NCBI GenBank assembly: GCA_001770415.1 | Contig: MEQX01000016.1 | Span: 60,519 to 124,518 of the forward strand | From: Betaproteobacteria bacterium RIFCSPLOWO2_02_FULL_63_19 | Lineage (GTDB): Bacteria; Pseudomonadota; Gammaproteobacteria; Burkholderiales; SG8-39 | DNA: 64,000 bases | Reading direction: 5' to 3' | Shown here: positions 1 through 64,000 of the stretch, piece by piece | Layout of the letters: each line of letters begins with the position of its first letter | Numbering within the stretch: position 1 is the first letter of the stretch | Notes under the pieces: model-generated | What the model was told of the DNA's origin: nothing | What the model saw: the letters and a program-made list of their open reading frames with translations, nothing else | Database searches by the model: none | Made by a program: the position numbers and the translations under genes

Positions 1-77
1 CGTTCTTCGTGCTGATCGTCGTGCTCGTATTCCGGCCCTCAGGACTGATGGGTGAACGGGTGGCCGAGAGGGCGTGA
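1..77 (+). CDS. livH: Branched-chain amino acid ABC transporter permease, C-terminal end (LivH-like), partial at window edge
   Basis: Frame from nt 3 reads FFVLIVVLVFRPSGLMGERVAERA* directly upstream of livM; the RPSGLxGER tail is typical of LivH. Confidence 0.7.
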   Translation, partial: FFVLIVVLVFRPSGLMGERVAERA

Positions 78-175
78 GAAACGGATGCACGAATCTGTCG
101 GCGATTCCTCGCCGGTATCGCGGGGCGACACACGACTGAGACCATGCCTGCTGAGGGGCGGAACGAGGTATACGA

Positions 176-1249
176 GTGGCCGACTGGCTCGATAAGGTCA
201 AACGCAATCCCAGCGCAAGATGGATCGGCGTTGCGCTGATCGCAGCCGCGCTTGCTACCCTGCCCATCGTAGCTGGCGAGGTGGGCGGACGCGGATGGGT
301 GCGCATCGTAGATTTCGCGCTGCTATATGTGATGCTCGCGCTCGGCCTGAACATTGTGGTCGGTTTCGCGGGTCTGCTCGACCTTGGCTACATCGCCTTT
401 TACGCAGTCGGCGCTTACACCTACGCTTTGCTGGCCTCGCCGCATTTCGGACTCCATTTGCCCATCTGGCTGGTATTGCCTTTGGGCGCCGGGATGGCCG
501 GGGTGTTCGGCCTGTTGCTGGGCGCACCGACGCTTAAGCTGCGCGGCGATTACCTGGCGATTGTCACGCTGGGTTTCGGCGAGATTATCCGGATCTTTCT
601 AAATAATCTCAACGCGCCAGTCAACATCACCAACGGTCCACAGGGAGTAAACAGGATCGATCCAATTTCGTTCGGCGGTTTCATGCTCGCCAAACCGCTC
701 GACGTTCTCGGATTTAGTGTTCCGTCCGTGCACCTTTACTATTACCTGTTCTTGATGCTCGCACTGCTTGTTATCGTCGTCAGCTTGCGCCTGGAGAATT
801 CACGTATCGGAAGGGCATGGGTGGCGATCCGGGAGGACGAGGTCGCGGCCAAGGCGATGGGGATAAACACCCGCAATATAAAGTTGCTTGCCTTTGCGAT
901 GGGTGCGAGCTTCGGCGGCATTTCAGGGGGCTTGTTTGCCGGGTTTCAGGGCTTTGTCAGCCCGGAGAGCTTCATCCTTATGGAATCGATCGTCGTGCTG
1001 TGCATGGTGGTTCTTGGCGGCATGGGACACATCCCTGGCGTGATACTCGGCGCCGTGCTGCTCGCAGCGATGCCCGAAGTGTTTCGCAACACCATCGTGC
1101 CTGTGCAACGGCAGCTGTTCGGGAAAATTGTGTTCGACCCGGAAGTCGTGCGCATGTTGCTCTACGGCTTCGCGCTGGTGCTGGTGATGTTGTTTCGCCC
1201 GTCCGGCATTTGGCCGTCGACCACACGCAAGCGTGAGCTTGCGTCGTGA
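176..1249 (+). CDS. livM: Branched-chain amino acid ABC transporter permease LivM
   Basis: 357 aa, multi-TM, LGLNIVVGFAGLLDLGYIAFYAVGAY and EDEVAAKAMGINT motifs, FRPSGIW C-terminus. Confidence 0.93.
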   Translation: MADWLDKVKRNPSARWIGVALIAAALATLPIVAGEVGGRGWVRIVDFALLYVMLALGLNIVVGFAGLLDLGYIAFYAVGAYTYALLASPHFGLHLPIWLVLPLGAGMAGVFGLLLGAPTLKLRGDYLAIVTLGFGEIIRIFLNNLNAPVNITNGPQGVNRIDPISFGGFMLAKPLDVLGFSVPSVHLYYYLFLMLALLVIVVSLRLENSRIGRAWVAIREDEVAAKAMGINTRNIKLLAFAMGASFGGISGGLFAGFQGFVSPESFILMESIVVLCMVVLGGMGHIPGVILGAVLLAAMPEVFRNTIVPVQRQLFGKIVFDPEVVRMLLYGFALVLVMLFRPSGIWPSTTRKRELAS

Positions 1250-1338
1250 ACTGGGTCAAGCGTGAGCTTGCGTCGTGAACTGGGTCAAGCGTGAGCTTGC
1301 GTCGTGAACTGGGTCAAGCGTGAGCTTGCGTCGTGAAC
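1229..1338. repeat. Tandem repeat, 29-bp unit x about 3.8, overlapping the livM stop codon
   Basis: aagcgtgagcttgcgtcgtgaactgggtc at 1229-1257, 1258-1286, 1287-1315 and a 23-bp partial copy at 1316-1338, identical by eye. Confidence 0.97.
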
Positions 1339-1361
1339 GTAGCTGCGACGGGGGGCGCGGA

Positions 1362-2132
1362 ATGATTGCACTGCTTGAGGCGCGCGGCGTGGGCAAGCGT
1401 TTTGGCGGCCTGGATGCGCTCTCGCAGGTTTCGTTGTCGATTGTTCGCGGCGAGATATACGGTTTGATCGGCCCAAACGGAGCTGGAAAGACGACGCTTT
1501 TCAACGTGCTCACAGGCTTGTACCGGCCCGATGCGGGCGGGTTCGTGTTCGACGGCGCGCCGCTGCCCAAAAGCGAGCCGCATCGCGTTGCGGCAGCGGG
1601 TATTGCGCGAACGTTCCAGAATATCCGGCTCTTCGCCAACATGAGTGCCCTGGAAAACGTCATGGTGGGGCGCCATGTGCGTACGAAAGCCGGCGTGATA
1701 GGCGCGATGCTCAGGAATGCGGCCACCCGCGCAGAGGAACGGGAGATTCAGGCTCGCGCTACGGATCTGCTCGACTATGTTGGACTCGTGGCGCGAATGA
1801 ACGAGTTGGCCCGGAACCTTTCCTATGGCGATCAGCGGCGCTTGGAGATTGCACGCGCACTTGCCACGGAGCCCAAGCTGCTCGCGTTGGACGAGCCCGT
1901 AGCCGGAATGAACGCGACGGAAACCGCTGCGCTGCGCGCGCTGCTCGAGGCGATCCGGGCCGACGGCATAACCCTTCTGCTGATCGAGCACGACGTAAAA
2001 CTGGTGATGGGGTTGTGCGATCGCGTCGCCGTTCTCGATTATGGAACGAAGATCGCCGAGGGCGCCCCGGCCGAGGTGCAGCGCGACCCAAAAGTCATCG
2101 AAGCCTACCTGGGTAGCGCGCTACATGCTTGA
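1362..2132 (+). CDS. livG: Branched-chain amino acid ABC transporter ATP-binding protein LivG
   Basis: Walker A GPNGAGKTT, LSYGDQRRLEIARAL signature, ALDEPVAGMN; ATG at 1362 preferred over the upstream GTG inside the repeat. Confidence 0.93.
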   Translation: MIALLEARGVGKRFGGLDALSQVSLSIVRGEIYGLIGPNGAGKTTLFNVLTGLYRPDAGGFVFDGAPLPKSEPHRVAAAGIARTFQNIRLFANMSALENVMVGRHVRTKAGVIGAMLRNAATRAEEREIQARATDLLDYVGLVARMNELARNLSYGDQRRLEIARALATEPKLLALDEPVAGMNATETAALRALLEAIRADGITLLLIEHDVKLVMGLCDRVAVLDYGTKIAEGAPAEVQRDPKVIEAYLGSALHA

Positions 2133-2826
2133 GGTGCGTGGTCTCCATGTTCACTACGGCGGCATTGCGGCCGTAAAGGGGGTCGATTTGGAGGTGGCCT
2201 CGGGGGAACTCGTCTGCCTTATCGGAGCCAACGGCGCTGGCAAGACGACAACGCTCGGGGCAATCGCGGCATTGGTGTCTCCGTCTGCAGGCGAGATAAC
2301 GCTGGGAGGCGAGCGCACGGCCGGGCTGGCGTCTTTCCAATTGGTGCGCCGCGGTCTGGCGCTGGTGCCCGAGGGGCGAGGAGTGTTCGGAAGGCTTAAC
2401 GTGCGCGAGAACCTCGAGATGGGCGCCTATCATCGCAGCGACCGGGAGATCGGGCATGATTTGGAAAAGGTCTTCGCACTGATGCCTCGGCTGCAGGAGA
2501 GGTGTTACCAGACCGGAGGCACGCTCTCCGGAGGCGAACAGCAGATGCTGGCGATAGGACGCGCTCTGATGAGCCGCCCGAAGCTGCTGCTCCTGGACGA
2601 GCCGAGCATGGGACTTGCACCGCTGATGGTGCAGAAAGTGTTCGAGACCATCCAGGCAGTCGCGCGCGACGGGGTAACGATACTGCTCGTGGAACAGAAC
2701 GCCAGACTTGCGCTAGAGCTGGCCGGACGGGGCTACGTAATGGAAGGCGGCTGCATCACGCTCGCGGGCCAATCGGCGGCGCTGCTCGCCGACAGCCGGG
2801 TACGCGAAGCTTATCTCGGGGAATAG
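2125..2826 (+). CDS. livF: Branched-chain amino acid ABC transporter ATP-binding protein LivF
   Basis: MLEVRGLHVHYGGIAAVKGVDLEV; GANGAGKTT; LSGGEQQMLAIGRALM; LLDEPSMGLAP; overlaps the livG end by 8 nt. Confidence 0.93.
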   Translation: MLEVRGLHVHYGGIAAVKGVDLEVASGELVCLIGANGAGKTTTLGAIAALVSPSAGEITLGGERTAGLASFQLVRRGLALVPEGRGVFGRLNVRENLEMGAYHRSDREIGHDLEKVFALMPRLQERCYQTGGTLSGGEQQMLAIGRALMSRPKLLLLDEPSMGLAPLMVQKVFETIQAVARDGVTILLVEQNARLALELAGRGYVMEGGCITLAGQSAALLADSRVREAYLGE

Positions 2827-2912
2827 TCCGCGTACCACTTGGCGGCGGGGCCGAAGAACCTGCTGCCCAATTCGATCACAACGGGCGCATGTGGAGCGGG
2901 ACAGCGATATCC

Positions 2913-3770
2913 TTATCCCGAACCCGGTGTCCGGCGACCCACTTGCTCCGTGGCGATAAGTTTGCGGATCTGGACGAGCTTCGCCTTGAGCCGCTTCTCG
3001 TTTTCCCGACCCACGCGCAGCAGGATCTTCTGCCCGCTCGCCAGACGTTCCAGGGCGGGGTCCGAAAAGCGATAGAGCAGCCAGGGTCGCGACGGTTTGA
3101 TCGGTCCCTGAACTTCCGGAAGTTCGACTTTAAGAGGAGTTGACGGTATGGGCGTTTCGAGCAGCAAATCGATCACTTCGACCAGGCGGTCATTGAAGTG
3201 TTTTCCAGGATAGCCGAGGGTCTCGTAGGCGCGCTGGAACAGCGGGTAGAGCAGCTTGTACAGCGCAACAGCGCGAGCGGTGTCCACCGATTCGGCCAGG
3301 GCGACGAACGGCCGGTAGCGGGCCGCGTTCTTAGAGCTGATGATACGCTCGTTCCCGGCGGTCTCGACGTTGAAGCGTCCGGGGGTCGGGTGAATCGGCC
3401 ACATCCTCGGTGGTGCGAGCGAGCGGGCCAGATTGTCAACGGTGGCAACCACGCTGCGCACGAAATTCTCGATCCGGACGTGGGTCTTAACTCTCTTCGC
3501 GCCGAGCAGCCCCGTGATCTGCTCTTTGACAAAAGCATCGGCACGCTCGATCGGAGGCAATGGCGTCGCGCTTGGCGCCTCGTCAATCGGATGGCGGATC
3601 GCAGGCTCAGCCGGCGCCGGCGCGGGCGGCGCAACGATCGGGGCGGCTGAAACGACCGGTGCCGGCGGTGGCGGTTGTTGCGGCGCCTGTCGCAGCCAAA
3701 AATAAGCGCCGATCGCGATCAAAATCAGGACCGACCCCAGCCCAACCCATAGTTGTTTGTTCATCGCCAC
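2913..3770 (-). CDS. DUF3014 domain-containing protein, single N-terminal TM anchor
   Basis: MNKQLWVGLGSVLILIAIGAYFWLRQ anchor, Pro/Ala linker, then a DUF3014-like region (FVKEQITGLLG...IENFVRSVVATVDNLARS...P). Confidence 0.8.
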   Translation of the reverse strand: MAMNKQLWVGLGSVLILIAIGAYFWLRQAPQQPPPPAPVVSAAPIVAPPAPAPAEPAIRHPIDEAPSATPLPPIERADAFVKEQITGLLGAKRVKTHVRIENFVRSVVATVDNLARSLAPPRMWPIHPTPGRFNVETAGNERIISSKNAARYRPFVALAESVDTARAVALYKLLYPLFQRAYETLGYPGKHFNDRLVEVIDLLLETPIPSTPLKVELPEVQGPIKPSRPWLLYRFSDPALERLASGQKILLRVGRENEKRLKAKLVQIRKLIATEQVGRRTPGSG

Positions 3771-3910
3771 CTCGTCTTGGAGTAATGGGGTGTGCAGCGG
3801 CTGACCCGCATATTACGCCCATCAGATGCGGACGGTAAATTCGACGCAGCGCTGCGCAGTGATACTGACGGCCGCCGGATACGTCTTCGGCATGGTCCGG
3901 GGGCGGGGCC

Positions 3911-4936
3911 TTATGCCGGGCGATCCGCTGCGGTGGTGAACGAATCCGCGTAGAACTCGTTTTCCGGCAGCGCACAGTGGGTTGTGAAATCAAGCCGTGC
4001 CGCATCGACCATCACCGGCACGCCGCAGGCGTAGACCTGGTAAGCGGAAAGTTCGGGGAAATCCTCCATTACCGCACGGTGAACGAAACCGGAGCGCCCG
4101 GTCCAGTTGTCCTCCGGGAGCGCGTCCGAGATGACGGGAACGAACTTAAAAACGGCGTGATCGGCTGCCCACCTGACCGGCAGGTCACGCATGTACAGGT
4201 CACTTGGCCGGCGGCCGCCCCAGTACAGCGTCATCGGACGTGCAATTCCCTTCGCCAGGGCGTTCTCAATGATTGCTTTGATGGGAGCAAAGCCGGTGCC
4301 GCTTGCCACGAATATGATGGGCTTGGTGCTATCTTCCCGCAAGAAGAACGTCCCGAACGGCGCCTGGAAGCGCAAAATTTCGCGCTCCTTCATCCTGTTG
4401 AACACGTGGTCGGTAAACGCACCGCCCGCCACGTGGCGAATGTGCAACTGCAGCAATTCATCGTCGTGCGGTGCGTTGGCCATGGAAAAGCTGCGCCGCG
4501 TGCCGTCCTTGAGCATGATGTCCAAATACTGTCCGGCGAGGAACTGCAGCCTTTCGTTTGTCGGCAGCTTCAGGCAAAGGATAACCACGTCGTCGGTCGG
4601 CCGCTCTATCCTTTGCACTCGGCAGGGAAACGTTCGAATCTGGATGTCGCCCGCTTTGCGCACCTCGCGGGCTTCGATCACGACGTCGCTCAACGGGCGC
4701 GCCTGACAGAACAGAGTCATCCCTGATTCGCGATCGGCATCGCTGAGGGCCCTGCTTGCATATTTGCCGTAGTCGACGCTGCCTTCGATAAGCTTGCCCT
4801 TGCAACTGCCGCAGGCGCCATCTCGGCATCCATAGGGCAGAACGAGGCCTTCCCTCATCGCGGCCTGCAATATCGACTCGCCGGAATTGGCGGTGATCTT
4901 GTGGCCGGAATTTCGAATCGTGATCTGATGGGTCAT
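3911..4936 (-). CDS. 2Fe-2S ferredoxin/FAD/NAD(P)H reductase (CDP-6-deoxy-delta-3,4-glucoseen reductase-like)
   Basis: N-terminal plant-type ferredoxin motif YGCRDGACGSCKGKL, flavin motif RSFSMAN, NAD motif FVASGTGFAPIKAI. Confidence 0.85.
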   Translation of the reverse strand: MTHQITIRNSGHKITANSGESILQAAMREGLVLPYGCRDGACGSCKGKLIEGSVDYGKYASRALSDADRESGMTLFCQARPLSDVVIEAREVRKAGDIQIRTFPCRVQRIERPTDDVVILCLKLPTNERLQFLAGQYLDIMLKDGTRRSFSMANAPHDDELLQLHIRHVAGGAFTDHVFNRMKEREILRFQAPFGTFFLREDSTKPIIFVASGTGFAPIKAIIENALAKGIARPMTLYWGGRRPSDLYMRDLPVRWAADHAVFKFVPVISDALPEDNWTGRSGFVHRAVMEDFPELSAYQVYACGVPVMVDAARLDFTTHCALPENEFYADSFTTAADRPA

Positions 4937-4960
4937 GGGGCAGCAGGGTAAAATTCGCGC

Positions 4961-5866
4961 ATGGCACAAGGACGTCTACTGGTCATAGGCTGCGGCAATG
5001 TGGCCCGGCGCGCGTTGCCTCAATGGCTGCAGCACTATGATGTTACCGCGCTCGTTCGTGGACCCGACCCGGCGCTTGCCGCGGCCGGAGTTCACCTGAC
5101 CACTGGCGACCTCGACAAGCCGCAAACGCTGTTACCGCTCGCCGGCAACGCGGACCTGGTGGTGCACGCCGCCCCACCCGCGGAATCCGGCACGAAGGAT
5201 GTTCGTACCCGCAATTTTCTCGCTGCGCTTGATGGACGTTCCGGCCCATCGCGGGCAAAGCGTAAAAGCGGCGCAATGTTACCACAGCGGGTGGTGTACA
5301 TCAGCACCAGCGGCGTCTATGGAGACTGTGGCGGTGATTACGTGGACGAGTCGCGTTCGCGCAACGCCCTCACCGATCGTGCGCGTCGCCGAGTCGATGC
5401 GGAAATACGGATTTCACGCTGGTGCGGCGAACGCGGTATCGCGCTGGTAATCTTGCGCGTGCCGGGTATTTACGCTTCCGACCGCCTGCCGCTGGCGCAG
5501 CTCGAACGGGGCACACCGGTGCTTACGGACGAGGACGATGTCTACACGAATCACATCCACGCCGATGACCTGGCTGCAATACTTACGCTCGCTCTTTCTC
5601 GCGGAGAAGGTGTCTACAACGCAAACGATGACAGCGAAATGAAAATGGGAACCTATTTCGATCTTGTTGCGGATCGCATGGACCTGCCGCGGCCGCCGCG
5701 TGTGTCCCGGGCCAGCGCACCTGGAAGGATCTCTCCGCTGATGCTTTCCTTCATGAGCGAGTCCCGCCGCCTCGTCAACCGTCGCATCAAATGCGATCTT
5801 GGTATTCGCTTGCGTTACCCGACCGTGTACGAGGGTCTGCCGCAGGCGACGCATCACGGCCACTGA
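4961..5866 (+). CDS. NAD-dependent epimerase/dehydratase family (YeeZ-like SDR)
   Basis: Rossmann start LLVIGCGNVARRALPQWL, YISTSGVYGD, RVPGIYASDRLPL. Confidence 0.8.
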   Translation: MAQGRLLVIGCGNVARRALPQWLQHYDVTALVRGPDPALAAAGVHLTTGDLDKPQTLLPLAGNADLVVHAAPPAESGTKDVRTRNFLAALDGRSGPSRAKRKSGAMLPQRVVYISTSGVYGDCGGDYVDESRSRNALTDRARRRVDAEIRISRWCGERGIALVILRVPGIYASDRLPLAQLERGTPVLTDEDDVYTNHIHADDLAAILTLALSRGEGVYNANDDSEMKMGTYFDLVADRMDLPRPPRVSRASAPGRISPLMLSFMSESRRLVNRRIKCDLGIRLRYPTVYEGLPQATHHGH

Positions 5867-5917
5867 GCCGCGAAACGGCCACCTTCGCCATCGGTTCAGA
5901 TAGATTCCGACCGCGAC

Positions 5918-6253
5918 ATGGAAACGCTGCTGGTGCTCACCAATCTTCCGGACCTCGCGAGTGCGCGGCGGCTGGCGCAGTCACTGGTTGAGGCGCGAGT
6001 CGCCGCGTGCATCAACATCCTTGCGCCTTGCGAATCGGTATTCAAGTGGGACGGGAAACTTGAAACCGGGCAGGAATATCCGATGCTGATCAAGACCACG
6101 CGTGAGAGCTACGCGCCCCTCGAGGCGGCAATCCGTGCGAGTCATCCGTATGAACTTCCCGAAATCATTGCTGTCCCAGTCGTGGCAGGTCTCTCGGACT
6201 ACCTCGACTGGGTCGCCAGCGAAACGAGTCCGCTCGATCAAACGGGCCAATAG
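5918..6253 (+). CDS. cutA: Divalent cation tolerance protein CutA1
   Basis: 111 aa, ACINILAPCESVFKWDGKLETGQEYPMLIKT...YELPEIIAVPV; followed by dsbD. Confidence 0.93.
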   Translation: METLLVLTNLPDLASARRLAQSLVEARVAACINILAPCESVFKWDGKLETGQEYPMLIKTTRESYAPLEAAIRASHPYELPEIIAVPVVAGLSDYLDWVASETSPLDQTGQ

Positions 6254-6353
6254 GCACCGATGAACCCAGTACCCGCGGATTGGACGACGAATTCGAGGTT
6301 CTTGATCACATGCCAAATTGAGGCAACTCATTTTGGCCGGGCTTAGACCGTCC

Positions 6354-8186
6354 ATGCGCCAATTCGCTCGGCTGTTCTTCCTTCTTTGGCTGTTGTGTGC
6401 CGCGCCCGCGATGCGGGCGGCGGGAACGGACGACCTACTGCCGCCGGATAAGGCGTTTCGGTTTTCCGCCCGCGCGTTGAATGCCAGCACGATCGGGGTG
6501 AGCTACAAGATCGCCGACGGCTATTACTTGTATCGGGAACGGTTCCGTTTTGCCACGGAACCGGCCGGCGTGAAACTGGGCGCCGCGCAGTTTCCGCGCG
6601 GGGAGATTCACAACGATCCGTTCTTCGGTCGCGTGGAAACCTACCGCAGGGATCTGCGCTTTGTGCTGCCGATAGAAGGTGCCGGCGGCCCGGATCGCTT
6701 CCGGCTTAAAGTGACATCGCAGGGCTGTGCCGATTCGGGAGTGTGTTACGTCCCGCATGACCAGTACGCCGAGATTCGGCTCACCGCGGCGAGTTCGGAC
6801 TCCCCTGTATCTTCGGGGGTGTTATTCAGCGCCCCGCCGCCGCGGTTCCTGAGCAGTGCGGCGCCGGCGCCGCGCCTGTTGACATCAGCGAGCGATACCG
6901 ACGTTGCCGCCGTGTTCCAATCCGGGGCCGCCTGGTTCGTGCTTGCGAGCTTTTTCGGCGTCGGGCTGTTACTCGCGTTTACTCCCTGCATGCTACCGAT
7001 GATCCCGATCCTTTCGGGCATTATCGTCGGCGAGGGCCGCGGAATGAACAAACTGCGTGCACTCATCCTGTCGCTCTCTTACGTGGCGGGTATGTCGGTG
7101 ACCTATGCCGTGGCCGGGATAGCGGCGGCTTATTCCGGTTCGCTGCTCGTCTCGGCGTTGCAGAACCCTTGGGTGCTGAGTGCGTTCGCACTCGCTTTCG
7201 TTTGGCTGGCGCTGTCGATGTTCGGTTTTCACGACATCCAGCTTCCCGGGTTCATGCACCAGCATCTTTCGGCGGCACATCACAGGCTTGAGGGGGGACG
7301 GCTAGCCTCAGTCGCGTTGATGGGCGTGCTATCCGCGATTATCGTGAGTCCGTGCGTTGCCGCACCGCTTGCCGGTGCATTGCTGTACATCAGCCAGACC
7401 CGAGACGTGCTAATGGGCGGAGCTGCGCTGTTCGTGATGGCGCTGGGCATGGGTGTGCCGCTGGTGGCGGTGGGCGTATCCGAGGGTGCGTTGCTGCCGA
7501 AGGCCGGGCCGTGGATGAAGACCGTGAAGAAGTTTTTCGGCACGTTGTTATTGGGTGTCGCGCTCTGGATCGTGTCGCCGGTGATTCCCGTGATCGTGCA
7601 GACGCTCGGCTGGGCCGCGTTGCTCATTGTTTCGGCGATGTTCTTGCGTGCCATCGATCCTCTGCCCGCTGAGGCCTCCGGCTATGCGCGCTTATGGAAA
7701 GGTGTGGGGCTGATCGCTCTGGTGGCGGGTGTGGCGCTACTGATTGGGGCGTTGTCGGGTGCGCGCGACCCGCTGCAGCCGCTGGCCGGGCTGCGAGCGG
7801 CGGCAGGCGGTGGAGGTCAGACGGCCCCGGTGCGCTTCGAGCGCGTCAACAGCCTTGCCGAACTGGACACCAGGCTCGAGGCAACCGTAACGCCGGTGAT
7901 GCTCGATTTTTACGCCGACTGGTGCGTGAGCTGCAAGGAAATGGAGCGCTACACCTTCAGCGACCCCCAGGTGCAGGCCAAGCTTGCCGGGATGTTGCTG
8001 CTGCAGGCCGACGTGACCGCCAACAGCGCCGAGCACAAGGCGCTGCTCAGACGCTTCCGGCTGTTCGGGCCGCCCGGGATTATCTTCTTCGACAGGAACG
8101 GTCGCGAGATCGAGCAACTGCGCGTGATCGGCTACCAGCCGGCCGCAAGCTTCCTCAAAACGCTCGAGCGCGTCGAGAGCTTCTGA
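6354..8186 (+). CDS. dsbD: Thiol:disulfide interchange protein DsbD (alternative start 6318)
   Basis: N-terminal DsbD domain, TM domain with FTPCMLPMIPILSGII, C-terminal thioredoxin domain FYADWCVSCKEME. Confidence 0.92.
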   Translation: MRQFARLFFLLWLLCAAPAMRAAGTDDLLPPDKAFRFSARALNASTIGVSYKIADGYYLYRERFRFATEPAGVKLGAAQFPRGEIHNDPFFGRVETYRRDLRFVLPIEGAGGPDRFRLKVTSQGCADSGVCYVPHDQYAEIRLTAASSDSPVSSGVLFSAPPPRFLSSAAPAPRLLTSASDTDVAAVFQSGAAWFVLASFFGVGLLLAFTPCMLPMIPILSGIIVGEGRGMNKLRALILSLSYVAGMSVTYAVAGIAAAYSGSLLVSALQNPWVLSAFALAFVWLALSMFGFHDIQLPGFMHQHLSAAHHRLEGGRLASVALMGVLSAIIVSPCVAAPLAGALLYISQTRDVLMGGAALFVMALGMGVPLVAVGVSEGALLPKAGPWMKTVKKFFGTLLLGVALWIVSPVIPVIVQTLGWAALLIVSAMFLRAIDPLPAEASGYARLWKGVGLIALVAGVALLIGALSGARDPLQPLAGLRAAAGGGGQTAPVRFERVNSLAELDTRLEATVTPVMLDFYADWCVSCKEMERYTFSDPQVQAKLAGMLLLQADVTANSAEHKALLRRFRLFGPPGIIFFDRNGREIEQLRVIGYQPAASFLKTLERVESF

Positions 8187-8242
8187 TTCTTTACTGTACA
8201 AATGGGCAACGTTTCCTATTCTGATAGTTTAGGGCGCAACGC

Positions 8243-9715
8243 TTGAACGTACTCCTGGTTTACCCCCCTTCTCCAGATACCTTCTGGAGCTTTAGGCATG
8301 TCCTGAAGCTGGTCTCGAAGAAGGCGGCATTTCCGCCGCTGGGCCTGCTCACGGTCGCGGCCATGCTGCCGCGCTCTTGGAATCTGAGGCTCGCCGATCT
8401 CAACATCGCGCCGCTCAGCGACCACGCGCTCGCTTGGGCCGATTACGTCTTTTTGAGCGGGATGATCGTGCACAAGGGCTCCGCACACGAAATTGCCGCG
8501 CGCTGCGCCGCGCTCGGCAAGCCCGTGCTCGCCGGGGGCCCGCTTTTCACTACGGGGCACGCGGATTTCCCGGAAATCCCGCATTTCGCGCTCGGCGAAG
8601 TCGAAGACCTGATCGAAGACGTGGTGCAGGACATGGAGCGCGGCTCGTTGCGGCCCACGTACCGCTCGGGCACCTGGCCCGACCTGCGCAAGGTGCCGGT
8701 GCCACGCTGGGACCTGATCGATTTGCGCGATTACGTCACCATGCCGGTCCAGTTTTCCCGCGGCTGCCCGTTCAACTGCGAGTTCTGCGACATCGTGGTC
8801 ATGAACGGGCGCGTTCCCCGCACCAAGGAGCCCGTCCAGGTGGTGCGCGAGCTGGAGGCCCTGCGCCTTGCCGGCTGGAAGGATATGGTCTTCATCGTCG
8901 ATGACAACTTCATCGGCAACCGCAGACGCACCAGGGAATTGCTCGGCGAACTCATTGCATGGCGCGGGCGAGTGAAGCCGATGATCGGCTTCCTGACCGA
9001 AGCGTCGGTGAACCTGGCGGATGAGGCCGAACTGTGCGAGCTGATGGTGAAGGCGGGGTTCAAGAAGGTGTTCCTCGGCATCGAAACCCCCTCGGCTGAA
9101 GGCCTCGAGGAGTGCGGAAAGCAGCAGAACCGAAGACGCGATCTGGGCGACTCGGTGCGTATGCTGCAGCGCGCCGGGCTGGAAGTGATGGGCGGGTTCA
9201 TCATCGGCTTTGACAGCGACCCGCAGGACATATTCAAGCGGCAGTTCGAGTTCATCCAGCAGTCGGGTGTCGTGACGGCCATGGTCGGCCTGCTCACGGC
9301 GCTGCCGCAGACCGAGCTGTACCGGCGTCTGGTGCACGAGGGCCGTATCCTCGCGGAGACCTGCGGCAACAATACCGACGCGGCGATCAATTTCGTCACA
9401 AGGCTCGACCGCGAGTTCCTGATTTCGGGATACGGCGAGTTGATGCGCAAGCTCTACGAGCCGACGCACTATTACCGGCGCATTCGCGTTTTCCTGCGCA
9501 CCTATCGGCGGCGCGGACCGTCGCTGCGGCTGTCGGGGGCGGAATTGAAGGCGTTCCTGAAATCGCTCTGGGTGCTCGGCGTCTGGCAGACTGGGCGGCG
9601 CGCGTACTGGGGGCTGTTCTGGTCGACGCTGGTCGCCAGCCCCGGTAAATTTCACATGGCGATGGAACTCTCCATCCTGGGCTACCACTTCCGACGCATC
9701 GCCGGCCGTCTCTGA
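8243..9715 (+). CDS. B12-binding domain-containing radical SAM protein (DUF4070-type C-terminus)
   Basis: N-terminal MNVLLVYPPSP...PPLGLLTVAAML; radical SAM CxxxCxxC in SRGCPFNCEFCDI. Confidence 0.88.
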   Translation: MNVLLVYPPSPDTFWSFRHVLKLVSKKAAFPPLGLLTVAAMLPRSWNLRLADLNIAPLSDHALAWADYVFLSGMIVHKGSAHEIAARCAALGKPVLAGGPLFTTGHADFPEIPHFALGEVEDLIEDVVQDMERGSLRPTYRSGTWPDLRKVPVPRWDLIDLRDYVTMPVQFSRGCPFNCEFCDIVVMNGRVPRTKEPVQVVRELEALRLAGWKDMVFIVDDNFIGNRRRTRELLGELIAWRGRVKPMIGFLTEASVNLADEAELCELMVKAGFKKVFLGIETPSAEGLEECGKQQNRRRDLGDSVRMLQRAGLEVMGGFIIGFDSDPQDIFKRQFEFIQQSGVVTAMVGLLTALPQTELYRRLVHEGRILAETCGNNTDAAINFVTRLDREFLISGYGELMRKLYEPTHYYRRIRVFLRTYRRRGPSLRLSGAELKAFLKSLWVLGVWQTGRRAYWGLFWSTLVASPGKFHMAMELSILGYHFRRIAGRL

Positions 9716-10237
9716 TCAGGCCGGAACCCACCTCGGGCTGGCAAGCACCACCGAAGTCGCAACTTGGCGCTCCGGGATGTTCCAGTATTTCTTCAGCAGC
9801 GCCCGGGTTTCGGGGCGACCAAGCACCCGGTAGCCGTGCTTTTCATAGAAACGAATCGCCCAAATCGCGTCGGCCCACGTGCCGATGAGAATTGGTTTGG
9901 CAGTCAGCCCTTCCAGATGGCGTAGCAAGAGACTGCCGATGCCCTGTCCTCGGTGTCGGGTGCGCACGTAGGCATGCCGGATGAGATCGACCTCGCCCCG
10001 CTGCTGAATACCCATGACGCCCGCCAATTCACCGGCGACCTCGGCGCCCCAGAACACGACGCCGTCAGCAGTTTCGCCTGCCAATTCCTCAAGCCCCATG
10101 TAGGGCTCATGCCATCGATCCGCAGGAATCACGCCCCGGTAGGCCTCCGCCGCGTCGTTGATGATCGCGCAGATGACGGGCAACTCGTCGGGGGTGCAGG
10201 CTCGAATCACGTTCCGTCCCGTTGTAAGGCGTTCCAT
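9716..10237 (-). CDS. GNAT family N-acetyltransferase
   Basis: 173 aa from MERLTTGRNV; AYVRTRHRGQGIGSLLLRHLE (acetyl-CoA binding motif A), IRFYEKHGYRVLG. Confidence 0.85.
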   Translation of the reverse strand: MERLTTGRNVIRACTPDELPVICAIINDAAEAYRGVIPADRWHEPYMGLEELAGETADGVVFWGAEVAGELAGVMGIQQRGEVDLIRHAYVRTRHRGQGIGSLLLRHLEGLTAKPILIGTWADAIWAIRFYEKHGYRVLGRPETRALLKKYWNIPERQVATSVVLASPRWVPA

Positions 10238-11037
10238 AACCGCCGTAGGCCTTCCAGCCCACCTGTTCGCAATCCATAGCCTCGGCCTTCGGGGACCCAT
10301 GCTTCGGTTGGGTTGATGCGGATCAGCAAGCCTTGAGCGGTTTCGCCGAAATGCCGAACCGATGGGATCGCGGTTCCGGCTCCGATCTCGATGACCACCG
10401 GTCGCTGCACGTTCCTCAACCATTCGTGCAGCGCGGCGTATTGTGTCTGCTGCCGCGATTCGATCCATCCCCAGTCGCCGAACATGAGTATATTGGGTCG
10501 GGCAAGCCCCGCGCATTCCGGGCACGCCGGCAATGCAGAGCGCAGCAGGCACCGCTCGGTGTCAATCTCGGGTTCGAGATCGCAGGCTGACCAGATCTTC
10601 TCGGTGCAGCCGTGCATGCATTGCAGGTGGTGGATGGAACCGTGGATTTCGCATATGCGCTCCACCGGGTATCTCGCCTTCGTGAACTGGCCGTCGACGT
10701 TGCTGGTGAACACAAAGACGCCGTTCGGCATCGACTCGCCGATATTCTTTAGAATGGCGAAACCCTCGTGCGGCTCGGTGCGCCGGTAAAGCGCGAGCCG
10801 ATGGCCGTAGAACCCCCAGGCAAGCCGCGGGTTGGCCTCGAACGCCGCCGGGCCCGCTATCGATTCGAACGCGATTCGCGCGCGCCCTAGCGCCGGGTAG
10901 GCACGCCAAAATCCCTGGGTGCCGCGAAAATCTGGCAGCCCCGAATCGACGCCCATGCCGGCCCCCGCGGTGATCAACAGCCCGTCGGCTTGACGAATAG
11001 CCTCAGCGCAACGACGATACGCCGCAGCCGCAGTCAT
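10207..11037 (-). CDS. Sir2 family NAD-dependent protein deacylase (alternative start 11082)
   Basis: TAGAGMGVDSGLPDFRG, SNVDGQF, EIHGSIHHLQC, zinc cysteines CxxxC and CPEC. Confidence 0.88.
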   Translation of the reverse strand: MTAAAAYRRCAEAIRQADGLLITAGAGMGVDSGLPDFRGTQGFWRAYPALGRARIAFESIAGPAAFEANPRLAWGFYGHRLALYRRTEPHEGFAILKNIGESMPNGVFVFTSNVDGQFTKARYPVERICEIHGSIHHLQCMHGCTEKIWSACDLEPEIDTERCLLRSALPACPECAGLARPNILMFGDWGWIESRQQTQYAALHEWLRNVQRPVVIEIGAGTAIPSVRHFGETAQGLLIRINPTEAWVPEGRGYGLRTGGLEGLRRLWNALQRDGT

Positions 11038-11190
11038 CGAACGACCCTGTTGTTTCCGCCAAACCGCATCGGATGACGTCAAAATTGGTCAAGGCAAAAT
11101 ATTGGCCCCGATCCAGCACGGGGCAGCAACATCTCCAACCGGTCGTCAACTCAAGCCAAATTATAATGGCGACCTAATTCGGAGACAGCT

Positions 11191-13070
<1,880 letters not shown>

Positions 13071-13113
13071 TCAAGGACTTCGAACTAATTCGGCTGGTTC
13101 GGGAACCTTCTCG

Positions 13114-13250
13114 TCTGGCTGCCGATCATACAGCCAGATGATTGTGAAATCGTCTCCCGCTTCACCTCCCTGAGCGGGTGCCTTAAATCATTAAGGCATT
13201 TTGGTCCTCGGGCTTTAATCCCCTTTTAGCCCGGGGGCTTTTGTTTTTTT
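13114..13250 (+). ncRNA. Candidate intergenic structured sRNA ending in a Rho-independent terminator
   Basis: Four consecutive hairpins: TCTGGCTG/CAGCCAGA (13114-13138), CCCGCT/AGCGGG with loop TCACCTCCCTG (13156-13178), TGCCTTAA/TTAAGGCA (13179-13198), terminator at 13206-13250; no ORF explains the conserved-looking + strand terminator. Confidence 0.55.
13206..13250 (+). terminator. Rho-independent terminator
   Basis: cctcgggct / agcccgggg 9-bp stem (one U-G pair), followed by cttttgttttttt. Confidence 0.85.
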
Positions 13251-13300
13251 GCTGGGGCGGGCGCGTGCGCGGATAGCCGAGCCGTTGGATTAGTTGCAGG

Positions 13301-13930
13301 TCATCGCCGGTCTGTGTCTTTGAGCGCATCGTTCGTCATGAACCACGCGCCAAGCACCGTTTCCGCATCATCAATGCCAGTGCGCTTAAGGCTCGAAAAG
13401 AGTTGTGCCGACCAGCAGGATGAGGCAGCGTGCAGTGCATGTCGAACCCCTCGAAGGGTATGCAGCGCCGCAGAGCGCGACAATTTATCCGTCTTGGTCA
13501 GTAGAGCATGAACCGGCTTGCGAGTCGGGCCGAACCACTCGAGAAGGTCCGTGTCGAGTTGCGTAAGCGGGTGGCGTATGTCCATTACGAGCACGAGGCC
13601 GACGAGTTGCCTGCGAGTGCGCAAATACTCGCCAAGAACCCGACCCCACGGCGCGCGCGTGGCAGCCGGAACCTGAGCGTAACCATAACCTGGTAGATCA
13701 ACGAGAAACCGCCCGTCGCCCAGGCCGAAAAAATTGATCAACTGGGTGCGGCCTGGCGTCTTGCTGACGCGGGCCAGTCGGCGCTGGCCGGTGAGCGTGT
13801 TTATCACGCTCGATTTGCCTGAATTCGAGCGGCCGGCGAAGGCGATTTCGCACGTGCTTTCGTTCGGCAGCGCCATGAGGTCCGGCGCGCTCGTCAAGAA
13901 GCTGGCCCGGCGGAATAGTGGCGCGCTCAT
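13301..13930 (-). CDS. engB: Ribosome biogenesis GTP-binding protein YsxC/EngB (YihA)
   Basis: IAFAGRSNSGKSSVINTLTGQ, KTPGRTQLINFF, VDLPGYGYA, LLTKTDKLS. Confidence 0.94.
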   Translation of the reverse strand: MSAPLFRRASFLTSAPDLMALPNESTCEIAFAGRSNSGKSSVINTLTGQRRLARVSKTPGRTQLINFFGLGDGRFLVDLPGYGYAQVPAATRAPWGRVLGEYLRTRRQLVGLVLVMDIRHPLTQLDTDLLEWFGPTRKPVHALLTKTDKLSRSAALHTLRGVRHALHAASSCWSAQLFSSLKRTGIDDAETVLGAWFMTNDALKDTDRR

Positions 13931-14022
13931 GGTACGGGAGAAGGCCTGCAAAGCTGCTGGCTGGGTATGTTTAAGCTACGGTAGAATATCAGCTTTTCAT
14001 TCTCGCCCCGCCCAAAGGAGAT

Positions 14023-14667
14023 GTGATGAAAAGAGCCATCTTGAGTTCGGCTCTTTCGCTTTCGGTCCTGGTCGCCTCCTCCTGCGTGGCGGCGCAACCG
14101 TCGGCGAAGCCTGACCTTGCAAAGGGACAGGCCATCGCTTCCCAGGCGTGCGCCGCCTGCCACGGTGCCGATGGAAACAGCCCGACGCCGGCGAACCCTC
14201 ATCTTGCCGGCCAGGTGCGTGAGTACCTTGAGAAGCAACTCCACAATTTCAAGGTAGCGCAGGGCAATAAGCCTGAACGGGACAACGCGATCATGGCCGG
14301 AATGGTCGCGAATTTGTCCACCGACGATATGCGCAACGTCGCCGCGTATTTCGCTGGTAGCAAGCTCAGCGGCGGCGTTTCGCGGAGTCGTGAACTGGTT
14401 TTCCTGGGCCAGAAGCTGTACCGGGCCGGTAACCCCGCTACCGGGCTGCCTGCCTGCGCAGGCTGCCATGGCCCGACCGGCGCCGGCATTCCGTCTCAGT
14501 ATCCGCGCCTGGCAGGACAGTATGCCGAGTACACACTCGCCCAGCTGAAAGCATTCCACGACAAGCGCCGGGCGAACGACACCAACAGGATGATGCGTTC
14601 GATTGCCGCGAAAATGAGCGATACAGAAATGCGTGCGGTCAGCGACTACATTGCCGGCCTTCGCTGA
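14023..14667 (+). CDS. Cytochrome c4 (diheme c-type cytochrome)
   Basis: Signal peptide; two heme motifs CAACH and CAGCH; internal duplication; located beside engB as in many betaproteobacteria. Confidence 0.92.
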   Translation: MMKRAILSSALSLSVLVASSCVAAQPSAKPDLAKGQAIASQACAACHGADGNSPTPANPHLAGQVREYLEKQLHNFKVAQGNKPERDNAIMAGMVANLSTDDMRNVAAYFAGSKLSGGVSRSRELVFLGQKLYRAGNPATGLPACAGCHGPTGAGIPSQYPRLAGQYAEYTLAQLKAFHDKRRANDTNRMMRSIAAKMSDTEMRAVSDYIAGLR

Positions 14668-14831
14668 CGGGGTCGCCGACCGTCTGCGGCACGGACAGTC
14701 CGCCGACGTTCTTCTTTCGTGACAACCGGCGCCGATCTGAAGGTCACAGCAAACCCCGTGGTCGCGCTCATGGTTCCGAACCCTGGAATAATCCGGCTCC
14801 TCCTTTGTTTACGTTATGAAGCAACGAACTA

Positions 14832-15332
14832 ATGAATAGCGAAGACATCCTCGAGCAGATTCCGCGGCTGCGGCGCTACGCGCGCGCGCTGCTCGGGGAC
14901 CGTTATGCGGCCGACGATCTGGTGCAGGACACGCTGGAGCGGGCACTGAGCAAGTATCACCTCTGGCGCGCGGGAAGCGATCTGAGAGCCTGGCTCTTCG
15001 CGATAATGCACAACGTGTTTGTAAATCAGGTGCGCGGCAGGCGCGCCGAAATTGAAAGGACGATGGAAGAACTTCCCGACATCGCAGTAAGGGAAACTCA
15101 TTCGGACGCTCTCGAAGTGGCCGACGTGGACCGCGCCTTGCGGGCGTTACCCGACGAGCAGCGCGAGGTACTGCTGTTGGTCGTGCTCGAAGAGATGAGC
15201 TACGAGGAAGCAAGCCGCGCGCTAAACGTGCCGATCGGCACCGTGATGTCGCGTCTGTCGCGCGGCCGGGAGCGCATGCGCCGGCTTATCGCGGGCGCAC
15301 GGCAATCGGTACCGTTGCAGGTGGTGAAATGA
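14832..15332 (+). CDS. ECF-type RNA polymerase sigma factor
   Basis: Region 2 ADDLVQDTLERAL...LRAWLFAIMHNVF; region 4 LPDEQREVLLLVVLEEMSYEEASRALNVPIGTVMSRLSRGRE. Confidence 0.93.
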   Translation: MNSEDILEQIPRLRRYARALLGDRYAADDLVQDTLERALSKYHLWRAGSDLRAWLFAIMHNVFVNQVRGRRAEIERTMEELPDIAVRETHSDALEVADVDRALRALPDEQREVLLLVVLEEMSYEEASRALNVPIGTVMSRLSRGRERMRRLIAGARQSVPLQVVK

Positions 15333-16075
15333 CTCAAGTGCTCGAAGACGATCTGCATGCATTCGTAGACGGAGTTCTGGATCCGGCGCGAAGCGCCGAG
15401 GTGACGGCTTACTTGGCCGACCGGCCCGATGAGGCAGAGCGCGTGCGCGCATATCGCGCACAGAACGCGGGCTTGCACGCGCTTTTTGATCATGTGCTCA
15501 ACGAGCCGGTTCCGGCGGGCTTGAAAGTGACGAGGCCAGCGCGGCGCTGGCGTCCGATCGCGCTTGCTGCGAGCGTGTTGTTCACGGGCGTGGCGATAGG
15601 ATGGATGATTGCGCGCGGTGGCGTCACGCAGGCCTACCGGACGACGCCCTCTCTGGCGCACTCGGCAGCCATTGCGCACGCTGTGTATTCACCGGAGGTG
15701 CGGCATCCGGTCGAGGTCGGTGCCGATCAGGAAGACCATCTGGTCAGATGGTTATCCAAACGGTTGGGGACCCAGCTTCGCGCGCCGAAGCTCGTGCCGC
15801 TTGGCTATGATCTGGTCGGAGGCCGGTTGCTGTCGGGACCACGAGGTCCCGTTGCGCAGTTCATGTACCAGGAAGCGACCGGCAAGCGGCTCACCCTTTA
15901 CGTGTCGGGGGTGCAGGGCGACATGCCTGACACGGCGTTTCGGTTCAGCCAGGAGGGTAGTGTCTCCGTCTTTTACTGGGTCGATCGAGACTACGGCTAC
16001 GCCCTTTCCGGAGACATCAAACGCGAGGCGCTGCTCGCGGTCGCAACCGCGGTCTATCGGCAACTTAGTCCATGA
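15329..16075 (+). CDS. Transmembrane anti-sigma factor
   Basis: DDLHAFVDGVLDPARSAEVTAYLADRP N-terminal motif, single TM (IALAASVLFTGVAIGWMIA), overlaps the ECF stop codon. Confidence 0.85.
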   Translation: MTQVLEDDLHAFVDGVLDPARSAEVTAYLADRPDEAERVRAYRAQNAGLHALFDHVLNEPVPAGLKVTRPARRWRPIALAASVLFTGVAIGWMIARGGVTQAYRTTPSLAHSAAIAHAVYSPEVRHPVEVGADQEDHLVRWLSKRLGTQLRAPKLVPLGYDLVGGRLLSGPRGPVAQFMYQEATGKRLTLYVSGVQGDMPDTAFRFSQEGSVSVFYWVDRDYGYALSGDIKREALLAVATAVYRQLSP

Positions 16076-16257
16076 GTTTCCAGCGCCTGAAGCGGCACTC
16101 GGGCAGCCACGCTGCGATTTGAACACACGTTGCCCCGGAGCCGCTTGGCCGATGGGGGGGCAAGAGCAATACCGTGGCCGAATGTAACGTTTCGATGCCT
16201 GGATCCGAAGTAACCAGATCGACCGACAGCGGACTCCAACGAGAAAAGGGGCGTGCC

Positions 16258-17217
16258 ATGCTGATACGACGACCGGATGCGATAAAACCCTCGGAAATTA
16301 CCCCCGATAGCGTCTATCTGCGTCGGCGGGAATTCGTGAAGGCTGGCGTAGCGATGCTCGCCGGCGCCACCGGTTTGGTTTCGGCGGGCTCGGTCGAGGC
16401 GCAGGGTCGGGGGAAGAAGCTCGCGGGTGCGCGCATGAGCAATTTCAGCACGATGGAAAAAGCCAATAGCTATAAGGAAATAACCAGCTACAACAACTAC
16501 TATGAATTCGGGACCGACAAGTCCGATCCGGCGAGCTATGCGCAAAAGCTGAAAACGCGGCCCTGGACCGTATTGGTGGACGGAGAAGTGAAGCGTCCAA
16601 AGCGATTCGACATCGAGGAACTCTTGAAGCTGCCGCTGGAAGAGCGCATTTACCGATTGCGCTGCGTCGAAGCCTGGTCCATGGTCATTCCGTGGGTTGG
16701 ATTCGAACTCAAGCAACTGATCCAACAGGTGGAGCCGACAGGCAAGGCCAAGTTTGTCGAGTTTGTCACCGTTCTGCAGCCCGAAAGCATGCCTGGGGTA
16801 CGCGCGCCCGTTCTCGACTGGCCGTATGTGGAAGCCTTGCGCATGGACGAGGCGATGCATCCACTCACCCTGCTCGCCGTCGGGCTCTATGGAGAGACGT
16901 TGCCGAAGCAGAACGGCGCTCCGATCCGGCTGGTGGTGCCATGGAAGTACGGATTCAAGAGCGCGAAGTCAATTGTGCGGATCCGTTTCGTCGAAAAACA
17001 GCCGAAGACTGCCTGGGTAAAGGCGGCCTCCAACGAATACGGCTTCTATTCGAATGTGAATCCCGATGTTGACCACCCGCGCTGGAGCCAGGCGACCGAG
17101 CGGCGCATCGGCCAAGACGGGTTCTTCAGTCCGCGGCGCAAGACCCTCATGTTCAACGGCTACGCAGACCAAGTGGCGCGTCTTTACACCGGCATGGACC
17201 TGCGCAAGTTCTATTAG
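16258..17217 (+). CDS. msrP: Protein-methionine-sulfoxide reductase catalytic subunit MsrP (YedY)
   Basis: Tat-like [46 protein letters not shown]. Confidence 0.93.
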
Positions 17218-17223
17218 GCTCGC

Positions 17224-17880
17224 GTGGCTGCAGCATCTGCCGAGATCAGGCAGGGCAAACCGCGGGCGCGGAAACCTGGGGCCCTGTCACCGAAGACTGT
17301 CGCCTGGACCAAAGCGATCATCTTCGTGCTGTGCCTGGGACCATTTGCCCGCCTGCTGATTGGCGCTCCGCTCGATCTCCTCGGAATCAATCCGATCGAA
17401 ACCGTTCGTCGCTCGACGGGTACCTGGACGCTGGTGTTCGTGCTTGCGACGCTGTCGGTGACACCGCTACGCCGCCTAACGGGTTGGCATTGGCTCGCGC
17501 GCCTGCGGCGCATGCTCGGCCTATACGCGTTCTTCTACGCGCTGCTGCATTTGGGCAGCTACATCTGGCTCGAGCAGTTCTTCGACGGCGCAGCGATCGT
17601 CAAGGACATCATAAAGCGTCCCTTCATTACCATAGGATCTGTTGCATTCGCGATGATGGTACCGCTCGCAGTGACCTCCACCGACGCGATGGTGCGGCGC
17701 CTGGGTGGAAAGAATTGGATCGCACTTCACCGGCTGGTCTACGTGCTGGCGATCTGCGGCGTGATCCACTACTGGTGGTTGGTCAAGCGCGACATTACCC
17801 AGCCAGCGATCTATGCACTCGTTCTGATGGTCTTGCTTGGCTATCGCGTCGTGGCGGCGCTGAAGAAGCGGACGCTCTAA
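17224..17880 (+). CDS. msrQ: Heme-binding membrane subunit MsrQ (YedZ), GTG start
   Basis: Multi-TM, GTWTLVFVLATLSVTPLRRLTG, LHRLVYVLAICGVIHYWWLVK; adjacent to msrP. Confidence 0.92.
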   Translation: MAAASAEIRQGKPRARKPGALSPKTVAWTKAIIFVLCLGPFARLLIGAPLDLLGINPIETVRRSTGTWTLVFVLATLSVTPLRRLTGWHWLARLRRMLGLYAFFYALLHLGSYIWLEQFFDGAAIVKDIIKRPFITIGSVAFAMMVPLAVTSTDAMVRRLGGKNWIALHRLVYVLAICGVIHYWWLVKRDITQPAIYALVLMVLLGYRVVAALKKRTL

Positions 17881-17891
17881 CGGCCTGCTGA

Positions 17892-20800
17892 TCAGGCTTT
17901 TGCCGCCGCCCCCGTCGGCATCGTGGTATCCACGGCACGCCTTCTTCCCAGTCGCTGCTGCAGGCGCTCAAAGTAAATGTAGATCACGGGCGTGATATAC
18001 AGCGTCAGAAACTGGGACAGGACTAGTCCGCCGACCACCGCCAAACCAAGCGGCCTGCGCGCGTCTCCGCCGGCGCCAAACGAGAGGGCGATCGGCAGAC
18101 TGCCCATTAACGCGGCAAACGTGGTCATCATGATAGGTCGGAATCGAATGAGGCAAGCCTCGTAAATCGCATCAGCCGGAGACGCATTCTCGCTGCGCTG
18201 CGCCTCGATGGCGAAATCGATCATCATGATGGCATTCTTCTTGACGATGCCGACCAGCATGATGATCCCGACGAAGCCGTACATGTTGAGCTCCTGGCCG
18301 AACATCCACAGCGTGAGCAGCGCCCCGAGGCCCGCCGTCGGGAGCCCCGAAAGTATGGTGATCGGGTGAATGAAGCTCTCGTAGAGGATACCCAGTACCA
18401 GATAGATCACCAGGATCGAGAGCGCCAGCAGAATTCCCATGCCGCGCAGCGAACTCTGGAACGCCTGCGCGGTTCCAGTGAAACGCGTGTTCAACGTGGC
18501 AGGAATTTCCATCTCGCGGGCTGCTGCCTCGATTATTTCGATTCCTTCAGACAGCGACAAGCCCTGAAGGAGGTCGAACGAGAGCGTCACCGACGGCAAT
18601 TGTCCGAGGTGGCTCACGGTCAGGGGTCCGACCCCATAGCTCAGCTTCGCCACCGAACTTAGCGGCACGAGGGTGGCCTTCGAGGAGCGCACGTACAGCT
18701 TCGCAAGCGCCGACGGGTCGGTTTGATAACGCGGGTCAAGCTCAATGATCACCGCGTACTGGTTGATCGCCGTGTAGATGCTTGAAATCTGTTTTGTCCC
18801 GTAGGCGTTGTTCAGCGCGGCCTCGATCTGCTGCGGGCTGACGCCGAGCGACGCTGCCTTCTCGCGATCGATCTCCACCGTGACTTCCGGACGCGCGATC
18901 TGCAGGTCGCTGGTGACATCGATCAGGCCCGGCAGCGTCTTCAGCTTGGCCTCGATGATCGGCGCCCAGTGGTACAGTTCCTCGGTGCTCGTGCCCTGCA
19001 CGACGTACTGGTACGCGCTCTTGGTGAGCCTGCCGCCGATGCGTATAGCGGGGACGTTTTGCACGAATACCTTGATGCCCATCAGGCGGGCGAACTTGGG
19101 CCGCAGGCCGCGGATGATTTCTTCGACCGGCTTGCGCTGTTCGCGCGGCTTGAGGCTGATAATCAGACGGGCGACGTTTAGTCCCGGGTTGAACGGAGTC
19201 GATCCAATAAAGCCCATGGCCGCCTCGACATTCGGGTCGGCACGAACGATGTCCATTACCGCGCGTTCGTGCTCCTTCATGGCTTCGAACGAAGTGTCCT
19301 GCGGTGCCTCAATAAAGCAGAACATCTGGCCGCTGTCCTCGCTCGGCAGAAAGCCCTTGGGCATGCGCTGGTACAGGAAGCCGGTAGCGACAATGACGCC
19401 TAAGAATATGATCATGATGAAGCGGGGATGGTCGATGCACCAGCGCAAGCTCCCCGCGTAGAGATGTCTTGCCGCCTCGAACGCCCACTCGCTAAGCATA
19501 TACAGCCTGCCGTGGCGCTCGGTGTGGCGCTCTTTCAAGATCCTGCTGCACATCATCGGCGTCAGCGTCAGGGAAACGAATCCCGATATGAGGACCGCAA
19601 CGATGATGGTGACGGCAAACTCGTTCAATAGCCGGCCGAGGATCCCACCCATGAACATCACCGGAATGAACACCGCGGCGAGCGAGAGCGTCATCGACAG
19701 AATGGTGAACGAGATTTCCTTCGACCCGTCGAGTGTCGCCTGCAGCGGAGTCTTGCCCATCTCCAAGTGGCGCGAGATGTTTTCCAGCATCACGATCGCG
19801 TCGTCCACGACGAAACCAACGCACAGCGTCAGCGCCATGAGGGAAATATTGTCGATGCTGTAGCCCAGCAGGTACATGACCGAGAAAGTGCCGACAATAG
19901 ACATCGGCAGCGCCACGCTGGGGATGATGGTTGCGGGAACGTTGCGCAGGAACACGAATATCACCATCACTACCAACGCGAGCGCCAGCATCAGTGTGAA
20001 TTCGACATCCTCGACTGACTCGCGGATCGTGACCGAGCGGTCGTAGAGAACGCTGATTTCAATGCCGGCGGGCACCTCCTGCCGGAACGTGGGCAGCAGT
20101 CGCTTGATCGCGTCGACAACCTCGATCGTGTTCGTGCCGGGCTGGCGTTGCACGGCGAGGACGATACCCCGCTTGTCCTTGAACCAGGCGGCGACCTTGT
20201 CGTTTTCCACACCGTCGATGACCCGACCAAGCTCGTTCAGGCGCACCGGAGACCCGTTTCGATAAGCGACGATGATCGGCCGGAATGCCGCCGCGTTGTA
20301 GAGCTGGCCGGTTGCCTGCACCGCGAACATGCGGTCTTTCCCGTACAGCTCGCCCGTGGGCAGATTAACGTTAGCCTGCGCAACCGCCTGCTCCACCTCG
20401 TTGATCCCAACTCCACGCGCTGCGAGCGCATTCGGATCGAGCTGCACCCGCACGGCGTATTGCTGCTGCCCGAACACCTGCACCTGCGCGACGCCGCTGA
20501 TGGTGGAGATCCGCTGCGCGAGGAAGGTTTCCGCGTATTCGTTGACCGTGTACAGCGGCAGCGTCTCGGAGCTCAGAGCCAGGTAATAGATCGGCGAGGC
20601 CGCCGGGTTGAGCTTGCGGAAGGACGGCGGATCGGTCATGGTCGGAGGCAACCGCCTCGCCGCGGTCGCGATTGCCGACTGCACGTCTTGCGCGGCTGCG
20701 TCTATGTCCCGGTCGAGTGAAAACTGGATCGTGATGGTGGTGATGCCCTGGCCACTCACCGACGTCATGGAATCGATGCTGGCAATGGTAGTGAACTGCT

Positions 20801-21005
20801 TCTCCAGCGGAGTGGCCACCGCCGCAGCCATGGTTTCAGGACTCGCACCAGGCAGTCGGGCCGAGACCTGGATCGTTGGAAAGTCCACGTTGGGGAGCGA
20901 CGACACCGGCAACAACCGGAACCCGATGGCGCCGAAGATAAGTATGCCGATCATGACCAGCACGGTCATCACCGGCCGCCGCACGAAGAGTTCCGATAGG
21001 TTCAT
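17892..21005 (-). CDS. RND efflux transporter permease (AcrB/MdtB/MuxB family)
   Basis: 1037 aa; MNLSELFVRRPVMTVLVMIGILIFGAIGFRLLPVSSLPNVDFPTI; GFVVDDAIVMLENI. Confidence 0.93.
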   Translation of the reverse strand: MNLSELFVRRPVMTVLVMIGILIFGAIGFRLLPVSSLPNVDFPTIQVSARLPGASPETMAAAVATPLEKQFTTIASIDSMTSVSGQGITTITIQFSLDRDIDAAAQDVQSAIATAARRLPPTMTDPPSFRKLNPAASPIYYLALSSETLPLYTVNEYAETFLAQRISTISGVAQVQVFGQQQYAVRVQLDPNALAARGVGINEVEQAVAQANVNLPTGELYGKDRMFAVQATGQLYNAAAFRPIIVAYRNGSPVRLNELGRVIDGVENDKVAAWFKDKRGIVLAVQRQPGTNTIEVVDAIKRLLPTFRQEVPAGIEISVLYDRSVTIRESVEDVEFTLMLALALVVMVIFVFLRNVPATIIPSVALPMSIVGTFSVMYLLGYSIDNISLMALTLCVGFVVDDAIVMLENISRHLEMGKTPLQATLDGSKEISFTILSMTLSLAAVFIPVMFMGGILGRLLNEFAVTIIVAVLISGFVSLTLTPMMCSRILKERHTERHGRLYMLSEWAFEAARHLYAGSLRWCIDHPRFIMIIFLGVIVATGFLYQRMPKGFLPSEDSGQMFCFIEAPQDTSFEAMKEHERAVMDIVRADPNVEAAMGFIGSTPFNPGLNVARLIISLKPREQRKPVEEIIRGLRPKFARLMGIKVFVQNVPAIRIGGRLTKSAYQYVVQGTSTEELYHWAPIIEAKLKTLPGLIDVTSDLQIARPEVTVEIDREKAASLGVSPQQIEAALNNAYGTKQISSIYTAINQYAVIIELDPRYQTDPSALAKLYVRSSKATLVPLSSVAKLSYGVGPLTVSHLGQLPSVTLSFDLLQGLSLSEGIEIIEAAAREMEIPATLNTRFTGTAQAFQSSLRGMGILLALSILVIYLVLGILYESFIHPITILSGLPTAGLGALLTLWMFGQELNMYGFVGIIMLVGIVKKNAIMMIDFAIEAQRSENASPADAIYEACLIRFRPIMMTTFAALMGSLPIALSFGAGGDARRPLGLAVVGGLVLSQFLTLYITPVIYIYFERLQQRLGRRRAVDTTMPTGAAAKA

Positions 21006-21011
21006 CGTTCG

Positions 21012-22271
21012 TCAGTTCCTGATCGTCACCTTCGCGCCTGGCGCGATTCGCAGCTGCCCGCGGACCACCACCCGCTCACGTCCCTCAAGTCCTTTTCCGA
21101 TGACGGCATCCTCACCGTCGGTCCGGTCGACGACGACCTTGCGCACCTCGGTGGTCATGTCGCGCTTGACTACGAACACAAACTGGCCTTCGGGTCCGGT
21201 CTGAACTGCTTGCCCGGGGATGACGACCACATCTTTCTGATCGTAGAGCCTAACAGTAACGTTGACGAATTGGCCTGGCCAAAGTGCGTTGTCAGCATTC
21301 GGAAAGATTGCACGTAACTTGATCGTGCCCGTGGTTTGGTCCACTGCATTGTCAATGAAGATCAGTTTCCCCGAAGCCGCGAGTTTTTCCGCCTCGGGCG
21401 CCGTGGCCTCCACCGCTATGGGAGCGCGGGCCATGTAGCGTCGGATGGTTCCCAGCCGCTGCTCCGGCAGGGCGAAGCTCACATATATCGGGTGCACCTG
21501 GTTGAGTACGACCAGCGCGTTGCTGTCGTTGGCCTTGATCAGGTTGCCTCTTGAAATCTGGATCTTTCCTGTAAAGCCATCGATCGGGGAGCGGATGGTG
21601 CAGTACTCGAGGTTGAGCTTTGCGTTGTCCAGTGCCGCGCGGCTGGCCTGGGCGACCGCCTCCGCGGTTTGTGCCTTGGTCTTGATCTGCGCGTAAGCTT
21701 CCTTTGAAATGAAGTTCTTCTGCAGCAGTTCAAAATAGCGCCGTTCCTGCGATCGCGCCTGGTCCCTCTCGGCGGCATCGCGCAGCGCATTCGCTTCGCT
21801 CTGGCGGACGGCGGCCTCGAACGGTCGCGGGTCGATCTTGAACAGGACGCTGCCCGCCCGGACCTCCTGACCTTCCCTGAAATTGACTTCGACGATCTGA
21901 CCGTCGACCCGGGCTTTCACCGCGACGCTGGAGAAGGGCTCGACGTTACCGATGCCTTGCAGCCGGAATGGGACGTCTCGCCGCGTCGCGGTGGCCACCG
22001 CGACCGGCACGGCAACGTTGGCCGCGCCTCGCCCTCCTTTCCCGCCCTGCCCGCCTTTTCCTCCCCTGGAACCCTGTGCGAAACCGTCTGGCGCGATGCT
22101 GAAGAGCAGAACACAGCCAATGAGCGTGATGCAGGCCACGCGGAGCAATACGCGATGTTTCCCTGCGAGCAACGATACTGGGGCGCGCGCGCGCGGGTTC
22201 AAAAGATCGCGAGGCCGCAGCAAGCGGGGCGCCCACGGGCGCACACGCCCTGCAATTCCACAGTTCGACAT
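21012..22271 (-). CDS. RND efflux periplasmic adaptor (MFP) subunit, MdtA-like
   Basis: GIGNVEPFSSVAVKARVDGQIVEVNFREGQEV, LEYCTIRSPIDGFTG, PGQFVNVTVRLYDQ. Confidence 0.92.
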   Translation of the reverse strand: MSNCGIAGRVRPWAPRLLRPRDLLNPRARAPVSLLAGKHRVLLRVACITLIGCVLLFSIAPDGFAQGSRGGKGGQGGKGGRGAANVAVPVAVATATRRDVPFRLQGIGNVEPFSSVAVKARVDGQIVEVNFREGQEVRAGSVLFKIDPRPFEAAVRQSEANALRDAAERDQARSQERRYFELLQKNFISKEAYAQIKTKAQTAEAVAQASRAALDNAKLNLEYCTIRSPIDGFTGKIQISRGNLIKANDSNALVVLNQVHPIYVSFALPEQRLGTIRRYMARAPIAVEATAPEAEKLAASGKLIFIDNAVDQTTGTIKLRAIFPNADNALWPGQFVNVTVRLYDQKDVVVIPGQAVQTGPEGQFVFVVKRDMTTEVRKVVVDRTDGEDAVIGKGLEGRERVVVRGQLRIAPGAKVTIRN

Positions 22272-22375
22272 ATATGCCTTTCGCCAGATGCCATTTCGGC
22301 TGCCGTCCGAAGGATGCGGACGGGTCCTCCGTCAGTGCGGCGGCCCGAGCCTCCGCGATGAAATGACGGTGAAAT

Positions 22376-23620
22376 CTACGGCAAAACGCGTTCTAACGCA
22401 AAAAGACTTTCGACCGTTTCCCGGGCGCGCACCAGATGCGTGACGCCGCCGTCGACGATGACTTCCGCCGCACGTGGCCGCGTGTTGTAGTTCGAACTCA
22501 TGCTCATGCCGTAGGCACCCGCGGACAGTATCGCGAGAAGGTCGTTTGTCCGCACCTCGAGATGGCGTTCGAGGCCAAGAAAATCGCCTGATTCGCACAC
22601 TGGCCCGACCACGTCATAGGTCGCCCCCGTCCCTGTGCGGGGGCACACCGGTACGATGTCGTGCCAGGCCTCGTAGAGTGCGGGACGCATTAGATCATTC
22701 ATCGCCGCGTCCACTACGGCGAAGTTCTTTACCGGACCGTGCTTCAGGTATTCGACGCGCGTGAGTAATATTCCCGCATTACCCACCACCGCCCGGCCCG
22801 GTTCGAACATCAGCTTCAGCTTGCGTTCGCCCAGCGCCGAGAATATCTGCGCCAGGTAATCGGGCACCGCGGGCGGTTCTTCGTCCCGGTAGCGGATTCC
22901 CAGACCGCCACCCAAATCCAGGTGTTCCAGCGGGATTCCCGTGGCGCCAAGCGTGTCGACGAATTCGAGCACCTTTTCGAGAGCGCAAAGGAAGGGCCCC
23001 ATTGCGGTGATTTGTGAGCCGATGTGCACGTCGATACCGACGACGTTCACGCCTTCAAGCGTTGCCGCCTTGCGGTACAGTGCAAGCGCCTCGTCGTAAT
23101 TGATCCCGAACTTGTTTTCGCGCAGCCCCGTTGCAATGTAGGGATGGGTCCCTGCGTCAACGTCGGGATTGACGCGCAGCGAAACAGGCGCCTTACGACC
23201 CAGGTCGCGTGCCAGATGATCTAACCGGTCGAGTTCGGCCTCGGATTCAATGTTGAAGCACCGTATTCCCGCAGTGAGTGCGCTGCGCATCTCGGCCTCT
23301 GACTTGCCGACACCGGAGAATATGGTCTTCGATGCGGCGCCCCCTGCTGCGAGGACGCGCGCGAGTTCGCCGCCCGAAACGATGTCAAACCCCGCGCCGA
23401 GCCGCGAAAAGAGGTTGAGGATCGCGAGGTTGGAGTTGGCCTTGACCGCGTAACAGATCAGAACATCGTGTCCGCTGCAGCCGGTCGCAAAATCGTTCCA
23501 AGTGGCCTCGAGTGCCGCCCTGGAATAGACAAAACAGGGTGTGCCGAACTGCCGAGCGATGGCGTCAAGCGGGACCGCTTCCATGGTCAGCGCCCCGTTG
23601 ATCCAGGAAAGCGGGTTCAT
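22376..23620 (-). CDS. lysA: Diaminopimelate decarboxylase
   Basis: CYAVKANSNLAILNLFSRLGAGFDIVSGGEL, NVVGIDVHIGSQIT, DLGGGLGIRY, GPVCESGDFLG. Confidence 0.95.
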   Translation of the reverse strand: MNPLSWINGALTMEAVPLDAIARQFGTPCFVYSRAALEATWNDFATGCSGHDVLICYAVKANSNLAILNLFSRLGAGFDIVSGGELARVLAAGGAASKTIFSGVGKSEAEMRSALTAGIRCFNIESEAELDRLDHLARDLGRKAPVSLRVNPDVDAGTHPYIATGLRENKFGINYDEALALYRKAATLEGVNVVGIDVHIGSQITAMGPFLCALEKVLEFVDTLGATGIPLEHLDLGGGLGIRYRDEEPPAVPDYLAQIFSALGERKLKLMFEPGRAVVGNAGILLTRVEYLKHGPVKNFAVVDAAMNDLMRPALYEAWHDIVPVCPRTGTGATYDVVGPVCESGDFLGLERHLEVRTNDLLAILSAGAYGMSMSSNYNTRPRAAEVIVDGGVTHLVRARETVESLFALERVLP

Positions 23621-23748
23621 TTTCTGCGTTGCGGGTCGCTTTGGGCGGGTTCTTGTTCCGGCACGGGCAGGTACAATGGCCCCTTGGTGCCGCAGGCCTG
23701 CAGGAGCAGGCATATCAGCACGATACCTGCGGAGTGTCGGAACATCAT
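23617..23748 (-). CDS. lptM: Small LptM/YifL-type lipoprotein (43-49 aa)
   Basis: MMFRHSAGIVLICLLLQACGTKGPLYLPVP: lipobox LQAC then GTKGPLYLP; upstream of lysA and divergent to cyaY as in many proteobacteria. Confidence 0.9.
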   Translation of the reverse strand: MMFRHSAGIVLICLLLQACGTKGPLYLPVPEQEPAQSDPQRRK

Positions 23749-23778
23749 AATCACCTTGTAAATCATGATATCACGGCG

Positions 23779-24105
23779 ATGATCGAAACCGAGTTCAATG
23801 AGCGTGCCGAAGGCGTTCTGGCGGACGTGGTGCTCAGGCTGGAGGCGAGCGGGATCGATTGCGATTGCGAGTTCAAAGGCGAGGGCGTGCTGGAACTTGA
23901 GTTTGACGACGGCAGCAAGATCATCCTTAACCGCCACGCCCCGGCCCGGGAGATCTGGATAGCGGCCAAATCGGGCGGATACCATTTCCGCTTCGACGGC
24001 GACCACTGGGTCAACACGCGCGACGGGGAAGAATTCTTCGCCGCGTTGTCGCGCTGCGTGAGCGAGCAGTCGGGTACATCGGTTGCGTTGGCCGTTCCGA
24101 ATTGA
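23779..24105 (+). CDS. cyaY: Frataxin-like iron donor protein CyaY
   Basis: 108 aa; LELEFDDGSKIILNRHAPAREIWIAAKSGGYHF. Confidence 0.93.
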   Translation: MIETEFNERAEGVLADVVLRLEASGIDCDCEFKGEGVLELEFDDGSKIILNRHAPAREIWIAAKSGGYHFRFDGDHWVNTRDGEEFFAALSRCVSEQSGTSVALAVPN

Positions 24106-24124
24106 ACGGCCAAGGTCGGAGCGC

Positions 24125-26449
24125 TCAGAACAGTTGATTTCTGACGTCCTCGGGTGCGCGGTTGGAGGGTTCGGTTCGCTCCGGCGGCAAATTTTCGCTG
24201 TAGAAGTATTCGGGCGTCCCGTCCGGATCGCGCTGTCCCGCCTCGTTGACCCGGACGATGGTCACGTCCTCTGGCGCCGACCTGAATGACTCCGGCACGT
24301 CCCTGAGCGCCTTGTCCATGTAGTTTATCCAAATTGGGAGCGCTGCCAAGCTGCCGGTTTCGTTCGAGCCGAGTTTCCTTGGCTGGTCGAATCCCACCCA
24401 CGCTATTCCCACCAGTTCGCTCTGGTAGCCGCAGAACCAGGCGTCTATGTAGTCGTTGGTGGTACCGGTCTTGCCCGCGAGGTCGTCACGGCCAAGAGTC
24501 ATTGCTCGTATCGCTGTGCCTTCGCGCACTACGTCGTGCATCATACTGTCCATCAGAAACGCGTTGCGCGCGTCGATCACGCGCAACGACTCGGTTCCTG
24601 CAAGTGCCGGTTGGGCCTGCGCGAGTGTATTGCCGCGGTCGTCTACGATGCGGGCGATGATATAGGGCTCGATCAGGTAGCCACCATTCGCGAATACCCC
24701 GTAGGCGCGCGCCATCTGCCAAGGCGTCACCGAGCCCGCCCCAAGCGCCATCGTGAGATAGGGAGGGTGCTTGTCGGCGTCAAAGCCGAATCGGGTGATG
24801 TAATCCTGCGCGTACTTTGGCCCAATCGCCTGGAGGATGCGTATCGACACCATGTTCTTTGACTTCGCGAGCCCGGTCCGCATGAATATCGGCCCCCCGT
24901 ACTTGCCGTCGTAGTTCCGCGGTTCCCAAATCTGCCCGCCGGTGAGTGAGGCGTCCACGACGACCGGTGCATCGTTGATGACCGTGGCAGGCGTGAAACC
25001 CTTTTCCAGCGCCGCGGAATAGATGAACGGCTTGAATCCTGAACCGGGTTGGCGCCACGCCTGGGTCACGTGGTTGAACTTGTTGCGGTTGAAGTCAAAT
25101 CCTCCGACCAGGGCTCGCACGGCGCCATCCCGGGGATTGACGGACATAAATGCCGACGCCGCGCTCGGCAGCTGCAGTATCTGCCAATGTCCGCTCGCAT
25201 CTTTGCTGATACGGATGATCGCGCCGCGTCTAATCCGCCTGTTCGGGGGCGCTTTGTTTTCGAGCATTCGCGCTGCGAATCTTAAGCCTTCGCCCCTGAT
25301 GGAAACCGTCTCGCCGCCTCGCCGCCAGGCGCGTACCACTCGCGGGCTTGCCTCCAGCACCAGAGCGGCGTAGATGTCGTCGCTATCCGCATAATCGGCG
25401 AGGGCTTCGTCGTAGGCTTCCTCGCCGTCGCCGATCGCGAGGTTGACGTAGCCTTCCGGTCCTCGATATCCATGCCGGTGATCGTAGTCCAGAAGTCCGC
25501 GGCGCAATGCTGCGTATGCCGCTTCCTGATCGTCCTTACGGATGGTCGTGTAGACGCGGAAACCGCGCCGATATACCTCCTCCGGATAGCGTGTGTGGAG
25601 CATCTGCCGCACCATTTCGGCCACGTACTCACCGTGAACCTGGTAGTCGTCGAATTCACGTTTGACGACAAGCCTCTCGGCCCGAGCTTCCGTGTACTGT
25701 TGCTCGGTCAGATACCCGATCTCTCGCATGCGGCGCAACACGTAGAACTGGCGCTGCCTGGCCCGCTTCGGATTGACCACGGGGTTGAACGTCGAAGGAG
25801 CTTTGGGCAGGCCGGCGAGCATCGCCGCTTCCGCGGCGGATAACCGAGCGAGCGGCTTGCCGAAATAGACTTGCGCAGCCATTGCGAATCCATAGGCACG
25901 CTGCCCAAGGTATATCTGATTGATGTAGATCTCTAGAATCTGTCCCTTGGTGAGGCTTGCCTCTATCTTGAATGCGAGCAATGCTTCATACAGCTTCCGG
26001 ATCAGCGTCTTCTCGGAGGACAGGAAGACGTTTCTCGCTACTTGCATGGTTATCGTACTTGCGCCCTGGCGCCTGCCGCCGGTGATAAGATTTGAATAGG
26101 CCGCCCGCAGCACGCCTACGTAATCGACACCGGTGTGTTGGTAAAAGCGCTCGTCTTCCGCCGCGAGTATGGCGTTCTTCATCACCACCGGCACGTCGCG
26201 TATCCGTACCCGGGAGCGGCGCTCTTCCCCGAACTCGCCGATCAGAACGCCATCGGCCGTGTAGATCCGAAGCGGGATTTTCGGCTGGTAGTCGGTGAGG
26301 GCTTCGATAGACGGAAGGTTGGAATAGGCGAGCAGGACCACGAAACTGGTGACCGCTGTGCCCATAACGGCGATTCCGGCCAGGAGGAAGATCGGAAATG
26401 TGAGCCAGCGTAAAGACATTCCACGCAATACCTTGAAAAGGACGCTCAT
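24125..26449 (-). CDS. mrcA: Penicillin-binding protein 1A
   Basis: Transglycosylase AAEDERFYQHTGVDYVGVLRA, transpeptidase motif QPGSGFKPF, GKTGTTNDYIDAWFCGY; divergent from pilM. Confidence 0.94.
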   Translation of the reverse strand: MSVLFKVLRGMSLRWLTFPIFLLAGIAVMGTAVTSFVVLLAYSNLPSIEALTDYQPKIPLRIYTADGVLIGEFGEERRSRVRIRDVPVVMKNAILAAEDERFYQHTGVDYVGVLRAAYSNLITGGRRQGASTITMQVARNVFLSSEKTLIRKLYEALLAFKIEASLTKGQILEIYINQIYLGQRAYGFAMAAQVYFGKPLARLSAAEAAMLAGLPKAPSTFNPVVNPKRARQRQFYVLRRMREIGYLTEQQYTEARAERLVVKREFDDYQVHGEYVAEMVRQMLHTRYPEEVYRRGFRVYTTIRKDDQEAAYAALRRGLLDYDHRHGYRGPEGYVNLAIGDGEEAYDEALADYADSDDIYAALVLEASPRVVRAWRRGGETVSIRGEGLRFAARMLENKAPPNRRIRRGAIIRISKDASGHWQILQLPSAASAFMSVNPRDGAVRALVGGFDFNRNKFNHVTQAWRQPGSGFKPFIYSAALEKGFTPATVINDAPVVVDASLTGGQIWEPRNYDGKYGGPIFMRTGLAKSKNMVSIRILQAIGPKYAQDYITRFGFDADKHPPYLTMALGAGSVTPWQMARAYGVFANGGYLIEPYIIARIVDDRGNTLAQAQPALAGTESLRVIDARNAFLMDSMMHDVVREGTAIRAMTLGRDDLAGKTGTTNDYIDAWFCGYQSELVGIAWVGFDQPRKLGSNETGSLAALPIWINYMDKALRDVPESFRSAPEDVTIVRVNEAGQRDPDGTPEYFYSENLPPERTEPSNRAPEDVRNQLF

Positions 26450-26509
26450 TATAGGCGGAGGCTGTCAGCATTGCGCACAGGCCCCTGAAAACACGTAGGA
26501 AAAATTTGC

Positions 26510-26538
26510 TTTACAGTGTCTGGAGTTGTTGCTAGGAT
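26510..26538 (+). promoter_or_regulatory. Candidate sigma70 promoter for pilMNOPQ
   Basis: TTTACA (26510-26515), 17-nt spacer, TAGGAT (26533-26538), about 50 nt upstream of pilM. Confidence 0.45.
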
Positions 26539-26589
26539 TTAACGTGGATTATATTTTTCGCTCCTAACCAGGCATATCAGAAAGGGAAA

Positions 26590-27675
26590 TTGAGTTTGGC
26601 GCTCAATTTTGACATCTTCACACCGAAGGCCCAAGCATTGTTCGGGATGGACATCAGTTCATCGTCCGTGAAAATGGTTGAGGTCGCCGAGGCCGGTAAA
26701 GGCGCTGTTGGCGTGGAACGCTACGTCATTGAACCTCTGCCGAAGGACGCGATCGTCGATGGCAACATCGCGAATCTTGAGGCAATCCAAGAAACCGTCC
26801 AACGTGGTTGGAAGAAACTGGCGACGCGAACAAAGAACGTCGCGATGGCGTTGCCGACGGCGGCCGTGATCACCAAGAAGATCATCGTTCCAGCGGGCCT
26901 GCGGGAAGCGGAACTCGAACTACAGGTCGAGACGGAAGCAAACCAGTACATCCCGTTCGCGCTCGAGGAAGTGAACCTGGATTTCCAGGTGGTCGGCCCG
27001 TCACCATCGTCCCCGGATGAAGTCGAGGTCCTGATCGCCGCCTCGCGCAAGGAAAAAGTCGAGGACCGGGTCGCTGTTGCGGAGGCGGCTGGCCTAAAAG
27101 CCATCGTGATGGACATCGAGTCCTACGCCATGCAAACGGCGTTTGACCTGATCAAGAAGCAGTTTCCCAATGAGGGCAAGGACCAGAATATCGCCCTGGT
27201 GGACCTTGGCGCCAATGTCCTAAATGTCACGGTGCTGCGAAATGACCAGACCGTGTATACGCGCGAACAGGCTTTCGGCGGCAATCAGCTCACTCAGGAC
27301 ATCATGCGCCAATACGGCATGAGCCACGAGGAGGCCGAGGCCGCGAAGCGCACCGGCGGCCTGCCGGAGACATACGAAGCCGAGGTGTTGCGTCCGTTCA
27401 TGGAGAGTGCGGCGCTCGAAATCCAGCGCGCGATGCAGTTCTTCTTTACCTCGACGCAGTACAATTCCATCGATCAGATCCTGCTTGTAGGCGGTTCTTC
27501 GGTGATTCCGGGCATGGACGAAACCGTATCCACGCTCACCCAGGTCAACGCCATGGTCGCGAACCCCTTTGCGAGCATGGCCATTAATCCGCGCGTCCAG
27601 TTGAAAAGGCTGGTAGCGGACGCCCCGTCGTTGATGATCGCCTGCGGCTTGGCGATGCGGAGGTTCGACCCGTGA
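26590..27675 (+). CDS. pilM: Type IV pilus assembly protein PilM (TTG start)
   Basis: FGMDISSSSVKMVEV, ALVDLGANVLNVTVL, LVGGSSVIPGM. Confidence 0.94.
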   Translation: MSLALNFDIFTPKAQALFGMDISSSSVKMVEVAEAGKGAVGVERYVIEPLPKDAIVDGNIANLEAIQETVQRGWKKLATRTKNVAMALPTAAVITKKIIVPAGLREAELELQVETEANQYIPFALEEVNLDFQVVGPSPSSPDEVEVLIAASRKEKVEDRVAVAEAAGLKAIVMDIESYAMQTAFDLIKKQFPNEGKDQNIALVDLGANVLNVTVLRNDQTVYTREQAFGGNQLTQDIMRQYGMSHEEAEAAKRTGGLPETYEAEVLRPFMESAALEIQRAMQFFFTSTQYNSIDQILLVGGSSVIPGMDETVSTLTQVNAMVANPFASMAINPRVQLKRLVADAPSLMIACGLAMRRFDP

Positions 27676-28265
27676 GCATCCGCGTCAATCTTCTCCCGCA
27701 CCGCGAGGAGCGGCGCAAGGCTCAGCGCAAGCAGCTGGGGATCCTGGCCGGCATGGTGGCGGTGCTCGCAATTGCGATTGTCGTTCTCGTACACGGAGTG
27801 ATTGCAGGCTACATAGCGGTGCAGGACGACCGTAACGCCTTCCTGAAGAAAGAAAACGCGATACTTGACAAACAAATCGCCGAAATCAAGAAGCTTCAGG
27901 GTGAGATCGCGGCGCTGCTAGCACGCAAACAGGTCATCGAGCGGCTGCAGACCGACCGCGCCCAAGCTGTGCACCTCCTCGATCAGCTGGTGCGCCAGAT
28001 GCCTGATGGCGTGTACATGAGAACCGTGCAGCAGAAAGGTCGAGGAATAACCTTGAACGGTTATTCGCAATCGAACGCGCGAGTGTCGACCTTGATGCGC
28101 AACATCTCCGCTTCGCAGTATCTTGAGCACCCGGTGCTGGTCGAAATCAAGGCGGTAACGATAGGCGGCAAGCGATTGTCCGAGTTCACGATGAGGCTAA
28201 GCCTAAAGGCTACGCAGACTGAGACCAAAACGCCTGCGCCCAAGGCCAAAGCCGTGAAGAAGTGA
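27672..28265 (+). CDS. pilN: Type IV pilus assembly protein PilN
   Basis: SIRVNLLPHREERRKAQRKQ, one TM; position in cluster. Confidence 0.93.
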   Translation: MSIRVNLLPHREERRKAQRKQLGILAGMVAVLAIAIVVLVHGVIAGYIAVQDDRNAFLKKENAILDKQIAEIKKLQGEIAALLARKQVIERLQTDRAQAVHLLDQLVRQMPDGVYMRTVQQKGRGITLNGYSQSNARVSTLMRNISASQYLEHPVLVEIKAVTIGGKRLSEFTMRLSLKATQTETKTPAPKAKAVKK

Positions 28266-28277
28266 TGGCTCAGCACG

Positions 28278-28910
28278 ATGAACGCACTGATTGAACAATT
28301 CAAGGGCCTTAATCCGCAAGATCCGGGAGTATGGCCGCCGCTGCCGAAGGCAATGTTGCTGGTCGCGTTGTTCATCGGCATCTTGGTCGCCGCTTATTTC
28401 CTCGACTGGTCGGGGCAGCTGGAGCAACTCGATGCGGGGGTGGCGCAGGAAGCGAAGCTAAAAGGGGAGTACAAGAGCAAGAAGCAGCAATCGGTCAATC
28501 TGGACCTGTACCGCCAGCAGCTTCGGGAGATCGACAGTTCCTTCGGTGCGTTGCTGAAGCAGCTGCCAAACCGCTCGCAGATGGACGCTTTGTTGGTTGA
28601 CATCAACCAAGCCGGGCTCGGTCGCGGTCTGCAGTTCGATTTGTTCAAGCCAGCCGCAAGCGAAATCAAGCGTGAGTTCTATGCCGAATTGCCTATACAG
28701 ATCAGGGTACTCGGGAACTATCACGACATCGGTGCTTTTGCCAGCGACATCGGCGGATTATCGCGGATCGTAACCCTCAATGACATCGCGCTTGCCAAGG
28801 GCAGACAGGGTGCGCTCGTTCTGGACGCTACGGCCAAGACTTTCCGCTACCTCGACGAAGAGGAAGTCGCCGCGCAGCAGCGTGCGAAGAGAGGCGTGAG
28901 GAAGAGATGA
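28278..28910 (+). CDS. pilO: Type IV pilus assembly protein PilO
   Basis: LRQIDSSF-type LREIDSSFGALLKQLPNRSQMDALLVDINQAGLGRGLQF; position in cluster. Confidence 0.93.
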   Translation: MNALIEQFKGLNPQDPGVWPPLPKAMLLVALFIGILVAAYFLDWSGQLEQLDAGVAQEAKLKGEYKSKKQQSVNLDLYRQQLREIDSSFGALLKQLPNRSQMDALLVDINQAGLGRGLQFDLFKPAASEIKREFYAELPIQIRVLGNYHDIGAFASDIGGLSRIVTLNDIALAKGRQGALVLDATAKTFRYLDEEEVAAQQRAKRGVRKR

Positions 28911-29431
28911 TGAGATACGCGCTTGTCATCGCGCTGGGCCTGCTAGTTGCGGCGTGCGGCGGGGGAGAATACCAGGACCTGAGGGAGGAGTTGAAGAAGC
29001 TCTCGGCCGGTATGCGTGGCAAGGTGCCACCCCTGCCCGTGGTCAAGCCCTACGAACCCGTGTCCTACAACGCATACGATCTTCCCGACCCGTTCGGGAC
29101 CGGGAAGATCGATCTGGTGGCCAAGACCGCCAGCGCGGGCGGCGGGCTCAAACCGGACCTCAACCGACCCAAGGAGCCGCTTGAGGCGTTTGCGCTCGAA
29201 TCAGTGAAGGTCGTCGGCATGATCGAGCAGGGTAAGCAGGTGCAGGCGCTCGTGCGAGCGGATGCAAGCGTGTACCGGGTCAAGGTTGGCAATTACATGG
29301 GCCAGAACTTTGGGCTGATCACCGCCATCACCGAGACGGAGGTGAAGCTGCGTGAACTCGTACAAGACGCATCGGGAGACTGGACCGAACGGATCAGCAC
29401 GCTGCAGCTGCAGGAAGCAGGAGGAAAGTAA
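28907..29431 (+). CDS. pilP: Type IV pilus lipoprotein PilP
   Basis: Lipobox LLVAAC; YDLPDPFGTGKID; KVGNYMGQNFGLI. Confidence 0.93.
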   Translation: MMRYALVIALGLLVAACGGGEYQDLREELKKLSAGMRGKVPPLPVVKPYEPVSYNAYDLPDPFGTGKIDLVAKTASAGGGLKPDLNRPKEPLEAFALESVKVVGMIEQGKQVQALVRADASVYRVKVGNYMGQNFGLITAITETEVKLRELVQDASGDWTERISTLQLQEAGGK

Positions 29432-31509
29432 TGAATACAAGAATGACTGGGATCTTCGAGCTGGCGATTTTCGCAATCGGCCTGATTGTGGCGCCGCCTG
29501 CGTTTGCCGAGAACGCTATTGATTCTTTTGATGTTAGCCAGCAGGGCGGGCGGATCGTCATTCGCATGGGGTTCAAGGAAGCGCTGACTTCTACGCCGGG
29601 AAGTTTCACCGTTGCCAATCCGGCCAGAATCGCTTTCGATTTTCCGGCCACCGTGAACGCGCTGGGGCGCAGCAGTCAGGAAATCGGCGAGGGTGACCTG
29701 CGCTCGGTGAACGTCGTGCAGGTGGGCAACCGCACGCGGGTCGTATTTAACCTGCGCAACATGGTGCAATACAACGCCAAGGTCGATGGCCGCAACCTGC
29801 TGGTCACCATGACCCCGAGTCCGAGCGCAGTGGCGACATCGCGCTTCGCCGAAGGCAGCCAGGATGTGGTACACGCACTGAAGAATATTGCCTTCCGCCG
29901 TGGGCGGCTGGGAGAAGGCCGCATCATGGTCGATCTTTCCGACGCCTCAACGGGGATCGACATTCGGCGTCAGGGGCAGCAAATCATCGTCGAATTTCTT
30001 AAGGCCAGCATTCCGGACAATCTGCGAAAACGACTTGACGTTATCGATTTCGGCACGCCGGTGCAGATCATCAATACGTTCCCGCAGGGGGACAACGTGC
30101 GCATGGTGATCGAGCCGCGGGGTCTGTGGGAACACAACGCATACCAGACCGACACGCAGTTCGTTCTTGAGGTGAAGGCGGTGCCATTTGATCCCAACAA
30201 GCTGGTTCAGGGGACACGGGCCGGCTACAAGGGAGAAAAACTCTCGCTCAACTTCCAGAACATCGAAGTTCGAAGCGTCCTCAACGTCATCGCAGACTTC
30301 ACCGACCTCAACATCATCACCAGCGACAGCGTCCAGGGCAATCTCACGCTGCGCCTGAAGGATGTACCGTGGGATCAGGCTCTGGACATTATTCTGCAGA
30401 CTCGTGGTCTGGACATGCGCAAGAACGGGAACGTGGTATGGATCGCGCCGCGCGACGAGTTGGCCACAAAGGAAAAAATCACGCTTGAGTCGCAGCAGCA
30501 GATCAGCGAACTTGAACCTGTGCGCACGGAAACCTTCCAGCTCAATTACGCGAAGGCGGCCGAAGTCGCCAAACTGATTTCAGATGAAAAACAGAAACTT
30601 CTTTCCAAACGTGGCAGCGCGGTCGTGGACGCGCGCACCAACCAAATGTTTGTGCAGGACGTTCCGGCCCGCCTCGACGAAGTGCGCAAGCTTGTTTCCA
30701 GATTGGATGTTCCAGTACGCCAAGTCCTGATCGAAGCGCGTATCGTTGAGGCCAACGACAACTTCGCAAAAACCCTGGGTGTGCGACTGGGCTTCATCGA
30801 CGGCGCGGTCCACAAGGTACTTGGGGGCAGAGCCACCAACACGCAATTCGTCACCGCGCCCACGCTGGCAACTCTGCCCGCCCAGGGAACCACGCTTGAC
30901 CCCACGAACGCAAACGTCAACCTTCCGGCTCAGGGTGTGGCCGGCGACAACGGGACGTTTGCGATCAGCCTGTTCAACGGAGCCCAGACCCGGTTCATCA
31001 ATCTGGAGATATCGGCGCTGGAGAACGACGGAAAGGGGAAGATCATTTCGAACCCGCGGGTGCTGACAACGAATAACGTGGAAGCGATGATAGAGCAGGG
31101 CACCGAGATCCCCTACCAGACGACCAGCGCTTCGGGCACACAGACATCGTTTCGCAAGGCCAGCCTCTCGCTCAAGGTCAAACCCCAGATTACTCCTGAC
31201 GGCAATGTAATCATGTCGCTGGACGTCAACAAGGACGCGCCAGACCTCGCGACCGCAAGCTCGGCGGGAATCGCGATCAGCACCAAGCACGTCAAGACCG
31301 AGGTGTTGGTCGAGAACGGCGGAACGGTGGTCATTGGCGGCATCTATACCCAAACGACGGCGAACGCAACGACCAAGGTGCCGTTTTTTGGTGATTTGCC
31401 GGGCATCGGCGTGCTGTTCCGCAACAACCTTCGCCAGGACGCCAAGACCGAACTGCTGGTATTCATAACGCCCCGCATCATTCAAGGCCAGCAACTCGGC
31501 CAACGCTAG
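29431..31509 (+). CDS. pilQ: Type IV pilus secretin PilQ
   Basis: AMIN domains, GEKLSLNFQNIEVRSVLNVIADFTDLNI, secretin domain, VPFFGDLPGIGVLFRNN. Confidence 0.96.
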   Translation: MNTRMTGIFELAIFAIGLIVAPPAFAENAIDSFDVSQQGGRIVIRMGFKEALTSTPGSFTVANPARIAFDFPATVNALGRSSQEIGEGDLRSVNVVQVGNRTRVVFNLRNMVQYNAKVDGRNLLVTMTPSPSAVATSRFAEGSQDVVHALKNIAFRRGRLGEGRIMVDLSDASTGIDIRRQGQQIIVEFLKASIPDNLRKRLDVIDFGTPVQIINTFPQGDNVRMVIEPRGLWEHNAYQTDTQFVLEVKAVPFDPNKLVQGTRAGYKGEKLSLNFQNIEVRSVLNVIADFTDLNIITSDSVQGNLTLRLKDVPWDQALDIILQTRGLDMRKNGNVVWIAPRDELATKEKITLESQQQISELEPVRTETFQLNYAKAAEVAKLISDEKQKLLSKRGSAVVDARTNQMFVQDVPARLDEVRKLVSRLDVPVRQVLIEARIVEANDNFAKTLGVRLGFIDGAVHKVLGGRATNTQFVTAPTLATLPAQGTTLDPTNANVNLPAQGVAGDNGTFAISLFNGAQTRFINLEISALENDGKGKIISNPRVLTTNNVEAMIEQGTEIPYQTTSASGTQTSFRKASLSLKVKPQITPDGNVIMSLDVNKDAPDLATASSAGIAISTKHVKTEVLVENGGTVVIGGIYTQTTANATTKVPFFGDLPGIGVLFRNNLRQDAKTELLVFITPRIIQGQQLGQR

Positions 31510-31585
31510 AGTCCCCGCAGTACCGGCGGCCCGCACGGGAGGCTGTCGAACCCGGCGGCAACGGCGGGAAAGCTACAATTGCGCC

Positions 31586-32119
31586 GTGAAGTCCTCCTGT
31601 AACATATTTCTGGTCGGCATGATGGGCGCGGGCAAGACCACGGTCGGCCGGTTGCTCGCTCGGCATTTGGGCAAGCTGTTTTACGATTGCGATCACGAAA
31701 TTGAGGCGCGCACTGGGGTTCGCGTGTCGGTGATCTTCGAAATCGAAGGGGAGCAGGGATTCCGCAAGCGCGAAGCTGAGGAACTCCGTAGGCTCGCCGC
31801 GCTAGACCAGGTCGTACTCGCTACTGGCGGCGGTGCTGTACTCGATTCACTAAATCGGACTTTACTCACGGAACGCGGGTTCGTCATTTATTTGCACGCT
31901 CTGCCCAAGGATCTGTGGCACCGAACCCGCCACGACAACTCGCGGCCTCTGCTCGATACACCCGACCCGCGCACGCGCGTGGAAGAGCTGTACCGAATCC
32001 GGGATTCGCTCTACCGTGAGGTGGCTGATCTGGTGGTGGACACCGGCAGGCAGAGTGTCAATGTCCTCGTTAAGAGGCTTCTTACGAAACTCGGAGCGCA
32101 ATGCAAACTCTCCGCGTAG
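31586..32119 (+). CDS. aroK: Shikimate kinase
   Basis: [44 protein letters not shown]. Confidence 0.95.
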
Positions 32120-33180
32120 AGCTGGGTAGTCGCGCCTACCCGATCCACATAGGTCGCGGCCTCCTCGGAAGGGCGGATTTGCTGGCGCAGTTCATCACCG
32201 GGTCAAGGACGGCCGTGGTGTCCAATACGACGGTGGCGCCGCTTTATCTGGAACCCCTCGTCGCAGGTCTGACCGCGTGCGGCCTGGACGTCGTAAGGAT
32301 CATCCTTCCTGACGGCGAGACCTACAAGAATTGGGGGACGCTCAATCTCATCTACGATCAGCTGCTTGCGGCGCGCTGCGACCGTCAGACGACGATAATC
32401 GCTCTGGGAGGAGGCGTTATCGGCGATCTGGCCGGTTTCGCCGCGGCGAGCTATCAGCGGGGCGTGCCCTATCTGCAGGTGCCGACGACACTCTTGGCTC
32501 AGGTGGACTCGTCGGTAGGCGGAAAGACGGCGATCAATCACCCCGGCGGCAAGAACATGATTGGTGCGTTCTACCAGCCAATCGCGGTGGTCGCCGACGT
32601 GAATACGCTGGCAACGCTTCCAGACCGCGAACTCCGTGCCGGCCTCGCAGAGGTGATTAAGCACGGGCTGCTAACGGATCTCGAATTCTTCGAATGGATC
32701 GAAGCGAACATCGACCAGTTGCTTGCCCGCGATACGGAGGCGCTGACGCATGCGGTGCACCGATCCTGTGCGATAAAGGCGCAGATTGTCGCGCTCGACG
32801 AAAGGGAAACCGGAACACGAGCGCTGCTCAACCTGGGTCACACGTTCGGTCACGCGATCGAAACTGCCATGGGCTATGGCGTGTGGCTCCATGGCGAAGC
32901 CGTAGCCGCTGGCATCGCCATGGCTGCGGATCTCTCGCGACGGCTCGGGATCCTGAGCGAAGCCGACCTCCGGCGGGTCATTTCTGTTCTGGAGCGCGCG
33001 GGGCTGCCGGTATCTGCACCTGCGATCGCCCTACCAAGGTTCATCGAGTTGATAAGCGTGGACAAGAAGGCGGCCGCCGGGAGAGTTCGTTTTGTTCTTC
33101 TGGAGGGACTAGGATCGGCGATCGTCCGCGGGGACGTGCCGCAAGACGCGCTCGTTGGCACGCTCGGAGCCGCCGGCTGA
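32101..33180 (+). CDS. aroB: 3-dehydroquinate synthase
   Basis: [55 protein letters not shown]. Confidence 0.96.
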
Positions 33181-33235
33181 TCCGCGTTCCTCCCATGATC
33201 GCAGATCGGCGGATTCTGAGCGACATTCATGGTGC

Positions 33236-33241
33236 TATACT
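33236..33241 (+). promoter_or_regulatory. Possible -10 element for the T2SS operon
   Basis: TATACT in the 182-bp aroB-gspC gap; no good -35 at 16-18 nt. Confidence 0.25.
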
Positions 33242-33362
33242 TCGCTGGGGCAATCGGCTAGGGCAGGACATACACGCCTGGGGAAACGCCCGGCTTGCAT
33301 GAATTTCCGCTTTTTCTCGATACGCCGTCGCAGATTCTTCTCGGCAGCGCTCATCAATCTAA

Positions 33363-33908
33363 ATGGCTGATCGGACTTTTTTCAGGGATGCGCTCGCGCG
33401 ACGTGTCCTTCAGTGGTTTGGAAGGTTCGCGACGCTCGCGATGATCGCAGTCCTCGCATGGCTGGGTGCACGGATATTCTGGAGTCTCGAAAAGCCGGCC
33501 ACGCCGGCTCCCGCGATGGTCGTGGATACGGACGCCTTGCGGGTCGCCGAGTCTCTTGCGGCGCGCCATCTGTTCGGCGAGACCCGGGCATTGCCCGTAA
33601 GCGTCGCCGAAGCGAGGGTTGTCGCCGACATCAAGCTGCAGGGTGTTTTTGCCCCGGCCAAACCGGGAAGTAGAGCGTTTGCGATACTCTCAAGCCAGGG
33701 CAAACCTGCAGTGGCCGTTCGCGAGGGCGAAGAATTCCTGCCCGGCGTAGTCTTGCATCGCGTGCTTCCGAGATCGGTCGAAATAGACCGCGACGGACAA
33801 ATCGTTCCGCTCTCATTTCCGGATCCCAAGAAATCCATCGCCCCTCCCGCACTCCCCGGCCGAACAGGACAAATTCCGACCAAATCAAGACGGCGACCGA
33901 CTCCATGA
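33363..33908 (+). CDS. gspC: Type II secretion system protein GspC
   Basis: N-terminal TM; AARHLFGET, VADIKLQGVFAPAKPGSRAFAILSSQGKPAVAVREGEEFLPGVVLHRVLPRSVEIDRDG homology region. Confidence 0.88.
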   Translation: MADRTFFRDALARRVLQWFGRFATLAMIAVLAWLGARIFWSLEKPATPAPAMVVDTDALRVAESLAARHLFGETRALPVSVAEARVVADIKLQGVFAPAKPGSRAFAILSSQGKPAVAVREGEEFLPGVVLHRVLPRSVEIDRDGQIVPLSFPDPKKSIAPPALPGRTGQIPTKSRRRPTP

Positions 33909-36040
33909 AAATGCGGACTAAGCTATTGCTGCGTACCGGCCTCACAATGCTGGCCAGCGTGCTGATTGCAGTGGAACCGGCAGGCGCTGCAGACAAGAAC
34001 GCGAACCTGCAGCCTGTTGGCTCCGCCGAAGAGCGCGTGACGCTGAATTTCGTCAATGCGGAGATCGAGTCGGTGATCAAGGCAGTTTCCCAGATTACCG
34101 GCAAGAATTTCCTGCTCGATCCGCGCGTCAAAGGCACGATCAACGTCGTTTCGGGGAAGCCCGTGCCATCGTCGCTTGCGTATCCGTTGTTGTTGTCGGC
34201 GCTGCGCATGCAGGGGTTCGCCGCGGTGGAATACAACGATGTCACCAAGATCATCCCCGAGGTTGAAGCCAAAACCCAGGCAGGCCCAACGCGAAGCGGG
34301 GCCGGCGGACCGCGTGGCGACCAGATGCTGACCAAAGTCTTCGCATTGCAGCACGAATCCGCGGTGCAGATGGTTCCCGTTCTACGCCCGCTGATAGCGC
34401 CGAACAACAGCATCAGCGCCTATGCAAACAACAACACGCTCGTCATCACGGATTATGCCGACAACCTCGCTCGTCTTGAACGGATCATCGCCGCGCTCGA
34501 CACGCCGTTTGGCGAAGGGCCACGGGTCATTCCGATTCGCCATGCCTCGGCGATCGATCTGGCCAACATGCTCGGTCGTCTGTATCCGGAGGGACCCCGC
34601 ACCGGCAACGACACCAGCCAGCGTGTGACCATTCTCGCGGACTCGCGAGCCAACAGCCTAATCGTCAGCTCAGACAATCCGGGTAAAATCGCCCGTATTT
34701 TGGCGTTGATCGACAGGCTCGACCAACCGACAGCGGCTGCAGGCAATATCCACGTTGTTTATCTGAAGAATGCCGACGCCGCGAATGTTGCGCGAACGCT
34801 AAGGGCCATTGTTACCGGAGAGGCGGCGTCCCCGCTGCCGTCGACTCCGATCCGCGGGGCGAGCACAACCAGCGCCACCGCCGGGACGGCCGGTTCGGCC
34901 GCCACGGCCAGGGGCACCCAGGCGGTAACGCGGCAAAATACGAGTATTGGCCTTGCCGACAGCTTGGCCAGCGGCGGTTTCATCCAGGCCGACATAGCCA
35001 ACAACGCGCTCATCATCACCGCCCCGGAGCCGGTCTACAACAATCTACGCAGCGTTATTGCCATGCTCGACAAGCGTCGAGCCCAAGTTTATATCGAGGC
35101 CTTGATCGTCGATCTTCAATCCGACCGCGCCTCGGAGTTCGGGATTCAGTGGCAGGACCTAACCGGTACCGGTCCCAGCGGCGCGAGGATCGTGGGCGGG
35201 ACAAACTTCAGCTCCGGCGGGAGCAATATTATCGGGCTGATCGAGAACGTCGCCAAGGCGAGCACAGCAGGTTCGCTGGGGATCAGCCCGGGACTTAACG
35301 TAGGCGTAATTTTCGGCAAGACGGGTGGCGGCGTGCCCAATCTCGGGGTGCTCGCGCGGTTTCTGGAAACAAACGCAAAGGCGAACATCCTTTCGACGCC
35401 GAACATCCTTACGCTGGACAACGAGGAAGCTACCATTATTGTCGGCAGCAATGTCCCGTTCATCACCGGCCAGTATGCGCAGACGGGCGCGTCGCTTACG
35501 GCGTCGCCGTTCCAGACCTACGATCGACGCGACGTGGGACTGACGCTGCGTATCAGGCCGCAGATTTCGGAAGGCGGCATTGTTCGAATGCAGTTGTTCC
35601 ACGAGCAATCCAGTATTCAGGGAACGACGCTATCGAATCCCGCCGGACCGATCACGACCAAGCGTTCAATCGAATCCTCGGTCGTCGTGGACGACGGGGG
35701 TATTGTGGTAATCGGCGGTCTGATCGAGGACAACTGGGCGATGGGCGAAGACAAAGTACCGGTGTTGGGCGATATTCCCGTCCTCGGCGCGATGTTCCGC
35801 TATGAAACGCGAAAACGTACTAGAAACAACCTCATGGTGTTTCTGCGTCCACGCATCATTCGCGATGCGACGACCTATCAGGGGCTAACCGCGGATCGCT
35901 ACGATTATGTGATCGGCGAGCAGCAGAAGAATGCGGAAGGGACAACCCCGATGCCTGGGGAGCCGCCGGCGCCGACCCTGCCTGCGCGCGCGCCGTCAGC
36001 ACCTGCATCGGGCGAGGCCCGCCAGCCTGCGGCGCGGTGA
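33905..36040 (+). CDS. gspD: Type II secretion system secretin GspD
   Basis: [47 protein letters not shown]; secretin core. Confidence 0.95.
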
Positions 36041-37524
36041 GTCGGCCGATGAGCATACCTGCGCGCCTGCCGTATACATTTGCGAAATCCCAGTCCATCA
36101 TCCTCAACGTCCGTGAAGATGGCGGGCTGCGAGCGCTGGTAAGCGAGAATACGCCGGTATTCGCGTTAGCCGAGGTCCGGCGCACGGTCGGCGCTCTGTT
36201 CGAAGTCGACTTACTTGATGCGGCGAGCTTCGAGCGCGAACTCGCGGAAACATACAGCCGAACCGACCAGACTGCGGCCGAAGTGGCCGACGATATCGGC
36301 CAGGACCTTGACCTTTCGCGTCTGGTGCAGGAGTTGCCCCCGATCGAGGACTTGCTCGAGGGGGAGGACGACGCCCCGATCATACGCATGATCAATGCGT
36401 TGCTCACCCAGGCGGTGCGCGAAACGGCTTCGGACATTCACATCGAGCCGTTCGAGCGCCACTCGTCGGTGCGTTTTCGCATCGATGGCGTGCTGCGAGA
36501 GGTGATACAGCCACACCGGGCCCTGCACGCCGCGATGACATCCCGCATCAAGATCATGGCGCAGATGGATATCGCCGAAAAGCGACTTCCTCAGGACGGC
36601 CGCATTACCATTCGGATCGCCGGGAAGCCGATCGACGTGCGTGTGTCGACGATACCGGCAACCCATGGCGAGCGCGTCGTGATGCGTCTGCTTGACAAGG
36701 ATCCGTCAAAGCTCGTGCTCGATGTGCTGGGAATGGCACCGGATACGCTGGCGCGCACCGATGCGTTGATTCACCGGCCGCACGGGATATTCCTGGTGAC
36801 GGGGCCCACCGGGTCGGGGAAGACCACGACTCTCTATGCGGCGCTTTCCCGGCTCAAAGCCGGGGAACTGAACATCATGACGGTCGAGGATCCTGTCGAA
36901 TACGATTTGCCCAATATCGGCCAGACGCAGATCAACAACCGCATCGATCTCACTTTCGCCAAAGCGTTGCGCTCGATCCTCAGACAGGACCCGGACGTCA
37001 TCATGATCGGCGAGATTCGCGACCTTGAAACCGCTCAGATCGCCGTGCAGGCCAGCCTGACCGGGCACCTGGTTCTGGCGACCTTGCACACGAACGACAG
37101 CGCAAGCGCTGTGACCCGGTTGGTCGATATGGGCGTGGAACCCTTTCTGCTTGCTTCGAGCCTCGTCGGCGTTCTCGCGCAACGCCTAGTGCGCAGGCTC
37201 TGTCCGACCTGCCGGCAATCCTATCGGCCGGACGCTTCTGAAGAGGCACAATTCGCGCGCTCGGGATGCCCGGAGGTGTTGTATCGTGCCAAGGGGTGTG
37301 CTGCCTGCACTCATACCGGGTACCTTGGACGCATGGGCATTTACGAGCTGCTGGAAGTCGACGGCGCGCTGCAGCAGTTGATTCACGAACGCGCATCGGA
37401 ACAGCGTATCCGCGACCATTGCGTGTCAAGCGCCGGTCTGCGCCCGCTAAAAGAAGATGGGCTGCGGTGGGTGGCCAACGGAGACACCACCCTTGATGAA
37501 ATTCTTCGTGTCACTCGCGACTGA
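36037..37524 (+). CDS. gspE: Type II secretion ATPase GspE
   Basis: [33 protein letters not shown], tetracysteine CPTC...CAAC. Confidence 0.96.
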
Positions 37525-37542
37525 ACCGCCGGGGTCGTACGG

Positions 37543-38751
37543 ATGGCAGCGTTCAACTACCGGGCACTCGACTCCGAGGGTCGCGAGGTTAGAGGCGTAC
37601 TTGAGGCCGAGACGAGCCGCATCGCCCGCGGTCAGCTGCGCGACCAGAATCTGGCGCCGGTCGAGGTCACCGTTGCCGGCCGGCGCAGCGTCGACCGCCC
37701 TTACGGAAGCCGTTCGGGAATTCGAACCGGTTCGCTCAGTCTCGTAACGCGGCAGTGGTCCACGCTGCTTGCGGCCGGGCTTACTATCGAGCGCTCGCTG
37801 AGTGCGTTAATCGAACAGACCGAGGACCAGGGCGTCCAAGAGGTTCTGGGCGGCGTGCGAGCAGAGGTTCTGGCCGGGCATTCCCTGCATGCTGCCCTGG
37901 GTCGTTTTGAGGACGTATTTCCACCTATCTACCGGGCGTTGGTCAACGCGGGTGAAAAATCGGGGGAACTTCCGACGCTGCTTGCTCGCCTGGCGGACTA
38001 TCTGGAGGCGTCGCAGGCGACGCGGCAGAAGATTCTGCAGGCCCTGCTGTATCCGGCGATCGTGGTAGTGGTCGCCTTGGCCGTCATCACAGGTCTGGTT
38101 ACCTATGTCGTGCCGCAGATCGTCGGCGTGTTCGTGCAGAGCAAGCAGACATTGCCGCTGCTCACCCGAGCCCTGATTCTGGTGAGCGATCTAATGCGCA
38201 CCAGCGGAGTGTGGCTGGCGGTGGCGGCGGTGGCCCTGGCTATACTGGTGCAGCGCGCCCTGAGAAACGAAGCGCTCAGGTTGCGCTGGCATGCACGATT
38301 GCTCAAGACGCCGCTGCTCGGGCGATTTTTGCGCACGGTCGACAGCGCACGCTTCGCCAGTACTATGGCCATCCTCGTTGGAAGCGGCGTACCGCTCCTC
38401 GCCGCGCTGGAGGCCGGCAAGGGCGTGATCGGGAATTTGGTTCTTCGCCGATCCGTCGAGCGGGCAATCGGATTCGTACGCGAAGGCACGCCGCTGCACC
38501 GCGCGCTCGCAACCGAGCGAGTGTTTCCGCCATTGCTTATCCACCTGATCGCGAGCGGCGAAGCGAGCGGAACGCTCGATGAAATGCTGGCGCGCGCGGC
38601 GCAGCAGCAGCAAATCGAGCTGGATCACCGTACCGCCCTTGCGCTTGGCCTGTTTGAGCCGCTTCTGATTCTGCTGATGGGCGGACTCGTGTTGCTGATC
38701 GTGCTGGCCGTTCTGCTGCCTATCATCAACATCAACCTTCTGTTGCGCTAG
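37543..38751 (+). CDS. gspF: Type II secretion inner membrane protein GspF
   Basis: MAAFNYRALDSEGREVRGVLEAE; two GspF domains; PLLILLMGGLVLLIVLAVLLPI. Confidence 0.95.
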   Translation: MAAFNYRALDSEGREVRGVLEAETSRIARGQLRDQNLAPVEVTVAGRRSVDRPYGSRSGIRTGSLSLVTRQWSTLLAAGLTIERSLSALIEQTEDQGVQEVLGGVRAEVLAGHSLHAALGRFEDVFPPIYRALVNAGEKSGELPTLLARLADYLEASQATRQKILQALLYPAIVVVVALAVITGLVTYVVPQIVGVFVQSKQTLPLLTRALILVSDLMRTSGVWLAVAAVALAILVQRALRNEALRLRWHARLLKTPLLGRFLRTVDSARFASTMAILVGSGVPLLAALEAGKGVIGNLVLRRSVERAIGFVREGTPLHRALATERVFPPLLIHLIASGEASGTLDEMLARAAQQQQIELDHRTALALGLFEPLLILLMGGLVLLIVLAVLLPIININLLLR

Positions 38752-38760
38752 GAGAATAAC

Positions 38761-39204
38761 TTGACTCTAACTCAGAGCGCGGCGCGGCGAATCGCGGGAT
38801 TCACGCTGATAGAGGTAATGGTCGTGATCTCGATTCTCGCCATTCTTGCTGCGCTGATCGTGCCTAAGATCATGAGCCGCCCCGATGAGGCGCGCGTGGT
38901 TGCAGCCAAACAGGACATCGCTGCGCTGATGCAGGCGCTCAAGCTCTATCGGTTGGATACCAAGCGCTACCCGACGACGGAGCAGGGCCTGCACGCGCTG
39001 GTCGCCAAGCCGAGCCAGGCACCGGTGCCGGAAAACTGGAAACCGGGGGGCTACGTCGAAAGACTGCCCCTTGACCCCTGGGGCAAACCATACCAGTTCC
39101 TGAACCCCGGGCTGCATGGCGAAATCGACGTGTTCAGTTACGGCGCGGACGGCGTTCCGGGCGGAGAAGGTTTTGACAGCGACATCGGCAACTGGTCGTT
39201 CTGA
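38761..39204 (+). CDS. gspG: Type II secretion major pseudopilin GspG
   Basis: GFTLIEVMVVISILAILAALIVPKIMSRPDEA, GEIDVFSYGADGVPGGEGFDSDIGNW. Confidence 0.96.
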   Translation: MTLTQSAARRIAGFTLIEVMVVISILAILAALIVPKIMSRPDEARVVAAKQDIAALMQALKLYRLDTKRYPTTEQGLHALVAKPSQAPVPENWKPGGYVERLPLDPWGKPYQFLNPGLHGEIDVFSYGADGVPGGEGFDSDIGNWSF

Positions 39205-39685
39205 CCGCAGCCGAGCGAGCCGTGGTTTCACGCTGATCGAGATGCTGGTCGTGATCGCGATCATCGGGATTCTGTCGATCTATGTCGCCCTGTCGACAGC
39301 ACCCAATTCGCGCCGCCAGGCAGCGGCCGACGCCGAACGGCTGGCGCTGCTGCTCGAAACGGCCCTTCAGGAGGCGCAGTGGGGCGGCCACGCGATTGCA
39401 TGGTCGGCCGACGCGAAAGGCTACCGGTTCTGGCAGCAAGCGAACGAACGCCGGTGGCAACCTATTACGGACAATGAACTGTACCGAGCGCGTTCGCTTG
39501 AGGGCGCCACCGGAATCTCAGGCGTCGAGGTTGATGGGCAGCCGCTGCCACCCGGCGCGCTGCTGAAGTTTTTCCCGTTTTCCATGCCCTTGTTCCAAAT
39601 CACGCTGAGTGCGCCCCAGGGCGAGTTGATCCTGCGCTCGCTTCCGAACGGCAGGGTAGATCTGCAGATGCCGAAAGAGCAATGA
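39173..39685 (+). CDS. gspH: Type II secretion minor pseudopilin GspH (start uncertain; ORF open from 39116)
   Basis: RASRGFTLIEMLVVIAIIGILSIYVAL prepilin motif; order in cluster; TTG at 39173 gives a shorter overlap with gspG. Confidence 0.85.
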   Translation: MTATSATGRSDRSRASRGFTLIEMLVVIAIIGILSIYVALSTAPNSRRQAAADAERLALLLETALQEAQWGGHAIAWSADAKGYRFWQQANERRWQPITDNELYRARSLEGATGISGVEVDGQPLPPGALLKFFPFSMPLFQITLSAPQGELILRSLPNGRVDLQMPKEQ

Positions 39686-40065
39686 ATTCGACGCCGCGAG
39701 CAAGACGCGGGTTCACGCTGCTGGAAATGCTGGTCGCGCTTACTGTGCTGGCGATTGCATTGCTGGCGGCGTTGCGCGCAAGCGGCGCCGCGGTCGCGAA
39801 CACCGAGGAGATCCGCGACCGGTTGCTCGCGGGCTGGGTTGCGCAGAACCGTCTCGCCGAGCATATCGCACGTCGCGATTGGCTGCCGATCGGCGTGGTA
39901 CGCGGCGAGGAAAGCCAAGGCGGCGTGAGATTCGGTTGGGAGGAGCGGACAGTCGGCACACCGAACTTCCAGTTCCGGCGTATCGAGATCCGCGTGTTTT
40001 CCGAGCAGCAACCGGATTTCACGCTCGCGCGTCTTAGTGGATTCGTCGTCAAACCGGGCGGTTGA
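39682..40065 (+). CDS. gspI: Type II secretion minor pseudopilin GspI
   Basis: RRGFTLLEMLVALTVLAIALLAALRASG; VAQNRLAEH. Confidence 0.92.
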   Translation: MNSTPRARRGFTLLEMLVALTVLAIALLAALRASGAAVANTEEIRDRLLAGWVAQNRLAEHIARRDWLPIGVVRGEESQGGVRFGWEERTVGTPNFQFRRIEIRVFSEQQPDFTLARLSGFVVKPGG

Positions 40066-40070
40066 GGGCG

Positions 40071-40655
40071 ATGTCGCGTCTGCAGTCGGGTTTGACACTG
40101 GTCGAACTGATCGTCGCAGTGGCGCTGCTGGCACTTCTTTCGGTGATGGCCTATCGCGGCCTCGACAGCATGATGCGATCAAACGATCGCACGCTCGCCG
40201 AGGTCGAACGCTGGCGCGCTACAACTTTTTTGCTGGAGCGCTTTGCCGCAGACGTGTCGCAGCCCGCGCGACGGCAGATCCGGGGGGCCGCCGGGGAACT
40301 GCTGCCGGCTTGGTGGGGGCAAGCGCTTGCCGAGCCGGCGGGCACCGAATCTCAACTCGAATTCTCGCGCAAGTCGCCTCCCGGTCAGGATGAATCCAGG
40401 CTCGGCTACCGACTGCGCGGCGGCAACGTGGAATTGCTGGTGTGGCGTGTGCTGGACCGCGCACCTGGCTCCAAGGCCGAAGTCTACAAGCTGCTCACCA
40501 ACGTGCGTGCGTTGCGGTTCCGCCATCTCGACGAGCGCGGTGTCTGGCAGGACGAATGGCCACAGTCGGATGCCGAACCGCTACCTCGCGCTGTCGCGGT
40601 TGAGCTGACCTTGGCCGAAGGTCCCACTGTGACCCGAATCTTCGCGCTTCCGTGA
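40071..40655 (+). CDS. gspJ: Type II secretion minor pseudopilin GspJ
   Basis: QSGLTLVELIVAVALLALLSVMAYRGLDSM. Confidence 0.92.
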   Translation: MSRLQSGLTLVELIVAVALLALLSVMAYRGLDSMMRSNDRTLAEVERWRATTFLLERFAADVSQPARRQIRGAAGELLPAWWGQALAEPAGTESQLEFSRKSPPGQDESRLGYRLRGGNVELLVWRVLDRAPGSKAEVYKLLTNVRALRFRHLDERGVWQDEWPQSDAEPLPRAVAVELTLAEGPTVTRIFALP

Positions 40656-41587
40656 CGGTGCCGCGTCGGATACAACCGGAGGCACGCGGCGCGGCGCTGA
40701 TCATGGCACTGCTCGTGGTCGCGTTGGCGACAATGTTGTCGACGACGCTGTTCTTTCGGCAGGATGTCTGGCTGAGGCAAGTAGACACGCAGCGCGATCA
40801 GGCCCAGACGCGCATTATCGCCGGCGCCGGTATCGCATGGGCAAGGGCGGTACTCGCCTACGATACCCGAACGAGCGTATCCGATCATCTCGGCGAGGCC
40901 TGGGCGATCACAGTGCCGACCACCCGCGTGGAAGACGGCGAAATCGCCGGACAGGTGACCGACGAGCAGGGAAAATGGAATTTGAACAATTTGCTCGCAG
41001 GTGACGGCAGTGTAAGCGCCGCCAATATGGAGGTCTTTCGCCGGTTGCTGGTTTTGCTCAGATTATCGCCGGAACTTGCAGCGACGCTTGCGGACTGGTT
41101 GGACAAGGACAGCGAACCATCAGCGGGCGGTGCAGAGGACGCCTATTACCTTGCGCAACCGCAGCCTTATCGGAGCGCCAACCGAATTCTGACCGACGTC
41201 GATGGACTGCTGCGCGTCCGCGGATTCGATGCCAACGTCGTGGAGCGCTTGCGTCCCCACGTGACCGCGCTGCCGGGCTATCATAGAGCCAACGTGAATA
41301 CTGCTAGTGAATTCGTGCTCAGCGCACTGTTGCCGGACATGCAGCCCTCCGAAATTCGACAGATGATCGCCCAGCGCGAGAGAATACCCTTCCGAGATTT
41401 CGTCGACTTCCGCGCGCGTCTGCCAAGGTCCGAGATCGCGCCGAACCAGGAACTGCTCGACACGCGGAGCCGGTATTTCACCGTCCTCATCCGCGCGCGC
41501 TACGGTCGCGCCGGACTTACAACAGAGGCCTTGCTCGAGCGGCCGGGGCGCGATTGGCCGCTGGTCGTCTGGCAGAAATATCAATGA
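40652..41587 (+). CDS. gspK: Type II secretion minor pseudopilin GspK
   Basis: RGAALIMALLVVALATMLSTTLFFRQD; DEQGKWNLNNLL; VNTASEFVLSALLPD. Confidence 0.92.
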   Translation: MTVPRRIQPEARGAALIMALLVVALATMLSTTLFFRQDVWLRQVDTQRDQAQTRIIAGAGIAWARAVLAYDTRTSVSDHLGEAWAITVPTTRVEDGEIAGQVTDEQGKWNLNNLLAGDGSVSAANMEVFRRLLVLLRLSPELAATLADWLDKDSEPSAGGAEDAYYLAQPQPYRSANRILTDVDGLLRVRGFDANVVERLRPHVTALPGYHRANVNTASEFVLSALLPDMQPSEIRQMIAQRERIPFRDFVDFRARLPRSEIAPNQELLDTRSRYFTVLIRARYGRAGLTTEALLERPGRDWPLVVWQKYQ

Positions 41588-42822
41588 ATTCCCTGCTGCG
41601 GTTCCATATATCGGCTAACTGGCCGGCAGAGACGACTGCGTGCGACTGGGCTCTGTACGACGCAAGGGGATCGCTCATTCAACGTGGATCGAGCGAACCT
41701 CGCCACTGGCCGATGGCCGAAAGCGTCGAGGCGGTCCTTAGCCCTGATCAGTGCCTTAGCCTCGAAGTTAAGCTGCCAGGCGGGGCGAAAGCCGCAAGAT
41801 CCCGCAGCAGTGAACTCATCGCCTACGCCGTCGAAGAGCGGCTGGCTGGCGAAGTCGAGAACGAGCATTTCGTCGTGGGCGAAACGGATGCCGATGGCCA
41901 GACGCCGGTCTGGGTCATTAGCCGCGCGAGACTGCGGGTGTTGCTCGGCGCGTTCGAGCAGCTGGGGCGTAAGCCCCACCGTGTATTCAGCGAACTGCAG
42001 CTTGCGCCCTTTAACCCCGGCCGATGGTCGGTATGCCTCGGCGAGCAGGACGGTTTTGTTCGCGTCGGCAAAGAATCGGGCTTCGCATTCGATTTCGCCC
42101 AGCAGAACGTGCACACGAAGCCTCCGATCGCTTTGCAACTGGCGCTGTTGACCGCCCGTCGGGCGAACCGAATGCCCGAGTCGGTAGACGTGTATTGCGT
42201 TGAGGCCTCAGCACCAGATGCCGTGGCTTGGGAATCTGCGCTGGGCGTTAAGGTTGGCCGGGCAGCGGAATACGTCTGGCAGGTTCGACCGGCGCGTTCG
42301 GTCCGTAACTTCTTGGTGGGCGAATTTACCCCCAGAGGGGAGCGCGGGGCAGCGTGGGCCGCGTTCAGACCGGCGCTGGTGCTTGGGGCGCTAACATTAG
42401 TACTGTATTCGCTGTTCAGTTTCGGCGAGTGGATCTGGCTCGACCGGAAGGCCAGCAGCCTGAATGCCCAATCGATGGAAACATTTCGCGCTGCCTTCCC
42501 GCAGGTTGGCACGATCGTCGATCCTTCACTGCAGATGCAGCGACTTTACGACCAGTTCAAGCGCGAGCGCGGACAACTGGGTGAAAGCGATTTTCTGCCA
42601 ATGCTTGCCTCCGTCTCGGATGCAGTGGCGAATAGCGGCGCTTATCGCAGCATGAGCTTCGAGGAGGGGCGGCTCGAGTTTGCCGTCTCGCTGCCGAATA
42701 CTGGGGCCGTTCAACGCTTGCGTGAAGCACTTGTCCAGCGGGGACTTGATACCACTTTGCGCGATTCGCGGCGGACTGGAACGAGTATCCAGGCGACCTT
42801 TAGCGTAAGGCGGAGCCTATGA
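41584..42822 (+). CDS. gspL: Type II secretion protein GspL
   Basis: Cytoplasmic actin-like domain, one TM near 42390-42440, ferredoxin-like C-terminus; order in cluster. Confidence 0.88.
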   Translation: MNSLLRFHISANWPAETTACDWALYDARGSLIQRGSSEPRHWPMAESVEAVLSPDQCLSLEVKLPGGAKAARSRSSELIAYAVEERLAGEVENEHFVVGETDADGQTPVWVISRARLRVLLGAFEQLGRKPHRVFSELQLAPFNPGRWSVCLGEQDGFVRVGKESGFAFDFAQQNVHTKPPIALQLALLTARRANRMPESVDVYCVEASAPDAVAWESALGVKVGRAAEYVWQVRPARSVRNFLVGEFTPRGERGAAWAAFRPALVLGALTLVLYSLFSFGEWIWLDRKASSLNAQSMETFRAAFPQVGTIVDPSLQMQRLYDQFKRERGQLGESDFLPMLASVSDAVANSGAYRSMSFEEGRLEFAVSLPNTGAVQRLREALVQRGLDTTLRDSRRTGTSIQATFSVRRSL

Positions 42823-43331
42823 TGTTGATCGGGACGCAGGCTTCCATTCGAGCGTTTTGGGCCGCACGCCATCCGCGCGAAAGGACGTTTCTGCTCGCGC
42901 TGGCGATCTTCCTCGGCACAGCGCTTCTGGCGCAAGGGCTTTGGGCCAGCCACCAGGCGCGCGTTCGCCTCAAGAAACAGATTCCGCACCTGCTCCAACA
43001 GGTGGAGAACCTCAGACGAAGGGCCGCGGATCTGCAGCGACTTAAGGTTCAGCCGCCGGGTCCGGTTCCGATACAGGAGAGCGGTTTGCTCGCCACTGCA
43101 GTCGCAAGCGCAAATACCGCGTCTCTTCCCGAGGCGGCAAAACAGCTCAGGACGGAGGGACCGCGAAGACTACGCCTGCGCGCAACCCTGCATTTCGACC
43201 GATGGCTCAAGTGGGTCGCCGCGCTTCAGAGGGACGGGCGTATCAGGGTTGTTTCCTGCCGCATTGACGCGGGGGAGGCGCCAGGCCTGGTCAGGATCGA
43301 TGCCCTTTTTTCACTTCCGGAATCCGGTTAG
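42819..43331 (+). CDS. gspM: Type II secretion protein GspM
   Basis: 170 aa, HPRERTFLLALAIFLGTALLAQGLW TM; order in cluster. Confidence 0.87.
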   Translation: MMLIGTQASIRAFWAARHPRERTFLLALAIFLGTALLAQGLWASHQARVRLKKQIPHLLQQVENLRRRAADLQRLKVQPPGPVPIQESGLLATAVASANTASLPEAAKQLRTEGPRRLRLRATLHFDRWLKWVAALQRDGRIRVVSCRIDAGEAPGLVRIDALFSLPESG

Positions 43332-43421
43332 GCGCGACCGCGCTTATTCCGGAATTTCTTTCCTGGACCCGCAGGATTTAGCGCGAAACCGCGCCGGCGT
43401 ACTGCTGCTCATCTCAATCGA

Positions 43422-44195
43422 GTGTCAGACACCGTGAAACGCCTGTGGTGGCTGTTTGCCGCTGGATTGTTTCTTCTGGCCTTGATCGTACAGTGGCCTG
43501 CGGCGTGGCTCGCTCCGAGAATCGAGCAGGCTACCCAACAGCGCTGGCGGCTCGGCAGCGTCCGAGGCACGGTCTGGCGGGGCCAGGCCGTCCTGTACAG
43601 TCTCGATCGATCCAGCGGGCGGTGGCATCCGGGGCGGAGAATCCACTGGGACTTCGTCTGGGGCGAACTCCTCCGGGGCCGTCTGGCCGTGCAGACGGGT
43701 TTGGGTGACGCGGGCAGAGTTCGGCTCGCCGCCGGACCGCGAAGTTGGTCCATTGAAGAGCTCGATGCAACCATGCCGGCCGAGCAGATTGCCGTTTTGC
43801 TGCCCGCCACGCTCGCGGATTACGGCTGGTCGGGCCCGATGCACGCCCGCGCACAGGTCTTCAGTTGCCAATGGGGACGCGCCGGTTGTGTCGGACGAAT
43901 CGACTTGAGCTGGACCAAGGCTGCCGTCGCGTACGTCCCCGGACCGCCTCTGGGAGATTATCAGTTGCGCCTGACCGCGGAAGGCAAAGCCCTGCGCTTT
44001 GATCTGGCAACAGTACGCGGCCGGCTGCGGATTACCGGGGCCGGAGAACTGTCCGGAGGCGCATTGCGTTTCACCGGGGAAGCTTGGGCGAACGGGGAAC
44101 ACGCCGGCAATCTGGAGACGATCCTGCAAGCGCTCGGCCGCCCAGGGGCCGCGCCGGGACGCTACCTGATCGAATACCGGGAGAAAATTAGATGA
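43422..44195 (+). CDS. gspN: Type II secretion protein GspN (GTG start)
   Basis: LAPRIEQATQQRWRLGSVRGTVWRGQAVL; order in cluster. Confidence 0.85.
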   Translation: MSDTVKRLWWLFAAGLFLLALIVQWPAAWLAPRIEQATQQRWRLGSVRGTVWRGQAVLYSLDRSSGRWHPGRRIHWDFVWGELLRGRLAVQTGLGDAGRVRLAAGPRSWSIEELDATMPAEQIAVLLPATLADYGWSGPMHARAQVFSCQWGRAGCVGRIDLSWTKAAVAYVPGPPLGDYQLRLTAEGKALRFDLATVRGRLRITGAGELSGGALRFTGEAWANGEHAGNLETILQALGRPGAAPGRYLIEYREKIR

Positions 44196-44333
44196 TCACG
44201 CGGGCTGCGGACAGCTCCCGAAAGCCTCACCGGCTGGAGGTCGACCCAGGCAACCACGACCTGTTGTATGATGTCCAAAGAGCCACCCGTAAATGTATTA
44301 GCAGACAGCAGCATAGGAAATATTGTTGAGGTA

Positions 44334-44361
44334 TTGCAAGAACTGCAGAATACTTCATAAT
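44334..44361 (+). promoter_or_regulatory. Candidate sigma70 promoter for the Big-1 lipoprotein gene
   Basis: TTGCAA (44334-44339), 16-nt spacer, CATAAT (44356-44361); SD AGGAGG at 44386-44391. Confidence 0.4.
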
Positions 44362-44420
44362 AGGCACTGGCCAATATTGGGCAAAGGAGGACTTCCGTGC
44401 GGAATCCTTTTACTACTACT

Positions 44421-46583
44421 ATGGACAAGAAGATATCGAGATGTTCTGCATGGGTGTTAATCACTGCCATGGTAACCGTGCTCGCCGCCTGCGGGGGTGG
44501 CAGCCCAGGGGGGACATCGGGCGGAACGACGGATGGAACAACAGGCGGAACAACAGGCGGGACGACCGGTGGGACGACGGGCGGAACGAATGGGGGAACG
44601 ACCGGCACCGCGAAAACGCCGACTCTGACGCTCGCTCTGCAGGACAGCAGCGGGGCTGCCGCGACATCGCTGACAGCGGGGTCTCCTTTGACCGTTCAGG
44701 CGACGCTGAAAGATGCAGACGGCGCGCCAATCCCCAACATCGTGATTTCATTCAGCAGCGCCGACTCCGCGCTTGCATCGCTGTCTCCCTCTTCGGCGCT
44801 AACCAACACTTCCGGCGTCGCATTTTCACGCATCGACGCTACCAGCATTGCGGCGGTGGGTGCGAGCTATGTAAACGCAACCGCGACGTTTCCCACCGGG
44901 TCGACCTCTTCTTCAACGCCGGTTACCGCCGAGACTCCTTATGCGGTCGGCGCAGCTACGGTCGACATGACGTTGGCAGTGTCCCAGGCGAATATTTCGG
45001 CCGGCGGGACCAGTTCGGTCACGGCGACGGTATCTATCAACGGCGCAGCACCCACAACGCCGATGACCGTGGATTTCACCTCAGGCTGCGCAAGGACGGG
45101 TAAAGCCACGCTTTCAACCGGTGTGCTGACCATCAACGGCGTTGCGACCGCGACTTACACTGACAACGGATGCGGGCAGGCGGACACCGTTGTTGCGTCG
45201 ACCAGTTCGACGCAAAAAACCGCCGTTATCACGGTTGCTCCACCGCAGGCGGCCAATATCAAGTTCATCGGCACAACGCCGGAGTCGTCGTTGCTGGTGA
45301 TCAAAGGAACCGGTGGCGTCGGATACAGCGAAACGGCCGTGGTGAAATTCCAGGCAGTCGATGCGGCGGGCACCGGACTCGCGAACCAGACTGTCAGGTT
45401 TGGACTTACAACCGTCGCCGGCGGCCTGACGATGGAAAATACCGCGCTCGCTGTTGGGGAGACGGTCTCCAAGCAGACCGATGCCAACGGTGACGTGTCG
45501 GTCACCGTCCAGTCCGGAACGGTTCCTACGGCGGTCTGGGTGACGGCAGCGCTGGGTACGCTGTCGACGCAGTCGAACAAAGTGGTGATCTCGACCGGCA
45601 GGCCGAGCCAGGATTTCTTCAGCCTCTCGGCGACGAAGTTGAATATCGACGGCGGCAACTACGATGGCGCGAGGACGACGCTCAACATCTACGCGGCGGA
45701 CCGGCTGGGCAACATCGTTCCGGACGGTACGGCGATCAATTTCATCGCCGAGGGCGCGCAGATCGTAGGCCAAACCACTGGGGGCACGGCCTCGTCCACG
45801 TGCACCACGCTCAACGGGGCGTGTACGGTCGATCTGGTGAGCGCCGAACATAGACCTATCCCGGACAGCGAGCGCTCGGGGATTTCCGCCGAAAACGCTC
45901 TGCCTGAAGGGCCGACCGCAAATCGCGTAACCGTCGTCGCCTATACCGTGGGCGAGGAAAGTTTTGTCGACGCCAACGGCAATAACAAATGGGACACGGG
46001 CGAGACCTGGGACGATTTGGGCGACATATACATCGATTCGAACGAGAGCCTTGAATGGGACGAAAACGAGCAATTCATTCGCTACAGTGCCAACAACGCT
46101 GCTGAATGCCCGCCTTTGCCGACGGATACCCCAAAACTTGACAACGCCACTTCGAAACCAGGGACATGCGATGGTGTTTGGGGTCAGGCGCACGTGCGGC
46201 GCAGCATGGTCATCGTACTGTCGGGACATACCGCGCACGCGAACACGAATCTCGTCAACATGGGCGGTGGCTGCATTGGTGTAGCCTCTGTCCTTGTGTC
46301 AGATCAGTGGGGCAATCCGATGCCTGCAGGTTCGACGCTGACCGTCAGCGCCAATGCAGTAAGCGACAGCACAGCCCCCACCGCAAAGGCCGCGGAGATT
46401 ACCGTGGTCCCCGAGACTGTGCCGAGCTCAAATGCTCCCGGCGGAACCTGGCATTCGGTCAAGGTCTCTGTGGGCGCGGGCAAGTGCGCGACGCCCGTGA
46501 GCGGGTCCTTTGACCTGTTGGTGTCAACCCCCAGTGAATCGACCAATGTGACGTCGGTGTTGCCATTCACGGTTAATCCGTAA
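44421..46583 (+). CDS. Lipoprotein with bacterial Ig-like (Big-1/invasin-type) domains (GTG alternative start 44397)
   Basis: Lipobox VLAAC|GGGS; GGTT-repeat stalk; LALQDSSGAAATSLTAGSPLTVQATLKDADGAPIPNIVISFSS and related Big-1-like repeats. Confidence 0.8.
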   Translation: MDKKISRCSAWVLITAMVTVLAACGGGSPGGTSGGTTDGTTGGTTGGTTGGTTGGTNGGTTGTAKTPTLTLALQDSSGAAATSLTAGSPLTVQATLKDADGAPIPNIVISFSSADSALASLSPSSALTNTSGVAFSRIDATSIAAVGASYVNATATFPTGSTSSSTPVTAETPYAVGAATVDMTLAVSQANISAGGTSSVTATVSINGAAPTTPMTVDFTSGCARTGKATLSTGVLTINGVATATYTDNGCGQADTVVASTSSTQKTAVITVAPPQAANIKFIGTTPESSLLVIKGTGGVGYSETAVVKFQAVDAAGTGLANQTVRFGLTTVAGGLTMENTALAVGETVSKQTDANGDVSVTVQSGTVPTAVWVTAALGTLSTQSNKVVISTGRPSQDFFSLSATKLNIDGGNYDGARTTLNIYAADRLGNIVPDGTAINFIAEGAQIVGQTTGGTASSTCTTLNGACTVDLVSAEHRPIPDSERSGISAENALPEGPTANRVTVVAYTVGEESFVDANGNNKWDTGETWDDLGDIYIDSNESLEWDENEQFIRYSANNAAECPPLPTDTPKLDNATSKPGTCDGVWGQAHVRRSMVIVLSGHTAHANTNLVNMGGGCIGVASVLVSDQWGNPMPAGSTLTVSANAVSDSTAPTAKAAEITVVPETVPSSNAPGGTWHSVKVSVGAGKCATPVSGSFDLLVSTPSESTNVTSVLPFTVNP
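44508..44609 (+). repeat. Degenerate 12-nt repeat encoding (GGTT)n stalk
   Basis: GGTSGGTTDGTTGGTTGGTTGGTTGGTNGGTTGT. Confidence 0.9.
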
Positions 46584-46599
46584 TCGAAAGAGTGCAGGA

Positions 46600-46632
46600 G
46601 CAAGGCCGGCGAAAGCCGGCCTTGCATTATTT
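46600..46632 (+). terminator. Rho-independent-like terminator after the Big-1 lipoprotein
   Basis: GCAAGGCCGGC gaaa GCCGGCCTTGC, perfect 11-bp stem, followed by attattt. Confidence 0.8.
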
Positions 46633-46878
46633 GGCACGCCGGACCCCCCCCCTTTTCTCGAGCGATGCACCGATCCTGCACCGGATGTGACTCGTTTCAG
46701 AGCCGCGGGGCGATTCGCGCCACGACAGCGTAACGTGCGCTGCGAAAACAGATTTCTTAGCTTGAACACGGCGCTACTTGAAGCAACGAGGGTTCGAAGG
46801 TAGACTCAAAAGTTCGCCCCGAGTACTTCGGGTGGATGAACTTCTGCCTCTCCGTCCGGCAACCTGAAAGGTGTAACG

Positions 46879-51531
<4,653 letters not shown>

Positions 51532-51646
51532 GCAGGGCATTGAGAAATCGGGCCTCTCGGGCGGAAGACGACCGTCGTTTCTTCTTCGCGATCTTCCCTG
51601 CACGGCAAGACTGAGACCGACACAGATCCACGAGACCAGCACGCAA

Positions 51647-53092
51647 ATGGGCAAAGCAACAGGATTTCTGGAGTATCAACGACTTTCGGAAGCGGCCGAG
51701 CCGGCGCGCGAGCGGGTCACGCATTACAAGGAATTCATTGTACGGCTCGCCGATCAGGACGCATCGATACAGGGTGCCCGTTGCATGGATTGCGGAATTC
51801 CGTTCTGCATGGACGGCTGTCCCGTGAACAACATCATTCCGGATTGGAACGACCTGGTCTACAAGCGGAACTGGAAGCAGGCGCTCGACATGCTGCACTC
51901 GACCAACAACTTTCCCGAGTTCACCGGCCGCGTTTGCCCGGCGCCCTGTGAGGAAGCCTGCACGCTCAACATCAACAACGATCCCGTCGGCATCAAATCG
52001 ATCGAGCACGCGATTATCGACAAGGGTTGGGAAATGGGCTGGGTCGCCCCGCAGCCGAGCGCGCGCAAGACCGGAAAGCGCATTGCCGTCATCGGATCCG
52101 GGCCCGCCGGCCTAGCCGGTGCGCAACAACTCGCGCGCGCCGGCCACGCAGTGGTCGTGTTCGAGAAGAACGACCGCATCGGTGGGCTGCTGCGCTACGG
52201 CATACCCGACTTCAAGATGGAGAAGGTGCATATCGACAGGCGCATTGAGCAGATGCAAGCCGAAGGCGTCGAGTTCCGCGTCAATCAGCATGTCGGTGTC
52301 GGCGTCGTGGCAAAGGAGCTGCTGGATGAGTTCGACGCGATCGTGCTTGCCGGCGGCGCCGAGCAGCCGCGCGATCTGCCGATCCCGGGCCGCGACCTGG
52401 ACGGCATCCACTTCGCGATGGACTTCCTGCCGCTGCAGAACCGGCGCGTGGCAGGCGACAAGAAGGTGCGCGAACTGCTTGCGACCGACAAGCAGGTGGT
52501 GGTCATCGGCGGAGGCGATACCGGATCGGACTGCGTCGGCACGTCGAACCGACAGGGCGCCAAGTCGATCGTGCAGTTCGAGTTGCTGCCGCAGCCGCCC
52601 GAGCACGAGAACAAACTGCTGACCTGGCCCTACTGGCCGGTCAAACTGCGCAGTTCGAGCTCTCACGAGGAAGGCTGCAGTCGCGACTGGGCCGTGACCA
52701 CCAAGTTGTTCCGGGGCGAGGGCGGAAGGGTAAAAGCGCTGCATGCGGCACGGGTCGAATGGACCAAGGATGCCGCGAGTGGCCAGATGAAGATGGCCGA
52801 GGTACCCGGGAGCGAATTCGAAATGCCGGCAGATCTGGTGCTGCTGGCGATGGGTTTCGTGAGCCCGGTGCAGAATGTGCTCGATGCGTTCGGCATCGAG
52901 AAGGACTCGCGCGGCAACGCCAAAGCCGCCGCCGAAGGTGTTGGCTGCTATGCCACCTCGGTCACGAAGGTGTTCGCTGCCGGCGACATGCGGCGGGGCC
53001 AGTCGCTGGTCGTTTGGGCGATACGCGAAGGGCGTCAGTGCGCGCGCGCTGTCGACGAATTCCTCATGGGCTCATCGGAACTTCCGAGGTAG
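51647..53092 (+). CDS. gltD: Glutamate synthase small subunit
   Basis: [48 protein letters not shown]. Confidence 0.97.
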
Positions 53093-53094
53093 AG

Positions 53095-53240
53095 CAACGC
53101 CGACCCGCATCGGCACAAGACTTCCTGATATCTCCGACCACGCGCTCGGGGGCTGACGCCAGATTGCCGAAAGCCCCCTGGCGTGGGTTCGGCGTTGTTG
53201 GACGGAATTTCGAGCGCAATGCCATTGCCGTCCCATTTTG
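53095..53240 (+). ncRNA. Candidate structured RNA element between gltD and the decaheme cytochrome gene
   Basis: Closing helix CAACGCCGACCC (53095-53106) / GGGTTCGGCGTTG (53185-53197); internal helices GGGGGCT/AGCCCCC and ACGCCAG/CTGGCGT that interlock or compete; then GGACGG/CCGTCC hairpin (53200-53233) followed by attttgtt. Confidence 0.4.
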
Positions 53241-53422
53241 TTGGCAGGGTCTTGGAAGAGCGACGAATCAGCGGGAATAAAGTCGCGCCGAAAAGCGTTT
53301 CAACCCGAGTGTGCGCGTCGATGGCGCACGTCATGTTTGGATTTGTACCCTGCGCCCTGACCGCGCTGGTGACGTGTTTCGTGCTTTCGACATGATTTAC
53401 CTTGTGGGGATAGGCGACCATC

Positions 53423-54415
53423 GTGTCCACGCGGGCAGTAGCGGACTCGACAAGAGACGCGGGTATCGACGTGCGAGTCGCGGGGGCGCTTCGTGCGGTC
53501 TTGCTGGCCTCGGCGCTGCTACTCACGCCGCCCGCCGCCAGTCGGGCTGCCGCCCAGGAAACCAATGCGGAGCCCACGGCGACTTTCGCGGGCGAAAAGG
53601 TGTGCGCAGGCTGCCACGCCGCTGAGAATTCCCACTTCGGCCACACCGTCCATGCCAAGCTGTTCCGAGAAAATCCCCGGAATGAACGCGAAAGGCAGGT
53701 GTGCGAAGCCTGTCACGGTCCGGGATCGCGACACCTGGCGAACGCGGTCGATCACAGCGCGCTCATCGGTTTTACGAGAGGATGGGGCACGCCTGTTGAA
53801 AAGCAGAATTCTCAATGTCTGGGGTGCCACGATGGAGGGCGGCGGATCCACTGGCCGGGCTCACCCCACGCCTCGAACAAGGTCGCGTGCAGCGACTGCC
53901 ACAACGCGATGGCGCGATTCTCCTTCGCCGGCCTGTTAAAGACAGCGAGCGTTTCCGAAACCTGTTATTCCTGTCATCAGCAACAGCGCGCCGAGTTCCG
54001 CAAGCGTTCCCATATGCCGTTGCCAGAGGGAAAGATGTCGTGCGTGAGCTGCCACAACCCGCACGGCTCCCTGACGCGCCCGCTGCTCGATGCGAACACG
54101 GCAAACGACGTGTGTTACGCATGCCACGCTGAGAAGCGCGGTCCCTTCGTCTGGGAGCATGCCCCGGTGCGCGAGAATTGCCTTAACTGCCACGAAGCGC
54201 ATGGTTCGAGTCAGCAAGCCCTGCTCGTGGCGCCGCGCCCGTTTCTGTGTCAGCAATGCCATACGAACCGCACCCATCACAATAATCTGGCGACTGTGCC
54301 GAACCTAGCGGGGGGCCAAGCTCCAAACCAGTGGTTGATCGCCCGCAGCTGCCAGACGTGCCACGCACAGATTCATGGTAGCAATCATCCAGCGGGTGTC
54401 AGGTTCCTGCGCTGA
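53423..54415 (+). CDS. Decaheme c-type cytochrome, DmsE/MtrA/PioA family (GTG start)
   Basis: Signal peptide; ten CXXCH motifs (CAGCH, CEACH, CLGCH, CSDCH, CYSCH, CVSCH, CYACH, CLNCH, CQQCH, CQTCH). Confidence 0.94.
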   Translation: MSTRAVADSTRDAGIDVRVAGALRAVLLASALLLTPPAASRAAAQETNAEPTATFAGEKVCAGCHAAENSHFGHTVHAKLFRENPRNERERQVCEACHGPGSRHLANAVDHSALIGFTRGWGTPVEKQNSQCLGCHDGGRRIHWPGSPHASNKVACSDCHNAMARFSFAGLLKTASVSETCYSCHQQQRAEFRKRSHMPLPEGKMSCVSCHNPHGSLTRPLLDANTANDVCYACHAEKRGPFVWEHAPVRENCLNCHEAHGSSQQALLVAPRPFLCQQCHTNRTHHNNLATVPNLAGGQAPNQWLIARSCQTCHAQIHGSNHPAGVRFLR

Positions 54416-54480
54416 AAAGGTTTTTTGACCGCCGCAGCGGATATTCGTAAATGGCGCGAGTCCATATCGAGGGAAGACCT

Positions 54481-57012
54481 ATGATGCGATTCGGCATATC
54501 CGGCAAGACAATGGCGCGCTGCGTCGGTGCCGCCGTCGTGCAAATCGCGATGGGGCCCGCACTTGCGGACTCCGCAATTGGACCCGCTTTGACCGCGGGC
54601 AATGCGATGAATCCTGGTGTGCTGAATTCGGCACGAGACCTGGATCCGGCAGGATTGAGTCCGTACCGGCTGCCGGCTTCGCGCACTCCGAACGGCCAAC
54701 TCTACGAAATTCCCTACGCGCGCCGCGAAATTCGCGAGCCGAAATCCGGATGGGGCGGTTCCGGATACATCGAAGCCGGCGTTCTCGGCGGCGACGCCCA
54801 CGAACGGAATGCTCTGTTTCGCCAATATTGGGATGTCGACAACGGTTTCTACCTAAACAACTTTGGACTGGAGATAACCGACAAAGCGCGATTTTTCGAG
54901 ATCGTGGGGGGAGGAGTCGGTCGAAGCGATCAGTTCTACGAAGCTCGGTACGGACGTTACAACGACTACCGGGTGGATCTTTCGTACAGCGAAACCCCGC
55001 ATGTGCTTTCAACGACCGCGCGGCCAATTTGGCTGGGGATCGGAACAGGCAATCTGTCGCTTTCGTCTTGGCCCGGCGTCGCCCCCGGCGGTGCGACCGG
55101 AAACAACGGCACCACCGCGGTGGCGCTCCGCGAGCTCATCGATTCGACGACCGAAATGGAATTGGGTGTAATGCGAAAGACCGGCAGTGCGCGCGTCCGC
55201 GTCGCATTGACCGACGCCTGGACATTTCACTCCAGTTATACGCTTGAGCACCGCCGCGGCGCGCGCCCATTCGGTGGAAACGAAGGCAACGGGGAAACTG
55301 TGGAGCCTATCGACTATAAGACGCACGAGCTGAATGCCGGACTGCGTTACAGGGACCGCGTGACCAATTTCAATCTCGATCTGTCGGCTTCCCTTTTTCG
55401 AAACGGCATTGATACGGTCTCCTGGGAAAATCCCTTTCGCCACACGAGCGGGGCACTACTGATCAAGGGTGGACGAACCGATCTGTATCCGGACAACGAC
55501 GCCTACGCTGCGAAGGCAGAATACGCGCGGGTCTTGCCCACATTCCGTAACGCTCGATTCAATGCCACCGTTGCGCTCGGGGCGATGCGACAGAACGATC
55601 TACTCGTCGCGCCTACCGTGACAAGCGGCATGGGCGCTGGGAGTGCGGGTGGATTCAACGGCAATTTCGACCTTTGGAATACCACCGCTGCATTGAGCCA
55701 GCAGCGTGCGAATGCGAACATCGACACGGGACTGGTCAACCTCGGCCTTTCGCTGGTTCCGGCGGACCGGCTCACCGTACGCGGTTCGCTGCGCCATTAC
55801 CAGACGCAAAATCATACGAGTTATGTGGCGTTCAACCCGCAGACGGGTCAGTTCGGTTACATCATCCAGGATACCAACGCGACTACCGTATTTGATGGCA
55901 GCAAAAATGTTCATTACAGGAACATTCCGTTTCAAGGCAGGCAGGACAACTATAAGCTGAGCGCAGAATATGGGGTGCGCCGGCGCGCGATGCTGAGCGC
56001 CGATTACGAGAGGGAGGAAATCCAGCGCGCGTATCGTGAGCGCGCCGAAACCTGGGAGGATCGTGTGCGACTCGGCTACTCAGATCGAGGATTCGAGTCG
56101 GTCACACTTCGGCTCGCGTACGAATATGGCAGCCGTCGCGGCAGTCAGTACATTTCGGACCCTTATAAGGATTTTTACACCGCTTCATTGCCGGCTTACA
56201 CCGACACGCCGGGAAATGTGCTCGACCGGCTGCACAATTTGGAAGAACTGCGCAAGTACGATCTGGCTGACCGCAGGCAACAAGTGCTGAAGGCGCGGCT
56301 GAATTATTTTCCCCGTGTCGACGTGGATCTGGGAGCGACGCTGCAATCGAAAATCAGTACCTATCCCGCGGATTTCGGTCGCAGGGGTGAGCAAATACAA
56401 AATTCACTCGATCTTGACTTTACCTATCTGCCGTCGCCTCTCACCACGCTCAATATTCATTATTCCCACCAAACGTCCCGGATTCAGCAGGCCGGGGCGG
56501 CGGACGTTCGCAACGCCGGAGCCGCGGGTTGCGCAGTTCTGCCGCCATCGTGTTCCAACTCGTTCGGCGCACCTTTCAGCATCTACTCCGCTGACAGATA
56601 TTGGAGCGCCGAATCTCGGGATCGCTCCGGCTTGTTCGGACTTGGGCTGAGGCACGATTTTGGAAAGACCAAGCTCGACATGAAATACAGCTATGCGTCG
56701 TCACATTCCCCGCTGGGGTACTCATACGCTTCGGCCAACGCTCTGGAGAGTCCCGCGTATGCGATGCAGGCAGGAAATGCTTTTCCTGACGTTAGCTACG
56801 AACAGCATTTGTTCGATGCGGGCCTGCGCTTCCCAGTTTCGCAACAGGCCACGATCCGGCTCTTCTACCACTTTGAAACGGGCAAGATCGCCGATTTTCA
56901 CTACAGCGGCCTGGACGAAACTACAGTGGTCAGCAACCGGATCTATCTGGATTCTGGGCCAAGGAGCTACCGCGCAAACGTGGTGGGGGCATTTCTGCAA
57001 CTGAAACTGTGA
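54481..57012 (+). CDS. MtrB/PioB family decaheme-associated outer membrane beta-barrel protein
   Basis: Signal peptide, alternating amphipathic beta-strands, GGGVGRSDQFYEARYGRYNDYRVDLSYSETPH; C-terminal aromatic-alternating strand; immediately follows decaheme gene. Confidence 0.9.
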   Translation: MMRFGISGKTMARCVGAAVVQIAMGPALADSAIGPALTAGNAMNPGVLNSARDLDPAGLSPYRLPASRTPNGQLYEIPYARREIREPKSGWGGSGYIEAGVLGGDAHERNALFRQYWDVDNGFYLNNFGLEITDKARFFEIVGGGVGRSDQFYEARYGRYNDYRVDLSYSETPHVLSTTARPIWLGIGTGNLSLSSWPGVAPGGATGNNGTTAVALRELIDSTTEMELGVMRKTGSARVRVALTDAWTFHSSYTLEHRRGARPFGGNEGNGETVEPIDYKTHELNAGLRYRDRVTNFNLDLSASLFRNGIDTVSWENPFRHTSGALLIKGGRTDLYPDNDAYAAKAEYARVLPTFRNARFNATVALGAMRQNDLLVAPTVTSGMGAGSAGGFNGNFDLWNTTAALSQQRANANIDTGLVNLGLSLVPADRLTVRGSLRHYQTQNHTSYVAFNPQTGQFGYIIQDTNATTVFDGSKNVHYRNIPFQGRQDNYKLSAEYGVRRRAMLSADYEREEIQRAYRERAETWEDRVRLGYSDRGFESVTLRLAYEYGSRRGSQYISDPYKDFYTASLPAYTDTPGNVLDRLHNLEELRKYDLADRRQQVLKARLNYFPRVDVDLGATLQSKISTYPADFGRRGEQIQNSLDLDFTYLPSPLTTLNIHYSHQTSRIQQAGAADVRNAGAAGCAVLPPSCSNSFGAPFSIYSADRYWSAESRDRSGLFGLGLRHDFGKTKLDMKYSYASSHSPLGYSYASANALESPAYAMQAGNAFPDVSYEQHLFDAGLRFPVSQQATIRLFYHFETGKIADFHYSGLDETTVVSNRIYLDSGPRSYRANVVGAFLQLKL

Positions 57013-57084
57013 CGGGAAGCGTTTCCAGCGCAGACGTGATTGTTCGCGGATTTCATGGCTCCAATCGCCGCCTTCTGCTGGCGG

Positions 57085-57486
57085 CTAGTAACCGTAATAC
57101 GGGATATCCGGTGGGACGGCCGGAGCGGCGGGCGAAGAATCGCCTAGGCTGATCAGCACAAAGCTGTCGATGCGAGCGACCAAGCCATAATAGGACACGC
57201 CGGCGGCGGTGACGCCGGGGAGCGTCAGCGTGCGTTGTGAGGGATCGTAACGCGCCGGAGACGTAAGACCCGCCTGCGCCGGCACGGGAGAACCCAGATC
57301 GAGGACGACGATGCTGTCGAGGCGCACGATCACGTCCTTGTACTCCGTATCAAGGACTTGCACGCTGGGCAGCGTAAGGTATCGGGTCGAGGCATCGTAG
57401 GAAGCCGTCTGGGCCGAAGTGGGGGACGTACTGAAGGCGAACAATGCCGGCAGGAACAGCAGCTTTGTGCCAAACGCGATTGTCAT
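57085..57486 (-). CDS. Small exported protein with two copies of a roughly 40-aa repeat
   Basis: Signal peptide; SYDASTRYLTLPSVQVLDTEYKDVIVRLDSIVVLDLG and RYDPSQRTLTLPGVTAAGVSYYGLVARIDSFVLISLG. Confidence 0.7.
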   Translation of the reverse strand: MTIAFGTKLLFLPALFAFSTSPTSAQTASYDASTRYLTLPSVQVLDTEYKDVIVRLDSIVVLDLGSPVPAQAGLTSPARYDPSQRTLTLPGVTAAGVSYYGLVARIDSFVLISLGDSSPAAPAVPPDIPYYGY

Positions 57487-57599
57487 GTTCCGTATCGACT
57501 GCCGGGATGGACGACACATATTCTCCTCCGGTGCTCGCGCAAGCTTGAACGGTCGCCGCGTGCCGGCCAGCGCCGGCTCCGCGGCAGGACCGGCGCGCT

Positions 57600-58193
57600 C
57601 TAGCGAAACGGCGTCGCTCCGGTCAAATTGAAGGCGTTGCTTGCCTCGGAAAAGCTCAGTTCGGCACTGTATGACGCGGTTCCAGCTAAGCCCGGCGTCA
57701 GGACTGTCTGGAGCGTCAATTTGCCATTGTTATACAGAGGCAATGCGAGGGTTCCGGAATTTTCCAGCAGTTGGGCCCTCAGCTCTCCGCCCGATGAAAG
57801 ACTGCTGTGGATGTTGACGTACCAATTCCCCGCCAGCAGTTCCGCTTCTTGCGCCGCAGTAAGCGTCACCGAGCCCGTGAGCTTTCCGGCGTTTCCAGTC
57901 GGCTGGGTCGGGAGGCCGATTGCTACACCGGCGTTGGAACCCAGCGCTGCGGGGCCGTGAAAATGGGCTGCCGTTGCAGTGGCCTCAGGATTGAGTTGAT
58001 AGACGATGCTGTACACCAGCGTCTTGGTGGCAGTGTCGTACAGCGCCGTGACGCTGCCGTAGCCGCTCGAACTCGGCACACTGGTCTCCTGTGTCGCGGT
58101 CAGCGGCAACGCCACATAGGCATAGACGTCTGCCCATGCGGACGCGGGAAACGCCAGCACAATGGCCGTCAATAGGCTAATCGGTGTTTTCAT
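57600..58193 (-). CDS. CHRD domain-containing exported protein
   Basis: Signal peptide; LTATQETSVPSSSGYGSVTALYDTATKTLVYSIVY...AAHFHGPA...GNWYVNIHSSLSSGGELRAQL. Confidence 0.9.
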   Translation of the reverse strand: MKTPISLLTAIVLAFPASAWADVYAYVALPLTATQETSVPSSSGYGSVTALYDTATKTLVYSIVYQLNPEATATAAHFHGPAALGSNAGVAIGLPTQPTGNAGKLTGSVTLTAAQEAELLAGNWYVNIHSSLSSGGELRAQLLENSGTLALPLYNNGKLTLQTVLTPGLAGTASYSAELSFSEASNAFNLTGATPFR

Positions 58194-58705
58194 TCTGAAC
58201 GATCCTCCATGGATATGGGAAAGCGAACGCGCTCCCTAGGGAGGAAACGTGCGAGGCGGGCTTCTTATTCCACCTGCTTGCGAATGACCGAATCGCACGT
58301 CGTTCCGCGCTGCAGCAGTGGACGTGCCGTGGTCGGGGTGAGTTTGGACCTCGCTCGGACGGCAAGAGCCGTTGACGGGGTGTGGCTGTGCGCAATCCTG
58401 CGAGGGGCCGGCTTCCTCGAAACCAGTCACGCGGAACTGGAACGGCGCAACTGAGCCCATCCGCTCTGCACGACGTTTAAGCAATTTGAAATGGATTGCG
58501 GTCCGAGCCACTTACCCGCCGGCCCGCCGGAGACCCGGGGCCGATTGGCCGGGGGGACAGTCTTTGAGCGACGCCATTGCCGCCCGACGATGCACCTATG
58601 TAAGAATGGATACGGTGGGTCCTGATACCGCTGCGGAGATTCGTCCTGAAAAGTTCCCATGTACACCGCTCTGAGGCGAGCAGGACCGCACGCTGGCCGG
58701 TTCAT

Positions 58706-59263
58706 TTGCTGTCGGTGCTGCTTGGCATATTCATCGCCGCAAGTAGCGCGGGATGGGCGATCGCTCAGGGCGCGGCGCTCCGCGTCCCGGACGTGCCCTA
58801 CGAACCAACCCCGCACAACGTGGTGGCGCAGATGCTCCGGCTCGCGCAGGTGCGCGAGGGCGACGTGGTCTATGACCTGGGGTGCGGGGACGGGCGCATC
58901 GTGATTGCGGCGGTCAGGGAGCGCGGGACGCGGGGTGTGTGCGTCGATATCGATCCACAACGCATCCGGGAGAGTCGAGCCAATGCCGCGGCGGCGGCGG
59001 TAGCGGAACGCATCCGTTTTCTGGAGCAGGACCTTTTTACGACGGAAATACGCGAAGCCACTGTCGTCATGCTTTTCCTCTGGCCGGAGGTAAACCTGAA
59101 ATTGCGTCCCAAGCTGTGGCGCGAACTGCGTCCCGGCACGCGAGTCGTTTCGTACGTGCATGACATGGGCGATTGGAAGCCGCAGCGGACCATGACGGTG
59201 CAGGGCCGCTACGGCCCGCGCCCACTGTACCTGTGGACGATTGGGTCGGCGCCGGACCGATAG
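58706..59263 (+). CDS. Class I SAM-dependent methyltransferase with hydrophobic N-terminus (TTG start assumed)
   Basis: [34 protein letters not shown]-terminus [22 protein letters not shown]. Confidence 0.8.
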
Positions 59264-59366
59264 CGCACATCGATTTTGCAATCGGCAACACGGCTCTATA
59301 GAGCCCTCGTGCGAGGACGCGCGTGCTACCATTTGGAGCAACGCAATCCCGTCGACCGGATCCTCC

Positions 59367-60752
59367 GTGAACGTCGTCATCCTCGCTGCCGGCCAGGGCA
59401 AACGCATGCACTCGGATACGCCGAAAGTGCTTCACGCCCTGGCTGGGCGGCCGCTGCTCGCACATGTGATCGATGCCGCGCTCGAACTCGAGCCGCAGCG
59501 GATATGCGTGGTTTACGGCCATGGCGGTGAGGCGGTGCGCGAGGCCCTGGCCGCATCCACGGAATTGCGTGCTACGACCCCGATTACCTGGGTGTTGCAG
59601 GAACCGCAACTGGGCACCGGCCACGCGGTGCAGCAGACACTGCCCCACTTGATCGATGGCGTCCCGACCTTGGTGCTTTACGGTGATGTGCCGCTGATCC
59701 GTGCCGCAACGCTAAGGCGGCTTTGTGCGGCGGCGGGCGCCGGCATGGCCGTGCTCACCGTCGAGCTCGAGGATCCCAAGGGCTATGGCCGTATCGTGCG
59801 CGAGGGCGGCACGGCCTCCGGCGCCGTTTCGCGCATCGTCGAGCAGAAGGACGCAAGCCCATTCGAGCAGGCGATCCGGGAAGTGAACACCGGGATGATG
59901 GTAGTGCCCACGCCGAAGCTCAAGTCCTGGCTGACGCAGCTGAGAAACGACAACGTGCAGCGAGAGTACTACCTCACCGACATTGTCGCGCTGGCAGTCG
60001 CCGATGGTGTCGCCGTCTCGAGCGCGCAGCCGCACGACGTATCGGAGACACTCGGGGTCAACAACCGCAATCAGCTCGCACAACTGGAGCGCGCGTTTCA
60101 GGCACACGTCGCCGGCGAATTGATGGGCCGCGGCGTGACGCTCGCCGACCCGGCGCGTATCGACGTACGTGGGCGGCTCGCGTGCGGGCGCGACGTGGCC
60201 ATCGACATCAATTGCGTGTTCGAGGGAAACGTTGACTTAGGCGACCGCGTGAGCATCGGCGCCCAGTGCGTGCTGAAGAACGTGCGCGTGGCCGCGGGAA
60301 CGCGCATCGAGCCTTTCTGTCACATGGAAGACGCAGACATCGGCGCCAATTGCCGTATAGGTCCCTATGCGCGTGTCCGCCCCGGCACCGCGCTCGCCGA
60401 AGACGTGCACGTCGGAAACTTCGTTGAGGTCAAGGCGAGCCGCATCGGACGCGGCTCCAAGGCCAACCATCTTGCCTACATCGGCGACAGCGACGTGGGC
60501 AGCAGCGTCAACGTCGGCGCGGGAACCATCACCTGCAACTACGATGGCGCGAACAAGCACCGCACCGTAATAGAAGACGACGTGTTCATCGGTTCCGATA
60601 CTCAACTCGTAGCGCCGGTGCGTGTTGGCCGCGGCGCGACCCTGGGCGCGGGGACTACACTGACTCGCGATGCGCCAGCGGGTCAACTCACCGTCTCGCG
60701 CGCGAAACAGGTGTCCCTGCCCGGATGGAAACGTCCGACCAAGAACAAGTGA
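59367..60752 (+). CDS. glmU: Bifunctional UDP-GlcNAc pyrophosphorylase/GlcN-1-P acetyltransferase (GTG start)
   Basis: [21 protein letters not shown]; left-handed beta-helix repeats; [11 protein letters not shown]. Confidence 0.96.
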
Positions 60753-60771
60753 ACCGAGCGAGGGTCAAGCC

Positions 60772-62613
60772 ATGTGCGGCATCGTTGGAGCTGTAGCCGG
60801 GCGCAACATTGTCCCGGTCCTGATCGAGGGCCTGAAGCGGCTCGAATATCGGGGTTATGACTCTGCCGGTGTCGCGGTTCTCAACGATCGCAATGCGACG
60901 CCCACGCTGCAACGGGTTCGTTCCACCGGCCGGGTCATCGAACTGGAAAAACTCGCGCTGGCGCAAGGGTTGTCCGGAACGATCGGCGTCGCCCATACCC
61001 GCTGGGCCACCCATGGTGTCCCCTCGGAGAACAACGCGCACCCACATATCTCGGGCGGCGTGTCGGTAGTGCACAACGGCATCATCGAGAACCACGACGA
61101 GATACGCGCGCGGCTGCGCCGCAAAGGCTATGAATTCGCCTCGGAAACAGACACCGAGGTTATTGCGCACCTGGTGCATTCCAACCTGCATGCGAGCGCC
61201 GGCCTGTTCGATGCCGTACGCAAGAGTGTTGCCGACCTGGTAGGCGCCTACGCTGTTGCCGTTGTTAGCGAAAACCATCCATCGAGCGTCGTGGTCGCGC
61301 GCCACGGTGCGCCGCTGCTGATCGGCATCGGTGAGGGCGAAAACTTCGCCGCCTCGGACGCCTCGGCGCTGGTCCAAGTCACGCCGCGCATGATCTACCT
61401 GGAAGACGGCGACTGCGCCGAGATCACTCGCGCGGGAGTTGCCATCACCGACGTTCTGGGACGGCCGTTGGAACGAGATGTGCATATCTCCGAACTCACG
61501 CCCACGGCGGCCGAGCTGGGGCAGTACCGCCATTTCATGGAAAAAGAAATCCACGAGCAGCCAATGGCGGTCGCCAATACGCTGGAAATGGTGACCAATG
61601 CGCACTCCGTATCGCCACAACTATTCGGCGCCGGGGCCGAGCGCGTGCTCGGCGATGTCAACGCGGTGCTGATTCTCGCCTGCGGCACCAGCTATCATGC
61701 CGGCATGGTGGCCCGATACTGGCTGGAGGGTCTCGCCGGTATTCCCTGCAGCGTCGAGATCGCAAGCGAGTACCGGTATCGCGACTCGGTCCCCAATTCG
61801 AAGGCGCTGGTGGTCACGATTTCCCAGTCGGGAGAAACCGCCGATACGCTGGCTGCTCTGCAGCATGCACGCAAGCTGGGACACGTGCAAACACTCGCGA
61901 TCTGCAACGTGCCCGAATCGTCGCTCGTACGCGCATCGGGTCTGCGTTTTCTGACGCGCGCAGGTCCGGAGATCGGCGTCGCCTCGACCAAGGCCTTTAC
62001 CACCCAGCTCGCCGCGCTGGTGCTGCTCACCATGGTACTGGCCAAACTGCGCGGCCGGCTTTCGCGCGATCGCGAGGAAGAATTGCTGCGAGCGCTTCGG
62101 CATCTGCCGACGGCGTTGCAAAACGTCCTGCACGTGGAGCCGCAGGTGAAGATGTGGTCCGAAAAATTCTCGTTAATGCAGCATGCGCTGTTCCTTGGCC
62201 GTGGCATCCACTACCCGATCGCGATGGAGGGCGCGCTGAAGCTCAAGGAAATCTCCTATATTCATGCCGAGGCCTATGCCGCGGGCGAACTCAAGCACGG
62301 CCCGCTTGCGCTGGTGGACAAGAACATGCCGGTGATCGCAATCGCGCCCAAGGACGCGCTATTCGAGAAGCTCAAGTCGAACCTGCAGGAAGTGCGCGCC
62401 CGCGGCGGCGAACTGCACGTGTTCGCGGACCAGGACACCAGGATGACTGGCGGCGATGGCATCCAGGTCATCCGCATGCCCGACCACGCCGGGTTGCTCT
62501 CGCCGATACTGCATACGATCCCGCTGCAGTTGCTGGCCTACCACGCGGCGCTGGATCGCGGCACCGACGTCGACAAGCCGCGCAACCTGGCCAAGTCAGT
62601 GACGGTGGAGTGA
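60772..62613 (+). CDS. glmS: Glutamine-fructose-6-phosphate aminotransferase
   Basis: [36 protein letters not shown]; two SIS domains; C-terminal [12 protein letters not shown]. Confidence 0.97.
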
Positions 62614-62652
62614 CGGGAAGGCGCGCAGCCGCTGGAGCGACGGGGATAGCGG

Positions 62653-62964
62653 ATGATAAATTTCGAAGAAAAGCGAGCAGCGGCCGCAGCTCATATTCGC
62701 CGGACCGTCGACGAAGTCCTGAAGGTTGCCCAGTCAGCGCGTGCCAGCGCGATGGTGGCGGGCGGCAGCAAGCCGCATGTTTCGATTTCCAAGCAGGTGA
62801 GCGATCTAAACGACGCTTACTTTCGCGCCATGCTGTCGGGCATCGAGTTCGCGACGCGCGGCCACTTTGATCACGGCCGCGAGTCGTACGGTTTCACCGA
62901 ATGGATACTGAGAGGACGGCTCGTCGACGTCACGGTCCGGGCCAAGCAGGGGGATCCTGGATAG
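62653..62964 (+). CDS. Hypothetical protein, 103 aa
   Basis: Intact ORF right after glmS; no family recognised. Confidence 0.5.
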   Translation: MINFEEKRAAAAAHIRRTVDEVLKVAQSARASAMVAGGSKPHVSISKQVSDLNDAYFRAMLSGIEFATRGHFDHGRESYGFTEWILRGRLVDVTVRAKQGDPG

Positions 62965-62999
62965 CAGCATTCGCCCGCGGCAATCGTATCCGCCGCACG

Positions 63000-63827
63000 C
63001 TACGTTACCGTGGATTCACGCTGGCGCCGCAGGCAGTCATCGCGGATCGCAGCAACGCGCTCGCGCACCAGGCCGCCGAAGTGGCGCATTCTTTCGACCT
63101 CTTCAGGAGTCAGCGGACCGCTGATCGCGTCCGTGAATGCCGGGCGCGCCTGCACTCGTTCCCACCAGGCGCGGGTGGCGGGTCGCCCGTCGGCGAAGAG
63201 ATCCAGCAGCGTAAGGTAGTCGAGGCGCGCGACGTAAGGCGTGAGGTTGATGTCGGCGAGCGAGTACCCGCTCTGCAATATCCAGTCGCCGCCCGAGGCG
63301 AGCGACTGCTCCAGGTTGGAAAATGCCTTTTCGAATGCGGCCACGGCCCAAGTGACGTAAGGCGATTCAATCCCTTGCGCGTAAGTCGACATGAAGCGGT
63401 CGCGGCGCCTCGGGTCGCCCACGTTGCGAAAGCGCGTTTGACGCTGCTGTTCGGACATTTCCTGCATTGCCTGGCGGAACATCGCCGAGAAACTGATTTC
63501 GGTGACCCCTTCGTGCAATCCTTCGTCCACCGCTTTGCTCCACAGGCGCATGCGCGCACGCTCAAGCGGTTCAACGGGTACGAGCCGCGGAGCGGGATAC
63601 ACGTCCTCGAGATACTCGCAAATGAGCGTGGACTCGATGACTGGCGCCCCGTCGTGCACCAGCGTCGGTACCAGCCCCTTGGGGTTGAGCTTTAGGTATT
63701 CCGGGTTGTACTGCTCGGCGCGGAACAGATCCACGTTGCGCGTTTCGAAGGGAAGGCCCTTTTCGCACAGGGTCAGGCGCACTTTTTGTGCGCACACCGA
63801 ATTGCCGTACTGGTACAGGGTGATCAT
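63000..63827 (-). CDS. Glutathione S-transferase family protein
   Basis: MITLYQYGNSVCAQKVRLTLCEKGLPFE...NPKGLVPTLVHDGAPVIESTLICEYLED. Confidence 0.92.
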   Translation of the reverse strand: MITLYQYGNSVCAQKVRLTLCEKGLPFETRNVDLFRAEQYNPEYLKLNPKGLVPTLVHDGAPVIESTLICEYLEDVYPAPRLVPVEPLERARMRLWSKAVDEGLHEGVTEISFSAMFRQAMQEMSEQQRQTRFRNVGDPRRRDRFMSTYAQGIESPYVTWAVAAFEKAFSNLEQSLASGGDWILQSGYSLADINLTPYVARLDYLTLLDLFADGRPATRAWWERVQARPAFTDAISGPLTPEEVERMRHFGGLVRERVAAIRDDCLRRQRESTVT

Positions 63828-63860
63828 CGCTTTCGCGAGGGCCGGCACCTTGTGTTTGGC

Positions 63861-64000
63861 TCAGGGTATTTCATACACGACGAATTCGTTCGTAATGCCG
63901 CGCAGCGTATGCCGCTGCGGCACGGGCGAAAGCCCGTGCGTGCCGAGCAGGCGTGCCGCGAGCGGATCGGCTACCACCGGCTCGGTAGCGAAGATCGAGC
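63861..64000 (-). CDS. C-terminal fragment, possibly class III adenylate/guanylate cyclase, partial at window edge
   Basis: Reverse strand reads IFATEPVVADPLAARLLGTHGLSPVPQRHTLRGITNEFVVYEIP*; the LRGIxxxFVVYEI tail resembles cyclase C-termini. Confidence 0.45.
   Translation of the reverse strand, partial: SIFATEPVVADPLAARLLGTHGLSPVPQRHTLRGITNEFVVYEIP

Follow-up and report, generated by a model that had tools for sequence, protein, structure and literature searches.

The anti-hemB family of small RNAs (Rfam RF02837) is widespread in Burkholderiales, opportunistic pathogens included. In Burkholderia cenocepacia the family is represented by ncS04, a 105-nt transcript that was mapped by dRNA-Seq and 3′RACE, and Hfq binding has been stated for it (PMC5688073). 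A further copy of the family is listed for Burkholderia pseudomallei (PMC3521395). In the literature, no regulator or function was found reported for anti-hemB. ErsA of Pseudomonas is encoded in the "polA-engB intergenic region" (PMC8575079) and is transcribed from a σ22 promoter (PMC7565897). The sRNA sX13 of Xanthomonas is encoded downstream of polA and carries C-rich loops that act on G-rich mRNA motifs near translation starts; the authors of that study raised the question of related sRNAs at the polA locus in other bacteria (PMC3771888). A literature search, whose coverage stopped short of subscription papers, found no paper linking anti-hemB with σE, ErsA or sX13.

Here, an anti-hemB gene is described from a 64-kb window, i.e. 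the whole stretch of DNA that was analysed. What is new is a σE-type promoter, a 5′ hairpin missing from the family model and a link to the polA/engB locus. The data are best explained, and in our view probably so, by a trans-acting anti-Shine-Dalgarno sRNA of the anti-hemB family that would be controlled by RpoE and would probably act together with Hfq.

An anti-hemB gene between hemB and engB

The gap between hemB and engB measures 269 bp and contains a real sRNA gene on the + strand (Table 1). That both flanking genes lie on the minus strand, as originally described, agrees with their coordinates. RF02837 was the single Rfam match in a scan of the whole window, and the alignment covered the model over its full length (1-81). 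The original prediction had called the sRNA unannotated; the Rfam check showed that the family is already catalogued, and its novelty is thus refuted. By contrast, three lines of evidence back the proposal of a + strand sRNA with a C-rich anti-Shine-Dalgarno loop: the Rfam match, covariation and the published Hfq-binding 105-nt ncS04.

The arrangement typical of RF02837, in which a seed hairpin (CCCGCUUC-CCUCCCUG-AGCGGG) is followed by a second hairpin and then by the terminator, is present in the window, and the locus resembles RF02837 and ncS04 in loop, hairpins, terminator, hemB neighbourhood and length. The gene is predicted to extend from ~13136 to 13246/13250, giving an RNA of ~105-115 nt, and does not start at 13114 as first proposed; the length forecast at that time, 110-170 nt, comes near the likely ~110 nt. 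Counted from the hairpin base to the U tract, the RNAs predicted in relatives have a median length of 103.5 nt, in agreement with the 105 nt measured for ncS04. Searching with a model trained on relatives revealed one copy of the sRNA in the source genome. A minus-strand open reading frame at 13183-13329 (48 amino acids) had no Pfam match.

Table 1. Coordinates of the sRNA gene, its predicted signals and its neighbours in the window
Feature	Position	Strand	Support or remark
hemB (porphobilinogen synthase)	12024-13031	-	Diverges from the sRNA gene; adjoins it in 28/28 order relatives
-35 element, σE/AlgU type, GGGAACC	13101-13107	+	Conserved in relatives
-10 element, GATCATA	13124-13130	+	15-nt spacer to GAACCT
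5′ hairpin, AGATGATT-GTGA-AATCGTCT	13136-13155	+	Covariation and fold
RF02837 (anti-hemB) match	13153-13246	+	66.8 bits (gathering threshold 49.5), E = 1.9e-13
Seed hairpin, CCCGCT-TCACCTCCCTG-AGCGGG, with anti-Shine-Dalgarno loop	13156-13178	+	Loop conservation, RF02837
Second hairpin, TGCCTTAA-ATCA-TTAAGGCA	13179-13198	+	Alignment, fold and covariation
Intrinsic terminator with second C-rich loop (AATCCCCTTTT) and U tract	13203-13250	+	Stem 13206-13237
engB/yihA/ysxC	13301-13951	-	Converges on the sRNA gene; adjoins it in 28/28 order and 15/25 class relatives

Outside the hemB-engB locus, a genome of the same order carries an RF02837 match of 65.7 bits (L032, G167:C1:4219089-4219176) that lacks GAAC and is possibly a paralogue. 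Some distant relatives have 2-4 tandem anti-hemB-type copies (L036, L039, L049; G231:C33:13148-13886; G323:C3:217579-218301), several of which carry their own GAAACTT/GGTC promoter.

Conserved structure of the RNA

Structural conservation was assessed in an alignment, anchored on the CCTCCCTG loop, of 26 sequences from the same taxonomic order, that of the window included. Four helices hold across this alignment, with 93.9% of cells paired, a value that fell to 51-55% when the partner was slid by one column. Covariation, which the original prediction had named as a check on homologous gaps, was present: 13 of the 27 pairs changed on both sides, compared with 5.1 in shuffled alignments (0/500 as high). 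In addition, the + strand of 13150-13246 folds better than each of 200 dinucleotide shuffles (z = -4.8).

The 5′ hairpin was absent from both the original prediction and the Rfam model. In the 26 sequences, 96.8% of its cells are paired and compensatory changes occur at all six counted pairs, and in a fold begun at 13136 it closes the 5′ end of the RNA exactly. Among class relatives, a simple stem search supported it weakly, with a mean of 6.7 pairs versus 5.4 in shuffles. The RF02837 model, with 81 positions, omits both this covarying hairpin and the promoter, which suggests that it should be extended at its 5′ end. The seed loop CCTCCCTG is invariant in the order alignment; given that most pairs of the seed hairpin do not vary, covariation says little about that helix. 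Nearly all order relatives keep TCCCC in their terminator loop. The conserved TCCCCTTT in this loop (13215-13227) is a possible second anti-Shine-Dalgarno motif, comparable with the C-rich loops of sX13.

Four hairpins had been proposed originally. The CCCGCT/AGCGGG hairpin, the ATCA hairpin and the U-tract terminator were borne out, but the first, TCTGGCTG/CAGCCAGA (13114-13121/13131-13138), was not: in 27 order relatives its positions pair in 39% of cases, against ~37.5% expected. Since this is chance level, TCTGGCTG/CAGCCAGA is not an RNA hairpin; in the window it is a chance inverted repeat lying across the promoter spacer and the -10 element.

A σE-type promoter motif precedes the RNA

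Promoters recognised by RpoE/AlgU have the form GAACTT-N15/16-GTCTAA or TCTGA. In nearly every relative, GGAAC(C/T)T(T) is found 54-74 nt upstream of the loop and is followed after ~15-17 nt by TCTTA, TCTAA, TCATA or GTCAGA at the -10 position. The loci used for the counts that follow were gathered by RNA similarity and not by promoter. GAAC[TCA] occupies the -35 place in 26/28 order loci, compared with 1-7 in control windows; for class entries the figure is 19/26, compared with 0-3. The complete two-part motif was present at 21 of the 28 order loci, compared with a mean of 1.05 and a maximum of 4 in 20 control windows, and at 16/21 class loci, compared with a control mean of 0.15 and maximum of 1; on the opposite strand it occurred 0 times and once, respectively. 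The window member is slightly off-consensus, both its -35 and its -10 element deviating from the commonest GGAACTT/TCTTA. Transcription is predicted to start near 13136, at the base of the 5′ hairpin.

The source genome encodes Hfq and RpoE (319 bits; cut-off, 236), and GAACTA-N15-GTCAC is found ~110 nt upstream of its rpoE start. A σ70 housekeeping promoter was also considered for the sRNA, and a scan of the locus found none. The conserved σE-type promoter gives anti-hemB a direct, testable candidate regulator and, together with the gene neighbours, suggests an envelope-stress RNA. Against strong stress induction stands B. cenocepacia ncS04, whose level did not change significantly under any of the conditions tabulated for qPCR, among them osmotic stress and low pH (PMC5688073).

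Alternatively, the GGAAC element might be another regulatory site, serving hemB or a different ECF sigma factor such as that encoded at 14832-15332, with the sRNA using some other sigma factor. The variable -10 region and the several ECF factors in the source genome favour this reading, but the two-part motif has σE spacing and is confined almost wholly to one strand, the housekeeping scan was negative, the local ECF factor reaches no more than 44 bits with the RpoE model, and the Pseudomonas members that share motif and locus are established σ22 targets (PMC7565897). It is accordingly considered unlikely, and RpoE control is preferred. The local ECF gene overlaps a likely anti-sigma gene (15329-16075) and adjoins that for cytochrome c4 (14023-14667). 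With its score far under the RpoE-model cut-off of 236 its product is not RpoE-type, and it had no equivalog match above its cut-off.

Gene neighbourhood and relation to ErsA and sX13

At all 28 order loci, hemB and engB flank the sRNA, and cytochrome c4 follows further out. The 25 class-level loci, which were found with the Rfam model, present a different picture: hemB is no longer a neighbour, 15 have engB downstream, 12 have polA upstream and 12 have cytochrome c4, and at least one of engB, polA and cytochrome c4 is found in 22.

These neighbourhoods bear on whether the main task of the RNA is to control heme synthesis through the adjacent hemB, either as an antisense RNA or by acting on the leader region. 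The Rfam name implies such a role, and hemB adjoins the gene in every order relative. The B. cenocepacia RNA Bc7, "Burkholderia RNA 7", is taken here to be of the anti-hemB family. A hemB mRNA target has been predicted for Bc7 (PMC6321483). Against this, hemB and the sRNA gene point away from each other without overlapping in the annotation, no CAGGGAGG-type site is found in the start region of hemB, and class relatives keep loop and promoter beside polA/engB without hemB. Because the sRNA also occurs where hemB is not a neighbour, a hemB-specific role is quite improbable as the conserved function, for which the name "anti-hemB" is most likely a misnomer.

The class-level neighbourhood is that of ErsA. 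To follow the polA locus more widely, 84,980 named species genomes were scanned for the end of polA followed by GAACTT 45-75 nt later, yielding 113 stretches, among them many from Pseudomonas and Stutzerimonas as well as some from Rhodanobacter, Lysobacteraceae, Thiohalobacter, Thiocapsa, Thioalkalivibrio, Sedimenticola and Endozoicomonas. Among 73 distinct polA-linked GAACTT sites, in whose choice the -10 played no part, GTC follows after a 15-16-nt spacer in 52, compared with ~2.3 expected. A covariance model trained on the order sequences (R1) scored many polA-linked loci at the predicted place, with E values of 3.5e-9 for Steroidobacteraceae, 1.3e-7 for Thiohalobacter, 1.9e-7 for Nevskiales and 2.5e-5 to 2e-3 for Rhodanobacter loci with the promoter. 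The Pseudomonas ErsA loci (P. otitidis and others, L064-L141) gave E values of 0.18-0.78 over 0.5 Mb or were unreported; sequence homology between the RNA bodies of ErsA and anti-hemB is thus not significant with this model.

ErsA and the window member are alike in having engB alongside and a σE/σ22-type promoter motif at the corresponding place, and anti-hemB would share with ErsA the RBS-blocking type of action (PMC8575079, PMC7565897). The other flank of ErsA, however, is polA, where the window has hemB, and ErsA lacks the CCUCCCUG hairpin. sX13, which was compared by description and without a Xanthomonas copy, likewise has hairpins with C-rich loops and lies downstream of polA like the gammaproteobacterial relatives (PMC3771888). 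It differs in being Hfq-independent, in having three 4C/5C loops and in being described as confined to Xanthomonadaceae; the window has no polA beside the sRNA, whose C-rich motifs are confined to two loops, CCUCCC in the seed hairpin and UCCCCU in the terminator.

Because motif and neighbours match at polA/engB, locus and promoter motif are common to anti-hemB and ErsA. Common descent of the two is plausible, though their RNA bodies show no significant sequence homology. A broader proposal is that anti-hemB, ErsA and sX13 represent one ancient σE-controlled C-rich-loop sRNA gene at the polA/engB locus, which would predate the split between Burkholderiales and other Gammaproteobacteria (GTDB taxonomy), hemB having replaced polA in the Burkholderiales line; we regard this proposal as evenly balanced between acceptance and rejection. 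The shared locus bears on the question of polA-locus sRNAs raised in the sX13 paper (PMC3771888).

Proposed mechanism, related seeds and targets

RNA polymerase carrying RpoE would transcribe the sRNA from the promoter at 13101-13130, giving a trans-acting transcript that would run from ~13136 to the terminator at 13237-13250. Its rigid hairpin loop would present CCUCCCUG, which is able to cover a GGGAGG Shine-Dalgarno sequence. Pairing of CCUCCCUG with purine-rich ribosome-binding sites would block translation, probably with the assistance of Hfq. For the source organism we infer RpoE control, the anti-Shine-Dalgarno mechanism and the use of Hfq from the features described above. Masking of RBS regions is the mode of action of ErsA, S17 and NgncR_162/163 (PMC6321483, PMC11722255, PMC9973317).

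The expected seed action was examined in a target search for CAGGGAGG-N4-10-ATG, which returned 91 ORFs in eight genomes; a matched control motif, CAAGGAGG, returned 85. Exported proteins made up 28/91 of the CAGGGAGG-site genes and 30/85 of the controls, and TctC receptors 11/91 and 17/85, so that neither was enriched. The periplasmic TctC receptors, which had been considered as a target class, were rejected since the control motif is equally rich in them. The target prediction originally recommended for the CCUCCC seed therefore pointed to no enriched class, and no regulon is claimed. Receptors of the TctC/Bug tripartite transporters are greatly expanded in these bacteria, the number scored in a single genome ranging from 29 to at least 115 (genomes G000-G046).

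In a further reading, the C-rich loop would bind Shine-Dalgarno sequences indiscriminately, and the RNA would serve as a sponge or titrate ribosomes and have no defined regulon. Such a role would fit a seed complementary to a generic Shine-Dalgarno and the lack of an enriched target class, but it is very doubtful given that CCUCCCUG is longer and more conserved than generic anti-Shine-Dalgarno pairing requires and that similar seeds have defined targets (ncS27, S17 and sX13; PMC10987360, PMC11722255, PMC3771888). Pairing with specific ribosome-binding sites is preferred.

The original prediction had also drawn an analogy with Neisseria RcoF/NmsR and Burkholderia ncS27, whose C/U-rich seed loops reportedly repress translation. 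The analogy stands for the type of seed only: the double-hairpin RNAs of RF02278 (ncS27/bdhR1), Bordetella S17 and Neisseria NmsR/RcoF share with the window an unpaired C/U-rich seed for ribosome-binding sites, but they belong to other loci and have other structures. The tandem-sibling arrangement of NmsR/RcoF, in which SL2 carries the anti-RBS loop, was compared by description and differs from the single copy in the source genome. Membership of the ncS27/bdhR1 family was rejected, as 13000-13350 has no RF02278 match at E values up to 1 and the genome holds a separate copy elsewhere. That bdhR1/ncS27-type sRNA (L407, G000:C70:34555-34616) has the loop CACCCTCCTCC, and two different C-rich-loop sRNAs thus coexist in the source genome.
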